Assembly (NCBI GenBank): GCA_013003425.1
Contig: JABDJB010000012.1
Coordinates: forward strand, 1 to 64,000
Direction: 5' to 3'
Source: Gammaproteobacteria bacterium
GTDB taxonomy: Bacteria; Pseudomonadota; Gammaproteobacteria; Steroidobacterales; JABDKV01
DNA length: 64,000 nucleotides
Shown here: positions 1 through 64,000 of the stretch, in pieces
How positions within the stretch are numbered: the first letter of the stretch is position 1
How the letters are laid out: the number at the start of each line of letters is the position of its first letter
Notes under the pieces: generated by a model
The model's input: the letters and a program-made list of their open reading frames with translations, nothing else
Database searches by the model: none
What the model was told of the DNA's origin: nothing
Translations under genes and position numbers: made by a program

Positions 1-1674
1 TACGCCCGACAACGGCACATCGCCCAGGTTCTCGACCGCAATGCGGTACGTCAGTGTGTAGGTGCCGTCGCCGTTGTTGGTCGGCGTCGCCAGTACTTCC
101 TTCGCCGTGCCGATGATCGGGTTTTCGGCAAAGACTATTGGTGTGGGTACAGCGTTGTTGCCGGGGTTGCCGTCCATATCAGGATCGGGATCGGCGCCAT
201 CAGTCGAGTCGTCGGTCAGCGGGTTGCCACTGGGTGAAGTGCCACCGGCGGTCGCCGTATTGTCGAACGGCCCGGCGGCGGCGCCCGGAGTCACTGTCGC
301 AGTCAGCGCGATAGTGCCCGTCGTTGCGGTGGCCAGCGTATCGGTACCGGCCAGCAGAGCGCTGTCAGCATCACCGTCGTAGCCGGGGTTTACGGTGAAA
401 TCGCTGCTGGTCACGCCGTCGACCGTAAAGCCGGTCGCACCGCTGAAGGTAGCGGCCAGGTCATCGACCACCTGCAGATTATTAATTACGGTATCGCCGC
501 TGTTCTCTACGGCAATCGTGTAAGTCAGCGTGTAGGTGCCGTCGCCATTGTTCACGGGACCCGTGGTTACTGCCTTGGCGGCGCCGATGACCGGCACCAG
601 CAGGTTGACCGCAGCGTTGTCCTGGTCATCCTCTGCCGGCACGTTGTTGTTCGCGGTTGAATCGGTGTCGGTCGCCAGTATCTGCGTGGCTTCGGCGACG
701 TTATCCCACGGCCCGGTCGCCTCCATCCTGGCATCGATCGTGATCTGCGCGGTTCCGGCCGGCGCCAGCGTGCCGACATCCCAGATACCGCTGACCGGGT
801 TGTAGGCCCCGCCGCTGTTATCGGTCAGGTAGGTAAAGCCATTGGGCAGCTGATCGGTGATTTCGATACCGGGCGCATCGTCCGGGCCGGCATTGGCCAC
901 GTCGAGCGTGAATACCACCGTGTCGCCCGCTTCCGCGTCGGTCAGGCTGGCGCCCTTGGTCACCGACACATCGGCCATCGGGTCGTCAAAATCAATGTCG
1001 TGGATGTTGATCCACTGGAAACCCGGATCCGCGCCGCCAATGACGTTACGCCAGGTAATGTTGAAGCGGGTGATGCCGCTGACCGGTGTGCCTGCGTCCC
1101 CGAATACCCAGGTGATGTTGCCGTTGCTCGACGTACTGACCGAGCTGGCCGTACCACGGACAGTGTTGGAGTTGACCTGGGTATTGGCAGAGTTGGTAAC
1201 AATGCTGGTCGGGTCGATAGTGCCGGTAAGTGTGTCGGCAGTAACGGTCATTTCATCGATGAAGCTGGTGCCGTTGGCATCCATATCGAAAACGTCAAAC
1301 GACACATTACCGACACCGCCGGGATAGCCGGTGAAGTCGATCGTAATGGTGACGGTCGAGTTGCTGTTGTCGACGTAATCGGTGGCGACATACAGGCCGT
1401 TTTGTGCCGGCGACAGGCCGCCGGTGTTGAGCTGGTTGATATCAGGAGAGATGTCGGCGCCGGCCTGGTCCAGGCCCGCAGTGTTGCCAGTGAAAGTAAC
1501 AGTGATATCACCGCCGCCGGTGTTGTAGGTTTCCGACAGGTTGGAGTTGCCCGGTGGTGTCCAGGTGAGCCCGTCCCAGTCGAGCTGCTCGGGTGTCGCC
1601 TGAGCCGCATGAGACAGCAGCAACGCGACCGCAAAAGCAGCAACAGGTTTGAGCGACAACATTTTCTTGTTCAT
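1..1674 (-). CDS. Secreted DUF11-repeat protein, C-terminus cut off by window edge
   Basis: The frame is open from ATG 1674 to the left edge with no stop, so the gene is partial. It begins with a signal peptide (MNKKMLSLKPVAAFAVALLL, Ala-rich cleavage region near residue 26). A beta-rich, Thr/Asn-rich domain of about 200 residues follows. Then come DUF11 (conserved repeat) units, starting near residues 236 (DVSVTKGASLTDAEAGDTV), 361 (VIGAAKAVTTGPVNNGDG) and 518 (IIGTAKEVLATPTNNGDG). DUF11 repeats are Ig-like modules of large surface or secreted proteins. A cell-surface structural or adhesive role is inferred. Cys is absent in the visible part. It lies downstream of prpD on the same strand, but 184 bp away and probably separately transcribed. 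Confidence 0.75.
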   Translation of the reverse strand, partial: MNKKMLSLKPVAAFAVALLLSHAAQATPEQLDWDGLTWTPPGNSNLSETYNTGGGDITVTFTGNTAGLDQAGADISPDINQLNTGGLSPAQNGLYVATDYVDNSNSTVTITIDFTGYPGGVGNVSFDVFDMDANGTSFIDEMTVTADTLTGTIDPTSIVTNSANTQVNSNTVRGTASSVSTSSNGNITWVFGDAGTPVSGITRFNITWRNVIGGADPGFQWINIHDIDFDDPMADVSVTKGASLTDAEAGDTVVFTLDVANAGPDDAPGIEITDQLPNGFTYLTDNSGGAYNPVSGIWDVGTLAPAGTAQITIDARMEATGPWDNVAEATQILATDTDSTANNNVPAEDDQDNAAVNLLVPVIGAAKAVTTGPVNNGDGTYTLTYTIAVENSGDTVINNLQVVDDLAATFSGATGFTVDGVTSSDFTVNPGYDGDADSALLAGTDTLATATTGTIALTATVTPGAAAGPFDNTATAGGTSPSGNPLTDDSTDGADPDPDMDGNPGNNAVPTPIVFAENPIIGTAKEVLATPTNNGDGTYTLTYRIAVENLGDVPLSGV

Positions 1675-1838
1675 CTGATTATCCAGCAAAATTAATGCGC
1701 TTTAACCGACTAGTATGAACCGGCCGGCCTCGAACTAAGGAGTCAAAAGCTGTGAAAAACGTAAACTTGCGTAGCGGACGGACCACCGCAGCCTGCCCCC
1801 AGTGAGTTTGGGCGCAATTATGTCAGAGAATGTGGAAA

Positions 1839-1856
1839 CCCGGTCAAGTGACCAGG
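1839..1856 (-). terminator. Possible hairpin terminator after prpD
   Basis: On the minus strand CCTGGTC and GACCGGG pair around an ACTT loop just past the prpD stop, followed only by a short TTTCC. The stem includes one G-T pair and the U-tract is weak. It could end the prp operon, but the call is tentative. Confidence 0.3.
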
Positions 1857-1858
1857 TC

Positions 1859-3304
1859 TCAGATCACCAGCAGCGAGACAAACTCATCGACGCTCATTTG
1901 CTCCAGTGCGGCGTGATCATCGGCCAGCGGGCGCAATGCCTGCCACTGGCCCGGCTTGAGCTTCGCTTCGACGCTTTGCTCGAACTTCTGCAATAGCAGG
2001 GGAATGCCTTCTTCGCGGCGGCGCCGGTGGCCGACGGGGAAGTCGACCTGCACCCGCTCCGTACTGCTGCCGTCAGTGAAATACACCTGCATGGAATTTC
2101 CAATATAACGCTTCTGTGAATCGTAATACTCGTGCGTGAAAGTCTCGTTTTCGCGCACTTCCATCTTCGCCCGCAGGGCATCAATACGCGGGTCGGTTGC
2201 AACATCGTCTTCGTAGTCAGCGGCGGTAAGGCGGCCAAATATCAGCGGTATTGCCGCCATGTACTGAATGCAATGATCGCGATCGGCCGGGTTATCCAGC
2301 GGCCCCGTCTTGTCGATGATGCGCACGCCGGGTTCCTGGGTTTCGATAACGATGCGCTCGATGTCATCCAGGCGATTCTTCACTTCTCCATGTAGCTGCA
2401 TCGCGGCCTCAACGGCGGTCTGCGCATGAAACTCGGCCGGGTAGGAAATCTTGAGTAACACGTTTTCCATTACGTAGCTGTCGTAGCCCTGGGTGAATGC
2501 CAGCGGCTTGCCCTCGAACAGCACGTCCTGGAAACCCCACTTCGGCGCTGACAATACTGACGGATAGCCCATCTCGCCGGTCAGCGCGATCAACGCGTGA
2601 CGCACCGCACGGCTGGTAGCGTCACCGGCTGCCCAGCTTTTTCTCGAACCGGTGTTGGGTGCATGACGATAAGTACGCAAGGCGCCGCCGTCGACCCAGG
2701 CATTTGAAACTGCATTGATAACCTGCTCGCGGTCACCACCAAGCATGTTGGTGATTACCGCTGTGGATGCGATGCGCACCAGCAGCACGTGGTCCAGGCC
2801 GACGCGGTTGAACCCGTTTTCCAGCGCGATGACGCCCTGGATTTCATGCGCCTTGATCATTGCGGTCAAGACATCACGCATTGCCAGAGGCTGACCGCCG
2901 GTAGCGGCTGCTTTGCGGCTGAGGTAATCGGCAACAGTAAGTATGCCGCCGAGGTTGTCGGACGGGTGGCCCCACTCGGCTGCCAGCCAGGTATCGTTAA
3001 AATCCAGCCAGCGCACCAGCGCGCCAAAATTGAATGCCGCCTGCACCGGGTCGAGTTCATACGAGGTGCCTGGTACGCGAGCGCCGCCCGGCATGGTCGC
3101 GCCGGGAACCACCGGGCCGAGCAATTTTGTGCAGGCCGGATAGTCCAGAGCCTGGAAAGCACACGCGATGGTATCCATCAGGCAGTAGCGTGCGGTGTCG
3201 TAAGCCAGCTGACTGTCTGCCTGGTAGCCGGTAACGTAATCGGCAATGTCGACCAGCGCCTGATCGGGATCGGGCCGCTCGGCTGAACGAATTACTCCTG
3301 ACAT
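1859..3304 (-). CDS. prpD: MmgE/PrpD family 2-methylcitrate dehydratase
   Basis: A 481-residue protein matching the length and character of PrpD, the cofactor-free enzyme that dehydrates 2-methylcitrate to 2-methyl-cis-aconitate. Recognisable PrpD stretches are [22 protein letters not shown] near residue 95, the [16 protein letters not shown] region, and [16 protein letters not shown] near 290. ATG 3304 has AAGGAA upstream. It starts 11 bp after the prpC stop and ends the prpB-prpC-prpD operon. No acnD/prpF pair (the alternative dehydratase route) and no prpR activator are next to it. Confidence is high because the whole prp gene set is present in order. Confidence 0.93.
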
Positions 3305-3314
3305 GTTTTTTTCC

Positions 3315-4439
3315 TTAACCGCGTTGTGCCACAGGTACGTAGGGACGATTGTCCGGCCCGGTGTAGTCGGCGCCGGGACGAATCAGCTTGTTGTCGGCGC
3401 GCTGCTCCTTGATGTGCGCCGCCCAGCCGGTAACGCGGGCGCACACGAACAGCGGCGTGAACAGCGGTGTCGGGATACCCATGAAGTGATAGGCGCTGGC
3501 GCTGAAAAAATCGAGGTTGGCGAACAGGTTTTTTTCCTGTTTCATCAGGTTTTCGATGGCGTCAGATACCGGGTAGAAGTGGGCGTTTTTGGCGCCATCC
3601 GACAGCTTGCGTGACCACTCCTTAATAATAGCGTTGCGCGGATCGCGTACTTTGTACACGGCGTGACCAAAACCCATGATCTTTTCCTTGCGCGCCAGCA
3701 TGTCTTTTACCGCGCTGACTGCCTCGTCGGCGGTGCGAAACCGCTCTATAACCGCCATGGCCTCTTCGTTCGCCCCGCCATGCAGCGGCCCGCGTAAGGT
3801 GCCGATGCCGCCGGTGATGCACGAGTACATATCTGACAGCGTGCCGGCGCAAACCCGGCAGGCAAAGGTAGACGCGTTGAACTCGTGCTCGGCGTAAAGG
3901 ATCAGCGAGGCGTCCATGCAGCGTTCGTGTTCCGCACCGGGTGATTTGCCGGTAATGGTGTGCAGCAGGTGGCCGGCCAGGCTGGCATCATCGGTTTCGA
4001 CGTCGATACGTTCACCGGCCGACGTGTAGCGATGCCAGTAACCGAGCATGGACGGAAAACTGGCCAGCAGCCGGTCGGCAACATGATCCTGTTGTGAAAA
4101 ATCCTGCTCCGGCTCCAGCGTGCCGAGCATGGAACAGCCGGTGCGCAGTACGTCCATCGGGTGGGCGCTGCCCGGTATCTGTTCCAGCACCAGCTTCAGC
4201 TCGTCCGGCAGGCCACGCAGTCCCCTGAGGCGTTCACGGTAAGCGTCCAGCTGTTGCTGGTTCGGCAACTCGCCATAGAGCAAAAGGTGGGCGACTTCCT
4301 CGAAGGTCGATTGCTCCGCCAGTTCTTCGATGCTGTAACCGCGGTAGTGCAGGCTGTTGCCTTCACTGCCGACGGTGCAGATTGATGTGCTGCCCGCCTT
4401 GATGCCGCGCAGGCCGGCGCCGCCGCTTGCTTTACTCAT
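3315..4439 (-). CDS. prpC: 2-methylcitrate synthase (citrate synthase family)
   Basis: A 374-residue citrate-synthase fold enzyme that condenses propionyl-CoA with oxaloacetate to 2-methylcitrate. Catalytic landmarks are visible: [12 protein letters not shown] and [13 protein letters not shown] carry the two His positions, and the later [14 protein letters not shown] segment carries the Asp. Its short length and the N-terminal [20 protein letters not shown] region fit PrpC rather than the roughly 430-residue housekeeping GltA. It sits between prpB (13 bp upstream) and prpD. A residual citrate synthase activity is known for the family. The operon makes the methylcitrate role the best call. Confidence 0.94.
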
Positions 4440-4452
4440 TTATCAAACCCCT

Positions 4453-5337
4453 TCAGCCGGAATCTTTTGAGAATAACTCGTCCATTTTCTTTTCATATTC
4501 GTGATAACCGAGCACCTCGTAGAGCTGCTCGCGTGTCTGCATGCTGTCGACGACGCTTTCTTGCGTGCCCTCGGCCCGCAGAGCCTCGTATACCCGGATT
4601 GCCGCCGCACTCATTGCGCGAAACGCCGACAGCGGATAAAGCACCAGCCGCACACCGGCGGAGCCGAGCTCCTGCGTGGTGAACAGCGGCGTCTTGCCAA
4701 ACTCGGTGATGTTGGCCAGGACCGGCGCCTTTACTGCCGCGGTGAACTGCTGGTATTCCTCCAGCGTGTTGAGCGCCTCGGCAAAGATCATGTCGGCCCC
4801 GGCCTCGACATACTGCGCGGCGCGATCGACGGCGGCCTGCTGGCCTTCCACAGCGTGGGCATCGGTGCGCGCCATGATGACAAATCGGCTGTCGGTTTTG
4901 GCATCGGCGGCTGCGCGTATCCGGTCGACCATCTCGGCACAGCTGACCAGCGCCTTGCCCGGACGATGGCCGCAGCGCTTGGCCTGTACCTGGTCTTCAA
5001 TGTGAAAACCGGCGGCGCCGGCCCGGGTCATTTCCTTAACCGTACGGGCAATCATGAAGGCCTGGCCCCAGCCGGTATCGGCATCGACCAGCAGCGGCAA
5101 TTCGGTGGCGCCGGTTACCCGGCGTATGTCCTCGCACACGTCGTTGAGCGTGGTGACGGCAAGATCGGGCATGCCGAATGAGGCGTTGGCAACGCCCGCA
5201 CCGGAAAGATAAATCGCCTTGAATCCGGCGCGCTCTGCCAGCAGGGCGCTGTAGGCATTTATCGTGCCGACGACCTGCAGTGGTTGTTCGTTTTCGAGGG
5301 CGCCCCACAGGCGGGCGCCGGCGGATTCGGCGCTCAT
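4453..5337 (-). CDS. prpB: Methylisocitrate lyase
   Basis: A 294-residue enzyme of the isocitrate lyase/PEP mutase family that cleaves 2-methylisocitrate to pyruvate and succinate. Visible signatures are [19 protein letters not shown] near residue 40, the metal site [11 protein letters not shown], and [20 protein letters not shown] with the catalytic KRCGH Cys. ATG 5337 ([20 protein letters not shown]) is preferred over an upstream TTG at 5355 that has no ribosome binding site. It is the first gene of prpBCD and lies 86 bp after the Bax-inhibitor-1 gene, so the upstream genes could read through into it. Confidence 0.94.
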
Positions 5338-5423
5338 TGGCACACCCGGCGGCAATCAGGGGCGCGTATTGTACCCCACGATTGCCACATTCGGGCGGCG
5401 GAAAAACGGATTGTCTGTCGGCG

Positions 5424-6119
5424 TCAGTCGCTGCTGTGCATGTAGAAACGCAGCACGTACCAGAACATCAGCGCTACCGAGGAGAACAACTCGAGACCGG
5501 CGGCGACATATCGATCTTCGGAAAAATGATGCAGCACGTTGGAGGTGTCGTACAACACCGCGGCACCGGCAAAAGCAATCATGCCGACGCTGAACCACGT
5601 ACCGAGATGGAAGCCGAACAGCAGCCCCATGACGATCAGGCCGATAGCGGCAAAGCCGCCCCAGATCAGGGTGCTGCGCAGGAAAGAAAAATCCTTGCGG
5701 GTGATAAAGGCAATCGCCGTTAGCGCGGCGAAAGCTACCAGCGTTGCAACACCGGCCTGCTTCGGAATATCCGGCGAGATTGCCATGGCGTGATACAGCA
5801 GCGGCACCAGGATGATCGACTCGGCGATGACAAAACCGCCCAGTGCTGCGTACTGTGCCGGCAGCGTGCGCGCCCGATGCGCCACGTGACTCGCGGCCCA
5901 GCCGACCAGCATGAACACGCCCAGCACCAGCAGCCAGCCGGCACCGCGTGGCAGGAAGGAATAGATGCTTTCAGCAATGCCGGACTGGAAGTACCACGCC
6001 TCCAGCGCGACCAGCGCGGTGATGGCGCCGAACAGGTGCAGGTAGGTCTTATTGATGAAGGCGCCGCGGGACTCAACACTTACGTGCGCGACCGAGCGCG
6101 GATTCAGTTCATAACTCAT
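5424..6119 (-). CDS. Bax inhibitor-1/YccA family membrane protein
   Basis: A 231-residue protein starting MSYELNPRSVAHVSVESRG with seven hydrophobic segments (first near residue 25, last FSSVALMFWYVLRFYM at the end). The C-terminal VLYDTSNVLHHF resembles the Asp-containing pore/latch segment of the BI-1/YccA/YbhL family, whose bacterial members are proposed proton-sensitive calcium leak channels or FtsH regulators. ATG 6119 is chosen over a longer frame to 6218, because the longer form overlaps the 3' end of acuI and lacks family similarity. It lies 19 bp after acuI and co-directional with prpBCD. Its link to propionate metabolism is unclear. Confidence 0.85.
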   Translation of the reverse strand: MSYELNPRSVAHVSVESRGAFINKTYLHLFGAITALVALEAWYFQSGIAESIYSFLPRGAGWLLVLGVFMLVGWAASHVAHRARTLPAQYAALGGFVIAESIILVPLLYHAMAISPDIPKQAGVATLVAFAALTAIAFITRKDFSFLRSTLIWGGFAAIGLIVMGLLFGFHLGTWFSVGMIAFAGAAVLYDTSNVLHHFSEDRYVAAGLELFSSVALMFWYVLRFYMHSSD

Positions 6120-6138
6120 TCGATACTTCCCTTTTGCT

Positions 6139-7134
6139 TCAGGCAGCGATGTTGACGACCGTACGGCCGGTGACTTCGCCACGCAGGTACTGGTCAAAGA
6201 CTGTCGCAATGTCCGCAAGTTCCACGGTGCGACTGCCTATTTTAGCAAGATGCCGCGGCCGCAGGTCCCCGGAAATACGCTGCCACACTACTTTACGCAC
6301 TGCCCTGGGCGTAGCTGACGAGTTGATGCCCAGCAGGTTGACCCCGCGCAGAATGAACGGCATCACCGTGGTTTCCAGCCTGTGACTGCCGACCAGGCCA
6401 ATACTGGCGATGTTGCCGCGGAAATCCACCGTTCGCGTGAGCCACGCCAGCATGTCACCCCCGACATTATCTATAGCACCGGCCCACTGCACCTTCTCCA
6501 GGGGCCTGGAGCCATAGTCGATCTCCCGGCGATCCAGCACGCGATTTGCGCCAAGCGATTGCAGGTATTCCGACGCAGCGGTTTTGCCGCTGACAGCGAC
6601 GACGTCATAGCCCCGCCCGGCCAGCATGTCGATGGCCAGGCTGCCAACGCCACCGCTGGCGCCGGTCACGACGACTTCGCCATTGCCCGGCTGCAGCCCG
6701 TTGTGTTCCATGCGATGGATGGCCAGCGCCGCAGTAAACCCGGCGGTGCCGATACACATGGCATGCCAGGCATCCAGCCCCGCCGGCAGTGGTATCACCC
6801 AGTCGCCCGGCACCCGGGCGTATTCGGCGTAGCCACCGTCGTGCGTTTCGCTCAGACCGCAGCCGGTAACCAGCACATCGTCGCCGGACTGGTAACGCTC
6901 ATCATCTGAAGAGACGACCGTGCCGGCCAGATCAATGCCACCAACCAGCGGGTACTTGCGCAAAATTCGGCCGGCACCGGTTGCCGCGAGCGCATCCTTG
7001 TAGTTGATACCCGAGCATGCGACTTTGATAACGACATCGCCGGCGGCGAGATCGTCCAGCCCGATTTGTTCGAAACGACCGGCGACCGTGCCACCTTCAT
7101 CATGGATGCGGAACGCGGTGAATTGCCCGGTCAT
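6139..7134 (-). CDS. acuI: YhdH/AcuI-type NADPH-dependent acrylyl-CoA reductase
   Basis: A 331-residue zinc-less medium-chain dehydrogenase/reductase. Family landmarks are the N-terminal FTAFRIHDEGGTV, GINYKDALAATGAGRILRKYP, GGIDLAGTVVSS, the nucleotide-binding VTGASGGVGSLAIDML near residue 155, and the C-terminal GRTVVNIAA. Characterised members (E. coli YhdH, Rhodobacter/Ruegeria AcuI) reduce acryloyl-CoA to propionyl-CoA in acrylate, DMSP and 3-hydroxypropionate breakdown. ATG 7134 overlaps the stop of the MBL gene as ATGA, indicating translational coupling. Being just upstream of prpBCD, which consumes propionyl-CoA, it makes a coherent pathway. The exact substrate is inferred. Confidence 0.88.
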   Translation of the reverse strand: MTGQFTAFRIHDEGGTVAGRFEQIGLDDLAAGDVVIKVACSGINYKDALAATGAGRILRKYPLVGGIDLAGTVVSSDDERYQSGDDVLVTGCGLSETHDGGYAEYARVPGDWVIPLPAGLDAWHAMCIGTAGFTAALAIHRMEHNGLQPGNGEVVVTGASGGVGSLAIDMLAGRGYDVVAVSGKTAASEYLQSLGANRVLDRREIDYGSRPLEKVQWAGAIDNVGGDMLAWLTRTVDFRGNIASIGLVGSHRLETTVMPFILRGVNLLGINSSATPRAVRKVVWQRISGDLRPRHLAKIGSRTVELADIATVFDQYLRGEVTGRTVVNIAA

Positions 7135-8090
7135 TTTTCCCGCGCCCGTCGACGCCGGTCCAGCCACACCTGCAACCCCTGTGCGTTCAGATCGATGTCG
7201 CCGTCGAGTAACCGGTGGCGTTCTTCGTCATCCCCGGTGTAGCCATGTGCGTCGAGCCGCTCGCACAGGTGGCGATACATTGCCGTCTCGATGTGCTCAT
7301 GCCGGTTGTCGCAATGTTCATGCTGCTCGGCAATTGCCACCAGCTCATCGATATCGGCATGCAAATCGGTGGCCAGCCGCTCGAGATTCTCCACCCGGCT
7401 GTAATGAGTCAGGTACGCCGCCCGTGGCTGGTAGCTCATGATGCGATCGAGCGAGTCGTGCAATTGCTGCGGATCGAAGTGTACGGGCGTCGTAGTGGCG
7501 AAAATAAAAGGGCCTTTGGATGTATCGAATTCGCGGTACGACAAGCCAAAGTTATCCCCAGTGAAAACAATATCTTCCGTCTCCTCTACCAAACAGTGGT
7601 GGTGCAGCGCGTGCCCCGGCGTATGGATAAAGGTGAAGCTGCGGGTGCCAACCTGGTGGCGATCGCCATCATCGGTCGTTATCACGCGTTCCGCGGGGAT
7701 CGGCACGATATCGCCGTACAGGCGCTGGTAACTCTCTTCGCCGTAGACCGCTTTGGTGCCGGCAATAAGCTTTCCCGGATCGACCAGGTGTGCGGCGCCG
7801 CGCGGATGCACTACCACCTGTGACCGCGGTAATGCCGCGGCCAGCGCACCGGCGCCGCCGGCATGATCGAGATGAATGTGGGTGAGGAAGATATAGCGTA
7901 CTGACTCAGGTGCGATGTTCTTTTCGCGCAACGCCTGTAACAGTAACGGCACCGAATGCGTCGTGCCGGTGTCGACAAACGCAGCCTCATCACCGTCCAC
8001 AATGAGATGACTGGCATCCATGCGTGACCGCACGTACTGCGTATCGATTGCGGTAATACCGCGTCCAACTTCTTCGAACTGTAAAGACAC
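7131..8090 (-). CDS. MBL-fold metallo-hydrolase
   Basis: A 319-residue metallo-beta-lactamase fold hydrolase. The metal-binding motif is THIHLDHAGG near residues 70-79, with later ligands in HTPGHALHHHCLVEE, FTGDNFGL and the YLTHYSR His. The subgroup resembles uncharacterised glyoxalase-II-like or thioester hydrolases. Hydrolysis of a CoA thioester or acyl ester would suit its coupling to acuI (ATGA overlap), but that is inference. The start is GTG 8090 without a clear Shine-Dalgarno. It shares the divergent promoter region 8091-8196 with the SIMPL gene. Confidence 0.85.
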   Translation of the reverse strand: MSLQFEEVGRGITAIDTQYVRSRMDASHLIVDGDEAAFVDTGTTHSVPLLLQALREKNIAPESVRYIFLTHIHLDHAGGAGALAAALPRSQVVVHPRGAAHLVDPGKLIAGTKAVYGEESYQRLYGDIVPIPAERVITTDDGDRHQVGTRSFTFIHTPGHALHHHCLVEETEDIVFTGDNFGLSYREFDTSKGPFIFATTTPVHFDPQQLHDSLDRIMSYQPRAAYLTHYSRVENLERLATDLHADIDELVAIAEQHEHCDNRHEHIETAMYRHLCERLDAHGYTGDDEERHRLLDGDIDLNAQGLQVWLDRRRRAREK

Positions 8091-8196
8091 AGGAATATTC
8101 TAACTGAGAAGACGTGCTGCGTTTGTACTTTGCTGCGTCTGGCGATATAACTGCACCTGGCTATCTCTGAAACAGTGCCAATGCTGGAGCGAAGGG

Positions 8197-8916
8197 TTGC
8201 AGTTACTTTGTACGATCACGGCTTTAATCGCGCTTGCAGTCGTCCCGGAACCGGCGATGAGTGAGCAACAGGCGCGCACAGTTACGGTATCCGGAAACGG
8301 CGAAGTTTCCGTCGAGCCTGATCGGGCACAGGTCAACCTTTCTGTGATGATCCGCAGCGATCAACAGCAGTCGGCGCAACGCGAAGTCGACGATACCGTC
8401 GAGGCCGTACTACGATTGACCGACAAGCTCGGTATTCCACGCAAGGACGTGCGCACCACCCGGCTGAACATCAACCCGGAATTCCGCTGGGACAAGAACA
8501 CTAACGAGCGAAAAATCAGCGGCTACATGGTCCAGCGCACCGTGGAGATCAACCTTAAAGACCTGGAAAAACTTGGCGACCTGATGCACCGGGCCACACA
8601 GGCCGGGGTCAACCAGGTGTCGGCGCCGGCGCTCGGCGCTGAAGACGAGGACAAGCACCGGCGTGATGCGCTGGCGAAGGCGGCCGAAGATGCACGGCTC
8701 AACGCCGAAACGCTGGCGCGCACGCTGGGTGCGAAACTCGGCAAGGTCCGGCGGATTACCAGCTCGGACGTGATCCACCAGCCGCCGGTACCGATGCCGC
8801 GGATGGAGTCGCGCGCCATGATGGCCGATGCGGGCGGCGCGGCCGAGACCTATACACCCGGCGAGATCAAGTTCAGCGCCGGGGTGACGGTCGAATTCGA
8901 CCTCGAAGTCAGGTGA
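8197..8916 (+). CDS. SIMPL-domain (DUF541) periplasmic protein
   Basis: A 239-residue protein with an N-terminal signal sequence (hydrophobic LLCTITALIALAVV) and the SIMPL core, recognisable by VTVSGNGEVSVEPDRAQVNL near residue 30. The C-terminal TYTPGEIKFSAGVTVEFDL also fits the family (E. coli YggE-like). Family members are secreted, form oligomeric assemblies and are linked to oxidative stress, but their biochemistry is unknown. TTG 8197 is chosen because GGAGCGAAGGG lies immediately upstream and the frame has no ATG before the signal peptide. It is monocistronic and divergent from the MBL gene. Confidence 0.85.
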   Translation: MQLLCTITALIALAVVPEPAMSEQQARTVTVSGNGEVSVEPDRAQVNLSVMIRSDQQQSAQREVDDTVEAVLRLTDKLGIPRKDVRTTRLNINPEFRWDKNTNERKISGYMVQRTVEINLKDLEKLGDLMHRATQAGVNQVSAPALGAEDEDKHRRDALAKAAEDARLNAETLARTLGAKLGKVRRITSSDVIHQPPVPMPRMESRAMMADAGGAAETYTPGEIKFSAGVTVEFDLEVR

Positions 8917-8946
8917 GCCGGCGCGGCCTTCCGCCGCCTTTGAAGA

Positions 8947-8987
8947 CTGCAGGATGACAGCGAGGGCATCGGCCCGGGATCCTGCAG
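8947..8987. repeat. Inverted repeat after the SIMPL gene
   Basis: CTGCAGGAT (8947-8955) and ATCCTGCAG (8979-8987) form a perfect 9-bp inverted repeat with a 23-base spacer, 30 bp after the SIMPL stop. No U-tract follows, so it is not a typical intrinsic terminator. The rest of 8917-9186 shows no gene. It presumably holds the promoter of the epimerase gene. Confidence 0.4.
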
Positions 8988-9186
8988 ACAGGCGCAATCG
9001 ACTGCAATAGGCCGGGCTTTGGGTTCGCTGTACAGATAAGGTACAGTACCGCCGCCGCCGGGCGGCCAGCCTCTCCTGGCGTATTGCCCGACGTGGCTGT
9101 TCTCCATTCCACAGTAACGCTACTTCCCGAATGAACAACACAATAACGACCCGCGTGCTCCGTGGAACAGACGTAGAGACCCGACA

Positions 9187-10245
9187 GTGACAATTGCTCT
9201 AATAACCGGATCGGGCGGCCTTATTGGCTCGGAAACGGCGAAACGGCTGCACCGGGAAGGCCTCGATGTGGTCGGGATCGACAACGACATGCGGGCCTAC
9301 TTTTTCGGGTCGGAAGCATCGACCCGGCCGACGTCAACGCAGCTGACGGAAACGCTGGCGAACTACCGGCACGAGGATCTCGACATACGTGATGCGGACG
9401 GGGTGATGGCATTGTTCGGCCGTTTCGGTTCTGACATCGGGGTCGTCGTGCACACGGCGGCGCAGCCGTCACATGACTGGGCGGCGCGGGAGCCGTTTAC
9501 CGATTTCAGCGTGAATGCGACGGGAACCCTGAACCTGCTGGAGGCGGCGCGCCAGCATTGTCCTGACGCACCCTTCATTTTTACCAGTACCAACAAAGTC
9601 TACGGCGACACACCGAACCGGTTGCCACTGGTGGAACTCGACGAGCGATGGGAGGTGGATGAATCACACCCTTACTTCGAGAAAGGTATCCCGGAGAGCA
9701 TGTCGATAGACCAGACAAAGCACTCGCTTTTCGGCGCAAGCAAAGCGGCGGCAGACCTGATGGTGCAGGAGTACGGCCGCTATTTCGACATGCCGACCGT
9801 GTGCTTCCGCGGTGGCTGCCTGACGGGCCCGGCGCATGCCGGTGCAGAGCTGCACGGTTTCTTGTCGTACCTGATGAAGTGCACGGTGGATGGCCGGCCC
9901 TACCGGATTTACGGCTACAAGGGAAAACAGGTTCGGGACAACATTCACAGCAGTGACCTCGTCGAGGCTTTCTGGCAGTACATGCAAAAACCGCGCCCCG
10001 CCGCGGTCTACAACATCGGCGGAGGCCGGCACTCGAATTGCTCGATGCTCGAGGCGGTGAAGCTGTGCGAAGAAATGAGCGGCAAAAAGCTGGATTACAG
10101 CTACGAAGAGGCCAACCGCATCGGTGACCACATCTGGTGGGTCAGTGACCTGACGGCATTCGAGGCCGATTACCCGCAATGGAAACAGGAATACAACCTG
10201 CATCGCACATTGCAGGAAATCCACGACGCGTGCCTGGCGTCGTAG
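9187..10245 (+). CDS. NAD-dependent epimerase, CDP-paratose 2-epimerase-like
   Basis: A 352-residue extended short-chain dehydrogenase. The NAD-binding [17 protein letters not shown] lies at the N-terminus, [10 protein letters not shown] near residue 36, the Ser/Thr and YxxxK-type region around [19 protein letters not shown], and [20 protein letters not shown] after it. The DNDMR-YFFG and HSLFGASK signatures match the tyvelose (CDP-paratose 2-) epimerase group, which modifies nucleotide sugars for surface polysaccharide. GTG 9187 is the start. Its 3' end overlaps the start of the WecG-family gene by 16 bp. The true sugar substrate cannot be told from sequence. Confidence 0.85.
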
Positions 10246-11003
10246 ACACCGACAAGCACCCGGTTGATTTCGGGCCGCAGTTTCGTGTGCTGAACACGGA
10301 TTGCACGGCGACGAGTTATTCGCAGCTGGCCGACGATCTCGCAACCCACTGTCGCCGCGAAGAGCGCCACACGCTGCTGGTGGATTTCACCAACGTGCAC
10401 ATCGTGGCGATGCGCAGCAAAGATGAACAGTTCAGGGAAATCACCGACACCATGGACCTGTTCGTCCCCGACAGCATGGTGCTGACCTGGGCGGTCAACT
10501 GGAAGGGTGGTTCAATGCGCGACCGCGTATACGGTCCGTCCTTCCTGACGCACATGATCACCAACTCGCCGCCGGACCTGCGGCATTACTTCCTTGGGGC
10601 ATCGCAGGAGTGTCTCGACCTGTTGCTGGCACAAATCCGGAAGCGCAACCCCGACTTTCTGATTGCCGGGTCGCATCACGGCTACTTCGGCACTGACGAC
10701 GAGGATGCGGTGCTTGCCGACATCAACGCGGCGCAGCCTGACCTGGTCTGGGTCGGGCTTGGAACGCCCAAGCAACAGGAGTGGATTTACCGCGTTCGCG
10801 ACCGGGCCCGGGCCGGCGCGCTGCTCGCGGTGGGTTTTGCCTTCGATGTTAATGCCGGGACAAAAAAGGATGCGCCACCGTGGATGCAGCGGATGGGATT
10901 GACCTGGTTTTACCGGCTGCTGCAGGAACCACGGCGCCTGTGGTGGCGGTATCTGTACTACAACAGCGTTTTCCTGTGGGGACTGCTGCGACAGAAAAGT
11001 TGA
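10230..11003 (+). CDS. WecG/TagA/CpsF family glycosyltransferase
   Basis: A 257-residue GT26-family enzyme that transfers a sugar (ManNAc, ManNAcA or Glc-type in known members) to a polyprenyl-linked acceptor at the inner membrane. Family signatures are [16 protein letters not shown] with the conserved Asp, VYGPSFL, the nucleotide-binding [32 protein letters not shown] and [12 protein letters not shown] at the C-terminus. GTG 10230 is preferred over an ATG at 10179, which would extend the overlap with the epimerase to 67 bp without adding conserved sequence. Both genes look like a two-gene exopolysaccharide unit. Confidence 0.85.
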
Positions 11004-11006
11004 TGA

Positions 11007-11232
11007 GTCGCGCCTGGAAGGCGCTGTGGGAGCGGCATCCTGCTGTGGGAGCGGCATCTTGCCGCGATCAGTCGCGCCTGGAAGGCGCTCCCACAAACAA
11101 GAAGAGCATCCTGCTGTGGGAGCGGCATCCTGCTGTGGGAGCGGCATCCTGCCGCGATTGAGTCGCGCCTGGAAGGCGCTCCCACAAACAAGAAGAGCAT
11201 CCTGCTGCAAACCAGAAGGCGCTCTCACCGAG
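11007..11232. repeat. REP/BIME cluster upstream of the RAYT gene
   Basis: The stretch consists of repeated GTGGGAGCGGCATC-TGCCGCGAT elements followed by the inverted arm TCGCGCCTGG-AGGCGCTCCCACA and a short linker (AACAAGAAGAGCATCCTGCT). Two complete head-to-head pairs plus several half units are visible, and the last unit decays around 11210-11230. Such paired palindromic units are BIMEs, mobilised in trans by REP-associated tyrosine transposases. It fills the gap between the glycosyltransferase and the RAYT gene and might also end glycosyltransferase transcription. Confidence 0.9.
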
Positions 11233-11300
11233 ATAAAATCTCTTAATTGTGAGGAATTATTCGGAAGGCGGACAGAGAGTAGCGTGATTACGCTGCTTGA

Positions 11301-11798
11301 ATGGCGAATCGGATACCGCATTCTCGCGACTTGCGGCGCGGGCGTGACTCGAGGACCGGCGGCTACTATTTCCTGACCACGTCAGTGGCTGGACGTCGCC
11401 CGATTTTCAGACATCCAGAGAACGCAACGATGATGGTCAACGCGCTCCGCTGGATAAATGACGCGAAGCGGTTCTTTGTCGATGCCGCCGTTGTAATGCC
11501 TGACCACCTGCATCTTGCCGGACGACTTGGCGAAGGCAGCCTGGCGTCCGTAATGCATACGCTCAAGAGCTTCACCGCCAACCAGCTGGTTGGCAATGGT
11601 GTTATGTCGCCAGTCTGGCAGGACGGATATCACGATCATCAACTACGCGATGATGAAGACTACGGCGTGCATGTCCGATACTTGATCGAGAATCCGACGC
11701 GGGCGGGGTTGGTTGAACATCTGGACGACTACCCTTATCTGATTTTCCCGGACTGGTGGTGCGATCAAGTCGCGCCTGGAAGGCGCTCCCACAAATAA
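11301..11798 (+). CDS. REP-associated tyrosine transposase (RAYT)
   Basis: A 165-residue Y1/HUH single-strand transposase of the IS200-like RAYT group. It shows GGYYFLTTSVAGRRPIF near residue 20, the HUH metal motif as MPDHLHL (His69, His71), the LKSFTANQL helix, the WQDGYHDHQLRDD signature and the catalytic Tyr127 in VRYLIENPTRAGL. RAYTs nick and join REP hairpins. It is flanked on both sides by REP clusters, its expected substrates. Oddly, residues from about 155 to the stop are encoded by the downstream REP unit itself, giving the tail VAPGRRSHK. The catalytic residues are intact, so it is probably active. Confidence 0.92.
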   Translation: MANRIPHSRDLRRGRDSRTGGYYFLTTSVAGRRPIFRHPENATMMVNALRWINDAKRFFVDAAVVMPDHLHLAGRLGEGSLASVMHTLKSFTANQLVGNGVMSPVWQDGYHDHQLRDDEDYGVHVRYLIENPTRAGLVEHLDDYPYLIFPDWWCDQVAPGRRSHK

Positions 11799-11974
11799 GA
11801 AAGAGCATCCTGCGGTGGGAGCGGCACCCTGCTGTGGGTGCGGCACCGTGCTGTGGGAGCGGCATCTTGCCGCGATCAGTCGCGCCTGGAAGGCGCTCCC
11901 ACAAATAAGAAGAGCATCTTGCTGTGGGAGCGGCATCCTGCCGCGATTGAGTCGCGCCTGGAAGGCGCTCCCAC
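11761..11974. repeat. REP/BIME cluster downstream of the RAYT gene
   Basis: Repeated GTGGGAGCGGC-GCCGCGAT arms alternate with TCGCGCCTGGAAGGCGCTCC arms and AAATAAGAAGAGCATC linkers, closely matching the 11007-11232 cluster. Some internal units are diverged or truncated (GTGGGTGCGGCACC). The first arm overlaps the RAYT 3' end, and the last ends 8 bp before the stop of the glutathione peroxidase gene, so it may also form that gene's 3' hairpin. Confidence 0.9.
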
Positions 11975-11981
11975 GGTTTGG

Positions 11982-12461
11982 TCAAAGAGCTTCGGCAATA
12001 TCCTGTAACAGACCGGCATCAGCAGGTTCTGTTGCCGGCGGGTAGCGCGCGATGATCTTGCCGTCGCGGTCGATCAGGAACTTCTCGAAATTCCACTCGA
12101 TATCGCCGGAAAATCCGTTTGCTGCATCAGTCAGCCATGCGTACAGCGGGTGACGTCCGTTGCCGTTAACTTCGATCTTTTCCGACAGCGGAAACGTCAC
12201 GCCATAGTTGGTGCTGCAAAAAGCCTCTATCTGTTGCGCGTCACCGGGCTCCTGCGCACCAAACTGGTTGCACGGAAAGCCGACGACAGTCAGTCCGTCA
12301 CCTGCATGGTCTTTGTAAAGCTGCTCGAGGCCGGTGTACTGCGGCGTGAGACCGCATTCGCTGGCGACGTTAACTGCGAGAACCACCTTGCCGGCACAAC
12401 CGGCCAGCAGACCAGGTTCACCCCGCAGGCTGTCGATTGAAAATTCGTGAAATTTCGGCAC
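11982..12461 (-). CDS. Glutathione peroxidase (thiol peroxidase, Cys type)
   Basis: A 159-residue protein of the usual length for bacterial BtuE-like glutathione peroxidases, which reduce hydroperoxides with thioredoxin or glutathione. The catalytic tetrad is visible: Cys36 in NVASECGLTPQY, Gln in GFPCNQFGAQEPG, and Trp-Asn in IEWNFEKFLIDRDG. A Cys replaces the selenocysteine of vertebrate enzymes, as is normal in bacteria. The start is GTG 12461 with GGAGGGG 5 bases upstream. It lacks a signal peptide and is cytoplasmic. It is divergent from the DUF945 gene. Confidence 0.94.
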   Translation of the reverse strand: MPKFHEFSIDSLRGEPGLLAGCAGKVVLAVNVASECGLTPQYTGLEQLYKDHAGDGLTVVGFPCNQFGAQEPGDAQQIEAFCSTNYGVTFPLSEKIEVNGNGRHPLYAWLTDAANGFSGDIEWNFEKFLIDRDGKIIARYPPATEPADAGLLQDIAEAL

Positions 12462-12522
12462 CGTACCCCTCCGCTGCTGTCATACTTTGAGGTCACAAGT
12501 TAACACCGACAGGCGCGTCAAG

Positions 12523-13797
12523 TTGAAACGTTTCATTATTATTGTGCTTTTGCTTGCCACCGGTGCCGTGCTGGCGCTGCCGGGTGCAGTTGGTGTGGTG
12601 GCCGAACAGCAGCAGGACCGGCTGGTCGGTGAGATCAACGGATTCAGCAACCAGCTGGTCAGGGAGCGTTACGAACGCAACTGGTTCAGCAGCGAGTCGC
12701 GCTACCGCTACAGCATTGAAGACGAACAGCTGCGCAGGCTGGCGGCGGCAGTCACCGAGGAGCCGGAAGGCACCCCGCAGCTGATTGTCACAACAAAGAT
12801 GTATCACGGCCCGGTGCCCTTGATCAGCGGCGGCTCTTCACCACTGGCCTGGACCGACATGGATTCCAGCCTGGTATTGCGTGCACCGTCCGGCGAGGAA
12901 ATCGAACTGCCCGGTGAATTGCGCAGCCGCGTGGAGCCCGATGGTTCTACCCGGTTTATTTACAGTGCTGCTGCCGAAACCCGTGCGCTGGATAACGGTC
13001 TGACGCTGGCCTGGCAAGATACCCGAGTCGAGATCACGCTCGGTCGCAGCCAGGAAGACCTTGGCGTAGACGGTGACATCGGAGTGATCCGGCTGTTTGA
13101 TAAAGACGCGGAGATTCGTGTCGGACCGGCCACAGTGGCCTCCGACCAGGAGAAGAGCCGCAACGGGATCTGGACCGGCGACACCGACATTCGTGTTTCT
13201 TCGGTTGTCCTGCACGAGGTCGAGGCCGATAACGTGACGCTGGCGCTGCGCGTGCTGGATGATTCCGACCTGGCCTCATATGCCGTAAACCTGGGCGCGC
13301 TGAACCTGCGTGGCGAGGGGCTCACGGGGGATGCCCGTATCGATTTTCTTGCGCAACGACTCGATGCCGAAGCATTGAGCGGCCTGCTCGAGTTGATGGG
13401 TGAATATCCCAATGGCGGACCGATGCCGGTTACCGATCGCGATGCGTTATTGCGCCGGATACTGCGTGGCGGGCCGGAAATAACCGTTCGCACGCTCAGG
13501 ATACCCATGAGCGAAGCCGATCTTGAGGGTGATGCCCACATCGTGGTTGAACCGGGCACCGGTGCCACACCGCGTGAACTTGCGCGCGGACTGGAAGGCA
13601 GTGCAACCCTGCTGGTGCCAAAATCGCTTATCGAGCAACTAAAGACCAATGGCACAGCGGAAGCGCGTAATGCCATCGAGCTGATGCAACGCTTCCGCGT
13701 GCTCAAGCCGGAAGGCAATCGATATCGCATCGAGGCGAAGTACGCCGGCAGTCTGCTGTCGGTAAACGGTTTTCCGGTACCTGTCCCGGTTTTCTAG
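12523..13797 (+). CDS. DUF945 (YdgA-like) envelope protein
   Basis: A 424-residue protein with an N-terminal uncleaved or cleaved signal ([20 protein letters not shown]) and a long beta-rich body. The N-terminal [20 protein letters not shown] and the later [13 protein letters not shown] are typical of the DUF945/YdgA family of inner-membrane-anchored periplasmic proteins of unknown role. TTG 12523 places the signal directly at the N-terminus. An in-frame TTG at 12487 would add 12 residues and cannot be excluded. It converges on mnmG, and the two stop codons share the tetranucleotide CTAG at 13794-13797. Confidence 0.8.
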
Positions 13798-15671
13798 GCG
13801 CTGCGGCGCAGTTGGTTTTTCTTCAGGTGCACCAGCAGCAGTGAAATAGCAGCAGGTGTAACGCCGGGAATGCGGCTGGCCTGACCAACAGTTTGCGGCT
13901 GCACGTCATTGAGCTTTTGTCGCACTTCATGGGACAAACCGCGCACGATGTCATAGTCGATGCCGTCAGGTATTGCCTGCTCTTCATGGCGCTGCTGTTT
14001 CACGATCTCGGCATTCTGACGCTCGATGTAACCTGCATAACGCGCCTTAATTTCCACCTGCGCGGCAACGCGTGGTGCGGCGACGCCCGGACCGATTCCC
14101 GGCAGCTGCACCAGGATGTCATAGCTCATACCAGGACGACGCAGCAGGTCGACTGCGTGCTGCTCCCGCCGCAGGGTGCCGCCGGGAATCTTTGCCAGGT
14201 CCTGCTGCGACAGCCGCTCCGGCCGCACCAGCAGTTTTTTCAGCCGCGCCGTCTCGGCAGCGATACCGTCACGGTGCGCGCAAAACGATTGCCAGCGATG
14301 ATCGTCTATCAGCCCCAGCTCATGCCCTTTCGCGGTTAAACGCAGGTCAGCATTGTCTTCGCGCAGAGTAAGCCGGTATTCGGCGCGGCTGGTGAACATG
14401 CGATACGGCTCGCTGGTGCCGCGCGTCACCAGGTCGTCCACCAGCACCCCGATATAGGCCTCGTTGCGACGTGGCCACCACGGCTGCTTGTCCTGCACCT
14501 GCAGCGCGGCGTTGATGCCTGCCAACAGGCCCTGCGCGCCGGCCTCTTCGTAACCGGTGGTGCCATTGATCTGCCCGGCAAAAAACAGGCCGGGAATAAA
14601 GCGGGTCTCCAGCGTGTGTGAAAGATCACGCGGGTCGAAAAAATCGTACTCGATCGCGTAGCCCGGCCGCGTCATCACCGCATTCTGGCAGCCGGTCATG
14701 GTGTGCACGAATTCGAGTTGCACTTCGGCCGGCAGCGAGGTCGAGATGCCGTTGGGATAAACCTCGTCGGTGTCCAGCCCCTCCGGTTCGATAAACACCT
14801 GGTGCGAATTCCTGTCGGCGAAGCGCACGATCTTGTCTTCGATCGATGGGCAATAACGCGGACCAATACCCTCAATGGCGCCGGTATACATCGGCGAGCG
14901 GTCCAGTGCGCCACGGATAAGTTCATGCGTGCGTTCATTGGTGGCACTGATGTAACAGCTGCGCTGTTGCGGATGCTCGTCACGGCTGCCGATAAAAGAA
15001 AACACCGGACGCGGTTCGTCACCCGGCTGCTCGGTCATTGCAGCGAAATCGAGACTGCGCCCGTCGAGCCGCGGCGGTGTGCCGGTTTTCAGTCGCGCCA
15101 CGCGAAACGGCTGTTCACGCAACCGCGCCGCCAGCAGGTTTGACGGTGCATCGCCAACGCGGCCACCGGCTTCGCGCTTGTCACCCACATGCATTACGCC
15201 GCCGAGAAATGTGCCGACCGTAAGCACCACGACAGCGGCACGGAAGTCGTCGCCCGACTCGGTACGCACGCCGGCGATGCGACCCTGTTCAACAACAAGG
15301 TCGGCGACGCTTTGCTGTATTACCGTCAGGCCCGGCTGGTTGTGCAGGAACTGCTGGATTGCGCGCTTGTAAAGCTTTCGGTCGGCCTGCGCCCGTGTGG
15401 CGCGTACCGCCGGGCCCTTACTTGCGTTGAGCGTGCGGAAATGAATGCCGGCACGGTCAGCCGCGCGGGCCATGACACCGCCGAGTGCATCGATCTCGCG
15501 CGTGAGGTGTCCTTTGCCGATGCCACCAATGGCCGGGTTGCAGCTCATCTGCCCCAGCGTTTCCAGCTTGTGGGTCAGCAATACCGTACGCGCGCCCATG
15601 CGCGCCGCGGCCAGGGCGGCCTCGGTACCGGCGTGTCCGCCGCCAACTACAATGACCTCAAAGACATTCAT
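13794..15671 (-). CDS. mnmG: tRNA uridine-5-carboxymethylaminomethyl modification enzyme MnmG
   Basis: A 625-residue FAD protein that, with MnmE, installs the cmnm5 group on U34 of certain tRNAs. The FAD-binding [21 protein letters not shown] opens the protein. The two family signatures [15 protein letters not shown] and [21 protein letters not shown] are intact, as is the C-terminal [12 protein letters not shown] region. ATG 15671 ([12 protein letters not shown]) is the conserved start, and the longer open frame to 16079 is noise. Unlike many proteobacteria it is not next to mnmE nor followed by rsmG-parA-parB; its 3' neighbour is the converging DUF945 gene. Confidence 0.97.
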
Positions 15672-15746
15672 GGGGTTGCGGATTATAAGGCCGTCAGCGG
15701 CGCCAGTGTGAACTGCGTCACACTTTTGGCGCCTAACATCGATAAC

Positions 15747-18671
15747 ATGGCGTTTTTCCGCAACCCGAAACCTGCAAAAATGCACCGATTCGCTGCCCTG
15801 GCCGCCCTGATTCTGCTTGCCGCGCCACTCCAGGCCCGTGTTCCGGCCCCCGGGGTGCAAAACGAGCTGACGGCACCGCATGTCCCGGCCCAGCTGCTGG
15901 TCAAGACCACTCCCGGTACCGCCGATACCGTCGTGGCAGACCTGCTGGCCCCTTTCGGAGCGGTAGTGCTGGCCAGTCACCCGGCCGGCCGGCTGGTGCT
16001 TGCCGCGATTGACGACGATGCAAACCTCGGGTCGGCCATTGAGCTGGTTGCCGCTGACCTGCGCATCGAATACGCCCACCCCAATTACCTGTTCGAGCGT
16101 GACGCCACGCCGAATGACCTGGACTTCGCGCGCCAGTGGGCCAAGGACAACACCGGCGTAAATGCGCCGAACGGCCTTGGCACGCCCGGCGCCGACATGA
16201 ACATGGTTGCGGCGTGGGACACGCGCAGCAGCGCGGCCAATGTGATCCTGGCGATCATCGACGACTCACTCGATACGACACACGTCGACCTGGTCGGCAA
16301 TGTGCTGACCAGCGGCAAGTGTTTCGCCTCACCCAACAGCGCCAGCCCGTGCAGCAACGGGCCAAATGACCCTAACCCTTCCGATGCGGATGATTTTCAC
16401 GGCACGCTCGTTGCAGGCAGCGCCGGTGCAAGCGGCAACAACGGCATCGGCATCGCCGGCACCGCCTGGGAACTGGGGTTGCTACCGCTGAAAGTCGACC
16501 TGTCTACGTTTGCCATTGTGGCGGCCATAGACGAAGCCATCGCCCAGGGCGCGCACATTATTAACATGAGCTTTGGCGGGCCGGTTCAGGGCACCGCGCA
16601 GTCAGAGGCCATAACCCGGGCGCAAAACGCGGGCATCCTGATGGTCGCGTCAGCCGGCAACTCCGATGCCAACAACGACATTGCGCTGCACTTTCCGTCG
16701 GACTCGACACAACCCAACGTGCTGTCGATCGCTGCCACCACGGCCAGTGATCAGGTTGCGGAGTTCAGCCAGTGGGCCAGCTTCGATGTCGACCTTGCCG
16801 CGCCGGGCCAGCAAACGCTGACCACTGCCAACGGCAACGCCTACAGCTTTGCCAGCGGTACGTCGTTTTCGGCGCCACATGTCGCGGGTGTCGCCGCGCT
16901 GTTGCAGGCTGAATACAACCCTGTTGATTACGAACAGCTGAAAGCCTACCTGCTGTACGGCGGCGTGGAAGGCGTGACGACGCTCGGGCCGGTGGTGCCA
17001 GGCGCAAGCACGCAAACCGTACCGGCGCGAGCGGCGGCGGGGCGTCTCGATGCAGCCCGCGCACTGGCCGGTCCGCCGGGCGGCGTTATTATCATAGAAG
17101 ACGTGCGGATCGATGACAGCGTGTCGGGTAACGGCAACGGCCTGCTCGATCCGGGCGAAACTGCCAGCCTGGAAATCGTGCTGCGTAACCACTGGCTGGC
17201 TGAAACCGCGGTAAGCGGCACCCTGAGCAGCGATGATCTGGTCATCAACGACGCCACGCCGCAACTGTTCGGCAACATTACCCGCAACGGCGCAGCCTCT
17301 GCAGCATTCAGCGTAACGCTGGCTGCGGCGGCCTCCGGAAATGAACAACGTTTTCTTTCGCTGGCGCTGAGTTCTGCGGCGGGCGCGCTGCCGGCGCGCT
17401 ATTTTTATCTTGAAACCGGCACGCTGACGAACGGCAGCACTGTCACACAGCAGATCCAGCGCTACGACTGGGACGAGTTTCACGCCTGGCACATCGATAT
17501 GCCGGTTGGCGCCAGCAACCTTTTTGTCTCAACTTCCGGCAGCGGCGATATCGACCTGTTGCTGCGTCACGATCGGTCGCCGGAGTACCTGATATCGCTC
17601 GACGCCGAGCGCGGCGGTTTTTATTACGTCGACCGCGACACGGTAGTGAGCGGCAACGCCGGGGCCGACGAGTCGATCAGCGTGCTGAATCCACTGCCCG
17701 GCACCTACCACGTGGTGGTGGTCAATTACGACCAGAATCCGAAGACGTACGAACTGACCGCCTCGTATGCGGCGCCCGGCGCCGACATCGTGGCGTTTTC
17801 TGCCGGCACCTATACAGCGGGCGAAGGCGACGGGCAGGCCGTTATCGGTGTGGTCCGCTCGGGTGGGGTTGGTCCGGCCAGCGTGGACTATGCTACTGCG
17901 CCGGGCAGCGCCACGCCGACGGTTGATTACGTTTCCAGCAGCGGCACGCTGAACTGGGCGGCGGGTGAATCCGGCACAAAGACCTTCTCCGTTCCCCTTG
18001 TCGATGACCTGGAGAGCGAAAACGGCGAAACAGTATTACTGATGCTGAGCAACGCCTCGGGAACGACTCCGGGGGTACCGTCGAGCGCAACATTGACCAT
18101 CAACGACAACGATGCTGCCGCCGGCATCATCGCTTTTGATACTGCACAACAGACGGTCGGCGAAAGCGCTGGCACCGTGCAGCTGCGGGTCACGCGGAGC
18201 AACGGCAGCGGTGGCGTTGCCACGGTTGACTATCGCACGCAGGGCGCCAATGCCGTTGCCGGTGCCGACTTCGATAACACCAACGGTACGTTGCGATGGG
18301 AGGATGGCGACACGGCCGACAAGACCATCGAAATAATTATTAACGACGACGCCGTTGAGGAGTCGGACGAGAATTTTACCGTGTTGCTGGAAAATGCCAG
18401 CGCGGCGGAAATCGGTTCGCCCGACAGCCAGGTCATAACAATTGACGACAACGACACAACTGCGGCACCAGCGCCGGATCCGGCTCCGGTTCCTGCGCCC
18501 TCCGGCGGGGGCGGTGGCGGCGCCATTGGAATATTGCTGCTCGGCGTGCTGGGCGCGATCGGGCTGCTGCGACGCCGGCTTGTCAGCACTGCTGCTGGTC
18601 CTGCCGCCTGGCGCACCAGTATTTTTCCTTTGGCCTCTGGCCGCGGTGCAGCCCGGCGAGTGCGCGTGTAA
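15747..18671 (+). CDS. Secreted S8 (subtilisin-like) protease with PPC, Calx-beta and GlyGly-CTERM modules
   Basis: A 974-residue exoprotease. Order: signal ([18 protein letters not shown]), fervidolysin-like prodomain ([17 protein letters not shown]), then S8 domain with Asp in [14 protein letters not shown] near 172, His in DFHGTLVAG near 218, oxyanion Asn in [11 protein letters not shown] and Ser in [12 protein letters not shown] near 373. A CARDB-like stretch, a PPC-like domain near 570-660 and two Calx-beta units (each ending in INDND/IDDND) follow. The end is Pro-rich linker, SGGGGGG, a hydrophobic helix and RRR: the GlyGly-CTERM tripartite signal for rhombosortase. About 30 residues continue after RRR, which is unusual. 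ATG 15747 and 15780 are both possible starts. Confidence 0.9.
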
Positions 18672-18815
18672 TGAGACGCCGGACGAACTGGCTCACGTGC
18701 GCAGCAAGCTCGGTCCGGGATATGACCAGCTGAAACAGATCACGCGATACGAATTCGCCCCGCCGCCGATAGTCACGATGACTTGTGACACTGACGGCGC
18801 CCGTTTAGGCTACCC

Positions 18816-20312
18816 GTGTCGTCCGCACCTGGAACCCGCTTGTTGCGATTGATTGCAGCTGCGCTGCTTGGTCTCGGCCTTTGCGCCTGCGCTCCTGCGC
18901 CGCAGACCGGTGATAAAGCCACGCTTGAAATGGAACCGTGCCGGCTGCACGGCGCCAGCGGATTGACGTCCATAGCAGCCGAATGCGGCTACCTGGAAGT
19001 GCCCGAGAACCCGGCCGACCCGGCCGGCGTCACGATCAGCCTGTTCGTCGCGCGCATCCCCGCGCTCAACCCGCGTTTTCCCGGTACGGCCTTCACCACG
19101 ATAGCGGGCGGACCGGGTCAGGCATCAACACAGTTCTATGCCGATTACGCTGCCGCGTTTGATCGCATCACGCGTCATCATGATGTAGTAGTGCTCGACC
19201 AGCGCGGCACGGGGAAATCAAATCTGCTGGATTGCCCGTATGACGTCGACGAGATGCTGGAATTCAGCGTCGAAACCGCTGTGGCGCGGGCGGACGAGTG
19301 CCGCGCCAACCTGCCGGGTGACCCGCGGTTTTACACCACCAGCGTCGCCGTCGACGACCTGGATCAGGTGCGGGCCGCGCTGGGTTACGACACGCTGGAT
19401 GTTTATGGCGTGTCCTACGGCACCCGCATGGCGCAGCATTACCTCAAGCAGTATCCGCAACGCATGCGCACCATGATTATCGATGGCGTTGTGCCAGCCG
19501 GTGAGCTGCTTGGCCCTGCCATTGCCCTGGATGCGCAGGTCGCCCTGGAAGCCCTTTTCGCCCGCTGCAGTAGCGACGAGCAATGCAGCACCAGCTTCCC
19601 GGCGATTGCCGAAAGCTTCAGCAGGCTGGCGCAGAGGCTGCGCGCGGACCCGGTCACCATGAACGTGGCGCACCCGGCGACGGGCGAACTCACCGAGGTG
19701 ACGCTGGACTACACGACTTTCGCCGGCACCATACGGCTGCTGTTGTATACGCCGACTACCGTTGCATTGTTGCCGCTGTTGCTGCATCAGGCCGATGCAC
19801 AGGACAACTGGGCGCCGCTGATTGCGCAGGGGCAGATTGCAGGACTGGCTGTGGCCGATCAGCTGGCAGAGGGTATGCACAACGCCATCATGTGTAGCGA
19901 GGATGCGCCGTTCTACGGAATCAGCGAGGCGCAACGCGCAGCGCTGGCGCAGACTTTTCTCGGTGCGCAGCAACTCGAAGCCATCGAGGCTGTCTGTCGT
20001 AACTGGCCGGCCGGCCTGATCGATGACGGGTTTCATCAACCGGCCAGCGCCGCCGTGCCGGTACTGCTGCTGTCAGGGTCGGCAGACCCGATAACGCCGC
20101 CGAAATACGCCGAGCGTGCGGCGGCGCACCTGCCCGACAGCCTGCATCTCATTGCCCAGGGCCATGGCCATGGCGTGGTGACACAACGCTGCGTACCGGG
20201 CCTCATCGCTCAGTTCGTCGAGGAAGCGTCACTCGCGGACCTCGAAACCGACTGTGTTGCGCAACAGTTGCCGGCACCGTTTTTCACCAGCTTTTCTGGT
20301 CCGGCACCATGA
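18816..20312 (+). CDS. Lipoprotein alpha/beta hydrolase, proline-iminopeptidase/TAP-like
   Basis: A 498-residue hydrolase with a lipoprotein signal (IAAALLGLGLCACAP, lipobox Cys about residue 23-25). The triad is visible: Ser in the nucleophile elbow YGVSYGTRMAQ, Asp in LLSGSADPITPP, and His in IAQGHGHGVV. An oxyanion HGG-type strand appears as TTIAGGPGQAS, and the VVLDQRGTGKS motif is typical of prolyl iminopeptidases and Streptomyces tripeptidyl aminopeptidases. A role trimming N-terminal residues from peptides in the periplasm is inferred. GTG 18816 is the start. Its stop overlaps the ABC ATPase start as ATGA, so the three downstream genes are coupled. Confidence 0.85.
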   Translation: MSSAPGTRLLRLIAAALLGLGLCACAPAPQTGDKATLEMEPCRLHGASGLTSIAAECGYLEVPENPADPAGVTISLFVARIPALNPRFPGTAFTTIAGGPGQASTQFYADYAAAFDRITRHHDVVVLDQRGTGKSNLLDCPYDVDEMLEFSVETAVARADECRANLPGDPRFYTTSVAVDDLDQVRAALGYDTLDVYGVSYGTRMAQHYLKQYPQRMRTMIIDGVVPAGELLGPAIALDAQVALEALFARCSSDEQCSTSFPAIAESFSRLAQRLRADPVTMNVAHPATGELTEVTLDYTTFAGTIRLLLYTPTTVALLPLLLHQADAQDNWAPLIAQGQIAGLAVADQLAEGMHNAIMCSEDAPFYGISEAQRAALAQTFLGAQQLEAIEAVCRNWPAGLIDDGFHQPASAAVPVLLLSGSADPITPPKYAERAAAHLPDSLHLIAQGHGHGVVTQRCVPGLIAQFVEEASLADLETDCVAQQLPAPFFTSFSGPAP

Positions 20313-21034
20313 TCGAGGCACAGCATCTGGCGAAGTCTTTTGGCGCGGTGCAGGCGGTGCGCGATGTCAGCTTCAGCGCAGCCGATGGCCGTATCACCGG
20401 ATTGCTGGGCCCGAATGGCGCCGGCAAGTCGACAACGCTGCGCATGCTGTACACCGTGCTGAAGCCCGACAGCGGCACGGCCACGATCGGCGCATACGAC
20501 GTGGTGCAACAACCACTGCTGGTGCGGCAAAACATCGGTGTATTGCCGCACTCGGCCGGTCTGTACCCGAACTTCACCGGGCGCCAGAACATCGCCTACT
20601 ACGCGGCGCTCCACGGGTTTGCCGGGGACGCCCGCGAACAGCGTGTCAGCGAACTGATCGAACGGCTCGGCATTGCCGATTACGTCGACCGCAAGGCAAA
20701 GGGCTTTTCCCATGGCCAGCGCACCCGCGTGGCGCTGGCACGCGCATTGATACACGACCCGCGCAATGTGTTGCTGGATGAGCCGACCAGCGGCCTGGAC
20801 GTCATGGCAACGCGCCGGCTGCGCGACCTGATTCTGGCGCTACGCGACGCCGGCTGCTGCGTGCTGTTGTCCAGTCACGTGATGCAGGAAGTGGCTGCCT
20901 TGTGTGACCGGATAATCATCATCGGTGCAGGAAAAGTTGTCGCAGCTGGCACACCGGACAGTATTCGCCAGCAAACCGGGCGCGAGGACCTGGAGGACGC
21001 CTTTGTGCAGGCGCTGGAGTCCGCCGCGCCATGA
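20309..21034 (+). CDS. ABC transporter ATP-binding protein, NatA-like
   Basis: A 241-residue ABC ATPase. Walker A is GLLGPNGAGKSTTLRML near residue 38, the signature loop reads FSHGQRTRVALARAL (SHGQ instead of SGGQ), Walker B and D-loop are NVLLDEPTSGLD, and the switch His lies in LLSSHVMQEV. It resembles NatA, the ATPase of ABC-2 type sodium exporters, and drug or lipid exporter ATPases. It pairs with the permease at 21031 through another ATGA overlap and with the upstream lipoprotein peptidase. Substrate unknown. Confidence 0.92.
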   Translation: MIEAQHLAKSFGAVQAVRDVSFSAADGRITGLLGPNGAGKSTTLRMLYTVLKPDSGTATIGAYDVVQQPLLVRQNIGVLPHSAGLYPNFTGRQNIAYYAALHGFAGDAREQRVSELIERLGIADYVDRKAKGFSHGQRTRVALARALIHDPRNVLLDEPTSGLDVMATRRLRDLILALRDAGCCVLLSSHVMQEVAALCDRIIIIGAGKVVAAGTPDSIRQQTGREDLEDAFVQALESAAP

Positions 21035-22200
21035 AACCTGTCTACACGGTGTTTCGCAAAGAGGTCGTAGATAACTTCTACGACCGCCGCACATTATTCA
21101 GCTCGCTGCTGTTCGGCCCGTTGTTTGGCCCGCTGATGTTTGCACTGATGCTCGGCATGATCATCGACCGCACTATCGATTCGGTAGAAGAATCCGTTGA
21201 ACTCCCGGTTGCCGGGGCCGGGCTGGCGCCAAACCTGATTTCGTTTCTGCAGCAAAGCAATGTCGACATCATCGCGCCACCTGCCGATGCTGCCGCTGCA
21301 GTGCGTAGCGGCCGGCACGATGTGGTTCTGATCATTCCGGAGGAGTATCCGCAGCGTTTTGCAGCTGGAGAGCCGGCGAGACTGCAGCTGGTTTTTGATG
21401 AGTCCGACAGTCGCGCCGCGACGACGGTGGGCCGGGTACGCCGGTTACTGGCGGGTTATGGTGCCCAGCTGGGCTCCATGCGCCTGATGGCGCGCGGTAT
21501 AGCCGCCACGGTGACCCAGCCGGTGCTGATCGAGTATATCGATGTATCCACACCAACCGGCCGGTCAGTGCTGTTTCTCGGCATGATGACCTACTTCATG
21601 TTGTTCTCCATGCTCATTGGCGGCATGTACCTCGCTATCGATGCCACGGCCGGCGAACGGGAGCGTGGCTCCCTGGAACCGCTGCTGACCCTGCCGGTTT
21701 CCCGGCACCAGCTGATCCTGGGAAAGATTGCGGCTACCTGCTTTTATATGCTGATCTCTCTTACCATTACCGTAACGCTGTTTACGGTAGTCCTGCGATT
21801 GGTGCCACTGGAATCGATGGGCATGAGTGCGAGCTTTACGCTGCGCTCTGCGCTGCACACGATTGCAATCATGCTGCCGTTCATCCTGGTTGGTGCCGGG
21901 GGCATGACGGCGATCGCGTCGTTTACGCGCAGCTACAAGGAAGCCCAGACCTGGCTGTCAGTAATGCTGGTGGTGCCTACGCTGCCGATCGTGATCGCCG
22001 CCGTGCAGGCACTAAAGCCGAGTCTTGCCCTGATGGCGGTCCCCAGCCTGAGCCAGCATCTTCTGATTACAGAAATCATCAAGAATGAACCGGTGCCGTT
22101 GTGGTGGACACTGCTGTCAATTGTCAGCACCACCCTGGTGGGTGTCGTCCTCATCGCTGTTTCCATCCGGCTTTACCGGCGCGAAGCACTGCTGGGCTGA
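21031..22200 (+). CDS. ABC-2 type transporter permease, NatB-like
   Basis: A 389-residue membrane protein with an N-terminal helix (LLFGPLFGPLMFALMLGMI), a large extracytoplasmic loop of about 140 residues, and five more C-terminal helices (VLFLGMMTYFMLFSMLIGGM onward). The cytoplasmic ERERGSLEPLLTLPVSRHQL motif between helices is the hallmark of ABC-2 NatB/LinearMycin-type permeases. It starts at ATG 21031, overlapping the ATPase stop. Together with the ATPase it forms a complete exporter. The cargo is not evident. The peptidase lipoprotein in the same operon hints at peptides. Confidence 0.9.
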   Translation: MKPVYTVFRKEVVDNFYDRRTLFSSLLFGPLFGPLMFALMLGMIIDRTIDSVEESVELPVAGAGLAPNLISFLQQSNVDIIAPPADAAAAVRSGRHDVVLIIPEEYPQRFAAGEPARLQLVFDESDSRAATTVGRVRRLLAGYGAQLGSMRLMARGIAATVTQPVLIEYIDVSTPTGRSVLFLGMMTYFMLFSMLIGGMYLAIDATAGERERGSLEPLLTLPVSRHQLILGKIAATCFYMLISLTITVTLFTVVLRLVPLESMGMSASFTLRSALHTIAIMLPFILVGAGGMTAIASFTRSYKEAQTWLSVMLVVPTLPIVIAAVQALKPSLALMAVPSLSQHLLITEIIKNEPVPLWWTLLSIVSTTLVGVVLIAVSIRLYRREALLG

Positions 22201-22308
22201 CATAATAAGCGGTGAAATTCGTCGAAACCGTTGCCCCGTTCTGGGAGCGCTTTCACGGACAAATACATACCGATGGGGCACTGTGGCTACCTCACACAAG
22301 AGATGCCA

Positions 22309-23496
22309 ATGCTGAGTATTTTCCCGCCCGACGACGACCGCCAGAAGCTGCGCCTGCAGCGTTATTTCATGGCGCTCGCCTGTTACGCGCTGTGGCTGGT
22401 GTTTGGCTTTGGCATGTACCTGACTGGCTTTATGAGCCTGCCGAGCCAGATGGTGGTGCCGATCCTTGCCGGCGTATGTGTCACCAACCTGTATTTCTAC
22501 GTTTTCATCCGTAGCGGCCTGAACCGGCATTTCAATGACCCGTCGCTGACGTTTTCGCAGATTATTGTTGCGATGACCTGGATCCTGGTGCTGATGTTCG
22601 TCGCCGCGGATTCGCGCAGCGTGTTGCTGCCGGTTTATGTAATGAGCCTTTTGTTCGGCGTTTTCCAGCTGCGCCGCAAGGACTTTATGGTGCTTGCAGC
22701 CTTTGGCCTGGCCGGCTACCTGGCAGTCGTGGCGCTGGATTTCCTGATATTTCGTGAGCGTTTTGACCTGCGCGTTGAGGTTTTGCGCTCGAGCGTGCTG
22801 GCCGGCACCATGCTGTGGGCCGCAGTATTCGGCAGCCATGTGAGCGGCCTGCGCAACAAGTTACGCAACCGCAATCACGAACTGCGTGAAGCGCTGGAAG
22901 TGGTGCACCATGCCGCGCGTCACGATCACCTCACACAGGCCTACAACCGCCGCTACGTGATGCAGACGATCAAAGCGGAGAAAACCCGCGCGGACCGCAC
23001 CCGCCGGCCGTTCTCAGTGGTCATTCTCGACCTGGACCACTTCAAGATAATCAACGATCGCTACGGTCATCTTGCCGGCGACCGGGTACTGGTGGCGTTT
23101 TCCGAGCGCACCAAGGGCACACTGCGCGGCATGGATTTTATCGGCTCGGAGGGCGTGCGAACTTTTGGTCGCTACGGCGGCGAAGAGTTCATCGTGCTGC
23201 TGCCGGAAACCGATCTCGGTGGTGGCTACCGCTGCGCAGAACGCGTTCGGTACGTCACCGAAGACGAGCCGTTTGATGACGTGTTCAAGGTTACTGTCAG
23301 TTCCGGTGTTGCAGAATACCGGCTGGGAGAATCCATCGAAGATACGCTGCGACGTGCTGACGCGGCGCTCTACCGCGCCAAGGACAATGGCAGAAACTGT
23401 GTTGTCGCTGATGACACACCGACGTCTGGCATCTATAGTCTGTTAACGGAAGACGAAGTGAGTCCCAACGTTGTTGTTGGCCAGTTCGGTTCCTGA
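22309..23496 (+). CDS. Membrane-bound diguanylate cyclase (GGDEF)
   Basis: A 395-residue protein with six hydrophobic segments in residues 20-190, then a helical linker (LRNRNHELREALEVVHHAARHD) and a GGDEF domain from about residue 215. The active loop is RYGGEEF near residue 288, preserving catalytic Glu residues. DLDHFKIINDRYGHLAGD shows the substrate and metal Asp. No RxxD inhibitory site is clearly present upstream of the loop. It should make cyclic di-GMP in response to a membrane signal. ATG 22309 has AAGAG six bases upstream. The C-terminal 35 residues beyond the domain are variable. Confidence 0.92.
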   Translation: MLSIFPPDDDRQKLRLQRYFMALACYALWLVFGFGMYLTGFMSLPSQMVVPILAGVCVTNLYFYVFIRSGLNRHFNDPSLTFSQIIVAMTWILVLMFVAADSRSVLLPVYVMSLLFGVFQLRRKDFMVLAAFGLAGYLAVVALDFLIFRERFDLRVEVLRSSVLAGTMLWAAVFGSHVSGLRNKLRNRNHELREALEVVHHAARHDHLTQAYNRRYVMQTIKAEKTRADRTRRPFSVVILDLDHFKIINDRYGHLAGDRVLVAFSERTKGTLRGMDFIGSEGVRTFGRYGGEEFIVLLPETDLGGGYRCAERVRYVTEDEPFDDVFKVTVSSGVAEYRLGESIEDTLRRADAALYRAKDNGRNCVVADDTPTSGIYSLLTEDEVSPNVVVGQFGS

Positions 23497-23514
23497 TAAC
23501 ACGGAGACTGCGTC

Positions 23515-23769
23515 TTGACGCTTATGTTAAACGGCCCCGGCGAGGAAGTTGCCGTCCCGCCGGCCGCTGAAAAAACGGAAAAACAAGAATCCGCGCCGCT
23601 ATCACAAATACTGTTGATAGTGACCGTGGCGCTGTACCTTTTCGGGGTGACCTGGCTTTATGTCAAATTACCCTGGCTGGCGCTGGGCGCCACCGTGTTT
23701 GCCCTGGCGGTAGTCATTGCCGGCGCCATCGCGCACACCGTCGATGTCGACGACGACGCGGCGCCCTGA
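23515..23769 (+). CDS. Small two-helix membrane protein, unknown function
   Basis: An 84-residue protein with a charged Glu/Lys-rich N-terminal third and two hydrophobic helices (ILLIVTVALYLFGVTWLYV and LALGATVFALAVVIAGAIA), ending in an acidic DVDDDAAP tail. TTG 23515 has GGAG seven bases upstream. ATG 23524 is an alternative. It lies 18 bp after the diguanylate cyclase and may share its transcript. I do not recognise the family. Confidence 0.6.
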   Translation: MTLMLNGPGEEVAVPPAAEKTEKQESAPLSQILLIVTVALYLFGVTWLYVKLPWLALGATVFALAVVIAGAIAHTVDVDDDAAP

Positions 23770-23846
23770 TTCGCCATATTCCTGCCGGGCACCCGCCCTG
23801 TTTGACTGTTTTCATGCAAGCTGGACTGGCTTGCTGAGGATTGCTC

Positions 23847-24026
23847 ATGTCACGGTTTTACGATCTCGATCGCGTTGGTGCGCCCGGTGCGCGCAAGGTT
23901 GACCGTCTCGCCCACTACCGCACGATGCAGGAACGTTTCGCGCTCGAGCAGGGGCTCAATGTCGCCCGCCGGCGGCTGGTCGCGTTGAACAGGCGTCAGG
24001 CGCCGTGGGGATGGCTGGCGTTGTAA
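23847..24026 (+). CDS. Small basic protein, unknown function
   Basis: A 59-residue frame beginning MSRFYDLDRVGAPGARKVDR, preceded by GAGGA at suitable distance from ATG 23847. It is rich in Arg and Leu, with no signal or membrane helix, and ends just before the REP array. Start, ribosome binding site and composition suggest a real gene, but no family is recognised and it could be chance. Confidence 0.45.
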   Translation: MSRFYDLDRVGAPGARKVDRLAHYRTMQERFALEQGLNVARRRLVALNRRQAPWGWLAL

Positions 24027-24030
24027 CCCT

Positions 24031-24294
24031 TGTGGGAGCGGCACCTTGCCGCGACTACTTTGCGACGGCCATGTCTCGTGGGAGCGGCACCTTGCCGCGA
24101 CTACTTTGCGACGGCCATGTCTCGTGGGAGCGGCATCTTGCCGCGACTACTTTGCGACGGCCATGTCTCGCGGGAGCGGCATCTTGCCGCGACTACTTTG
24201 CGACGGCCATGTCTCGTGGGAGCGGCATCTTGCCGCGACTACTTGCGACCATGTCTCGCGGGAGCGGCATCTTGCCGCGACTACTAGCGACTGT
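24031..24294. repeat. Tandem REP array, six units
   Basis: Six copies of the palindromic unit GTGGGAGCGGC-TTGCCGCGAC start at 24032, 24078, 24124, 24170, 24216 and 24258. Five intervals are 46, 46, 46, 46 and 42 bp. Between units lies a conserved linker TACTTTGCGACGGCCATGTC. All units point the same way, unlike the head-to-head pairs near the RAYT gene. Units differ only by C/T and T/C changes (CACC or CATC; CGTGGG or CGCGGG), so the array is recent or homogenised. It separates the small basic gene from the MOSC gene. Confidence 0.93.
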
Positions 24295-24338
24295 CATTCT
24301 GAAAGGCGGCCCCGCGTGATCCAAGCTAGAATGCGCCC

Positions 24339-25133
24339 ATGGCCACACTGTCACGCATTTTTGTTTACCCGATCAAGTCGACCGCGCCGGTCGAGCTGGT
24401 CACGGCAAACGTCGAGGCCGAGGGGCTGCAACACGACCGGCGCTACGTAGTGACCGATGCGAGGGGGCGCTTTTTTACAGCGCGCCGTTTTCCGCGGCTG
24501 GTGCTGGTTCGCAGCGAAATTGATGGTGATGGTTTGATTGTCTCGGCACCCGGTACCGGCGATCTGCAACTTGCGCCCGCTGATTTCCCGTCGCAGTACG
24601 ATCCGATCACGGTGTGGAAAGATACCGTGCAGGGCCAGCGCTGCGGCCCGCAGGCCGACGCCTGGTTCAGTGATTACCTGGGACTCGAGGCCCGACTTTA
24701 TTTCATGGGCGAAAAATCACGCCGGCTGTCTCGCGCTGGCGGCGTGGTCAGCTATGCCGACGCAGCGCCGCTGCTGGTGCTGTCGGAAAACTCTGTCGCC
24801 GATCTGAACACCCGGCTCGTAAAAAAGGTGCGCATGCGTAACTTCCGTCCCAACCTCGTGGTAAGCGGCTGCGAGGCCTGCGCCGAAGATTCCTTTGGCG
24901 ATTTCACCATCGGCGATGTTGCATTCGAGTCGCTGTGGCAATGCTCGCGCTGTGTGCTGACTACCATCGACCCGGATACCGCCGAAGTCGATGCAAACCG
25001 CCAGCCACTGGCCACACTGATGGACTACCGGCGCCGTAACAACGACGAGTGCGTCTTCGGCATGAACGTTGCCGCTACTGGCGTTGGTACCGTTCACGTC
25101 GGGCAGGAAATCGTTCTCAGCCAAACCAGGTAG
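24339..25133 (+). CDS. MOSC-domain protein, YcbX-like
   Basis: A 264-residue protein with the MOSC N-terminal beta-barrel (LSRIFVYPIKSTAPVEL, and GLQHDRRYVVTDARGRFFTARRFPRL) followed by the MOSC domain with the conserved Cys in FESLWQCSRCVLTTIDPDT. In the family this Cys binds molybdenum cofactor sulfur. E. coli YcbX detoxifies N-hydroxylated bases. YcbX also has a C-terminal 2Fe-2S domain, absent here, as in many shorter homologs. ATG 24339 is the clear start, 45 bp after the REP array. Confidence 0.88.
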   Translation: MATLSRIFVYPIKSTAPVELVTANVEAEGLQHDRRYVVTDARGRFFTARRFPRLVLVRSEIDGDGLIVSAPGTGDLQLAPADFPSQYDPITVWKDTVQGQRCGPQADAWFSDYLGLEARLYFMGEKSRRLSRAGGVVSYADAAPLLVLSENSVADLNTRLVKKVRMRNFRPNLVVSGCEACAEDSFGDFTIGDVAFESLWQCSRCVLTTIDPDTAEVDANRQPLATLMDYRRRNNDECVFGMNVAATGVGTVHVGQEIVLSQTR

Positions 25134-25170
25134 GGAACAGTATATGTATGCATATACATCTACTGTCCCC
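25133..25170. repeat. 38-bp imperfect hairpin between converging MOSC and mnmE genes
   Basis: GGGAACAGTA pairs with TACTGTCCCC (one mismatch) and, inside it, ATGTAT pairs with ATACAT around GCAT. It sits exactly between the MOSC stop and the mnmE stop. There is no U-tract on either side, so it could be a weak bidirectional terminator or an independent small palindromic repeat. Confidence 0.6.
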
Positions 25171-25172
25171 AT

Positions 25173-26519
25173 TCATTTGCCGATACAGAACGAGTTGAAG
25201 ATGCGTCCCAGCAGGTCATCGCTGGAAACTTCACCGGTGATCTCGCCCAGCGCCTGCTGCGCCAGCCGCAGCTCTTCGGCCAGCAGTTCGCCGGCGCGCG
25301 CCTGTTCGAGCTGGTCGCGCCCTGCCTGCACATGCTGCCGTGCACGTGCCAGAGCATCCAGATGGCGTCGCCGCGCCATCAACACGCCGCTCTCGCCGGC
25401 GTTGTAACCCATGCACTGCTGCAGGTGTTGTCTCAGTTCATTGAAACCGGTGCCGGTTAATGCCGAGATACGCAGTATTGGCTGGCCATCCGTCACGTTA
25501 GCCGGTGCGCCGGCTTCCGCCAGATCCATCTTGTTGAGCACTACGGTCACCGGTACGTCCGGCGGCAGCGGGTGACGCGGCATTTCGCCGGTTGTGGCAT
25601 CGACCACCAGCAGCACCCGGTCGGCGCCGGCCATTTCGCTGCGCGCGCGGCGCACACCCTCCTGTTCCACGCGGTCCGCGGTGTCACGCAGACCCGCGGT
25701 ATCAACGATATGCAGTGGCAACCCGTCAAGACTGATGTGTTCGCGCAGTACATCGCGCGTAGTGCCGGGCACATCGGTGACGATGGCGGCGTCATAACCG
25801 GCGAGTCGATTGAGCAGGCTCGACTTGCCGGCATTGGGTGCGCCAACGATGACAACCGACATACCGTCGCGCAGCAAAGCACCCTGCCGCGCGCTGGCCG
25901 CCAGCAGTTCGAACATCTGCCCGATAGCATCGAGACGGCTGGTGACCTGGTCATCGGCAAGAAAATCGATTTCTTCTTCGGGAAAATCGATCGCTGCCTC
26001 GACGTACACACGAAGTTCGGTTATTGCCTCGGTCAGCGCGCCGACGCGTTGCGACAACTCGCCAACGAGTGACCGCGCCGCGGCGCGCGCCGCATCGATC
26101 GAGCCGCTGTCAATCAGGTCGGCGATCGCTTCGGCCTGTGCCAGGTCCAGGCGGTCATTGAGAAACGCCCGTTCGGAAAACTCGCCCGGCCGCGCCGCCC
26201 GCGCGCCAAGCTGCAGCGTGCGCTGCAGGATCAGGTCCATTACGACCGGACCGCCGTGGCCGTGCAACTCGAGCACGTCTTCGCCGGTAAACGTGTCGGG
26301 CGCAGGCATCCACAGCACAATGCCTTCATCGATGGCGTCACCGCGGGCATCGTTGAAATGCGACAGCACCGCCCGCCGCGATTGTGGCAACTGCGGCAAC
26401 ATTGACAGGGCGATCGCTTTGGCATCCGGGCCGGATACGCGCACGATACCAACGCCGCCACGACCGGGTGGCGTGGCAATCGCGGCAATAGTCTCTTCTG
26501 TGTGTTTCACGGAGGCCAA
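25173..26519 (-). CDS. mnmE: tRNA modification GTPase MnmE
   Basis: A 448-residue protein: N-terminal tetrahydrofolate-binding domain ([21 protein letters not shown]), helical domain, inserted G domain with G1 [14 protein letters not shown] near residue 226, the GTTRDV motif, G3 DTAGLRDT, G4 NKMD, and the essential C-terminal FCIGK motif with the catalytic Cys. It works with MnmG on U34 of tRNA. It belongs to the conserved rpmH-rnpA-yidD-yidC-mnmE order, but here a secreted protein gene stands between yidC and mnmE. Confidence 0.97.
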
Positions 26520-26590
26520 TAATGGCCCATTTCGGCGGTGACCGTCGCCACTGATTCGGCGCTAGCGCAGTACCAGCCGGACCTTGTGCT

Positions 26591-27901
26591 TTATGGCGCT
26601 GCCTCGCGGAAGGTCACATCGACTGCGTTTGGCGGTACCGCACCATCGGTCTGCATCTCGAACTCAAAGCAGCCGGCGGTGGGAACATTGATACTTCCGT
26701 TTAGCGGGAACGTACAGCCGAAAAGCGGGGCCGCCGTCGGCGTGTCTGCGACCAGCGGCGTAGGGGTGCAGTACTCAATTGACCAGTCGTTATCAGCAAT
26801 CTTCCACTCGAAGTCGCCTGGGTTGGCTTCAAAACGGGCCACGTATAGCCCGCCGCCCTGATCAGAAAACCTGTTGCTGTCACTCGCGCCCCAGTCGTTG
26901 ATCAGTCCGCCGCGAAAGAACATTGGCAGGCCGGCGAAATCTCCATTGGCCCCGACAGGTTCCGGCGTTAAGCACGCCCCGCAAATAATGCCCTGCCCGG
27001 GGCCCGGTGGCTGCAGAAAGAACCCCCGCACGATGGACAGGTCGAGCAGGTCAGTCTGACCGTCGCCATTGTTGTCGGTATCAAGGTCACCGGGCGACAG
27101 GAAATTCTGCCTGTAGACGGCGAGGTCCTGCAGATCGACCATGCAGTCATTGGGGGTTGCAACGTCCGCATCGCAGGCATTACCCAGTCCATCGAGATCC
27201 GTGTCGCGCTGGTTGGCGTTGGCCACCAGGGTGCAGTTATCGGTATCGTCGTTGATTTGGTCAAGATCGCTGTCGGCTGCGGCATGGATCCCATCCAGCT
27301 GCAGCGTCGACACCATGCTGTCGCCAGTCCACGCGGGGCTGACCGCGGACAGAATGCGCAGCTGGACGACGTTGTCGAGCACGGTTGCCAGGCCGTCGCC
27401 GCCGCCCTTACATGAGTTACCCGTTACCTCGGTCATCGTCGACGGGTCCAGCAAAAAACTGATGGACTGGAGGCCGTTCGGGCCAGGTTGATTTGGTGGC
27501 AGGACTGCAGGCTCGGCGGATGCAAAGCACGTCGATCCATTGGTAATACCAACCCGCAGGTACAGGGTTTCGGTGGCACTGGCATTGGCGGCCTGAAACT
27601 CGATCTTGTTGACAGCGGCAGCATTGTAGTCACCAATCCACGCGCTTTCGTTCAACACTGCCTGGCGCGAACCAGGGCCAAAACCGCCGCCCGAATCGTT
27701 GCTGAGACAGCATGTGTTCAGCGCCCCACAGCCAGAAACCGCAACAGGGGGGTTAGGCGAACCTGCTCCCTCGAACCAAAAGTCGGTGGCGCATCCCTCA
27801 AAGTCGTCGAGTTGTCCCAGTTGAATCTGGCCGCCGGCCGCGGCCGCTAGAAGAACAAGGACCGCACAGACGAGCGGTCGGGTCCGAACGCATATATTCA
27901 T
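26591..27901 (-). CDS. Secreted protein with TSP3, dockerin-like and pullulanase-X25-like modules
   Basis: A 436-residue protein with a signal peptide (VCAVLVLLAAAAGG), a Cys-rich beta-sandwich region (residues about 28-205), and calcium-binding thrombospondin type-3 sequence (DSDLDQINDDTDNC and RDTDLDGLGNACDADV, residues about 210-250). A dockerin-like pair follows (MVDLQDLAVYRQNFLSPGDL, then DLLDLSIVRGFFLQPPGPG). The C-terminal domain, with MFFRGGLINDWGASDSNRFS and FEWKIADNDWS, resembles SusE/pullulanase X25 starch-binding modules. A carbohydrate-binding surface or extracellular role is inferred. AGGCGA precedes ATG 27901. It interrupts the conserved yidC-mnmE order. Confidence 0.82.
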   Translation of the reverse strand: MNICVRTRPLVCAVLVLLAAAAGGQIQLGQLDDFEGCATDFWFEGAGSPNPPVAVSGCGALNTCCLSNDSGGGFGPGSRQAVLNESAWIGDYNAAAVNKIEFQAANASATETLYLRVGITNGSTCFASAEPAVLPPNQPGPNGLQSISFLLDPSTMTEVTGNSCKGGGDGLATVLDNVVQLRILSAVSPAWTGDSMVSTLQLDGIHAAADSDLDQINDDTDNCTLVANANQRDTDLDGLGNACDADVATPNDCMVDLQDLAVYRQNFLSPGDLDTDNNGDGQTDLLDLSIVRGFFLQPPGPGQGIICGACLTPEPVGANGDFAGLPMFFRGGLINDWGASDSNRFSDQGGGLYVARFEANPGDFEWKIADNDWSIEYCTPTPLVADTPTAAPLFGCTFPLNGSINVPTAGCFEFEMQTDGAVPPNAVDVTFREAAP

Positions 27902-28014
27902 TTTTTTCGCCTGCGGAACGCGGCACCCCAGCTACAACTTATATAAAGTTATAGCAGACAGGCGCTGCCTTCGTTATCGAGACGGGGTTTCGCCGCAGTG
28001 CAGCGACGGGCGGG

Positions 28015-29670
28015 TCAGCCTTCGCGTTCGATGACGCTATTGATGTGCCACTGCTGCGCGACCGACAGCACGGTGTTGACGAACCAGTAAAGGACAAGGC
28101 CCGCGGGGAAGAAGGCGAAGAACACTGTCATGACGATCGGCAGGATCTGGGCCACGCGTGCCTGCACCGGGTCGGGTGGCGCGGGATTGAGACGCTGCTG
28201 CAACATCATTGCCGCGCCCATCAACAGCGGCAGGATAAAAAACGGGTCACGTACCGACAGGTCGTCAATCCAGCCGATCCATGGCGCCTGGCGCAGCTCG
28301 ACGCTTTCAATCAGCACCCAGTACAACGCCAGGAATACCGGCATCTGGATCAGGATAGGCAGGCAGCCGGACATCGGGTTGGCGCCCTCGCTCTTGTACA
28401 GCTCCATCATCGCCTGGCTGAGCTTCTGGCGATCGTCCTTGTAGCGTTCCTGCATGGCCTTCAGCCGCGGCTGCAGCTTGCGCATTTTTGCCATTGAGCG
28501 GCCGCTGGTCTCGGTGAGCTTGTAGAACACCAGCTTGATCAGGATGGTGAGCAATATGATTGCCCAGCCCCAGTTACCGACGAAGCTGTGGATCTTGTGC
28601 AGCAACCAGAACAACGGCTCCGAGAAAATCGCGAGGGCGCCGTAGTCCACTGTCTTTGCCAGCTTTGGCCCGGCCAGCTTCAGCTGCTCCTGGATTTTCG
28701 GCCCGACGAAAAGTGCGTGGCGGAATTCTGTTGCCTCACCCGGCGCGGCCTGTTGCACTTCGCCGACGGCGCTCAACAGCGCAACGTCGCCCGACTGCAG
28801 CCGGCTGCGGTAGTGCACCTGCTCCTGCGCCGGCGGTATCACGGCGGTAACGAAGTGATGCTGGATTGACGCCATCCAGCCGCCAGTCAGCCGCGCGTCT
28901 ACCGGTCTTTTGCGCAGGTCCTTCAGCTTCAGCTTGTCGTATTTTTCACCATCGAACAGCACCGGCCCGGTGAACGAGTAGCTGTCGACATTGAAAAAAG
29001 ATCGTTCCGGCGGCCGCAGCTGGCGCTTGATTTGCGAATACGCGGCGCCGCTCCACGCTGTTGTGCCGGCGGTAACGCGATGGGTCAGGCCGACCTGGTA
29101 GCTACCACGGCTGAACTCGTAAATTTTCTCTACACGGTGGCCGTCCTGCTGCCAGTTCAGCACGACCTGCAGCTCGTCCGCTGCATCATCAAGCCGGTAC
29201 TCGTCCTGCACGGTGCTGTACACGGCCCGATGATCCGGCGCGGCCGCATCCTGGCTGAGCAGGCCCGACTGCAGCAAATAAACTTCGCCGCCGCTGTTGT
29301 CCAGCAACGTGATCAGGTTGCCGGGCTGATCCTTGCGCACCGGGTAGTCGAGCAAGGTTGCGGCCACCAGGTCGCCACCGGCCAGCTCGATTTCCAGGTC
29401 CAGCACATCGGTAACCACCCGCACCCGCTGGCCGCGTGGCGCGACCGTTTCTGCCACAGACAATGCCGGTCGTTCGCCCTGTTCCGTTTCGGTGACAGAC
29501 AGCGACGGCAAATCGCTTTCCGCCGGTGCGGCCGGCACGCTCTCGTCAGCCGCTGTCTCGGCTGCCGCCGGTGGCTGGCGTTGTGGGCCGTAGTCTTTCA
29601 TCCACGCGTCCCACAGCAGGAAACAGATCAGCCCGAAACTGATCCACAAAAGCAGGCGCGGGTTATCCAT
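28015..29670 (-). CDS. yidC: Membrane protein insertase YidC
   Basis: A 551-residue insertase. The first helix ([19 protein letters not shown]) is followed by a large periplasmic beta-domain, and the C-terminal five-helix insertase core contains [29 protein letters not shown] and [19 protein letters not shown]. The hydrophilic-groove Arg lies in [11 protein letters not shown] 29670 ([13 protein letters not shown]) is the conserved start. It inserts proteins alone or with SecYEG. It overlaps the end of yidD by 8 bp, as is usual for this cluster. Confidence 0.97.
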
Positions 29671-29893
29671 GGTGGTGCTCGACGTCCGGCACCGGATCGA
29701 TTCCGCCCGGGTGCCACGGGTGGCAACGACCAATGCGCCGCAGGCTCAGCCAGCCGCCGTGCATTACGCCGTGGCGACGCACGGCCTGCTCCGCATAGCT
29801 CGAGCAGCTCGGGTAGAACCGGCAGCGCGGACCCAGCAGCGGGCTGACCGCCAGTCGGTACGCGCGTATCAGGAAGAGGCAGACGGCGCGCAT
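29663..29893 (-). CDS. yidD: Membrane protein insertion efficiency factor YidD
   Basis: A 76-residue protein with the YidD motif: [20 protein letters not shown] followed by [16 protein letters not shown] and [15 protein letters not shown]. It is an amphipathic inner-membrane protein that assists YidC-dependent insertion. ATG 29893 lies inside the 3' end of rnpA (25-bp overlap), the typical arrangement. A longer open frame to 30169 overlapping rnpA is not coding. Confidence 0.96.
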
Positions 29894-30240
29894 TTTTCGC
29901 TGATCCTGTTCCAGTGAGCGGCCAGACTGCTGGCTACTTTTTGACCATCGTGCCGGCTGACGCCCGGGCGGGCAATGACCACGATATCCGTGCCCGGCAG
30001 CGCGTGCTGGTTGAGACGAAAGCTTTCGCGCACGCGGCGTTTCAGCCGGTGTCGCCGGACGGCATTGCCGGCAGCCTTTTTCGAGACTGCCAGGCCAAGT
30101 CGCGGGTAGGTGTGGTCGTTGGGAAGGGCGAGCACGGTAAACAACGCATCCGTCGATCGTGATGAACAATTTTTGAACACCCGGTCGAAGTCCTCACGGG
30201 TGGCGAGTCGCATGCGATCAGGGAACGCGAACCGGCGCAC
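29869..30240 (-). CDS. rnpA: Ribonuclease P protein component
   Basis: A 123-residue basic protein of normal RnpA length. [19 protein letters not shown] opens it, and the RNA-binding RNR-like motif is present as [22 protein letters not shown], followed by IVVIARPG. It is the protein subunit that aids RNase P RNA in maturing tRNA 5' ends. ATG 30240 lies 26 bp after the rpmH stop, in one transcript with it. Confidence 0.97.
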
Positions 30241-30266
30241 GCGCTGTCACGGGCCGACGCAGCCCC

Positions 30267-30401
30267 TCAGGGGCTCAGCCGCTTGCGGCCCTTGGCCCGG
30301 CGGCGTGCCAGGATCTGCCGTCCCGCTTTGGTCGCCATGCGGGCACGGAAGCCATGAGTCCGTTTGCGGCGCAGGTTGCTCGGTTGGTAAGTGCGTTTCA
30401 T
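30267..30401 (-). CDS. rpmH: 50S ribosomal protein L34
   Basis: A 44-residue protein starting [20 protein letters not shown] and continuing [20 protein letters not shown], ending RLSP: a textbook bacterial L34. It is the first gene of the leftward rpmH-rnpA-yidD-yidC block. Its promoter must lie in the 190 bp shared divergently with dnaA (30402-30594). Confidence 0.98.
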
Positions 30402-30594
30402 TTTCGTGCGCCCTACTACGTATCAAAAACTTGCGGCTGCACTGCCGCAAAGAGCCCGGAAGGTTACGCGCGGGCCCTCAGCCATGTCAACCATTTTAGA
30501 CAATTCTGCGCTGTGGAATCGGGCCATAGACGGGTATACACTCGGTCCCCTTCCTCGCAATAACTCAATCACCGCTTTTTGGGGGCGTCTACTG

Positions 30595-31920
30595 GTGCAA
30601 GAGTCTGTCTGGAGCCGTTGCGTAGAGCGGCTCGAAGGTGAACTGTCCGCGCAACAATTTAACAAGCTGGTGCGTCCACTGCATGCGGTCGAGGAGGGTT
30701 CCACACTGAAACTCCTCGCGCCAAACCGCTTCATTGTCGACTCTGTCACCGAGCAGTTGCTCGACCATATTTCGGAAGTCGTTCGCGACGAATGCGCCGT
30801 GCCCGATCAGCATGTCGTGCTCGAGGTCGCACGCCGCGCCGAGCAGTTCAGCCAGCCGCAAAGTTTCGCCGCGCCGCAACCGGAGCGCACGGTGATCGGT
30901 GGTCGGCTTAACCCCGAGTTCACGTTCGAAAAGTTTGTTGAGGGCAAGAGCAACCAGCTGGCGCGGGCCGCTGCCCGCCAGGTCGCCGAGAACCCCGGCG
31001 TTGCCTATAACCCGCTGTTTATCTACGGCGGAACGGGCCTGGGCAAGACCCACCTGATGCACGCCGTCGGCGACCAGATGCTCAAAACCGGTCGTGGTTC
31101 GGGTGGTGTTGCGTACGTTCATTCCGAGCGTTTTGTTGGCGATATGGTCAGGGCATTGCGGCGAAACACGATCAATGAATTCAAGCGGGCCTATCGCAGT
31201 CTTGACGCATTGCTGATTGATGACATCCAGTTTTTTGCCGGTAAGGATCGCTCGCAGGAAGAGTTTTTCCACACGTTCAATGCGCTGCTGGAAGGCCAGC
31301 AACAAGTGATCCTGACCTGCGACCGTTACCCGAAAGAAGTTGATGGCCTGGAGGAGCGTTTGAAGTCGCGCTTCGGCTGGGGCCTGACCGTGTCGATTGA
31401 TCCGCCGGAGCTTGAGACCTGCGTTGCAATTCTCAAGAGCAAGGCGTTGTCGATGGAGGTCAACCTGCCCGACGAAGTCGCGTTCTTCGTGGCCAAGCGG
31501 GTGCGCTCGAATGTGCGCGAACTGGAGGGCGCGCTGCGGCGCGTAGTGGCCAATTCGCGCTTCACCGGCCGGCCGATTACGCTCGATTTCGCCAAGGAGG
31601 CATTGCGGGATCTCCTGGCACTGCAGGAAAAACTCGTAACTATCGATAACATCAAGAAAACCGTTGCCGAGTACTACAAGATTCGTGTGGCTGACCTGCT
31701 GTCCAAACGCCGCAGCCGGTCTATTACCCGGCCACGCCAGGTTGCCATGGCCTTGTCAAAGGAATTGACTAACCATAGCCTTCCGGAAATTGGCGACGCT
31801 TTTGGCGGCCGTGACCACACAACGGTGCTGCACGCGTGCCGAAAAATTCGCGAGTTACGCGAGACGGAACTGCGCATCGGTGAGGATTACCTCAACCTGT
31901 TGAGAACCCTTACCGGCTAG
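30595..31920 (+). CDS. dnaA: Chromosomal replication initiator DnaA
   Basis: A 441-residue initiator. Domain I is [20 protein letters not shown], domain II is a short linker, and the AAA+ domain III carries Walker [15 protein letters not shown] near residue 145 and Walker [21 protein letters not shown] near 205. The DNA-binding domain IV ends with the signature [15 protein letters not shown] near 400. GTG 30595 is chosen: it aligns with the usual start and has GGGGGCG upstream, whereas ATGs from 30391 on lie in the divergent promoter region. It is followed by the candidate origin and dnaN. Confidence 0.97.
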
Positions 31921-32109
31921 TGTGGATAAGTGGTGGAGGAATAAAAGCTGCACAGTTCATCCACAGACAGTACCGCGTGGAACAGGTCCTGGGTTCCATG
32001 GTTGAAAGACAGGTAACTCACTGATATACAAAGAGAAACAGGAACTTATCCCCAGCCAGAGTGGGGGCTAATAATTACAGGTTTTATTTAGTAAATAAAG
32101 ATTTATTAC
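31921..32109. other. Candidate replication origin (oriC) between dnaA and dnaN
   Basis: Directly after the dnaA stop is a perfect DnaA box, TGTGGATAA (31921-31929, reverse complement of TTATCCACA). TCATCCACA (31957-31965) and TTATCCCCA (32046-32054) match with one mismatch each. A strongly AT-rich stretch (32070-32109) then lies next to dnaN and would suit the unwinding element. The rpmH-dnaA-dnaN context is where origins sit in Pseudomonas-type gammaproteobacteria. The dnaN promoter must overlap. GC-skew was not computed. Confidence 0.7.
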
Positions 32110-32120
32110 GGGGGCTCCCG

Positions 32121-33218
32121 ATGAAATTCTCCGCCCAGCGCGAAACGCTGCTGAAGCCTCTCCAGGCCGTCGCCGGTGTTGTCGAACGCCGGCAAACCAT
32201 GCCGATCCTGGCCAACTTTCTGCTGGTGGCCAGGGACAACCAGCTGTCCGCCACAGCGACGGACCTGGAAGTTGAGCTGGTCGCCACGATCGATCTCGAT
32301 GTGGCCAGCCCGGGCGAAATCACCGTGCCCGGTCGCAAGCTGCTCGACATCTGCCGGGCGTTGCCGGAAGGCGCCAAGGTCGATGTTTCGACGAAGGGCG
32401 ACCGGCTGGTTGTGCAGTCCGGCCGCAGCCGGTTTACGCTTTCGACGCTGGGCGCGGCAGACTTTCCGGCCATCGAGGACATCGAGCCGCAGCAGACCCT
32501 GAAGCTGAGCCAGGCCGACTGCAAAAAGTTGCTGGAAAAAACGCACTTTGCGATGGCCCACCAGGACGTGCGCTACTACCTCAACGGCCTGTTGCTGGAC
32601 GTCAGCGACAGCTGGGTGCGCGCGGTGGCAACCGACGGCCACCGGCTGGCGCTGTGTGAGATGCCGCTCGACGGGCAGAAACCCAGCCCGCAGCAGGTCA
32701 TCGTGCCGCGCAAGGGCGTGCTGGAGCTGCAGCGGCTGTTGTCCGGCGAGGGCGACGTCGATATCGCCATCGGTGCCAATCACGTTCGCATCGAGCTGGC
32801 CGGCATCCGGTTTACCTCCAAGCTGGTGGATGGTCGCTTCCCGGAATACGACCGGGTCATCCCGGCCAATCCGCGCTTCAACCTGCTGGCCGACTGCGGT
32901 GACCTGAAGCACGCCCTGCAGCGGGCGGCGATCCTGTCGAACGAAAAATATCGCGGCATCCGCTTCGGGCTGGCTGACAGCCTGCTTCGCATCCAGGCGC
33001 ATAACCCGGAACAGGAAGAAGCCGAAGAGGAAATGGAAGTTGACTACCACGGCGATGCCATGGAAATCGGTTTCAATGTCAATTACCTGCTGGACGCCCT
33101 GAGCAGCGTGGATTCCGACAAGGCGGAAGTCCTGCTGACAGATGCCAACAGCAGCTGCCTGATTCAGGAACCCGGCATGGAAAACTGCAAATACGTCGTG
33201 ATGCCGATGCGGCTCTAG
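32121..33218 (+). CDS. dnaN: DNA polymerase III beta sliding clamp
   Basis: A 365-residue clamp, the normal length for three repeated domains. The start MKFSAQRETLLKPLQAVAGV and ERRQTMPILANFLL, the middle ATDGHRLALCEMPL, and the C-terminal YVVMPMRL are all hallmark stretches. ATG 32121 has GGGGG upstream. The clamp tethers polymerase III to DNA. An acidic insertion (EQEEAEEEMEVDYHG near residue 300) is common in gammaproteobacterial clamps. Confidence 0.98.
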   Translation: MKFSAQRETLLKPLQAVAGVVERRQTMPILANFLLVARDNQLSATATDLEVELVATIDLDVASPGEITVPGRKLLDICRALPEGAKVDVSTKGDRLVVQSGRSRFTLSTLGAADFPAIEDIEPQQTLKLSQADCKKLLEKTHFAMAHQDVRYYLNGLLLDVSDSWVRAVATDGHRLALCEMPLDGQKPSPQQVIVPRKGVLELQRLLSGEGDVDIAIGANHVRIELAGIRFTSKLVDGRFPEYDRVIPANPRFNLLADCGDLKHALQRAAILSNEKYRGIRFGLADSLLRIQAHNPEQEEAEEEMEVDYHGDAMEIGFNVNYLLDALSSVDSDKAEVLLTDANSSCLIQEPGMENCKYVVMPMRL

Positions 33219-33225
33219 GCCGACA

Positions 33226-34293
33226 GTGCCCGGCAGCCTGGAACGGCTGCAGGTTGACGACTTTCGTTGCCTGCAGCATATCGAGCTGGAAGCTGCACCG
33301 GGCATCAACCTGATCACCGGAAAAAACGCCTCGGGCAAGACCAGCTTGCTCGAGGCGATTTTCGTTCTGGGTCGCGGCCGGTCCTTCCGCACAGCCCAGC
33401 GCCAGCGGCTGATCCGCGAGGGCAGCGACTATTACCAGGTGCTCGGCGATATCTCGGCCGGGGGCAGGCCCTGCCGGATCGGGATCAGGGCAGACCGCGG
33501 AGAACAGCAAATCCATATCGGTGGCCGGCCCGCCGGCAGCGTGGCCGAACTCGGCCAGGTGCTGCCGGTCGAGGCAATCGACCCGGAAGTCCACAAGCTG
33601 GTGGAAGAGGGCCCGGAGCGACGCCGGCGCTTTCTCGACTGGGGAGCGTTTCACGTGGATCAATCGTTTCTGCCGACCTGGCAGCGGTATCGCCGGGCGC
33701 TGCGACAGCGTAACGCCCTGCTGGCTGCCGGGGCACCCGGCCAGCTGGGGGCCTGGGAGGAGGAGCTGGCAGGCAGCGGGGAGGCCCTGACGGAGATACG
33801 GCGGCGGTTCCTGCAGCAGCTGGCCGAACCCGTCGCGCGATTTGGCCGGCAATTACTGGATTCGGAGATTCGCATCGATTTTCGCCCCGGGTGGAGCGGT
33901 GACCGCGGGCTGGCCGAAATGCTGGAGCAGGACCGGGAGCGGGACCTGGCCATGGGACGGACTCTCGCCGGGCCACAGCGCGCCGAGCTGATCATTCACC
34001 TGGACACCGCCCGGGCCCGCTCACGGGTGTCTCGGGGGCAGCAGAAGCTGCTGGCGGCCTGCCTGCTGCTGGCCCAGCTGGAGGTCCTGGCACAAGCCGG
34101 TCGCCCCCGGGCCATATTGCTGCTCGACGATCCGGGCGCGGAGCTCGATCGGGAGCGGGTCGCGGCATTACTGGAGGCGCTGAGCGCCCTCGACGTACAG
34201 CTTTTCCTGACGGCGCTGGAGCGCGAAAATCTGCCCGATATCGCCGATCGCGTGTTCCACATGGAACAGTTTGAACCACGATTAGTGGTATAA
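33226..34293 (+). CDS. recF: DNA replication and repair protein RecF
   Basis: A 355-residue SMC-like ATPase of the RecFOR gap-repair pathway. Walker A is ITGKNASGKTSLLEAIF near residue 30, the signature motif SRGQQKLLAACLLLAQ lies near residue 270, and Walker B is AILLLDDPGAELD near 300. GTG 33226 starts 7 bp after the dnaN stop. Between recF and gyrB (34294-34451) there is only an untranslated leader for gyrB. Confidence 0.96.
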   Translation: MPGSLERLQVDDFRCLQHIELEAAPGINLITGKNASGKTSLLEAIFVLGRGRSFRTAQRQRLIREGSDYYQVLGDISAGGRPCRIGIRADRGEQQIHIGGRPAGSVAELGQVLPVEAIDPEVHKLVEEGPERRRRFLDWGAFHVDQSFLPTWQRYRRALRQRNALLAAGAPGQLGAWEEELAGSGEALTEIRRRFLQQLAEPVARFGRQLLDSEIRIDFRPGWSGDRGLAEMLEQDRERDLAMGRTLAGPQRAELIIHLDTARARSRVSRGQQKLLAACLLLAQLEVLAQAGRPRAILLLDDPGAELDRERVAALLEALSALDVQLFLTALERENLPDIADRVFHMEQFEPRLVV

Positions 34294-34433
34294 TAGGCGA
34301 TTGTTTTTACACTGACTTTTGCCAGAGCCGGCCTCTTGCTGCATTGCAACAAAAGAGACCGGCGCGGGGGCCCTTCGCAAAGCGAAAAGTATCACCGGTT
34401 TCGTGTGCCCACGACCGGCAGTGTGACCATTAA

Positions 34434-36857
<2,424 letters not shown>

Positions 36858-36861
36858 CGCC

Positions 36862-37299
36862 ATGCGCAGTGCCTTAGCCGCGTTGATGTTGTTGGCAGCT
36901 GTCGGCTGTAGCAGCACGGAGGACGCGGCACCGCTGGCCTGGCTGGCCGGCTGCTGGACCGATGGCACCATCGTGGAACGATGGTCCGTTGCCGGGGACG
37001 GCTACCTGTTCGGCTACAGCGTGACCCTGGACGAAGATGGCAAGGTGGCGTTCTTCGAGCAGCTGCGCATCGAGCCCGGTGTTGCAGGTCCCGTTTACCA
37101 GGCCTATCCGGGCGGCCGCGGCCCCACCGCGTTTACCACCGTGGAGCAGGGCAGCGGCACGATCACTTTTGCCAACCCCGCCCATGATTACCCGCAGAAA
37201 ATGTCCTATACCCGCAACGGCGATACGCTGCGGGCAACTATTGCTCTGATGGACGGCAGCCGTCCGGGCCACTGGGATTACCACGCCTGCGCCCGGTGA
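36862..37299 (+). CDS. DUF6265-type lipoprotein
   Basis: A 145-residue protein with a lipoprotein signal (ALAALMLLAAVGCSS, lipobox Cys near 17) and one compact domain: LAWLAGCWTDGTIVERWS, a lipocalin-like beta pattern, AFFEQLRIEP, and TITFANPAHDYPQKMSYTR. These motifs match DUF6265, a small beta-barrel family of unknown role found in many proteobacteria. ATG 36862 starts 4 bp after the gyrB stop, so it may be in the gyrB transcript. Confidence 0.75.
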   Translation: MRSALAALMLLAAVGCSSTEDAAPLAWLAGCWTDGTIVERWSVAGDGYLFGYSVTLDEDGKVAFFEQLRIEPGVAGPVYQAYPGGRGPTAFTTVEQGSGTITFANPAHDYPQKMSYTRNGDTLRATIALMDGSRPGHWDYHACAR

Positions 37300-37311
37300 C
37301 CAACGCGAAAA

Positions 37312-37336
37312 CGGGCCGGCCCGGCCCGGGTGTTTT
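37312..37336 (+). terminator. Likely intrinsic terminator after the DUF6265 gene
   Basis: CGGGCCG and CGGCCCG form a 7-bp GC stem with a 3-base loop (37312-37328), followed by GGTGTTTTCC. It lies 13 bp after the DUF6265 stop and would end the gyrB-lipoprotein transcript. The U-tract is short. Confidence 0.6.
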
Positions 37337-37383
37337 CCGAGCAACTTTGTATCATTTAACATCATATTTATTGTACTTCTAAA

Positions 37384-37403
37384 TGCAATTAGGCTAAATT
37401 GCA
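37384..37403. promoter_or_regulatory. Inverted repeat overlapping the SatD-like gene start
   Basis: TGCAATT (37384-37390) and AATTGCA (37397-37403) form a perfect 7-bp inverted repeat around AGGCTA, ending 3 bp before ATG 37407. A -10-like TAAATT overlaps its right half and TTGTAC lies 18 bp further upstream. A repressor operator, possibly for the gene's own HTH product, is plausible. Confidence 0.5.
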
Positions 37404-37406
37404 CTG

Positions 37407-38069
37407 ATGGATGCAAGAAAGGCCGCCCTTATCGCTGACGTTCGCGGCTCGCGAAAAATCAGTGATTTTGTAGCACTTCGCGACCGCAAGCTGGCTTTTG
37501 CTTCGGCCAAACACCTGTCTCTGGGCCTGATCCAGGCTCCGTACGCCGTCACCGTCTGGGATGAATTCCAGACGCTGACAGGCCGTACCGAGGACGTGCC
37601 GCACATCATTTTCGACCTGCGCCGCCTGTTCCAGCCGTTGTCACTATGGATCGGGGTCGGCGTCGGCGAGGTGACCGGGTTGCCGGCCGTAACCGGCGGA
37701 CGGCCACTGTCGGATGTGGCCGGCGGCGAGGCCTTTCTTTCGGCACGCGATGCCATCGACCTGGTCAAGGACCGCTCCGGCAAATACCGACGACTGACTG
37801 CTTTCAAATCCGCCGAAGCTGAGCGCGATGAGCTGCTTGGTCACATTTATGGCCTGCACGACACGTTGCTGATGCAGGTCACGCCGACACAGTGGCGCAC
37901 CATTGACGCTGTGATTGACGTCGGCCAGCAGGACGAAGCAGCGGAAAAACTTGGCGTCAGTGCATCGACCGTTTCACGCAACCTGCGTCGCGCGCATTAC
38001 TGGCAAATGCTGGAAACACGCAAAGCGGCAGTGAAGATCCTCAGGACGCCGGCACCGCAGCAGCGGTGA
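37407..38069 (+). CDS. SatD-like protein with C-terminal helix-turn-helix
   Basis: A 220-residue protein. The N-terminal AALIADVRGSRKISDFVALR resembles the opening of SatD-family proteins. The middle (WDEFQTLTGRTEDVPHIIFDLRRLFQPLSLWIGVGVGEV) also fits SatD. The C-terminal QQDEAAEKLGVSASTVSRNLRRAHYW is a clear helix-turn-helix of the sigma-region-4/LuxR-like type. It likely regulates transcription. The ligand or target is unknown. No ribosome binding site precedes ATG 37407; an inverted repeat does. The upstream leader is unusually AT-rich for this genome. Confidence 0.75.
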   Translation: MDARKAALIADVRGSRKISDFVALRDRKLAFASAKHLSLGLIQAPYAVTVWDEFQTLTGRTEDVPHIIFDLRRLFQPLSLWIGVGVGEVTGLPAVTGGRPLSDVAGGEAFLSARDAIDLVKDRSGKYRRLTAFKSAEAERDELLGHIYGLHDTLLMQVTPTQWRTIDAVIDVGQQDEAAEKLGVSASTVSRNLRRAHYWQMLETRKAAVKILRTPAPQQR

Positions 38070-38087
38070 CAAACGACACCAGGATGC

Positions 38088-38834
38088 TCAGGCCGCATCC
38101 GCTGCTGCCGACCGGTCAGCGTAAGCGGTGCTGATTTGCTGCATTGTTCCCTCGATCCAGGCCTGTGCTTCTTCGTTAATAGCGGCGGGTTCGCGGCCGG
38201 CTGTTTCGATTGGCGGACCCACAACCATCCTGATGGTGCCCGGTTTTTTTAGCAGGCTGTGCCGCGGCCAGTAATCACAAGCGTTGTGTGCCACCGGTAT
38301 GATGCGGCGCTGCGTGTTTTTTGCCAGCAATGCGCCACTCAAACCATAGCGGCGTGTTTTTCCCGGTGCCATCCGGGTGCCCTCGGGAAAAATCATCACC
38401 CACACGCCGGCATTCAGTCGCAGCGCACCCCTGGAAACCACCTGCCTGACAGCGGTACTGCGGGCGCCACGGTTTATTCCCACCGGGCGCAGCGCGGCCA
38501 GCGCCCAGCCGAATAACGGTAACCAGTACAGCTCGCGCTTCAGCACCCAGGTCTGCTCGGGAAAAACCAGCAGTTCAGCAAAAGTCTCCCACGTTGAGCT
38601 GTGCTTGAGATAGACAACGCAGGTACCGTCCGCAGGTATGTTCTCGGCCCCGGTCACCTCGTGGTCGAGACCGCACAGGACGCGCAGCAGCCACAGATTA
38701 AGGCGCACCCACCGTACTGCCGCACGATACGAAGCAGAGCGGCCGAACGGCGCTGCCAGCAGCACCCAGACTGCATACGGCACCACCGACAGACTCATCA
38801 GAATCGTAAACAGCAGCGAGCGCAGGTACTGCAT
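38088..38834 (-). CDS. plsC: 1-acyl-sn-glycerol-3-phosphate acyltransferase (PlsC family)
   Basis: A 248-residue membrane acyltransferase that acylates lysophosphatidate to phosphatidate. Two N-terminal helices are followed by block I KHSSTWETF (His-x4-Glu-type variant of HX4D, common in this subgroup), block II near GINRGARSTA, and block III FPEGTRMAPGKTRRYGLSG. ATG 38834 overlaps the gmhB stop as TGATG; GTG 38837 is an alternative. The plsC-gmhB-glyS-glyQ order near the origin is conserved in Pseudomonas and relatives. Confidence 0.9.
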   Translation of the reverse strand: MQYLRSLLFTILMSLSVVPYAVWVLLAAPFGRSASYRAAVRWVRLNLWLLRVLCGLDHEVTGAENIPADGTCVVYLKHSSTWETFAELLVFPEQTWVLKRELYWLPLFGWALAALRPVGINRGARSTAVRQVVSRGALRLNAGVWVMIFPEGTRMAPGKTRRYGLSGALLAKNTQRRIIPVAHNACDYWPRHSLLKKPGTIRMVVGPPIETAGREPAAINEEAQAWIEGTMQQISTAYADRSAAADAA

Positions 38835-39385
38835 CACTCTGTCAGCAGCGCATCAACTGCTGCTGCAAGGTCGTCATACACTTCCACATCGTCACGGCGA
38901 TTCTCCCGCAGCGTGCGCCTGCCATTGCCAGTGCGCACCAGTATTGGCCGCGCTCCGGCTGACTCGGCCGACAGCAAATCACGTTCCGAATCGCCAATCA
39001 CCGGCACCCCGGCGAGGTTGCGGCGATAACGCGTGGCAATCTGCTGCAGCAGCCCGGGCTTTGGCTTGCGGCAATCGCAGCGGTCATCGGGCACGTGCGG
39101 ACAAAAATAGATGCCGTCGATTTCGCCGCCATGGGTGGCCAGCTCGCCGCGCATTTTCTGGTGCATCTCGTGCAAATCGCTGATGGAAAACAGCCCGCGT
39201 CCGATGCCGGACTGGTTGGTCGCCACACAAACCGTCCAGCCGGCGCGACACAGCCTGCCGATCGCCTCCAGGGCCCGGGGCAGCGCATTCCATTCGCTGG
39301 CGCTTTTTACGTAGTCGACTGAGTCACGATTGATCGTACCGTCGCGGTCGAGGATCACGAGTCTGGCGCCACTCGCGCTGCTCAT
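38834..39385 (-). CDS. gmhB: D-glycero-beta-D-manno-heptose 1,7-bisphosphate 7-phosphatase
   Basis: A 183-residue HAD phosphatase of ADP-heptose biosynthesis for LPS core. The nucleophile motif is VILDRDGTINRDS (Asp and DRDG), the Thr/Asn motif ATNQSGIGRGLFS, and the zinc site is formed by CPHVPDDRCDCRKPKPG, typical of GmhB. The last motif is IGDSERDLLSAESAG. ATG 39385 overlaps the glyS stop as ATGA. Confidence 0.95.
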   Translation of the reverse strand: MSSASGARLVILDRDGTINRDSVDYVKSASEWNALPRALEAIGRLCRAGWTVCVATNQSGIGRGLFSISDLHEMHQKMRGELATHGGEIDGIYFCPHVPDDRCDCRKPKPGLLQQIATRYRRNLAGVPVIGDSERDLLSAESAGARPILVRTGNGRRTLRENRRDDVEVYDDLAAAVDALLTE

Positions 39386-41466
39386 CCGACCTGCAGGCGT
39401 GAAAGATCAGCGGTATGCAGGAACAGGCTGCGCAGCTGGCTGAGCAACGCCAGCCGGTTGCGCCGGACCTCTTTGTCCTCAGCCATCACCAGTACGTCGT
39501 CAAAGAAGTGGTCCACCGCCGGGCGCAGTGCGGCCAGGCGAGTGAGCGCGTCAGCGTATTTACGGCTGCTCAGCAGCGGCATGACTTCGCCGTGCATTCG
39601 TTCCAGCTCGCTGTGCAGAGCTTTTTCTGCCGCTTCGTGCAGCAAGTCAGCCTGTGCGGCCGGCGGGATATCGTCGTCGGCACTGCGCAGGATATTGGCG
39701 ATTCGCTTGTTCGCCGCTGCCAGCGCTTCGGCCGCATCGAGCTGCGAGAAGCTCCTGACTGCCTGCAGCCGCTGGTGAAAATCCAGCGGGCTGGCCGGCC
39801 GCCGTGCAGCGACCGCGTCGAACATCTGCACGGTGATACCGGCATCGGGGTCGTCCAGGTAATAACTGCGCAGTCGTTCGAGCAGCCAGGTATAGATTTC
39901 CTCACTCATCGCCTGCCGGTCCGTGTCGACCGGCTGCAAGTCCAGCGCAACATGGATTAGCGCCGGCACGTCGGCATCGTATTGCTTTTCGATCAGCAGC
40001 CGCAGCAGGCCCAGCGCGCTGCGCCGCAGGGCAAACGGGTCGCGCGTACCCGTCGGCCGCTGGCCGATCGCAAAGATGCCGGCCAGCGTGTCGAGTTTCT
40101 CTGCCGCCGACAGCACCGCACCAGTGGCGGTAGACGGCAGCAAGTCACCGGCAAAACGCGGCAGGTACTGTTCTTCCAGAGCAACGGCGACCTCTTCGGT
40201 TTCGCCGTCATGCGTTGCGTAGTAACGGCCCATTGTTCCCTGCAGCGAAGGAAACTCGCCAACCATGTCAGTCAGCAGGTCGCACTTGCCCAGCGTCGCG
40301 GCACGCGCACAGAGCTTGCGATCCGCACCCATCGGGTCGGCCAGCACCTGTGTCAGCTGTTCGACGCGGCTGGCCTTGTCCTTCAGGGTGCCGAGTTTTT
40401 TCTGGAACACAACGCCGGCCAGCGCTGCAGTGCGTTCGGCCAGCGGCGTGCGCCGGTCGCTGTCCCAGAAGAACGCGGCGTCAGCCAGTCGCGGCCGCAC
40501 GACACGTTCGTTGCCACTGCGTACCTGGTCGGGGTCTTTGCTTTCGATATTGCTGACCGTCACAAACTCCGGCAGCAGCCCGTCCTTGCCACGAATCGGG
40601 AAGTAGCGCTGGTGTGCCTGCAGCGTCTCGATCAGGACTTCTTCGGGCAGCTCCAGAAAGCGCTCGTCAAATGTGGCACTGACAGCGACGGGCCACTCCA
40701 CCAGCGCGGTTACCTCGTCCAGCAGCGCTGCATCGGAAACCGGCTGGCCGCCCGCCTGCGCCGCGGCCTGCTGCACATCCGTCTCAATGCGCTCACGCCT
40801 GACAGAAAAATCCGGCAGCACGTGGCCGCGCTGCTGCAGCTTTTCTGAGTAGTCGGACGGGCGACTGATCTCGATCGCATCGGGCGCATGGAAGCGATGC
40901 CCGCGGGTATAACGGTCGCTGTCGAGCTCGAACAGTCTTGCCGGTACTACCTGGCTACCCAGCAGCATCACGATCCAGTGCACCGGCCGCACAAACTCCG
41001 CTTCGCGCGCACCCCAGCGCATGCGTTTCGGGATCGGCAGCTTCTCCAGTGCTGTCATGACGATTGCCGGCAGCAGCTTTTCGGCCGGCTGGCCCGTTTC
41101 GGTGCCACGATGCATCAGCCAGGCGCCCTTTGCAGTTTCCACCTGCTCCAGGTCGCCAACGCCAACACCGCATTTTCCGGCGAAGGCGAGCGCCGCGCGG
41201 GTGGGTTCGCCGGCATCGTCAAAAGCAATCTTTACCGGCGGGCCGCGCGACTCGGTCTTGCGGTCCTCCTGGCGTGCCTGCAGTTTCGCCACCTGAACCG
41301 CGAGTCGTCGTGGTGTTGCGAACAGCGCAACGTCACCGTATGCCAGCCCGGCCTCATCGAGCCCGGTACGTATCTGTGTGCCGAACACTTCCGACAGGCG
41401 GCGCAATGCCCTGGGGGGCAATTCTTCGGTGCCGATCTCTACCAGGAAATCCTGCGTGTCGCTCAT
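39382..41466 (-). CDS. glyS: Glycine-tRNA ligase beta subunit
   Basis: A 694-residue beta subunit of the heterotetrameric glycyl-tRNA synthetase, normal length. FLVEIGTEELPPRALRRL starts the protein. Mid-sequence KRMRWGAREAEFVRPVHWIV and VTVSNIESKDPDQVRSGNERV are highly conserved. The C-terminal DALTRLAALRPAVDHFFDDVLV helix also fits. It holds the tRNA-binding domains while GlyQ holds the catalytic core. It begins 17 bp after glyQ. Confidence 0.98.
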   Translation of the reverse strand: MSDTQDFLVEIGTEELPPRALRRLSEVFGTQIRTGLDEAGLAYGDVALFATPRRLAVQVAKLQARQEDRKTESRGPPVKIAFDDAGEPTRAALAFAGKCGVGVGDLEQVETAKGAWLMHRGTETGQPAEKLLPAIVMTALEKLPIPKRMRWGAREAEFVRPVHWIVMLLGSQVVPARLFELDSDRYTRGHRFHAPDAIEISRPSDYSEKLQQRGHVLPDFSVRRERIETDVQQAAAQAGGQPVSDAALLDEVTALVEWPVAVSATFDERFLELPEEVLIETLQAHQRYFPIRGKDGLLPEFVTVSNIESKDPDQVRSGNERVVRPRLADAAFFWDSDRRTPLAERTAALAGVVFQKKLGTLKDKASRVEQLTQVLADPMGADRKLCARAATLGKCDLLTDMVGEFPSLQGTMGRYYATHDGETEEVAVALEEQYLPRFAGDLLPSTATGAVLSAAEKLDTLAGIFAIGQRPTGTRDPFALRRSALGLLRLLIEKQYDADVPALIHVALDLQPVDTDRQAMSEEIYTWLLERLRSYYLDDPDAGITVQMFDAVAARRPASPLDFHQRLQAVRSFSQLDAAEALAAANKRIANILRSADDDIPPAAQADLLHEAAEKALHSELERMHGEVMPLLSSRKYADALTRLAALRPAVDHFFDDVLVMAEDKEVRRNRLALLSQLRSLFLHTADLSRLQVG

Positions 41467-41483
41467 CTGGGCCGGCGCTCCGT

Positions 41484-42395
41484 TCAGGCAGCTTGCAGCA
41501 GCGGGAAGCCGAGCGACTCGCGGCTGGCGTAATACGATTCGGCCACAGACCGTGCCATGGTGCGGACGCGGAGGATGTAACGCTGGCGTTCGGTAACCGA
41601 TATGGCATGACGTGCGTCAAGCAGGTTGAAAGCATGCGAGGCGAGCATGACCTGCTCGTAAGCAGGTAACGCCAGGCCGGCCTCTATCAGTTTGTTGAAC
41701 TCAGCCTCGCAGCTGTCAAACCAGCCAAACATGACGTCGACATCCGCGTGCTCGAAGTTGTAAGCGGACATCTCCACTTCGTTCTGGTGAAACACGTCGC
41801 CATAGGTCACCTTGCCCTGCGGTCCCTCGGTCCAGACCAGGTCGAAAATGCTTTCGGTCGACTGCAGGTACATCGCCAGCCGCTCCAGTCCATAGGTCAG
41901 CTCGCCGGTCACCGGGCGGCAGTCCAGCCCGCCGACCTGCTGGAAGTAGGTGAACTGGGTCACCTCCATGCCGTTGAGCCACACCTCCCAGCCCAGGCCC
42001 CACGCTCCCAGCGTGGGCGACTCCCAGTTGTCTTCGACGAAGCGAATGTCGTGCGTCAGCGTGTCAAAACCCAGGGCCCGCAACGAGCCCAGGTACAGCT
42101 CCTGGATATCATCCGGTGAGGGTTTCAGCACCACCTGGTACTGATAGTAATGCTGCAGCCGGAAAGGGTTTTCGCCGTAACGGCCGTCGGTCGGACGCCG
42201 GCACGGCTGCACATAGGCGGCACGCCACGGCTCCGGCCCGATCGACCGCAGAAACGTCGCCGGGTGAAAGGTCCCGGCACCCATCGGCATATCGTACGGC
42301 TGCATGAGCACACAACCATGCCCGGCCCAGTACGCGTTCAGAGCGTCTACCAGGGCCTGAAAAGTCTGCGGAGATGTGCTGGCCGGCTGTTCCAT
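41484..42395 (-). CDS. glyQ: Glycine-tRNA ligase alpha subunit
   Basis: A 303-residue catalytic subunit. Nearly universal stretches are visible: [76 protein letters not shown] and ERLAMYLQ. It is the first gene of glyQ-glyS-gmhB-plsC and divergent from glnA. The promoter is in the 237-bp gap 42396-42632. Confidence 0.98.
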
Positions 42396-42451
42396 TTCGC
42401 GGCGAGTATAGCCTGATAACTCAGATACTTACCAACAGGCCTGCCTCATGC

Positions 42452-42480
42452 TGGTGCGACGCGCGCAGGCTTTCGCACCA
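42452..42480. promoter_or_regulatory. Inverted repeat upstream of the glnA promoter
   Basis: TGGTGCGA (42452-42459) and TCGCACCA (42473-42480) are perfect inverted arms with a 13-base spacer, 62 bp upstream of the sigma-54-like site. The GGTGC/GCACC cores resemble NtrC half-sites, though the arm order is opposite to the usual GCAC-GGTGC dyad. It may be the NtrC enhancer or an unrelated hairpin. Confidence 0.45.
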
Positions 42481-42541
42481 AGGGGGGGCGTCACGGCTGA
42501 CACTGCGAGCCGAAGCGGTTGATTTACCTCATCGGCATGGC

Positions 42542-42557
42542 TGGCACAGTTCCTGCA
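42542..42557 (+). promoter_or_regulatory. Sigma-54-type promoter for glnA
   Basis: TGGCACAGTTCCTGCA matches the RpoN consensus TGGCAC-N5-TTGCA with one change in the -12 element and exact 10-bp spacing between the GG and GC dinucleotides. It lies 76 bp before the glnA ATG. Together with ntrB/ntrC downstream this supports nitrogen-controlled expression. Confidence 0.7.
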
Positions 42558-42632
42558 ACAATACCGGTATTCCCGGAGCGCCAGAGCGGTGCAGTCGGGC
42601 CCGTACCTTTTGTTCCCGTGGAGGGAGAACTT

Positions 42633-44042
42633 ATGAAACCCGCCGACGTAATCGACGCAATCAAGAAAAACGAAATCAATTTTGTAGACCTTCGTTTTAC
42701 CGATACCCGCGGCAAGGAGCAGCACGTAACGCTGCCGGCCAGCCAGGTGGACGGAGACCTGTTCGAGGAAGGCAAGATGTTCGACGGCTCTTCGATAGCC
42801 GGCTGGAAGGGCATCCAGGAGTCCGACATGATCCTGATGCCGGAAGCGGCTTCGGCCGTGCAGGACGTTTTTTCGCAGGAGCCCACGATGGTGCTGCGCT
42901 GTGACGTCATCGAGCCTACCACCATGCAGGGCTACGAACGCGACCCGCGCTCGCTGGCCAAGCGTGCCGAGGCCTACCTCAAGTCCACCGGCATTGCCGA
43001 TGCTGCTTACTTTGGCCCTGAAAACGAGTTTTTTGTTTTTGATGATGTGCGCTGGGGCACCGAGATGAGCGGATCGTTCTATCGCATCGATTCGCAGGAA
43101 GCCGGGTGGAACTCGAACAAGGTCTACGATGATGGCAACTTCGGTCATCGCCCGGGCGTGAAGGGCGGGTACTTCCCGGTACCGCCGGTCGATTCACTGC
43201 ATGACCTGCGCTCCGAGATGTGTCGGGCACTGGAAGAAATGGGGCTGGGCACCGAAGTGCATCACCACGAGGTGGCAACAGCCGGACAGTGCGAGATCGG
43301 TGTGGCGTTCAATACGCTGGTAAAGAAAGCCGACGAAGTACAGACGTTGAAATACGTGGTAATGAACGTCGCGCATCATTACGGCAAATCGGCTACGTTC
43401 ATGCCCAAGCCCGTTGTCGGCGACAACGGTAACGGCATGCATGTGCACCAGTCCCTGGGCAAGAGCGGCGACAACCTGTTCAGCGGCAACGAATATGGCG
43501 GCCTGTCGGAAACCGCGCTGTACTACATTGGCGGCGTGCTCAAGCATGCGCGCGCAATCAATGCTTTTGCCAACGCCAGCACCAACAGTTACAAGCGTCT
43601 GGTGCCAGGCTTCGAGGCGCCGGTGTTCCTCGCCTATTCGGCACGTAATCGCTCGGCATCGGTACGTATTCCTCACGTGCCAAATCCGAAGGGTCGCCGC
43701 ATCGAGGTGCGTTTCCCGGATTCCACGGCTAACCCCTACTTTGCGTTTGCAGCAATGATGATGGCCGGCATAGATGGCATTCAGAACCGGATTCATCCGG
43801 GCGATGCAATGGACAAGGACCTGTACAACCTGCCGCCGGAAGAAGCGCTCGACATCCCGGAGGTATGTTTCTCGTTTGACGAAGCGTTGGCAGCACTGGA
43901 CGGCGATCGGGCTTTTCTTACCGCTGGTGGCGTGTTTTCCGATGACGTGATCGATGCCTACATCGAGCTCAAGATCGAGGAGGTCACGCGTCTGCGCATG
44001 ACCACCCATCCGGTCGAGTTCGATATGTATTACAGCCTGTAA
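42633..44042 (+). CDS. glnA: Glutamine synthetase type I
   Basis: A 469-residue type I-beta glutamine synthetase that forms glutamine from glutamate, ammonia and ATP. Visible landmarks are [20 protein letters not shown], the FFGPENEFF-like metal site ([16 protein letters not shown]), and [40 protein letters not shown] follows. The adenylylation Tyr (about 398) is in [10 protein letters not shown], so GlnE control is expected. GGAGGGA precedes ATG 42633. It heads the glnA-(DUF4124)-ntrB-ntrC cluster. Confidence 0.98.
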
Positions 44043-44118
44043 GGGCTGCGCAGTCGGCGGCGTCTGACGGCCTGGCGGGTCCGCGGGCGCCACGCGGCGG
44101 GGAAAACCCTGCCTGGGG

Positions 44119-44150
44119 AGCCGGCCCGTTTGGGCCGGCTTCTCTTTTAT
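44119..44150 (+). terminator. Intrinsic terminator after glnA
   Basis: AGCCGGCCC and GGGCCGGCT form a 9-bp stem with a GTTT loop (44119-44140), followed by TCTCTTTTAT. It separates glnA from the downstream DUF4124-ntrB-ntrC genes. Confidence 0.85.
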
Positions 44151-44211
44151 ATCCGGCGTATGTGAGCCAGCTACTGGCCTGAACCCCTGCCGGCCGGTAT
44201 TCTTGAGATGT

Positions 44212-44745
44212 ATGCGCACTATCGTATTGATTTTTATTATTATCGCGTCGGCGGCGACGGCCGAGACCACGCTGTATCGCTGGGTGGATGAGCAGGGCCG
44301 CGTGCACTACTCGGACCGCCCGCGTGCCGAGGCCGAGCAGGTTCAGATCCGCGAACCCATGAGCTATACCGAGCGCCGGCCACAGGCGCCACCGGCCGAC
44401 GTCCCGGACGCGCAGCGTAACGTCGAGTCGACCGCCAGCTTCGCCGGCTATAACTCAGTGGGCGTCAACTCACCGACCGAGGACCAGGTGTTGTGGAACA
44501 TCGGGGGCACTCTGCCGGTAACGCTCTCGGTGCAGCCGCAGCTGCAGCAGGGTCACAGCATACAGGTGTACTTCAACGGCGCGCAGGCCGCAGACTGGCC
44601 AGCCGCATCCACCAGTTACACGCTGGAAAATATCTATCGCGGTACGCACACGCTTGCTGTGTCCATTGTTGACGGCAGCGGCAACGAGATCGCGGTGTCC
44701 GAGCCAGTCAGCTTCCACGTAAAACAGTCCTCGACTCTCAACTGA
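44212..44745 (+). CDS. DUF4124-domain periplasmic protein
   Basis: A 177-residue protein with a signal peptide (TIVLIFIIIASAATA) and an N-terminal DUF4124 motif (TTLYRWVDEQGRVHYSDRPR). The remainder is a single beta-sandwich-like stretch ending EPVSFHVKQSSTLN. DUF4124 proteins are widespread between glnA and ntrB in gammaproteobacteria but have no assigned function. ATG 44212 follows the signal logic, with TTG 44203 an alternative. It ends 6 bp before ntrB, suggesting one transcript with the two-component genes. Confidence 0.85.
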   Translation: MRTIVLIFIIIASAATAETTLYRWVDEQGRVHYSDRPRAEAEQVQIREPMSYTERRPQAPPADVPDAQRNVESTASFAGYNSVGVNSPTEDQVLWNIGGTLPVTLSVQPQLQQGHSIQVYFNGAQAADWPAASTSYTLENIYRGTHTLAVSIVDGSGNEIAVSEPVSFHVKQSSTLN

Positions 44746-44751
44746 CGCGTC

Positions 44752-45813
44752 ATGTGTTCCGCACCGGCCGATCGCCGTGACAAACCGGGCGAACTGGCGG
44801 CCATTGTCGATGCTCTGGCTACTGCCATAGTCGTACTCGATGCGCGGGAGCAGATCCGGCGTATGAATCCTGCTGCCGAGACGCTGCTCGGCATCAGCAA
44901 CGAGCGCGCGACCGGCAAAACTTTTGGCGAACTGCTTCCCGGCAATCAGGAATTCGAACTTGAATTGCGTCGTGTCAGCAATGACGGTGTGGCCTCGGTA
45001 CGGCGCGAGCTGGAACTGGTAGTTGGCCAGGACGAAAGCCGCATAGTTGATTGCCGCACCAGTCCGATGGGTGACGGGCTCCTGGTTGAGTTGCTCGATG
45101 CGGAACCGCGGCTGGCGATTAATCGCGAGATCGCGTTGCTGGCGCAGCAGAGCGTCAGTCGTAACATCACCCGGCAGCTGGCTCATGAAATCAGGAATCC
45201 ACTGGGTGGACTGCGTGGTGCCGCGCAGCTGCTGCAGCGGCAACTGGCCAGCCCCGAGCAGCAGGACTATACGCGGGTCATTATCGAAGAAGCCGACCGG
45301 CTTAACAGCCTGGCCGACAGCATGCTGGGTCCCGACCAGCCGCTCAGCAGAAAAGCGGTAAACATCCACCAGCTGACTAACCGCGTTTGTGAGCTGCTCA
45401 AAGGTGAAGCGTCGCCGACGATAGAAGTGACTGAAGACTACGACCCCAGCCTGCCGGAACCTGGGCTCGATGCAAATCTTGTCACCCAGGCACTGCTGAA
45501 CATCGGTCGCAACGCCATCCAGGCTCTGGGTGCAGGTGGCAAGCTCATGGTGCGAACCCGGGCAGAAACCAACTACATGTTGCGCGGCAAGCGGCGCGCG
45601 CTGGTGGCCCGGATCGATTTCGAGGACGACGGACCTGGTGTGGCCGAGGAAATCCGCGATACGTTGTTCTACCCGCTGATTACCGCCCGTCGCGGCGGTA
45701 CCGGGCTGGGCCTGGCTGTGGCACAGGAGCTGATCCAGCGCCACGATGGGCTGGTGCAGTTGCGCAGCGCCGGAGCACCGACGATATTTAGCGTTTACCT
45801 GCCTGTTGCCTGA
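44752..45813 (+). CDS. ntrB: Nitrogen-regulation sensor histidine kinase NtrB
   Basis: A 353-residue soluble kinase with an N-terminal PAS domain (LAAIVDALATAIVVLDAREQ), a HisKA segment with the phosphorylated His near 145 in RQLAHEIRNPLGGLRGAAQL, and an HATPase domain (NIGRNAIQALGAGGKL for the N box, FEDDGPGVAE, and GGTGLGLAVAQELIQRHDG). It controls NtrC phosphorylation according to PII-signalled nitrogen status. The stop precedes the ntrC GTG by about 10 bp. Confidence 0.95.
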   Translation: MCSAPADRRDKPGELAAIVDALATAIVVLDAREQIRRMNPAAETLLGISNERATGKTFGELLPGNQEFELELRRVSNDGVASVRRELELVVGQDESRIVDCRTSPMGDGLLVELLDAEPRLAINREIALLAQQSVSRNITRQLAHEIRNPLGGLRGAAQLLQRQLASPEQQDYTRVIIEEADRLNSLADSMLGPDQPLSRKAVNIHQLTNRVCELLKGEASPTIEVTEDYDPSLPEPGLDANLVTQALLNIGRNAIQALGAGGKLMVRTRAETNYMLRGKRRALVARIDFEDDGPGVAEEIRDTLFYPLITARRGGTGLGLAVAQELIQRHDGLVQLRSAGAPTIFSVYLPVA

Positions 45814-45823
45814 GGCTGTAGCC

Positions 45824-47218
45824 GTGCAAGACGGAAAAACACATGTCTGGCTGGTCGACGATGACCGGTCGATACGCTGGGTACTGGAGCAGGCCCTGGA
45901 GCAGGCCGGCATGGTGACCACCAGCTTCGAGGACGCTGCCTTTGCGCTGCGCGCGCTCGATGGCGACCTGCCGGATGTGGTCGTTACCGATATACGCATG
46001 CCCGAAGTCGATGGCCTGTCATTCCTGCAGACGCTGCATGAAACGCACGCCCGGTTACCGGTCATTGTCATTACCGCGCACAGCGATCTCGACAGCGCGG
46101 TGGCGGCCTACACCGGTGGCGCCTTTGAATACCTGCCAAAGCCGTTCGATATCGATGAGGCGGTAAGCCTGGTACGCCGGGCCGCGGCGACCTCGCACCG
46201 GGATCAGGCCGGAGCGGCACAGCCGGACAAGCTGCCCGGGATGATCGGCCGGGCTCCGGCGATGCAGGAGGTGTTTCGTGCTATCGGCAGGCTGGCCGGT
46301 TCGAGCATGAACGTGTTGATCACCGGCGAATCGGGTACCGGCAAGGAGCTCGTGGCCAGCGCGTTACACGACAACAGCCCGCGCGCCGACCAGCCTTTCG
46401 TTGCCCTCAATGTTTCGGCGATACCCGGCGAACTGCTGGAATCGGAATTGTTCGGTCACGAGAAGGGCGCATTTACCGGTGCAGACGCAAGACGCGAGGG
46501 ACGATTCGAGCAGGCAAACAACGGTACGTTATTCCTGGACGAGATCGGCGACATGCCGGAACAGTTGCAGACCCGTTTGTTGCGCGTTCTGGCGGAGGGC
46601 GAGTTTTATCGCGTCGGCGGAAAGAACCCGATAAGCACTGACGTGCGGGTAATTGCAGCAACCCATCATGATCTTGTCGCACGTGTTGGCAGCGGGACTT
46701 TTCGCGAGGACCTGTTTCACCGGCTTAACGTAATTCATATTGAAGTGCCGCCGCTGCGGAACCGTCGCGAAGATATCGGTATGCTGTTGTCACATTACCT
46801 GGCTGATGCGGCTCGCGAGTTACAGGTACCGCCGAAGTCGCTGAGCAAGGAGGCCCGCCAGGCGCTGGAGACATTCGGCTGGCCCGGCAATGTGCGGCAG
46901 CTCATCAATGCCTGCCGCAGGCTGACGGCGCTGGCCCCCGGCAGCGAGATACAAAGCGGTGACATACCCGCCGAGTTCGGTGGTGCAGCGGCACCCGGCG
47001 ACAGTGATTCCTGGTCGCGCCAGCTGTCGCAGTGGGTTGAGCAGCGGCTTGCAGCGGGCGACACCGAGGTGGCGACGCAGCTGCAACCGGAGTTCGAGCG
47101 TACGCTCATCCAGGCGGCACTGCGTGCCGCCGGCGGCAAAAGACAGCGCGCAGCCGGCTTGCTGGGCTGGGGTCGTAATACTTTGACCAGAAAGATCAAA
47201 GAACTGGGGATTGAATAA
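45824..47218 (+). CDS. ntrC: Nitrogen-regulation response regulator NtrC
   Basis: A 464-residue sigma-54 activator. The receiver has [18 protein letters not shown] and the phosphoacceptor Asp (about 56) in [14 protein letters not shown]. The AAA+ domain has [15 protein letters not shown], the GAFTGA loop near 215 in [20 protein letters not shown], and [12 protein letters not shown]. The Fis-type HTH is at the C-terminus ([21 protein letters not shown]). GTG 45824 is the start. It should activate glnA through the sigma-54 promoter. Confidence 0.97.
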
Positions 47219-47250
47219 GCAGCGGCGCAGGCCGGCTGGACAGACAGGGT

Positions 47251-48282
47251 ATGAACCAGGCAATCATCATTACCGTTGCGGTGTTGCTGTTCGGGCTGCT
47301 GAGCGCTTTCAGCATGCACAACTATGGTCCGCGTATTGAGCAAATGGTGCAGCAGCGCGCAGAGGCAACCCTGGCCGAGGCCGGGTTCGACTGGGTAACG
47401 GTAGCGGCCGACGGCAACGCCGTAACCATGCGTGGCAGCGCGCCGTCACATACCGCCCGCTCCGAGGCGCTGCGCCTGGTCACGAACATTACTGGCATAC
47501 GCCGGGTGCAGAACGAGATGCAGCTTCCCGACGAGATGTTTAATCCCCTCGCCGCAGTGTCGGCTTACGAGACTCGCATTACCGTCAGCCCGGGTTTCGT
47601 CCAATACTCCGGTTTCGTGCCGAGCGCGCAGCTGCGCACGGAGCTTATTGCCCGGACACGTGAACTGTACCGTGGCCGGCGTGTCGAGGATGAAATGACC
47701 GTTCGCGACGACGGCGTGCCGGACAACTGGCTCGAAGCAACGACAAATCTGCAGCAGCGTTTCGCGACCTACGTAAATGCCGAGGGCGTTATCAGTGACA
47801 GCAACATAAATGTTGTTGGAAAGGTTGCTCCCGGACGGCAGGGTGAAACCAAGCTGCTGGCATCGCGGCTGCCGGATAACTTTGTCGCCCGGATCAATCT
47901 CTCCGTGGCAAAAGGCAACGCCGAATCATGTCAGGCACGACTGGATGAGCTGATGAAGCGGAAGATAAGTTTTCAGGTCGCCAGCGCCGTAATCGATCCG
48001 GCCAGCTACGCATTACTCGACCAGCTCAGCGAGCGTATCCGCGAGTGTGGCGGGCTGCGTATCGAGGTTGCCGGGCATACCGATGCCGAAGGGCTTGCCA
48101 TGAAAAACCTCGAGCTGAGCCAGCGACGTGCAGAGGCTGTCGCCGCCTACCTGGTGGGCAAGGGCCTTGATGCAGACCAGCTCGTTCCATGGGGGTATGG
48201 TGAATCACGGCCTGTCGGCGACAACTCGACGGCAGCGGGCCGGGCTGCAAACCGGCGCATAGAATTCCTGGCGATGGACTGA
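47251..48282 (+). CDS. OmpA-family protein with BON-like domains
   Basis: A 343-residue protein with an N-terminal hydrophobic anchor (IIITVAVLLFGLLSAFS), two BON-like alpha/beta segments (AGFDWVTVAADGNAVTMRGSAPS; LRLVTNITGIRRVQNEMQLP), and a C-terminal OmpA/MotB peptidoglycan-binding domain. The binding-site residues lie in IEVAGHTDAEGLAMKNLELSQRRAEAV and GYGESRPVGDN. The architecture suggests an inner-membrane or periplasmic protein bound to peptidoglycan. It lies 32 bp after ntrC and 5 bp before the coiled-coil gene. A joint envelope role of the latter two is inferred. Confidence 0.85.
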   Translation: MNQAIIITVAVLLFGLLSAFSMHNYGPRIEQMVQQRAEATLAEAGFDWVTVAADGNAVTMRGSAPSHTARSEALRLVTNITGIRRVQNEMQLPDEMFNPLAAVSAYETRITVSPGFVQYSGFVPSAQLRTELIARTRELYRGRRVEDEMTVRDDGVPDNWLEATTNLQQRFATYVNAEGVISDSNINVVGKVAPGRQGETKLLASRLPDNFVARINLSVAKGNAESCQARLDELMKRKISFQVASAVIDPASYALLDQLSERIRECGGLRIEVAGHTDAEGLAMKNLELSQRRAEAVAAYLVGKGLDADQLVPWGYGESRPVGDNSTAAGRAANRRIEFLAMD

Positions 48283-48286
48283 TGTT

Positions 48287-50077
48287 GTGACTTTCCTGAT
48301 GTTTCAGATTTTCATGTCGCTGCTGATAGCAGCGACTATCGGTGCCGGTGCGGTGTGGTTTTTGCGTCGCAATTCGGAGCAGCGCCGTGAGCACATCATC
48401 CAGCGAGAATGGCGTGAGCGCGTCCGCCAGGTAGAGCTCGACCGTGACCGCTCCGTGCGGCGGCTGACCGGTGAGCTGGAAGCCCGGCAGAATCGCCCCG
48501 ACAATGATCCCGCCGCAGCCAGCGAGTACGACAGCCTGGTCGCCGGCCTGGAGGGGCGGGTTACCGAGCGCGAGACCGTGATAACGGAATTGCGGACCGA
48601 GATCCGTGCGTTGCGCGACAAGCTGCAGGAGAGTGAACAGACTGTGGTCGAGCTGCGCTCACAGCACGAGCGCGACCTGCTGGCGATCCAGGCGGAACAG
48701 CAGCGCGACCTGAAAGTCCGGGAGGAAGAAAGCTCCGAGCAGGATTCACGCATCTGGCAGCTCGAATCAGACGCGGTCGCGCGTGAGCGCAAGCTGGTCA
48801 AGCTGCGCCAGCAGCTGGCAGCCGCAACGGACGAAGCCGGCAGCGATGCTGCCCGCGCCGAGCTGCTTGCCGAGCGTGAATCACAGGTGCAGCAGCTTGA
48901 AGGGGAGATAAGCAGCCGCGATGCCAGCATCGCCCAACTGCAGCAGCAGATAGAACAGGCAGGACGGGATAACGCCGCTGCAGCGGAGCAGGCCGCGCAG
49001 CATGCCAGTCGCGTCGGGGACCTGGAGACGAAAATTTCAGGCCGCGACCAGACCGTTGCCGACCTGCAGCAACAACTCGAGGCGGCGCGCGGCGAAGCGG
49101 CCGACGGCGCGCAGTCGCAGCAACAGGAAAGGCGTATCGTCGCGCTTGAAGCAGAGGTCGCCGGCCGCGACCAGACCGTTGCCGACCTGCAGCAACAGCT
49201 CGAGGCGGCGCGCGGCGAAGCGGCCGACGGCGCGCAGGCGCAGGAACAGGAAAAGCGCGTCGCCGCACTTGAAGCAGAGGTTGCCAGCCGCGACCAGACC
49301 GTTGCCGACCTGCAGCAACAGCTCGAGGCAGCGCGCGGCGAAGTAGCTGACGGCGCGCAGGCCCGGGAAGAGGACAAGCGTATCGCCGACCTCGAATCAG
49401 TAATTGAGGCGCGTGACGACACGATCACCCGATTGCGGCGCGAACTCAACGCGATGCAACGCGAGACGCTCCAGCAGCACCGACCGGCGGGCGGGGAAAT
49501 GAAGATCCGGGATCTGGAGGCAGCGCTACGTCAGCGCGACGACAGCATCGCGGTGCTGCGTGACGATATTGCCGAGCTTACCGACGGAACGACACCCGCA
49601 GCGCGCGGGCGCCAGGATGAACAGCTGCGCGCGGCAATCGCGGAATCCGAAGAGCTGCAGGAAAAGTATCGCAGCGTGAGCGAACGACTCGCCCGGCGCG
49701 AGGCCGAGCTGGAGGTCATGCGGCGGGACCTGGACGCTGCGGGCGGCATGAGTCCGCCCCCGTCAGCCGGCGGCCGCCGAAAGAAACGCAGCAAAACCGA
49801 AACGGAGCGCAGCCGCAGCGCCGGCGAGCGCATTGCCGCGGTGTTAACCAGCCCGGACGCCGGCCATCGCGACAACCTGCAGCAGATTCGTGGTATCGGG
49901 CCGGCACTGGAAAAAACGCTTAACGAGATTGGCGTCTATCACTTTCACCAGATTGCCGCCTTCGATGCTGCAGATATCGGCCGCGTGGCGCGCGAAATCG
50001 GACGGTTCGGCAACCGGATCGAACGCGACGACTGGGTGGGGCAGGCGCAGGCATTGCACCGCAGGTACCACGGGTAG
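48287..50077 (+). CDS. Membrane-anchored coiled-coil protein with helix-hairpin-helix C-terminus
   Basis: A 596-residue protein. One N-terminal helix (FMSLLIAATIGAGAVWFLRR) is followed by about 440 residues of heptad coiled coil with tandem 41-residue repeats (DQTVADLQQQLEAARGE). A basic linker (GGRRKKRSKTETERS) comes next, then a C-terminal helix-hairpin-helix unit (LQQIRGIGPALEKTLNEIGV), known as the h3H2 or 'flap endonuclease-1-like' 5' DNA nuclease-like domain. The HhH hints at DNA or nucleic acid binding at the membrane. GTG 48287 starts 5 bp after the OmpA gene. The 3' end is duplicated downstream. Confidence 0.8.
   Translation: MTFLMFQIFMSLLIAATIGAGAVWFLRRNSEQRREHIIQREWRERVRQVELDRDRSVRRLTGELEARQNRPDNDPAAASEYDSLVAGLEGRVTERETVITELRTEIRALRDKLQESEQTVVELRSQHERDLLAIQAEQQRDLKVREEESSEQDSRIWQLESDAVARERKLVKLRQQLAAATDEAGSDAARAELLAERESQVQQLEGEISSRDASIAQLQQQIEQAGRDNAAAAEQAAQHASRVGDLETKISGRDQTVADLQQQLEAARGEAADGAQSQQQERRIVALEAEVAGRDQTVADLQQQLEAARGEAADGAQAQEQEKRVAALEAEVASRDQTVADLQQQLEAARGEVADGAQAREEDKRIADLESVIEARDDTITRLRRELNAMQRETLQQHRPAGGEMKIRDLEAALRQRDDSIAVLRDDIAELTDGTTPAARGRQDEQLRAAIAESEELQEKYRSVSERLARREAELEVMRRDLDAAGGMSPPPSAGGRRKKRSKTETERSRSAGERIAAVLTSPDAGHRDNLQQIRGIGPALEKTLNEIGVYHFHQIAAFDAADIGRVAREIGRFGNRIERDDWVGQAQALHRRYHG
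49041..49409 (+). repeat. Three 123-bp tandem repeats inside the coiled-coil gene
   Basis: Near-identical 123-bp units start at 49041, 49164 and 49287, each beginning GCCGCGACCAGACCGTTGCC and encoding 41 residues. The third decays toward its end. Conservation at the DNA level points to recent expansion or gene conversion, and copy number probably varies between strains. Confidence 0.9.
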
Positions 50078-50216
50078 TCTCAGGAATGCGGTTGGAGCTG
50101 CCGCGCGAAATCGGACGGTTCGGCAACCGCATCGAACGAGACGACTTGGCGGGGCAGGCGCAGGCATTGCACCGCAGGTACCACGGGTAGTCTCAGGAAT
50201 GCGGTTGGAGCTGCCG
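49991..50216 (+). repeat. 113-bp tandem duplication covering the coiled-coil gene's 3' end
   Basis: The segment from CGCGAAATCGGACGGTTCGG (49991) to GGAGCTGC (50103) recurs at 50104-50216 with three or four substitutions. Each copy contains CACCGCAGGTACCACGGG and then a TAG stop. The first copy ends the gene. The second is a non-coding remnant of its last 28 codons. Confidence 0.92.
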
Positions 50217-50389
50217 CTCGACTGTTACTGGCAGGGTAGCGTGCCATTACCACCCCCGCGCTCATTTCTCCGGACAGGGCCGGGTGAACCGCTAATTAAT
50301 TGCTACCGGGCCGTCGGCGCCGGGTGATGCCGGCACCGGTTTCAGGGAACACACGCGCTACAAGCACGTTTGGACGCGTTCAGCCGGTA
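50217..50389. other. Non-coding interval before the terminator
   Basis: Between the 113-bp duplication and the terminator hairpin I see no gene, repeat or clear promoter. Confidence 0.5.
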
Positions 50390-50426
50390 GAGAAAGAAAA
50401 GGGCGCCTGTCAGAGGGCAGGCGCCC
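50390..50426 (-). terminator. Intrinsic terminator of the small gene 50488-50715
   Basis: GGGCGCCTG (50401-50409) and CAGGCGCCC (50418-50426) form a perfect 9-bp stem with an 8-base loop. On the minus strand the stem is followed by TTTTCTTTCT, a good U-rich tract, 60 bp past the small gene's stop. Confidence 0.8.
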
Positions 50427-50487
50427 GCCCGCAAAAAAATTTACCGAAAGCGCGCCGTCGCTGACGCGGGCTAACGGGGGTTGACCT

Positions 50488-50715
50488 TTAAGCCGTAGAG
50501 GCCAGCCTCACGGTTTGCGTCTGCGAACGTGGATAGGTGGCAAATATATTCTTGAGCGCCTCGTGCGATTCCGAGTACTCTGCCAGCACTTCTTTCGGTA
50601 TTTCCTGGCCGCTATCGTCATAACGGATCAGCGCGGCGACTGCCGCTTCGCAGCGGTCCTGTGCCGCGGCGAGCACCTCGAGAAATTGCCAGTAGATTTG
50701 CTCGAACTCGTTCAT
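50488..50715 (-). CDS. Small acidic helical protein, unknown function
   Basis: A 75-residue protein: MNEFEQIYWQFLEVLAAAQD, then RCEAAVAALIRYDDSGQEIP and a second helix EVLAEYSESHEALKNIFATY. It is acidic and helical, without signal peptide. ATG 50715 has AGGGGGT upstream, and an intrinsic terminator follows, so it looks like a real single gene. I do not recognise its family. Confidence 0.65.
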   Translation of the reverse strand: MNEFEQIYWQFLEVLAAAQDRCEAAVAALIRYDDSGQEIPKEVLAEYSESHEALKNIFATYPRSQTQTVRLASTA

Positions 50716-50851
50716 CACGGGACCCCCTGCCGACCCGGTTTTCTATCAGAGATAGCCAACACGACCCCATATATTGGGATCGGGGTCGAATATTAACACA
50801 AGATGAGCCAAATTCCGGTTATGTCAACCCGGATCAGTCGCGAAGCACCCC

Positions 50852-50990
50852 GGTGGAGCGGTCTCCAGCCGCAGTTCTCGTGGGAGCGGCTTCCAGCCGC
50901 GACTGCTCGCGATAAATTCCTGTGGGAGCGGCTTCCAGCCGCGACTACTTGCGACAGGTCCCTGTGGGAGCGGCTTCCAGCCGCGATCAA
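50852..50990. repeat. REP cluster, three full units and one degenerate
   Basis: Units GTGGGAGCGGCTTCCAGCCG start at 50880, 50922 and 50964 (42-bp spacing), preceded by a degenerate unit at about 50852 (GGTGGAGCGGTCTCCAGCCG). The core matches the other two REP clusters, but the loop is CTTCCAG rather than CATCTTG. It ends 6 bp before the dihydroorotate dehydrogenase stop. Confidence 0.9.
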
Positions 50991-50996
50991 AAGACC

Positions 50997-51980
50997 TCAC
51001 CCTGCAAGACAGTTTTCCGGGTCGTCGGTAACGTCGTCGTAACGCATGGCACCGACCAGCCGCGACAACGACATCTCATGACGACCCAGGTAATCGGCGA
51101 GTTCGGTATTTATTTTCACGCAAGCCAGCGGATCATAAAAAAGTGCGGTGCCGACGCCGACGGTTGCCGAGCCAGCGATGATGAACTCAAGCGCGTCGCG
51201 CGCCGTGGTAATACCGCCCTGCCCGATGATCGGAACACCATGCGATCGCGCCAGCTCGTAAACCTGGTGCACTTTCAGTAGCGCGATCGGTTTGATTGCC
51301 GGGCCGGACAGCCCGCCCTGCACGTTACCGATCACCGGCTGGCGGGATTCAGGATCGATTGCCATGCCCATGATGGTGTTTATTACCGCCAGCGCATCGC
51401 TGCCGGCTTCAATACAGCGGCGTGCGTTTTCGGTGATATCTGTCTGGTTGGGCGACAGCTTGGTGATGACCGGTTTGCTGGTTACGGCACGGCAGGCCGC
51501 GACCACGCGCGCCGACATGTCAGGATGATTGCCGAAGGCGACGCCGCCTTCCTTGATGTTCGGACAGGAGATATTGATCTCGATGGCATCGATCGGTGAA
51601 TCGTCAAAGCGCCGCGTGACTTCGACGTAGTCCTCGATCGTCGAGCCGCACACGTTGGCAATAAACCGGGTCTCGGAAAAATCCAGCGCCGGCAGTATGT
51701 CGCGGATGACAACATCGACACCCGGGTTCTGCAGGCCGATCGCATTGAGCATACCCATGGGGGTTTCCCATACGCGGTGCGGCGGATTACCCAGGCGTGG
51801 CTCCAGCGTCGTTCCTTTCAACACCACCGCGCCCACCTGGCGGTTGGAGAAGCCCTCGACCCGCGTGTACTCTTCACCAAAACCGACGCAGCCCGACAGC
51901 AGCACGATAGGCGAAGCCAGCTCGAGACCGCAAAACTCGGTCCTGAGGGAGGCAGCGGGCAGGGTGTTGGTGTCGTTCAA
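50997..51980 (-). CDS. pyrD: Dihydroorotate dehydrogenase, class 1B-like (PyrD)
   Basis: A 327-residue FMN enzyme of pyrimidine synthesis. It starts near LRTEFCGLELASPIVLLSGC, has AIGLQNPGVDVVI, the active-site loop INISCPNIKEGG with catalytic Cys139, ITKLSPNQTDI, and the FMN-binding IIGQGGITTARDALEFIIAG and VGVGTALFYDP. A Cys base and the absence of a membrane N-terminal helix indicate class 1, most like the NAD-linked 1B (PyrDB) form. No pyrK partner is nearby. TTG 51980 is the start. It is divergent from trmL. Confidence 0.88.
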   Translation of the reverse strand: MNDTNTLPAASLRTEFCGLELASPIVLLSGCVGFGEEYTRVEGFSNRQVGAVVLKGTTLEPRLGNPPHRVWETPMGMLNAIGLQNPGVDVVIRDILPALDFSETRFIANVCGSTIEDYVEVTRRFDDSPIDAIEINISCPNIKEGGVAFGNHPDMSARVVAACRAVTSKPVITKLSPNQTDITENARRCIEAGSDALAVINTIMGMAIDPESRQPVIGNVQGGLSGPAIKPIALLKVHQVYELARSHGVPIIGQGGITTARDALEFIIAGSATVGVGTALFYDPLACVKINTELADYLGRHEMSLSRLVGAMRYDDVTDDPENCLAG

Positions 51981-52013
51981 GCTCTCATACCGGGGCGCGA
52001 CAAAACAGGCGCT

Positions 52014-52478
52014 ATGTTACACGTAATCCTTTTCCAGCCCGAGATACCGCCCAACACCGGCAACGTCATCCGCCTGTGCGCCAACACCGGTGCCCACCTG
52101 CACCTGGTGCATCCGCTCGGTTTCGATCTCGACGAACGACGCATGCGTCGCGCCGGGCTCGATTATCACGAGTACGCCAATGTCAGTGAGCATGAATCGC
52201 TCGAGGACTGCCTCGCGACGCTGCAGTCGGCCCGGGTTCTGGCCTGTACCACGCGGGGATCCACGACCTATTCCGACATCAGTTTTCGCGATGGCGACGC
52301 GTTGCTGTTTGGTCCGGAAACCCGCGGCCTGCCACAGGCGTTGCTCGACAGCATGCCGGCAGAACAGGTGATACGAATACCGATGCGGCCGGACAACCGC
52401 AGCCTCAACCTTTCCAACGCGGTAGCCGTCGTCGTTTTTGAGGCGTGGCGCCAGCAGGGGTTTGCCGGCGGCAGCTAG
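52014..52478 (+). CDS. trmL: tRNA (cytidine/uridine-2'-O-)-methyltransferase TrmL
   Basis: A 154-residue SPOUT methyltransferase that 2'-O-methylates nucleotide 34 of tRNA-Leu. Motif 1 is PEIPPNTGNVIRLCANTGAH, motif 2 LLFGPETRGLPQALLD, and motif 3 IPMRPDNRSLNLSNAVAVVV. ATG 52014 is the conserved start (MLHVILFQPE). It converges on gpsA, and the two stop codons share CTAG at 52475-52478. Confidence 0.96.
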   Translation: MLHVILFQPEIPPNTGNVIRLCANTGAHLHLVHPLGFDLDERRMRRAGLDYHEYANVSEHESLEDCLATLQSARVLACTTRGSTTYSDISFRDGDALLFGPETRGLPQALLDSMPAEQVIRIPMRPDNRSLNLSNAVAVVVFEAWRQQGFAGGS

Positions 52479-53482
52479 TTCTCGCGGCGCAGCTCGCGAC
52501 CCATCAGAACCGAGACCGCGCTGCGCGGGTCACGGCCTTCGTACAGCACACGGTAGATCTCGGCGGCAATCGGCATCTCGACATCAAGCCGCCCGGCGAC
52601 TTCCCATACGGCGCGTGCAGCAAGCACTCCCTCGACTACCTGGCCGATCTCGGCCTGCGCAGTCTCGATGTCCTTGCCCGCCGCCAGGGCCAGGCCCATG
52701 CGACGATTTCGCGACAGGTTGTCAGTGCAGGTCAGCACCAGGTCACCCATCCCGGCCAGGCCCATGAAAGTATCGGGGCGGGCGCCCAGCGCCAGTCCCA
52801 GCTGAGTCATCTCGTACAGGCCACGCGTAATAAGTGCGACCCTGGTGTTGGCGCCAAAGCCCAGCCCGTCGCTGATGCCGGCGCCGATCGCCAGCACGTT
52901 TTTAACTGCAGCACCCACTTCTACGCCAATGATGTCCGTGGTTGTGTAAGCGCGGAACTCGTCGGTGGAAATCGACGCTGCGATGTCGCTGGCAAACTGC
53001 TCATCGGTTGATGCGACCGTCATGGCCGACGGCAACCCGCGGCCCACCTCATTGGCAAATGTCGGCCCGGCCAGCATCGCCATGGGGATCTCAGCACCCA
53101 GCACTTCTTGTGCGACTTCGTGCGGCAGTTTGCCGCTGTCCATTTCAAAGCCCTTGGTGGCCCAGCACAGTCGTGCGCCGGGCATCAGCAGCGGCTTGAT
53201 ACGTTTGAGCATTTCGCGAAAAGCATGGCTGGGCACTGCTACCAGCACATCGGTTGCTTCGCGCAGCGCTTTGGAAAGGCTCGGCTCAACCTGCAGCGCC
53301 GGAGGAAACTGAGCGTCCGGCAGATACTTTTTGTTTGCACGGTCACTCTGCAGCAGCTCCAGCTGCTCTGCATCATGACCCCACAACAGCGTGGGCCTCG
53401 CGGTGCGGGCAAACTGTATCGCCAGTGCTGTGCCCCACGAACCGGCGCCGAGTACTGCGATTGGTGTGCGTTTATTCGTCAA
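52475..53482 (-). CDS. gpsA: NAD(P)H-dependent glycerol-3-phosphate dehydrogenase
   Basis: A 335-residue enzyme that reduces dihydroxyacetone phosphate for phospholipid synthesis. IAVLGAGSWGTALAIQFAR binds NAD(P), CWATKGFEMDSGKL and the later AAVKNVLAIGAGISDGLGFG plus TRVALITRGLYEM are hallmark stretches, and the catalytic Lys lies in AVKNV. TTG 53482 overlaps the secB stop. It belongs to the conserved secB-gpsA-trmL neighbourhood. Confidence 0.96.
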   Translation of the reverse strand: MTNKRTPIAVLGAGSWGTALAIQFARTARPTLLWGHDAEQLELLQSDRANKKYLPDAQFPPALQVEPSLSKALREATDVLVAVPSHAFREMLKRIKPLLMPGARLCWATKGFEMDSGKLPHEVAQEVLGAEIPMAMLAGPTFANEVGRGLPSAMTVASTDEQFASDIAASISTDEFRAYTTTDIIGVEVGAAVKNVLAIGAGISDGLGFGANTRVALITRGLYEMTQLGLALGARPDTFMGLAGMGDLVLTCTDNLSRNRRMGLALAAGKDIETAQAEIGQVVEGVLAARAVWEVAGRLDVEMPIAAEIYRVLYEGRDPRSAVSVLMGRELRREN

Positions 53483-53949
53483 TGTTTCTCAGTGTCGCCA
53501 CTTTCTGCCGCGGCGCGGGCCACTTCTTCGCGCTGCTGCATGTAAAGCGCGTCAAAGTTGACCGGCTGCAGTAACAGCCCCGGGAAACCACCCTTGCCAA
53601 CCAGGTCGGTAATGGCTTCGCGCGCGAACGGGAACAGCTGCGTCGGACAATAAGCGCCAATCAGGGGGCCAAGCTCTTCATCGCTGAAACCGCTGATCTG
53701 GAATACACCGGCCTGGTGTACTTCGACGATAAAAGCGACTTCACCCTCGACCTTTGCCTCGGCGGTGATCGACAGCACCACTTCACGCAGGCTGTCACCC
53801 ACCGACTGGTTCTTTGTCTGCAGGTTCAGGTTGACCTCTGGTCGCCACTCCTTGCTGTAGATCGCCGGTGTGGTTGGTGCTTCAAATGAAAGGTCCTTGA
53901 TGTAAAGTTTCTGGACCAGAATCTGCCGGGCCGGCGCTTCCTGTGTCAT
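53479..53949 (-). CDS. secB: Protein-export chaperone SecB
   Basis: A 156-residue chaperone that keeps preproteins unfolded for SecA. Signature stretches are QKLYIKDLSFEAPTTPAIYS, VEVHQAGVFQISGFS-like, and CPTQLFPFAREAITDLVGKGGFPGLLLQPVNFDALY. ATG 53949 overlaps the grxC stop as ATGA, and its own stop overlaps the gpsA start. Confidence 0.97.
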   Translation of the reverse strand: MTQEAPARQILVQKLYIKDLSFEAPTTPAIYSKEWRPEVNLNLQTKNQSVGDSLREVVLSITAEAKVEGEVAFIVEVHQAGVFQISGFSDEELGPLIGAYCPTQLFPFAREAITDLVGKGGFPGLLLQPVNFDALYMQQREEVARAAAESGDTEKH

Positions 53950-54248
53950 TGTGTTCCCTCTGTTTGTGAGCCGATACCTAAGGCGGTATCGAGCTTGCCG
54001 GCGTACTCGAGTGCGTACAACTCGTCGCAACCGCCAATATGATTACCGTTAATAAAAATTTGCGGCACGGTGCGGCGATTGCTCAGCCGCTCCATTTCCG
54101 CACGAAACTGTGGCTGCTCATCGAGCCGGATGTCCGCGTAGCTGATGCCCTTGCCGTCGAGTAGCGACCTTGCGCGGATACAATACGGGCAGCGTGCCGT
54201 GCCGTAGACGACCACCTCGGCCTGGTTGGTAACGGCCGGGTTGGTCAT
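53946..54248 (-). CDS. grxC: Glutaredoxin 3
   Basis: A 100-residue dithiol glutaredoxin with CPYC at residues 20-23, the TVPQIFINGNHIGGCDEL cis-Pro and glutathione-binding motif, and a short C-terminal tail. It is slightly longer than E. coli GrxC because of the N-terminal TNPAVTNQ. Its ATG overlaps the stop of the rhodanese gene. The secB-grxC-rhodanese order is conserved. Confidence 0.96.
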   Translation of the reverse strand: MTNPAVTNQAEVVVYGTARCPYCIRARSLLDGKGISYADIRLDEQPQFRAEMERLSNRRTVPQIFINGNHIGGCDELYALEYAGKLDTALGIGSQTEGTQ

Positions 54249-54685
54249 TTGCTTTTGCCCTTGCCACCGCGTTCCAGCGGCAGGTGTTCTTCACGCCAGG
54301 CTGTTACCCCGCCGCGCAGGCTGAACACCTGCTCGAACTCAGCGCCCCGCAGCAACGACACCGCGCGCGTTGTGCCGGAATCGCGCTGGTCATAGGTGAT
54401 CACTGGCTTGTTGCGGTACTTTTTCAACGAACCAAGCTGCGATTGCAGCTCGGACACCTGCAGGTTGCGGGCGCCGCTGAGGTGCCCTTCGGCGTAGTCT
54501 TCCGGAGAGCGCAGGTCCAGAACCAGCGCGCCCTTGTTGATCAGCCGTACCGCCTGGTCGGGGCTCACCGCGAAGCGTCCCTGACCGGCCATGCGGAATT
54601 CGTAGAACAACAGCATTGCGCCGGTACCGATGGCCGCGACGACCAAAAGCGGGTGATTGCCAATGAATTCCAGCAGCTGTTCCAT
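54245..54685 (-). CDS. Membrane-anchored rhodanese-like protein (YibN type), likely inactive
   Basis: A 146-residue protein with an N-terminal helix (LLVVAAIGTGAMLLFYEF) and a rhodanese domain (INKGALVLDLRSPEDYAEGHLSGARNL). The loop that normally holds the catalytic Cys reads VITYDQRDSGTTRAVSLL, with Asp where Cys is expected, so sulfur transfer is unlikely. The C-terminal FSLRGGVTAWREEHLPLERG is typical. The YibN family is part of the conserved secB-grxC-yibN block. It is divergent from envC. Confidence 0.88.
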   Translation of the reverse strand: MEQLLEFIGNHPLLVVAAIGTGAMLLFYEFRMAGQGRFAVSPDQAVRLINKGALVLDLRSPEDYAEGHLSGARNLQVSELQSQLGSLKKYRNKPVITYDQRDSGTTRAVSLLRGAEFEQVFSLRGGVTAWREEHLPLERGGKGKSK

Positions 54686-54780
54686 GTAAGAGTCACGAGG
54701 GCGAAGCGGCCGCGCATTATAGCAGCCGGGCCGGGCGCGGGTTTGACTGCCAGTCGAAATTGCGGTGCGATGCCCGCGTG

Positions 54781-55938
54781 ATGAGGTTACCCGCAGTGCT
54801 CTTGCTGATCCTGGTCGCCATCCCGGGCCAGTCGGGCCACGCTGCCGACGACCGGGCAGAGCGCGAAAAGGAACTGCAGCAGGTACGGCAACGGATTGAA
54901 GCGCTGCGTGGCGAGATCGATGCCGACATCGAAAAACGCGACAGCATGACAGCGCGACTGCGCGATACCGAGCGATTGCTGGGCGCGGTACGGCGCAATC
55001 TGGCCAGCCTGCGTACCGAACGCGAAAGCTCGGAGGCCAGGCAGCGGGCACTGTCACAGCAGCAGCAACAGCGCCGCGCCGAGCTCGACAGTGTGCGCGA
55101 CAGTCTTGCCGGCCAGCTACGTGCTGCGTATGTCAACGGGCGCGAGGAGCGACTCAAACTGTTGCTGAGCCACCGGGACCCGGCGGTTGTGGGGCGGCAG
55201 AACATTTACTACCGCTACCTGACCGATAGTCGGGTGCAGCAGATCGGTCAGGTCGAGCAGCACCTTGCAGAGCTGGCGCGCATCGAAGCAGAAGTACAGG
55301 CTGAAACCGCTCGCCTTGCGGAACTGGAGCGACGCCGCAGTGAGGAGCTGGCAAGTCTGGAGCGCGGGCGTGAAGAGCGTCGCGAGATCATTGCAAAGCT
55401 CGGCACCCGTATTGACAGCGGCGGTTCGCAGCTGGGCCAACTGACGCGCCAGGAACAGGCGCTGGTTAATCTGCTCGAAGAGCTGGAACGGGCGCTGGCT
55501 GACTTTCCGGTAGATTCACAAGAACCGTTTAATACGCTGAAAGGCAAGCTGGCGTGGCCGGTGCAGGGTGAAGTGCTCGGCAATTTCGGCCGGGCGCGAT
55601 CCGGCAAGTCGATGAAATGGAATGGCGTGCTCATCGGCGCGCAGCGCGGTTCGCCGGTACGAGCAATCGCTCACGGGCGCGTGGCTTACGCTGACTGGTT
55701 ACCGGGTCTCGGACTGTTGACCGTTATTGAACATGGTGACGGCTATCTCAGCTTGTACGGTCACAACGAGCGACTGGACAAGACTGCCGGTGACTGGGTC
55801 GACGCCGGCGAAGTAATCGCAAGCGTCGGCGACAGTGGCGGCCAGCCGCAGCCGGCGTTGTACTTCGAGATTCGTCACCAGCGTACGCCGGTCAATCCGC
55901 ACCCGTGGTTTAACAAACGCCTGGCAACGTCACAATAA
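54781..55938 (+). CDS. envC: Murein hydrolase activator EnvC
   Basis: A 385-residue secreted protein: signal (LPAVLLLILVAIPGQSGHA), a coiled coil of about 220 residues rich in Arg/Glu/Gln (ERLKLLLSHRDP marks the known hairpin), and a C-terminal LytM/M23 domain (LAWPVQGEVLGNFGRARSG, ending LYFEIRHQRTPVNPHPWF). The metal-binding positions are replaced: WNGVLIGAQRGSPV lacks the expected His and Asp, as in E. coli EnvC, which activates amidases without cutting. ATG 54781 is used. The gene normally sits beside gpmI, which is absent here. Confidence 0.92.
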   Translation: MRLPAVLLLILVAIPGQSGHAADDRAEREKELQQVRQRIEALRGEIDADIEKRDSMTARLRDTERLLGAVRRNLASLRTERESSEARQRALSQQQQQRRAELDSVRDSLAGQLRAAYVNGREERLKLLLSHRDPAVVGRQNIYYRYLTDSRVQQIGQVEQHLAELARIEAEVQAETARLAELERRRSEELASLERGREERREIIAKLGTRIDSGGSQLGQLTRQEQALVNLLEELERALADFPVDSQEPFNTLKGKLAWPVQGEVLGNFGRARSGKSMKWNGVLIGAQRGSPVRAIAHGRVAYADWLPGLGLLTVIEHGDGYLSLYGHNERLDKTAGDWVDAGEVIASVGDSGGQPQPALYFEIRHQRTPVNPHPWFNKRLATSQ

Positions 55939-56077
55939 ATTACGCCATTCTGTAAAAACGCGCAGTATTATGACTGCTCTCGCTGGACTTTGAGCTGCGC
56001 TGCGCCGACACTGTTGATAACAAGAATAACGGCCGGTTCGCCCGGCGTCGCACTGCTCAATCGCTGAAGGAATAACC

Positions 56078-58111
56078 GTGAAAAAAACAGAATCCGGAAA
56101 CAACCGGACCCGCACACTTATCTGTACTCCGCTGCTGCTGACGCTGTTCGCTTCGGCGTCCTGGGCCGACCCGTTTCCGGCCGAACTCGAATTAAGCACG
56201 TTGCAGTCGGCCAATGGCGGCGACGGCAGTGCGGGAGCCATCATCGAGGGCGCACTCGCCGACGATACAAGCGGCATGACGGTGGCAAGCGGAGATGTAA
56301 ACGGTGACGGTCGTGCCGACCTGATCATCGGTGCCCCCGAGGCGTCCCCCGGAGGCCGCACCAACGCCGGTTCCACCTATGTGCTGTTCGGGAGCGCGAC
56401 CGGCTATCCGGCACAGCTGGACCTGGCTGGCCTGCTGGCCGCAAATGGCGGCAACGGCACGGCAGGTTTTGTGCTTCACGGTATCGATTCCGGCGATTTC
56501 TCCGGTCTGACATTGAGCGCAGCTTCGGATATCAACGATGACGGCATTAACGACATTGTGATTGGCGCCGACCTCGCCGACCTTGCAGCTGAAAGCAACG
56601 ATGCCGGCGAAAGCTACGTTGTTTTTGGCAGCGCGGCCGGTTTTCCCGCCGAGATCGAGCTTTCTTCGCTGCTTGCGGCGAACGGCGGCGACGGCAGCAC
56701 GGGTTTCGTGATCAAGGGCATCAACTTCGCGGACTTCGCCGGAGTGGTAGCGGCCGGCGGCGACTTCAATGGCGACATGATTGACGACCTGGTAATCGGC
56801 GCGCGCACCGCAGACCCTGCCGGCAATCGCGGCAGCGCTGGCCAGACGTTTGTACTTTTCGGGCGCGACAGCGGGTTTCCGGCTGAGCTGTCTCTTACCA
56901 CGCTGCTGCCTGGCAATGGTGGCAATGGTTCGACCGGCTTCGTCATCGAAGGCATCAACGCGTTTGATGAATCCGGCACCGCGATTGCCAGCGCCGGCGA
57001 TGTCAATGGCGATACCATCGACGACCTTGTTATCAGTGCGCCGGAAGCCGACGGCTCGGGTAATGACTTCTCCGGCGAGGTTTACGTCGTGTTTGGTCGC
57101 AGCACCGGTTTTTCGGCGCTGTTCCAGCTGTCATCGTTGCCAGGTGGCGATGGCAGCACGGGCTTCGTGATGTATGGCGAAGATATATTCCTGCTTACCG
57201 GCCGCTCAGTGGATGCCGCCGGCGACGTTAACGGTGACGGCATTGACGATATCGTATTCGGCGCTGACCTGGCGCTGGGCGGTGCCGGCAAGGCCTACGT
57301 GATATTCGGTCGGGACACCGGTTTTCCCGGCAGCTTGTCGCTGACTACACTGCTGGCGGCCAACGGTGGTGACGGCAGTACCGGCTTTGTCATGAACGGC
57401 GTGGCCGCGGGCGACGGCGCCGGCCTGCCGGTAGCGGGACTGGGCGATATAAATAACGACGGCTTCGACGATGTCGGCGTCGCCGCACTGTTTTCCAGTC
57501 CGGGCGACCGCACATTCGCCGGTACCGTTTACGTGGTTTACGGTGCGGATACCGGCTACCCCGCGGAACTCGACCTGGCATCGCTGCTGGTTGCCAACGG
57601 CGGTGACGGCACGGTCGGTTTTGCGGTGAACGGGATCGTGGCCAACGATGCTGCCGGTATCGGGCTGGGTGGCGGCGACATGAACGGTGATGGCATTGCA
57701 GATATGCTCATCGGGGCCGCCTTCGCCGACCCGAATGCCCGTGACCTGGCCGGTGAAACCTACATCGTGTTTGGTCAGGCAGCGGTTGCCGATAGCGACG
57801 GCGACGGCGTTGGCGACGACACCGATAACTGTATCGCGGTAGCTAACGCTGACCAGACTGACAGCAACGGCGACGGAATCGGCAACATCTGCGATGGTGA
57901 CGTTACCGGTAGCGACGGCTCCGCAGACTGCCTGGTCAATCTGCTTGACCTGAGCGCAATGCGCGGGGCATTCCTGACAACAGCAGGGTCACCGGGCTAT
58001 GACCCGCAGCTCGACTTCAACAGCAGCGATAGCATCGATCTGCAGGACCTGGCCATCATGCGCGGGATGTTCCTGCTGCCGCCGGGCCCCAGCGCAACCG
58101 GTTGCAACTAG
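56078..58111 (+). CDS. Secreted FG-GAP beta-propeller protein with TSP3/dockerin-like tail
   Basis: A 677-residue protein with a signal peptide (TPLLLTLFASASWADPF) and seven repeats of about 75 residues. Each starts FPAELELSTLLAANGGDG-like, carries an FG-GAP/calcium motif (DVNGDGRADLIIGAPEA and variants) and ends YVLFGSATG-like. Seven such units build an integrin-alpha-type seven-bladed propeller. The C-terminus has a TSP3-like DSDGDGVGDDTDNC and SNGDGIGNICDGDV, then a dockerin-like pair (LVNLLDLSAMRGAFLTTAG and IDLQDLAIMRGMFLLPPGP). GTG 56078 has GAAGGA upstream. Surface binding or adhesion is inferred. Confidence 0.88.
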   Translation: MKKTESGNNRTRTLICTPLLLTLFASASWADPFPAELELSTLQSANGGDGSAGAIIEGALADDTSGMTVASGDVNGDGRADLIIGAPEASPGGRTNAGSTYVLFGSATGYPAQLDLAGLLAANGGNGTAGFVLHGIDSGDFSGLTLSAASDINDDGINDIVIGADLADLAAESNDAGESYVVFGSAAGFPAEIELSSLLAANGGDGSTGFVIKGINFADFAGVVAAGGDFNGDMIDDLVIGARTADPAGNRGSAGQTFVLFGRDSGFPAELSLTTLLPGNGGNGSTGFVIEGINAFDESGTAIASAGDVNGDTIDDLVISAPEADGSGNDFSGEVYVVFGRSTGFSALFQLSSLPGGDGSTGFVMYGEDIFLLTGRSVDAAGDVNGDGIDDIVFGADLALGGAGKAYVIFGRDTGFPGSLSLTTLLAANGGDGSTGFVMNGVAAGDGAGLPVAGLGDINNDGFDDVGVAALFSSPGDRTFAGTVYVVYGADTGYPAELDLASLLVANGGDGTVGFAVNGIVANDAAGIGLGGGDMNGDGIADMLIGAAFADPNARDLAGETYIVFGQAAVADSDGDGVGDDTDNCIAVANADQTDSNGDGIGNICDGDVTGSDGSADCLVNLLDLSAMRGAFLTTAGSPGYDPQLDFNSSDSIDLQDLAIMRGMFLLPPGPSATGCN

Positions 58112-58219
58112 CAGGGCGCTGGTGTTTTTACGTCGCGAAACAAAAGGCTACGACGTTTCCGGGGTCTTGTGATATCTTGATTTTCCCCGTCAGCCGGTCC
58201 GGCTGTCCGAGGAGCCAGG

Positions 58220-59455
58220 ATGTCAGTAATTTCCCGCGGTCTGCTTGCTGTATTAATAGGAGTCGTACTCGGTGTTTCACTCAGTGCCGGCAGTATCGTG
58301 CTGGCCGAGCTGGAAGCCCGTGAAACCGAGGCCTTGCCGATAGCCGAGGCGCGCCTGTTCGCCGAGGTGCTGGAACGGGTCAAGCGCGAATACGTCGACT
58401 CTGTAGATGATGCCGATCTCATCCAGGCTGCAATACGCGGCATGGTTGCCGATCTGGATCCACACTCGGCGTTTCTCAACTCGCAGGAATACCGCGAGAT
58501 TCGTATTAATACCTCAGGCAACTACACCGGCGTCGGCCTCGAAGTGAATATTGAGGACGGCCAGGTTGTGGTGGTCTCGCCCATCGACAACACACCTGCA
58601 CACCGCGCCGGTATGCAACCGGGCGATATCCTGATGATGGTTGATGGTTATCCGATCGAGCAGGATCTCGAAGACACGGTTGCCCGCATGCGCGGTGAAC
58701 CGGGTACCCCGGTGCGCCTGACCGTGGCACGCGAAGGCGCCGACGACCTGCTGCACTTCAATCTAACCCGCGCCCGCATACAGATGACCAGCGTGCGTTC
58801 GGCGATGCTCGAGCCCGGTTACGGCTACATACGTATCAGCCAGTTCAGCGAATCGACCTCGCGTGACCTGGCGCGCGCTGTGCTGGACCTGGTGGAACGC
58901 AGTGATGACACCCTTTCGGGAATAGTTATCGACCTGCGTAACAACCCGGGTGGCGTGCTCGAGGCCGCGGTCGACGTGTCCGATGCGTTTCTCGACGATG
59001 GCGAAATTGTCTCGGCCAGCGGCCGCGCTGTCGAAGCCGATTTTTCCATGACGGCCAACCCCGGGGATATTTCCCGTGGTGCCCGTCTTGCTGTCCTGAT
59101 TAATTCAGGTACGGCATCGGCTTCGGAAATTGTGGCGGGCGCGTTGCAGGACCACGATCGCGCGGTGCTGCTGGGCTCGCGCAGTTTCGGCAAGGGTTCA
59201 GTGCAAACAGTCATGCCGCTGTCCGACGGGCGCGCAATAAAACTGACTACGTCGCGCTATTTCACGCCATCCGGCCGCTCGATACATGAAAGCGGCATCA
59301 TGCCCGACGTCGAGCTGGAGACCTCCGGCAGTGATGCAGTGGACGCGAGCCGGTGGCTGCAGGAAGCCACCACAATGCTGGCTGACGACTACCAGTTGCG
59401 CCAGGCGCTGACCCACCTGAAAGGCGGCGAGATTCGACAAAGCGCCGCACAGTGA
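58220..59455 (+). CDS. ctpA: S41 family C-terminal processing peptidase
   Basis: A 411-residue periplasmic protease with a signal/anchor (LLAVLIGVVLGVSLSAGSIV), an N-terminal helix bundle, a PDZ domain (YTGVGLEVNIEDGQVVVVSP, then GDILMMVDGYPI) and the S41 core with Ser300 in TASASEIVAGAL and Lys325 in RSFGKGSVQT. It cleaves proteins at their C-termini, and in related bacteria controls peptidoglycan enzymes. ATG 58220 has AGGAG upstream. Its stop overlaps the yibQ-like gene as GTGA. Confidence 0.95.
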   Translation: MSVISRGLLAVLIGVVLGVSLSAGSIVLAELEARETEALPIAEARLFAEVLERVKREYVDSVDDADLIQAAIRGMVADLDPHSAFLNSQEYREIRINTSGNYTGVGLEVNIEDGQVVVVSPIDNTPAHRAGMQPGDILMMVDGYPIEQDLEDTVARMRGEPGTPVRLTVAREGADDLLHFNLTRARIQMTSVRSAMLEPGYGYIRISQFSESTSRDLARAVLDLVERSDDTLSGIVIDLRNNPGGVLEAAVDVSDAFLDDGEIVSASGRAVEADFSMTANPGDISRGARLAVLINSGTASASEIVAGALQDHDRAVLLGSRSFGKGSVQTVMPLSDGRAIKLTTSRYFTPSGRSIHESGIMPDVELETSGSDAVDASRWLQEATTMLADDYQLRQALTHLKGGEIRQSAAQ

Positions 59456-60240
59456 CTAGCCGTAATTCCAACCTGCCCCGGTGGCTGCTGCTAACCGGAA
59501 TCCTTGCGCTTAATGGCGCACAAGCCGAACCGGTTATCGCGCTGATCGTCGATGACCTGGGTTTTCGCTACAGCGAAAGCCGGCGGGCAACGGCGCTGCC
59601 GGGCCCGGTCGCCTGCGCGGTAATACCCGGCACACCGCATGGCGAAAAAATGGCTCGCGCCGCGCATGCCAGCGGCAAGGAAGTGATGCTGCACCTGCCG
59701 ATGGAGCCTGTAGATCGTTCCCGTCCGGTTGGTGCCCACGGTATCGATTTGCAAACCACCCGGGATGGCATTACCAGTACGCTGCAGGCAGGCATCGAAG
59801 CGGTGCCGCACGTCAGCGGCGTAAACAATCACATGGGCAGTCTCATTACCCGTCATCCGGGACACATGAGCTGGCTTATGCAGGATCTGCGTGAGAGCGG
59901 ACTGTTTTTTGTCGACAGCGTAACTACCGAATCCAGCGTCGCGTTGAGCATGGCACGCGAGGCCGGGGTGAGCGCTACCCGGCGCGACATGTTTCTCGAT
60001 TCAGAACAGGCCGATGAGCAGGAGATCCATCAGCGGCTGCAACGGCTGGTGGAACTGGCACAACGACGCGGACACGCGCTGGGTATAGCCCATCCGTTTC
60101 CGGCGACGATGACGGTGCTGGAACGCGAACTGCCGCGACTCGACGGCGTAAAACTGGTTTCGGTGCGCGAGCTCATTGCATTACGTTCGCAGGCGCAGCA
60201 AGCGGAGCGATTGACTATCGCCGTGGAAAAAACACAGTAG
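59452..60240 (+). CDS. Divergent polysaccharide deacetylase family protein (YibQ-like)
   Basis: A 262-residue secreted protein: signal (LPRWLLLTGILALNGAQA), then VIALIVDDLGFRYSESRRAT, TALPGPVACAVIPGTPHG, GKEVMLHLPMEPVDRS, VSGVNNHMGSLITRHPGHM and GHALGIAHPFPATMTVLE. This is the divergent polysaccharide deacetylase (DUF610/YibQ) family, conserved with envC and ctpA in gammaproteobacteria. Some metal-site residues (Asp, His) of carbohydrate esterases persist, but substrate is unknown. GTG 59452 overlaps the ctpA stop. Confidence 0.9.
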   Translation: MTSRNSNLPRWLLLTGILALNGAQAEPVIALIVDDLGFRYSESRRATALPGPVACAVIPGTPHGEKMARAAHASGKEVMLHLPMEPVDRSRPVGAHGIDLQTTRDGITSTLQAGIEAVPHVSGVNNHMGSLITRHPGHMSWLMQDLRESGLFFVDSVTTESSVALSMAREAGVSATRRDMFLDSEQADEQEIHQRLQRLVELAQRRGHALGIAHPFPATMTVLERELPRLDGVKLVSVRELIALRSQAQQAERLTIAVEKTQ

Positions 60241-60316
60241 CAAATGTATGGCCCGCGCCGCTGGCCGGCGCGGTTTGGACGATGAATGGGCCTGAGGGCC
60301 GGTTGGGGTTGATGGT

Positions 60317-60973
60317 ATGAAGAATCTTCTTTTTGTAGTCCTGTTCACGCTTGTCATCACGGCGTGTAGCAAGAAAGACGAAGACCTTGAGGACGCTGCT
60401 GCCAGGATGGCGCATGATGCGAAGGAAAAGGTCGGCGATGTTATCTCTGAAGAGCCGCCGAAAAACCTCGAGGAAGCGCTGAAGCGGGTTGGCGACGCTT
60501 TGGGTGATGGCGAGCAATCCGTGTCCGCAGCTGACCTGAAAACGCTGCTGCCGGAGGAAATCGCCGGGATGAAGCGCACCAGTTATGAGGCTGAACGTGC
60601 AGGCATCGGCATCAAGGTGTCAAAGGCGCACGCTGAATATGCAGACGGCGACCGCCGTGCCAGCCTGATGATTACCGACCTCGGCGCGGTCAGCGGGCTG
60701 GCAAGGATGGGCATGGAGTTGTTCGAGACGGAGCTCGACAGTGAAGACGAGAACGGTTTCGAGCGCACTACCGAGTACAAGGGGCACAAGTCCTTCCAGC
60801 GCCTGCAACGCAGCGGTGACCAGAGTATTGCCGAGATCATGGTTTTCGTCAGCGACAGGTTTACTGTGCATCTGGACGGGCAGAATATCGGGTTCGACGA
60901 ATTGCTCGAGTCAATGGACAAGATCGATATCGGCAAGCTGACGGCGATGAAAGCTCCGGCAGCGGCTGAATAA
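60317..60973 (+). CDS. Lipoprotein of unknown function, coupled to an Ntn hydrolase
   Basis: A 218-residue protein with a lipoprotein signal (MKNLLFVVLFTLVITACSKK, lipobox Cys 17) and an acidic helical N-terminal section (EDLEDAAARMAHDAKEKVGD). A globular C-terminal half follows (VSAADLKTLLPEEIAGMKRT, TEYKGHKSFQRLQRSGDQSI, and DRFTVHLDGQNIGFDELLES). It belongs to no family I recognise. It overlaps the Ntn-hydrolase gene by one base (TAATG), so the two proteins are probably made together. Confidence 0.7.
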   Translation: MKNLLFVVLFTLVITACSKKDEDLEDAAARMAHDAKEKVGDVISEEPPKNLEEALKRVGDALGDGEQSVSAADLKTLLPEEIAGMKRTSYEAERAGIGIKVSKAHAEYADGDRRASLMITDLGAVSGLARMGMELFETELDSEDENGFERTTEYKGHKSFQRLQRSGDQSIAEIMVFVSDRFTVHLDGQNIGFDELLESMDKIDIGKLTAMKAPAAAE

Positions 60974-61545
60974 TGTCGATTATCGTTGTTGTGCGAAAAG
61001 GCGGCAGCGCCGCCATCGCGGCCGATACCGTTCAGAGTGATGATTCATTGCTGCTGCGTGCTGGCTACGTGCGCAATCACGAAAAGATCATTGCCTTCAA
61101 TGACTGCTACCTGGGACTGGCCGGGTGGGCTGCCGCCCAGGACATCATGGAAAGCCTGGTCAGGAATCACGCGGCACAGCTGGACTTTTCCGGTCGCAGC
61201 AAGATTTTTGAAACCATGCGGCGGGTGCATTCGATCATCAAGAGCGACTACCACATCGACACCAGCGAGGAAAAAGACCAGCCGGTCGAGTCGAGCCAGC
61301 TGTCAATGCTGATCGCCAACCCGGCGGGAATTTTCGAAGTAGACAGCTATCGCACCGTGTGTGAGTACGGCCGCTACTTCGCTCTGGGCTCCGGACGTGC
61401 GCTGGCGCTGGGCGCGATGCACGCACTTTACGAGCGTCTCGACACCGCCGCGGAAATTGCCCGCGCCGGTGTTGAAGCGGCGTGTGAGTTTGATGACGGC
61501 TGTGCGCTTCCGGCGACCAGCTACTCCATCGAACTGGCAAACTGA
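60973..61545 (+). CDS. Proteasome-like Ntn hydrolase with Ser at position 2
   Basis: A 190-residue protein with the N-terminal pattern of HslV and bacterial proteasome-like hydrolases: MSIIVVVRKGGSAAIAADTV, then VRNHEKIIAFNDCYLGLAGW. The later YGRYFALGSGRALALGAMHA matches the GSG loop that completes the active site. In HslV and proteasome beta subunits the N-terminal nucleophile after Met removal is Thr. Here it would be Ser2. The betaproteobacterial proteasome homolog family is the nearest described kind in my judgement. Cytoplasmic by sequence, yet coupled to a lipoprotein gene. A peptidase, or non-peptidase Ntn amidohydrolase, role is possible. Confidence 0.75.
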   Translation: MSIIVVVRKGGSAAIAADTVQSDDSLLLRAGYVRNHEKIIAFNDCYLGLAGWAAAQDIMESLVRNHAAQLDFSGRSKIFETMRRVHSIIKSDYHIDTSEEKDQPVESSQLSMLIANPAGIFEVDSYRTVCEYGRYFALGSGRALALGAMHALYERLDTAAEIARAGVEAACEFDDGCALPATSYSIELAN

Positions 61546-61698
61546 TCAGGTAACGCGGCCGCGCAGCGCGTGTGGTCGCTGCAGTCGTTACGCTTTCTTA
61601 TGGCTCTGCATTGCCACCGCAATGCCGGCCACTCACCCTCCACTCCTGCTCGTCAGCCTCGCAAATCAAGTCAGAGGACAACTGAAACCGGAGGCCGG

Positions 61699-62532
61699 TC
61701 AAGCTTTGAATGAAATGCCGATACCCGCTCCACGATACCAGTGGTTCTCGGGCTGCTCCTGAAAATAGACAAAACGCCTGTTGCTCTGCAAGGAAAATTC
61801 CAGCAGTTTATCTGTCAAGTGAGAATTATCCCCAAGCACAATCGCTTGCTCAGATAATTTTCCGGCGATGATCTGGTACTCACGTGCCTCATAATCGGCA
61901 GAGTGATCGCTGTCATTGATAAATAGATCTATTTTTTTATCAAACGCTGTTAATGACTGGATGGAATCGCCGTAGAGAACTTCTCCGTACTCCGCATAGC
62001 GACCCGAAAGAAGATAGCCGGCTTTTGGATTGATGTCTGTACCGTAATACCGACCCTCATGGCCCTCCTCACGGTTCTTCATCAGAGCTGCAGCAAGAAC
62101 GCATGCACCAAGGCCTTTATCGACTCCGGTCTCAACAATTGTCCGTGGCTTGATAACCCTTGTAATAACATACCAGCCGAGACGCCGGCCGTAATGCACC
62201 TGGTCATCTGCCATAAACGCAAAATCACTGGCGGCTGTTGCACTGCGCAGATGACGGGTCAGAAAGGCATCATCTTCAAGCTCGCGGATGTAACCCAGCG
62301 CTTCGGAATAATCAACATCGAGAAGCTCCGCCAGCAGTGATGCCAGATAGCGCTTGTTTTTCTCCTCAAGGTCATAGGTAAAGTTTGTCGTTTCTCTTGA
62401 CGTCCATAACCACTTGAACGCAGAAGCCAGGGGACCAAGCGAATAAGCCAGCGCAATTTTCGCCCGGTAGCCCATGAGCAACAGCCGGCCGAGTACAGGA
62501 ATTTTTGCGATATTGCGTTTTAAAGAACTCAT
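61699..62532 (-). CDS. Class I SAM-dependent methyltransferase
   Basis: A 277-residue protein. After a basic, hydrophobic N-terminus (KIPVLGRLLLMGYRAKIALA) the Rossmann methyltransferase core has TIVETGVDKGLGACVLAAAL for motif I, YYGTDINPKAGYLL for motif II, GEVLYGDSIQSL, and DLFINDSDHSADYEAREYQI near the substrate Asp. Such Methyltransf_24-like enzymes are often found with surface polysaccharide genes. The gene is visibly more AT-rich than its neighbours (one line has about 35% GC), suggesting transfer from another genome. No partner genes are near. Confidence 0.75.
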   Translation of the reverse strand: MSSLKRNIAKIPVLGRLLLMGYRAKIALAYSLGPLASAFKWLWTSRETTNFTYDLEEKNKRYLASLLAELLDVDYSEALGYIRELEDDAFLTRHLRSATAASDFAFMADDQVHYGRRLGWYVITRVIKPRTIVETGVDKGLGACVLAAALMKNREEGHEGRYYGTDINPKAGYLLSGRYAEYGEVLYGDSIQSLTAFDKKIDLFINDSDHSADYEAREYQIIAGKLSEQAIVLGDNSHLTDKLLEFSLQSNRRFVYFQEQPENHWYRGAGIGISFKA

Positions 62533-62976
62533 CTGTAATTATTCTCTTGATCCCTTTCCGGGCGTTCAGGCGCTGCTTTATCCAAAACTGAATTTATGCT
62601 GACTTGCCGTGCGAAGCAAGGTTAAACCTGCTGCGGCAAAAGATGCAGGCGCATGACTTTCACAGCATGAGACAACAGCTCTCGTAAACTTTCCGGGTCC
62701 AGGGAAACTGCTCCTGTAATGCCAGTACCGCCTGTGATGGCGGCGCTGCCGCGGCGTGTATTTTTTACGCTTACTGCGTAGAATCACAACCCGGCGCCCG
62801 GTGCCAGCCTGGTTGCGAGCCTGCGAACAGTCCATGACGGTGAGGCTTGCAGTTTGTCGGCCAGGGCCAGGGGTTTTGACGGCAAGGCGGTGGCTGGCCG
62901 GTTGCAGCGCCGTCGTGTCAATTTCAGACGTCAGCATAGCCTTCGGCAACTGATGAATACTCAGGGGAGCAGAGAA
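62533..62976. other. Gene-free stretch of about 440 bp
   Basis: I see no supportable gene. Short open frames on both strands lack ribosome binding sites and recognisable sequence. The region contains a small TACGC-TTACT-GCGTA dyad near 62765 and presumably the promoters of the flanking divergent genes. Confidence 0.5.
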
Positions 62977-64000
62977 GTGCAGATTATCCGCAAGACCGCT
63001 TTGGCGGCAGCAATGGTCCTGGCCGCATCGTGTGCGCAGGTGCCGCCCGGCACTCCGACGACAGAAACGACTCCGGTCGCCGGGGACAGCTATCGTGCGG
63101 TCCCGGACGCGTCGTCGCGTTTTGGTATTTACGCGCCGGTTCGACTCACTGCTGACCTTTCCGATCTGAGCGATAACCAGCGCATCATGATCAGGCTGCT
63201 GATCGGCGCATCAAAGATCATGGACGAGCTGTTCTGGCTGCAGGCATTCGGCGAGCCGCGGCCGTTCCTGGCTGCAGTGGAAGAGTCAGCGCGCGACTTT
63301 GCCGCCATCAACTATGGGCCGTGGGACCGGCTCGACGGCGACAAGCCCTTCCTGACCGGTTTTGGCCCAAAGCCTGCGGGTGCCAACTTCTACCCCGCCG
63401 ACATGAGTCGTGAAGAGTTTTCTGCGGCACAGATGGAAGACAAGGACGGCTTGTACTCGCTGGTGCGACGCCGCGACGACGGCAGCCTGTACACGCTGCC
63501 ATATCACAAGGCATATGCTGACCGGCTCGAAGCCGCTGCGGCGCTGCTGCTGGAAGCTTCTGATTTCGCCGAAGACGAAGGATTTCGCAACTATCTGCGT
63601 CTGCGCGCGCGTGCGCTGGTTACCGATGACTATCAACCCAGCGATATGGCCTGGCTGGACATGAAGAACAACCGCATCGACGTCGTGATCGGCGCCATCG
63701 AGAACTACGAAGACCAGCTGTTCAGTTATCGTGCTGCCTACGAATCATATGTGCTGCTGAAAGATCTCAGCTGGAGCCAGCGGCTGCAGCGTTTTGCCGC
63801 GTTCCTGCCGGACCTGCAGCGGGCGCTGCCGGTGCCTGACCAATACAAGACCGAAAGCCCGGGCAGCGACTCCGATCTGAACGCCTATGATGTCATCTAC
63901 TACGCCGGTCACAGCAATGCCGGCAGCAAGACCATCGCCATCAACCTGCCGAACGACGAAGAAGTGCAGCTTGCCAAGGGCACGCGCCGGTTGCAGCTGA
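62977..64000 (+). CDS. Lipoprotein related to dipeptidyl peptidase III, cut off by window edge
   Basis: The frame is open from GTG 62977 to the right edge, so the C-terminal half with any zinc motif is missing. The N-terminus is a lipoprotein signal (QIIRKTALAAAMVLAASCAQ). Then come DLSDNQRIMIRLLIGASKIMD, FLTGFGPKPAGANFYPADMS and YTLPYHKAYADRLEAAAALL, which resemble the N-terminal part of M49-type (dipeptidyl peptidase III) hydrolases. GTG 62977 has GGGGAG upstream. ATG 62953 is a longer alternative that would hide the lipobox. Confidence 0.7.
   Translation, partial: MQIIRKTALAAAMVLAASCAQVPPGTPTTETTPVAGDSYRAVPDASSRFGIYAPVRLTADLSDLSDNQRIMIRLLIGASKIMDELFWLQAFGEPRPFLAAVEESARDFAAINYGPWDRLDGDKPFLTGFGPKPAGANFYPADMSREEFSAAQMEDKDGLYSLVRRRDDGSLYTLPYHKAYADRLEAAAALLLEASDFAEDEGFRNYLRLRARALVTDDYQPSDMAWLDMKNNRIDVVIGAIENYEDQLFSYRAAYESYVLLKDLSWSQRLQRFAAFLPDLQRALPVPDQYKTESPGSDSDLNAYDVIYYAGHSNAGSKTIAINLPNDEEVQLAKGTRRLQL

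Follow-up and report, generated by a model that had tools for sequence, protein, structure and literature searches.

The window, the whole 64,000-nucleotide stretch of DNA analysed here, encodes a proteasome-type Ntn hydrolase that is a member of a described family, the bacterial proteasome homologue (BPH), in its published serine variant. Taken overall, the locus is very probably best explained as a serine-variant BPH lying in an envelope gene neighbourhood, with a lipoprotein co-expressed in another compartment. An earlier sequence-only reading had taken the hydrolase for a possible new protease or amidase module. This did not hold, since earlier work on BPH (PMC5777263) already describes the serine as well as the missing ATPase partner. 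New here is the lineage-limited envelope-gene neighbourhood of the BPH; a joint function of lipoprotein and BPH is possible.

The lipoprotein ORF (60317-60973, plus strand, 218 aa) reads MKNLLFVVLFTLVITAC followed by SKKDED, with the lipobox ITAC. The BPH ORF (60973-61545, plus strand, 190 aa) starts MSIIVVVRKGG. As the sequence-only reading had described, the two share one base in a TAATG stop/start overlap (60971..60975, plus strand). Relatives, at 56–81% identity, occur in seven further genomes. Within family 1 substitutions were mainly synonymous in both genes, with dN 0.12–0.27 against dS of at least 1.4 for the BPH gene and dN 0.21–0.44 against dS of about 1.5 or more for the lipoprotein gene; dS is near saturation, so only the direction of selection is safe. 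Both genes are under purifying selection. The relatives and the mainly synonymous change in both genes indicate that the ORF pair is not a chance occurrence.

Identity and active site of the hydrolase

When the PDB was searched with phmmer, residues 4–189 of the window hydrolase, nearly its full length, matched Cupriavidus metallidurans BPH (5ovu, E 1.4e-41) and Thiobacillus denitrificans BPH (5ovs, E 1e-35). Its AlphaFold model (pLDDT 83.2) has an Ntn-type core. VIA-align scored the model against solved BPHs at Z 24.4, 24.0 and 23.8; the closest structural match was 5ovu_A (Z 24.4, rmsd 2.8, 180 aligned residues), with 5ovs at 23.8, while HslV and 20S subunits reached 17.5 or less, the best HslV scoring 17.5. 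Identity with HslV is rejected, since fold and phmmer match both place the protein nearer BPH and it scored 14.5 bits on the curated HslV model TIGR03692, where the cut-off is 157.75. PHROG 1040 ('peptidase HslV family') matched it at 49.7 bits, which points only to distant phage relatives. Carriage by plasmids or phages was also rejected: tblastn with the BPH gave zero matches in either collection.

The features that had suggested a proteasome-like enzyme are present: the sequence ALGSGR holds the GSG loop, and NHEKI supplies the counterpart of Lys33, which is Lys37 once Met is removed. Numbered in that way, the site comprises Ser1, Asp17, Lys37, Gly50 and Ser139 (Asp18 and Lys38 when Met is counted), positions identical to the published Thr1, Asp17, Lys37, Gly50 and Ser139 of Td-BPH (PMC5777263). 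These residues are invariant in eight relatives of the window BPH. The sequence-only reading was right about the Ntn fold, the serine as putative nucleophile and the conserved Lys and GSG. The pore loop, YHIDTSEEKDQPVESSQ, is acidic (YHIDTSEEKDQPVESSQL; five D/E and one K/R). Solved BPHs have six D/E there, and the window genome's own HslV has none.

Serine directly follows Met, in keeping with its proposed role as a nucleophile in place of threonine. Among 44 BPH sequences, Ser follows Met in 41, Thr in three and nothing else in any. The residue is therefore not random, and the serine variant predominates among the BPHs sampled from the class. Serine for threonine was reported in 2017 for BPHs outside Betaproteobacteria (PMC5777263).

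No signal peptide was found on the BPH, and no dedicated AAA+ partner in its neighbourhood, a lack that is a stated trait of BPHs (PMC5777263). The earlier remark that no HslU-type ATPase is near stands within the window, although the same contig carries a complete HslU (690.6 bits) beside HslV about 35 kb downstream of the BPH.

The lipoprotein and its domain

The lipoprotein consists of a signal peptide with a Cys17 lipobox, a poorly ordered linker and a C-terminal alpha/beta domain at about residues 67–213. Read from sequence, the lipobox is VITAC at 13–17, and Cys17 is invariant in six sequences. The model has pLDDT of about 90 for most of residues 71–210. Pfam, PHROG and NCBIfam offered no named family above cut-off, and a sequence search of the PDB gave no significant match (best E 0.2). 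Foldseek with the C-terminal domain reached a best E of 1e-3, and VIA Z was 10.6 for TiME, 6.7 for PsbP and 6.4 for Mog1. The modelled domain resembles TiME, PknH, RseB, PsbP and Mog1, a likeness that does not imply kinship. Its fold matches to T6SS immunity proteins, lipocalins and fatty-acid-binding proteins were put down to a common arrangement.

The domain also occurs elsewhere in the window's order: Yip1 membrane proteins of family f11 end in it, with matches of up to 98 bits (L035 823-2094, L038 820-2076 and L050 952-2136). The window lipoprotein has no Pfam match to Yip1 (PF04893) and has only its own domain in common with these proteins, whose C-terminal domain received no name in Pfam scans. 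No BPH match was found in family f11 in the order sample (396 genomes).

Gene neighbourhoods of BPH

Upstream of the lipoprotein, on the plus strand, lie genes for an EnvC-like M23 peptidase with a coiled coil (54760..55938), a CtpA-type S41 carboxyl-terminal processing protease with PDZ and S41 domains (58220..59455), and a divergent polysaccharide deacetylase of YibQ type (59452..60240), the last being the gene that immediately precedes the lipoprotein in each of the eight genomes. The window also has a large FG-GAP-like repeat protein between the EnvC-like and CtpA genes (56078-58111); a relative was seen at the same place in L014. Downstream of the BPH, an M49 (dipeptidyl-peptidase III-like) putative lipoprotein (62854..64000, plus strand) is cut by the window end. 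Between BPH and M49, on the opposite strand, is a SAM methyltransferase (PF13578; 61699..62532, minus strand) that was not found in the relatives' regions.

The order EnvC-like, CtpA, YibQ, lipoprotein, in some genomes a membrane protein, BPH and M49 is kept, with losses, across the eight genomes; contig ends truncate some of the loci compared, and no CtpA was detected in G008 or G022. M49 follows BPH in seven of the eight. In the eighth, G008, all that can be recognised of M49 beside the BPH is a remnant of its C-terminus (L008 1182-1514, minus strand), which suggests that an M49 neighbour was present ancestrally and has been lost. Products of the neighbourhood are mostly exported envelope proteins, unlike the BPH. 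The simplest reading is that, in this lineage, the BPH moved into a cluster of envelope genes or stayed in one.

The order sample gave nine BPH matches, eight strong (at least 350 bits) and one distant (104 bits), and the eight strong genomes are the same ones that gave the eight strongest lipoprotein matches (at least 192 bits). The two genes therefore do keep company, as the sequence-only reading had asked, in 8/8 genomes of two families of the window's order, on the same strand and within about 1.4 kb. Strict adjacency did not stand, and each partner occurs alone elsewhere. Family 1 is represented by five genomes, in all of which the lipoprotein stop and BPH start overlap by 1 nt or are 1 nt apart; in the three of family f5 an uncharacterised membrane-protein gene intervenes (L015 3017-3561, L008 2191-3333, L017 7825-8886) and the gap is 621–1419 nt. 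Two copies of this membrane protein were run against Pfam, with no match. The L015 copy looks frameshifted, appearing as two overlapping ORFs.

BPH matches were found in 44 genomes of the class sample (369 genomes). Apart from the window's own genome, a single lipoprotein match came up there, a weak one of 28 bits from a genome with no BPH match, and no lipoprotein of the window type was found beside a BPH outside the window's order. In a tree rooted with HslV as outgroup, in which some inner nodes are poorly supported, the lipoprotein-linked BPHs form one group together with two BPHs from other families, near which no such lipoprotein lies. The pairing is lineage-limited, seen in just two families of a single order and not always directly adjacent, and the literature searched gave no paper linking BPH to a lipoprotein. 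A functional lipoprotein–protease pair is possible but weakly supported.

One form of such a pair would be a single module: the envelope lipoprotein would sense a periplasmic ligand or stress, coupled translation would keep the BPH proportionate, and the BPH, in the cytoplasm, would process precursors or envelope proteins that are mislocalised. The constant company on one strand in all eight genomes with this BPH type, the tight stop–start junction in 5/5 family 1 genomes and the fold matches to domains of the sensor proteins PknH and RseB speak for it. Against these stand the second family, with its intervening gene and 0.6–1.4 kb separation, the confinement of the pairing to one order, the occurrence of the domain fused to Yip1 where no BPH is found, and the prediction that the inner membrane separates lipoprotein and BPH. 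Moreover, all eight genomes may have inherited one and the same arrangement. We consider this module unlikely.

A different context is much commoner than the envelope genes. In 27 of 35 loci outside the window's order, the BPH gene adjoins ribD and riboflavin synthase or lies between them, all on one strand (L060-L082, L084, L085, L098, L100), and in most cases nrdR precedes and ribBA follows the group (nrdR-ribD-BPH-ribE-ribBA); the count covers 13 families by taxonomic labels and leaves out eight further class-sample BPH matches. In the window genome ribD and riboflavin synthase (ribE) are adjacent with no BPH between. Two BPH papers (PMC5777263, PMC8665760) do not mention riboflavin, and the literature searched gave no paper linking it to BPH. 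Since these papers name neither a substrate nor a regulator, conserved neighbourhoods provide some of the few hints as to what BPH does. The window locus contributes an envelope-gene context found in two families only; three genomic contexts were described for BPH in PMC5777263, and the envelope-lipoprotein context is absent from them.

Proposed function and known systems

For the serine-variant BPH in its envelope neighbourhood, we propose that methionine aminopeptidase would remove Met1 and expose Ser1, which Lys37 and Asp17 would activate, with Gly50 and Ser139 completing the site. In the cytoplasm its subunits would most likely form a double heptameric ring that has an acidic pore loop and, like other BPHs, would work without HslU. 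The lipoprotein would be exported and probably anchored in the outer membrane. It would share transcription and translation with the BPH rather than bind it.

The peptidase step is put conditionally because neither of two Thr-type BPHs that had been purified acted on casein or standard peptides, though they react with epoxomicin or MG132; the suggestion was made that activity may need an additional cofactor (PMC5777263). That inertness would also fit a Ser-BPH that is catalytically dead or non-proteolytic (structural, a ligase or an amidase) and kept for another role. Active-site residues invariant in eight relatives under purifying selection, and the strict retention of Ser or Thr at position 1, argue against this, and we rate it slightly below the module. 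More doubtful still is a coupled stress module of lipoprotein sensor and Ser-BPH in which the lipoprotein pathway would supply the regulator or substrate link missing for the BPHs inactive in vitro. A novel Ser-dependent amidase or protease family apart from BPH and HslV is rejected with near certainty: no NCBIfam equivalog matched and the Pfam Proteasome score (PF00227) is marginal, at 21.4 bits just below the gathering cut-off of 22.4, yet the fold is clear, with strong full-length sequence and structure matches to solved BPH and the same active-site positions.

Several known systems resemble parts of this serine-variant BPH locus. PsbP/Mog1-like proteins, mycobacterial extracellular domains (PknH, TiME, LpqN) and DcrB have an arrangement similar to that of the lipoprotein's C-terminal domain (best Z 10.6 over 136 residues, rmsd 3.8), with identity of 5–12% in most rows. 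The Yip1 proteins of family f11 have a domain homologous to it, attached to a Yip1 part embedded in the membrane rather than to a lipid anchor, in genomes where no BPH was detected. HslV (ClpQ) has the proteasome-type Ntn fold and GSG loop in common with the window BPH; it differs in its Z of about 17, in the window BPH falling below the NCBIfam HslV cut-off, in having no acidic pore loop and in being present separately in the window genome as a true HslV adjoining HslU. BPH itself (PDB 5OVS, 5OVT, 5OVU; PMC5777263) agrees in full-length sequence and fold, in the Ser/Thr1-Asp17-Lys37-Gly50-Ser139 site, in the acidic pore loop and in having no ATPase neighbour; the window protein has Ser1 where the solved examples have Thr1, and Ser1 itself has been reported for other BPHs.
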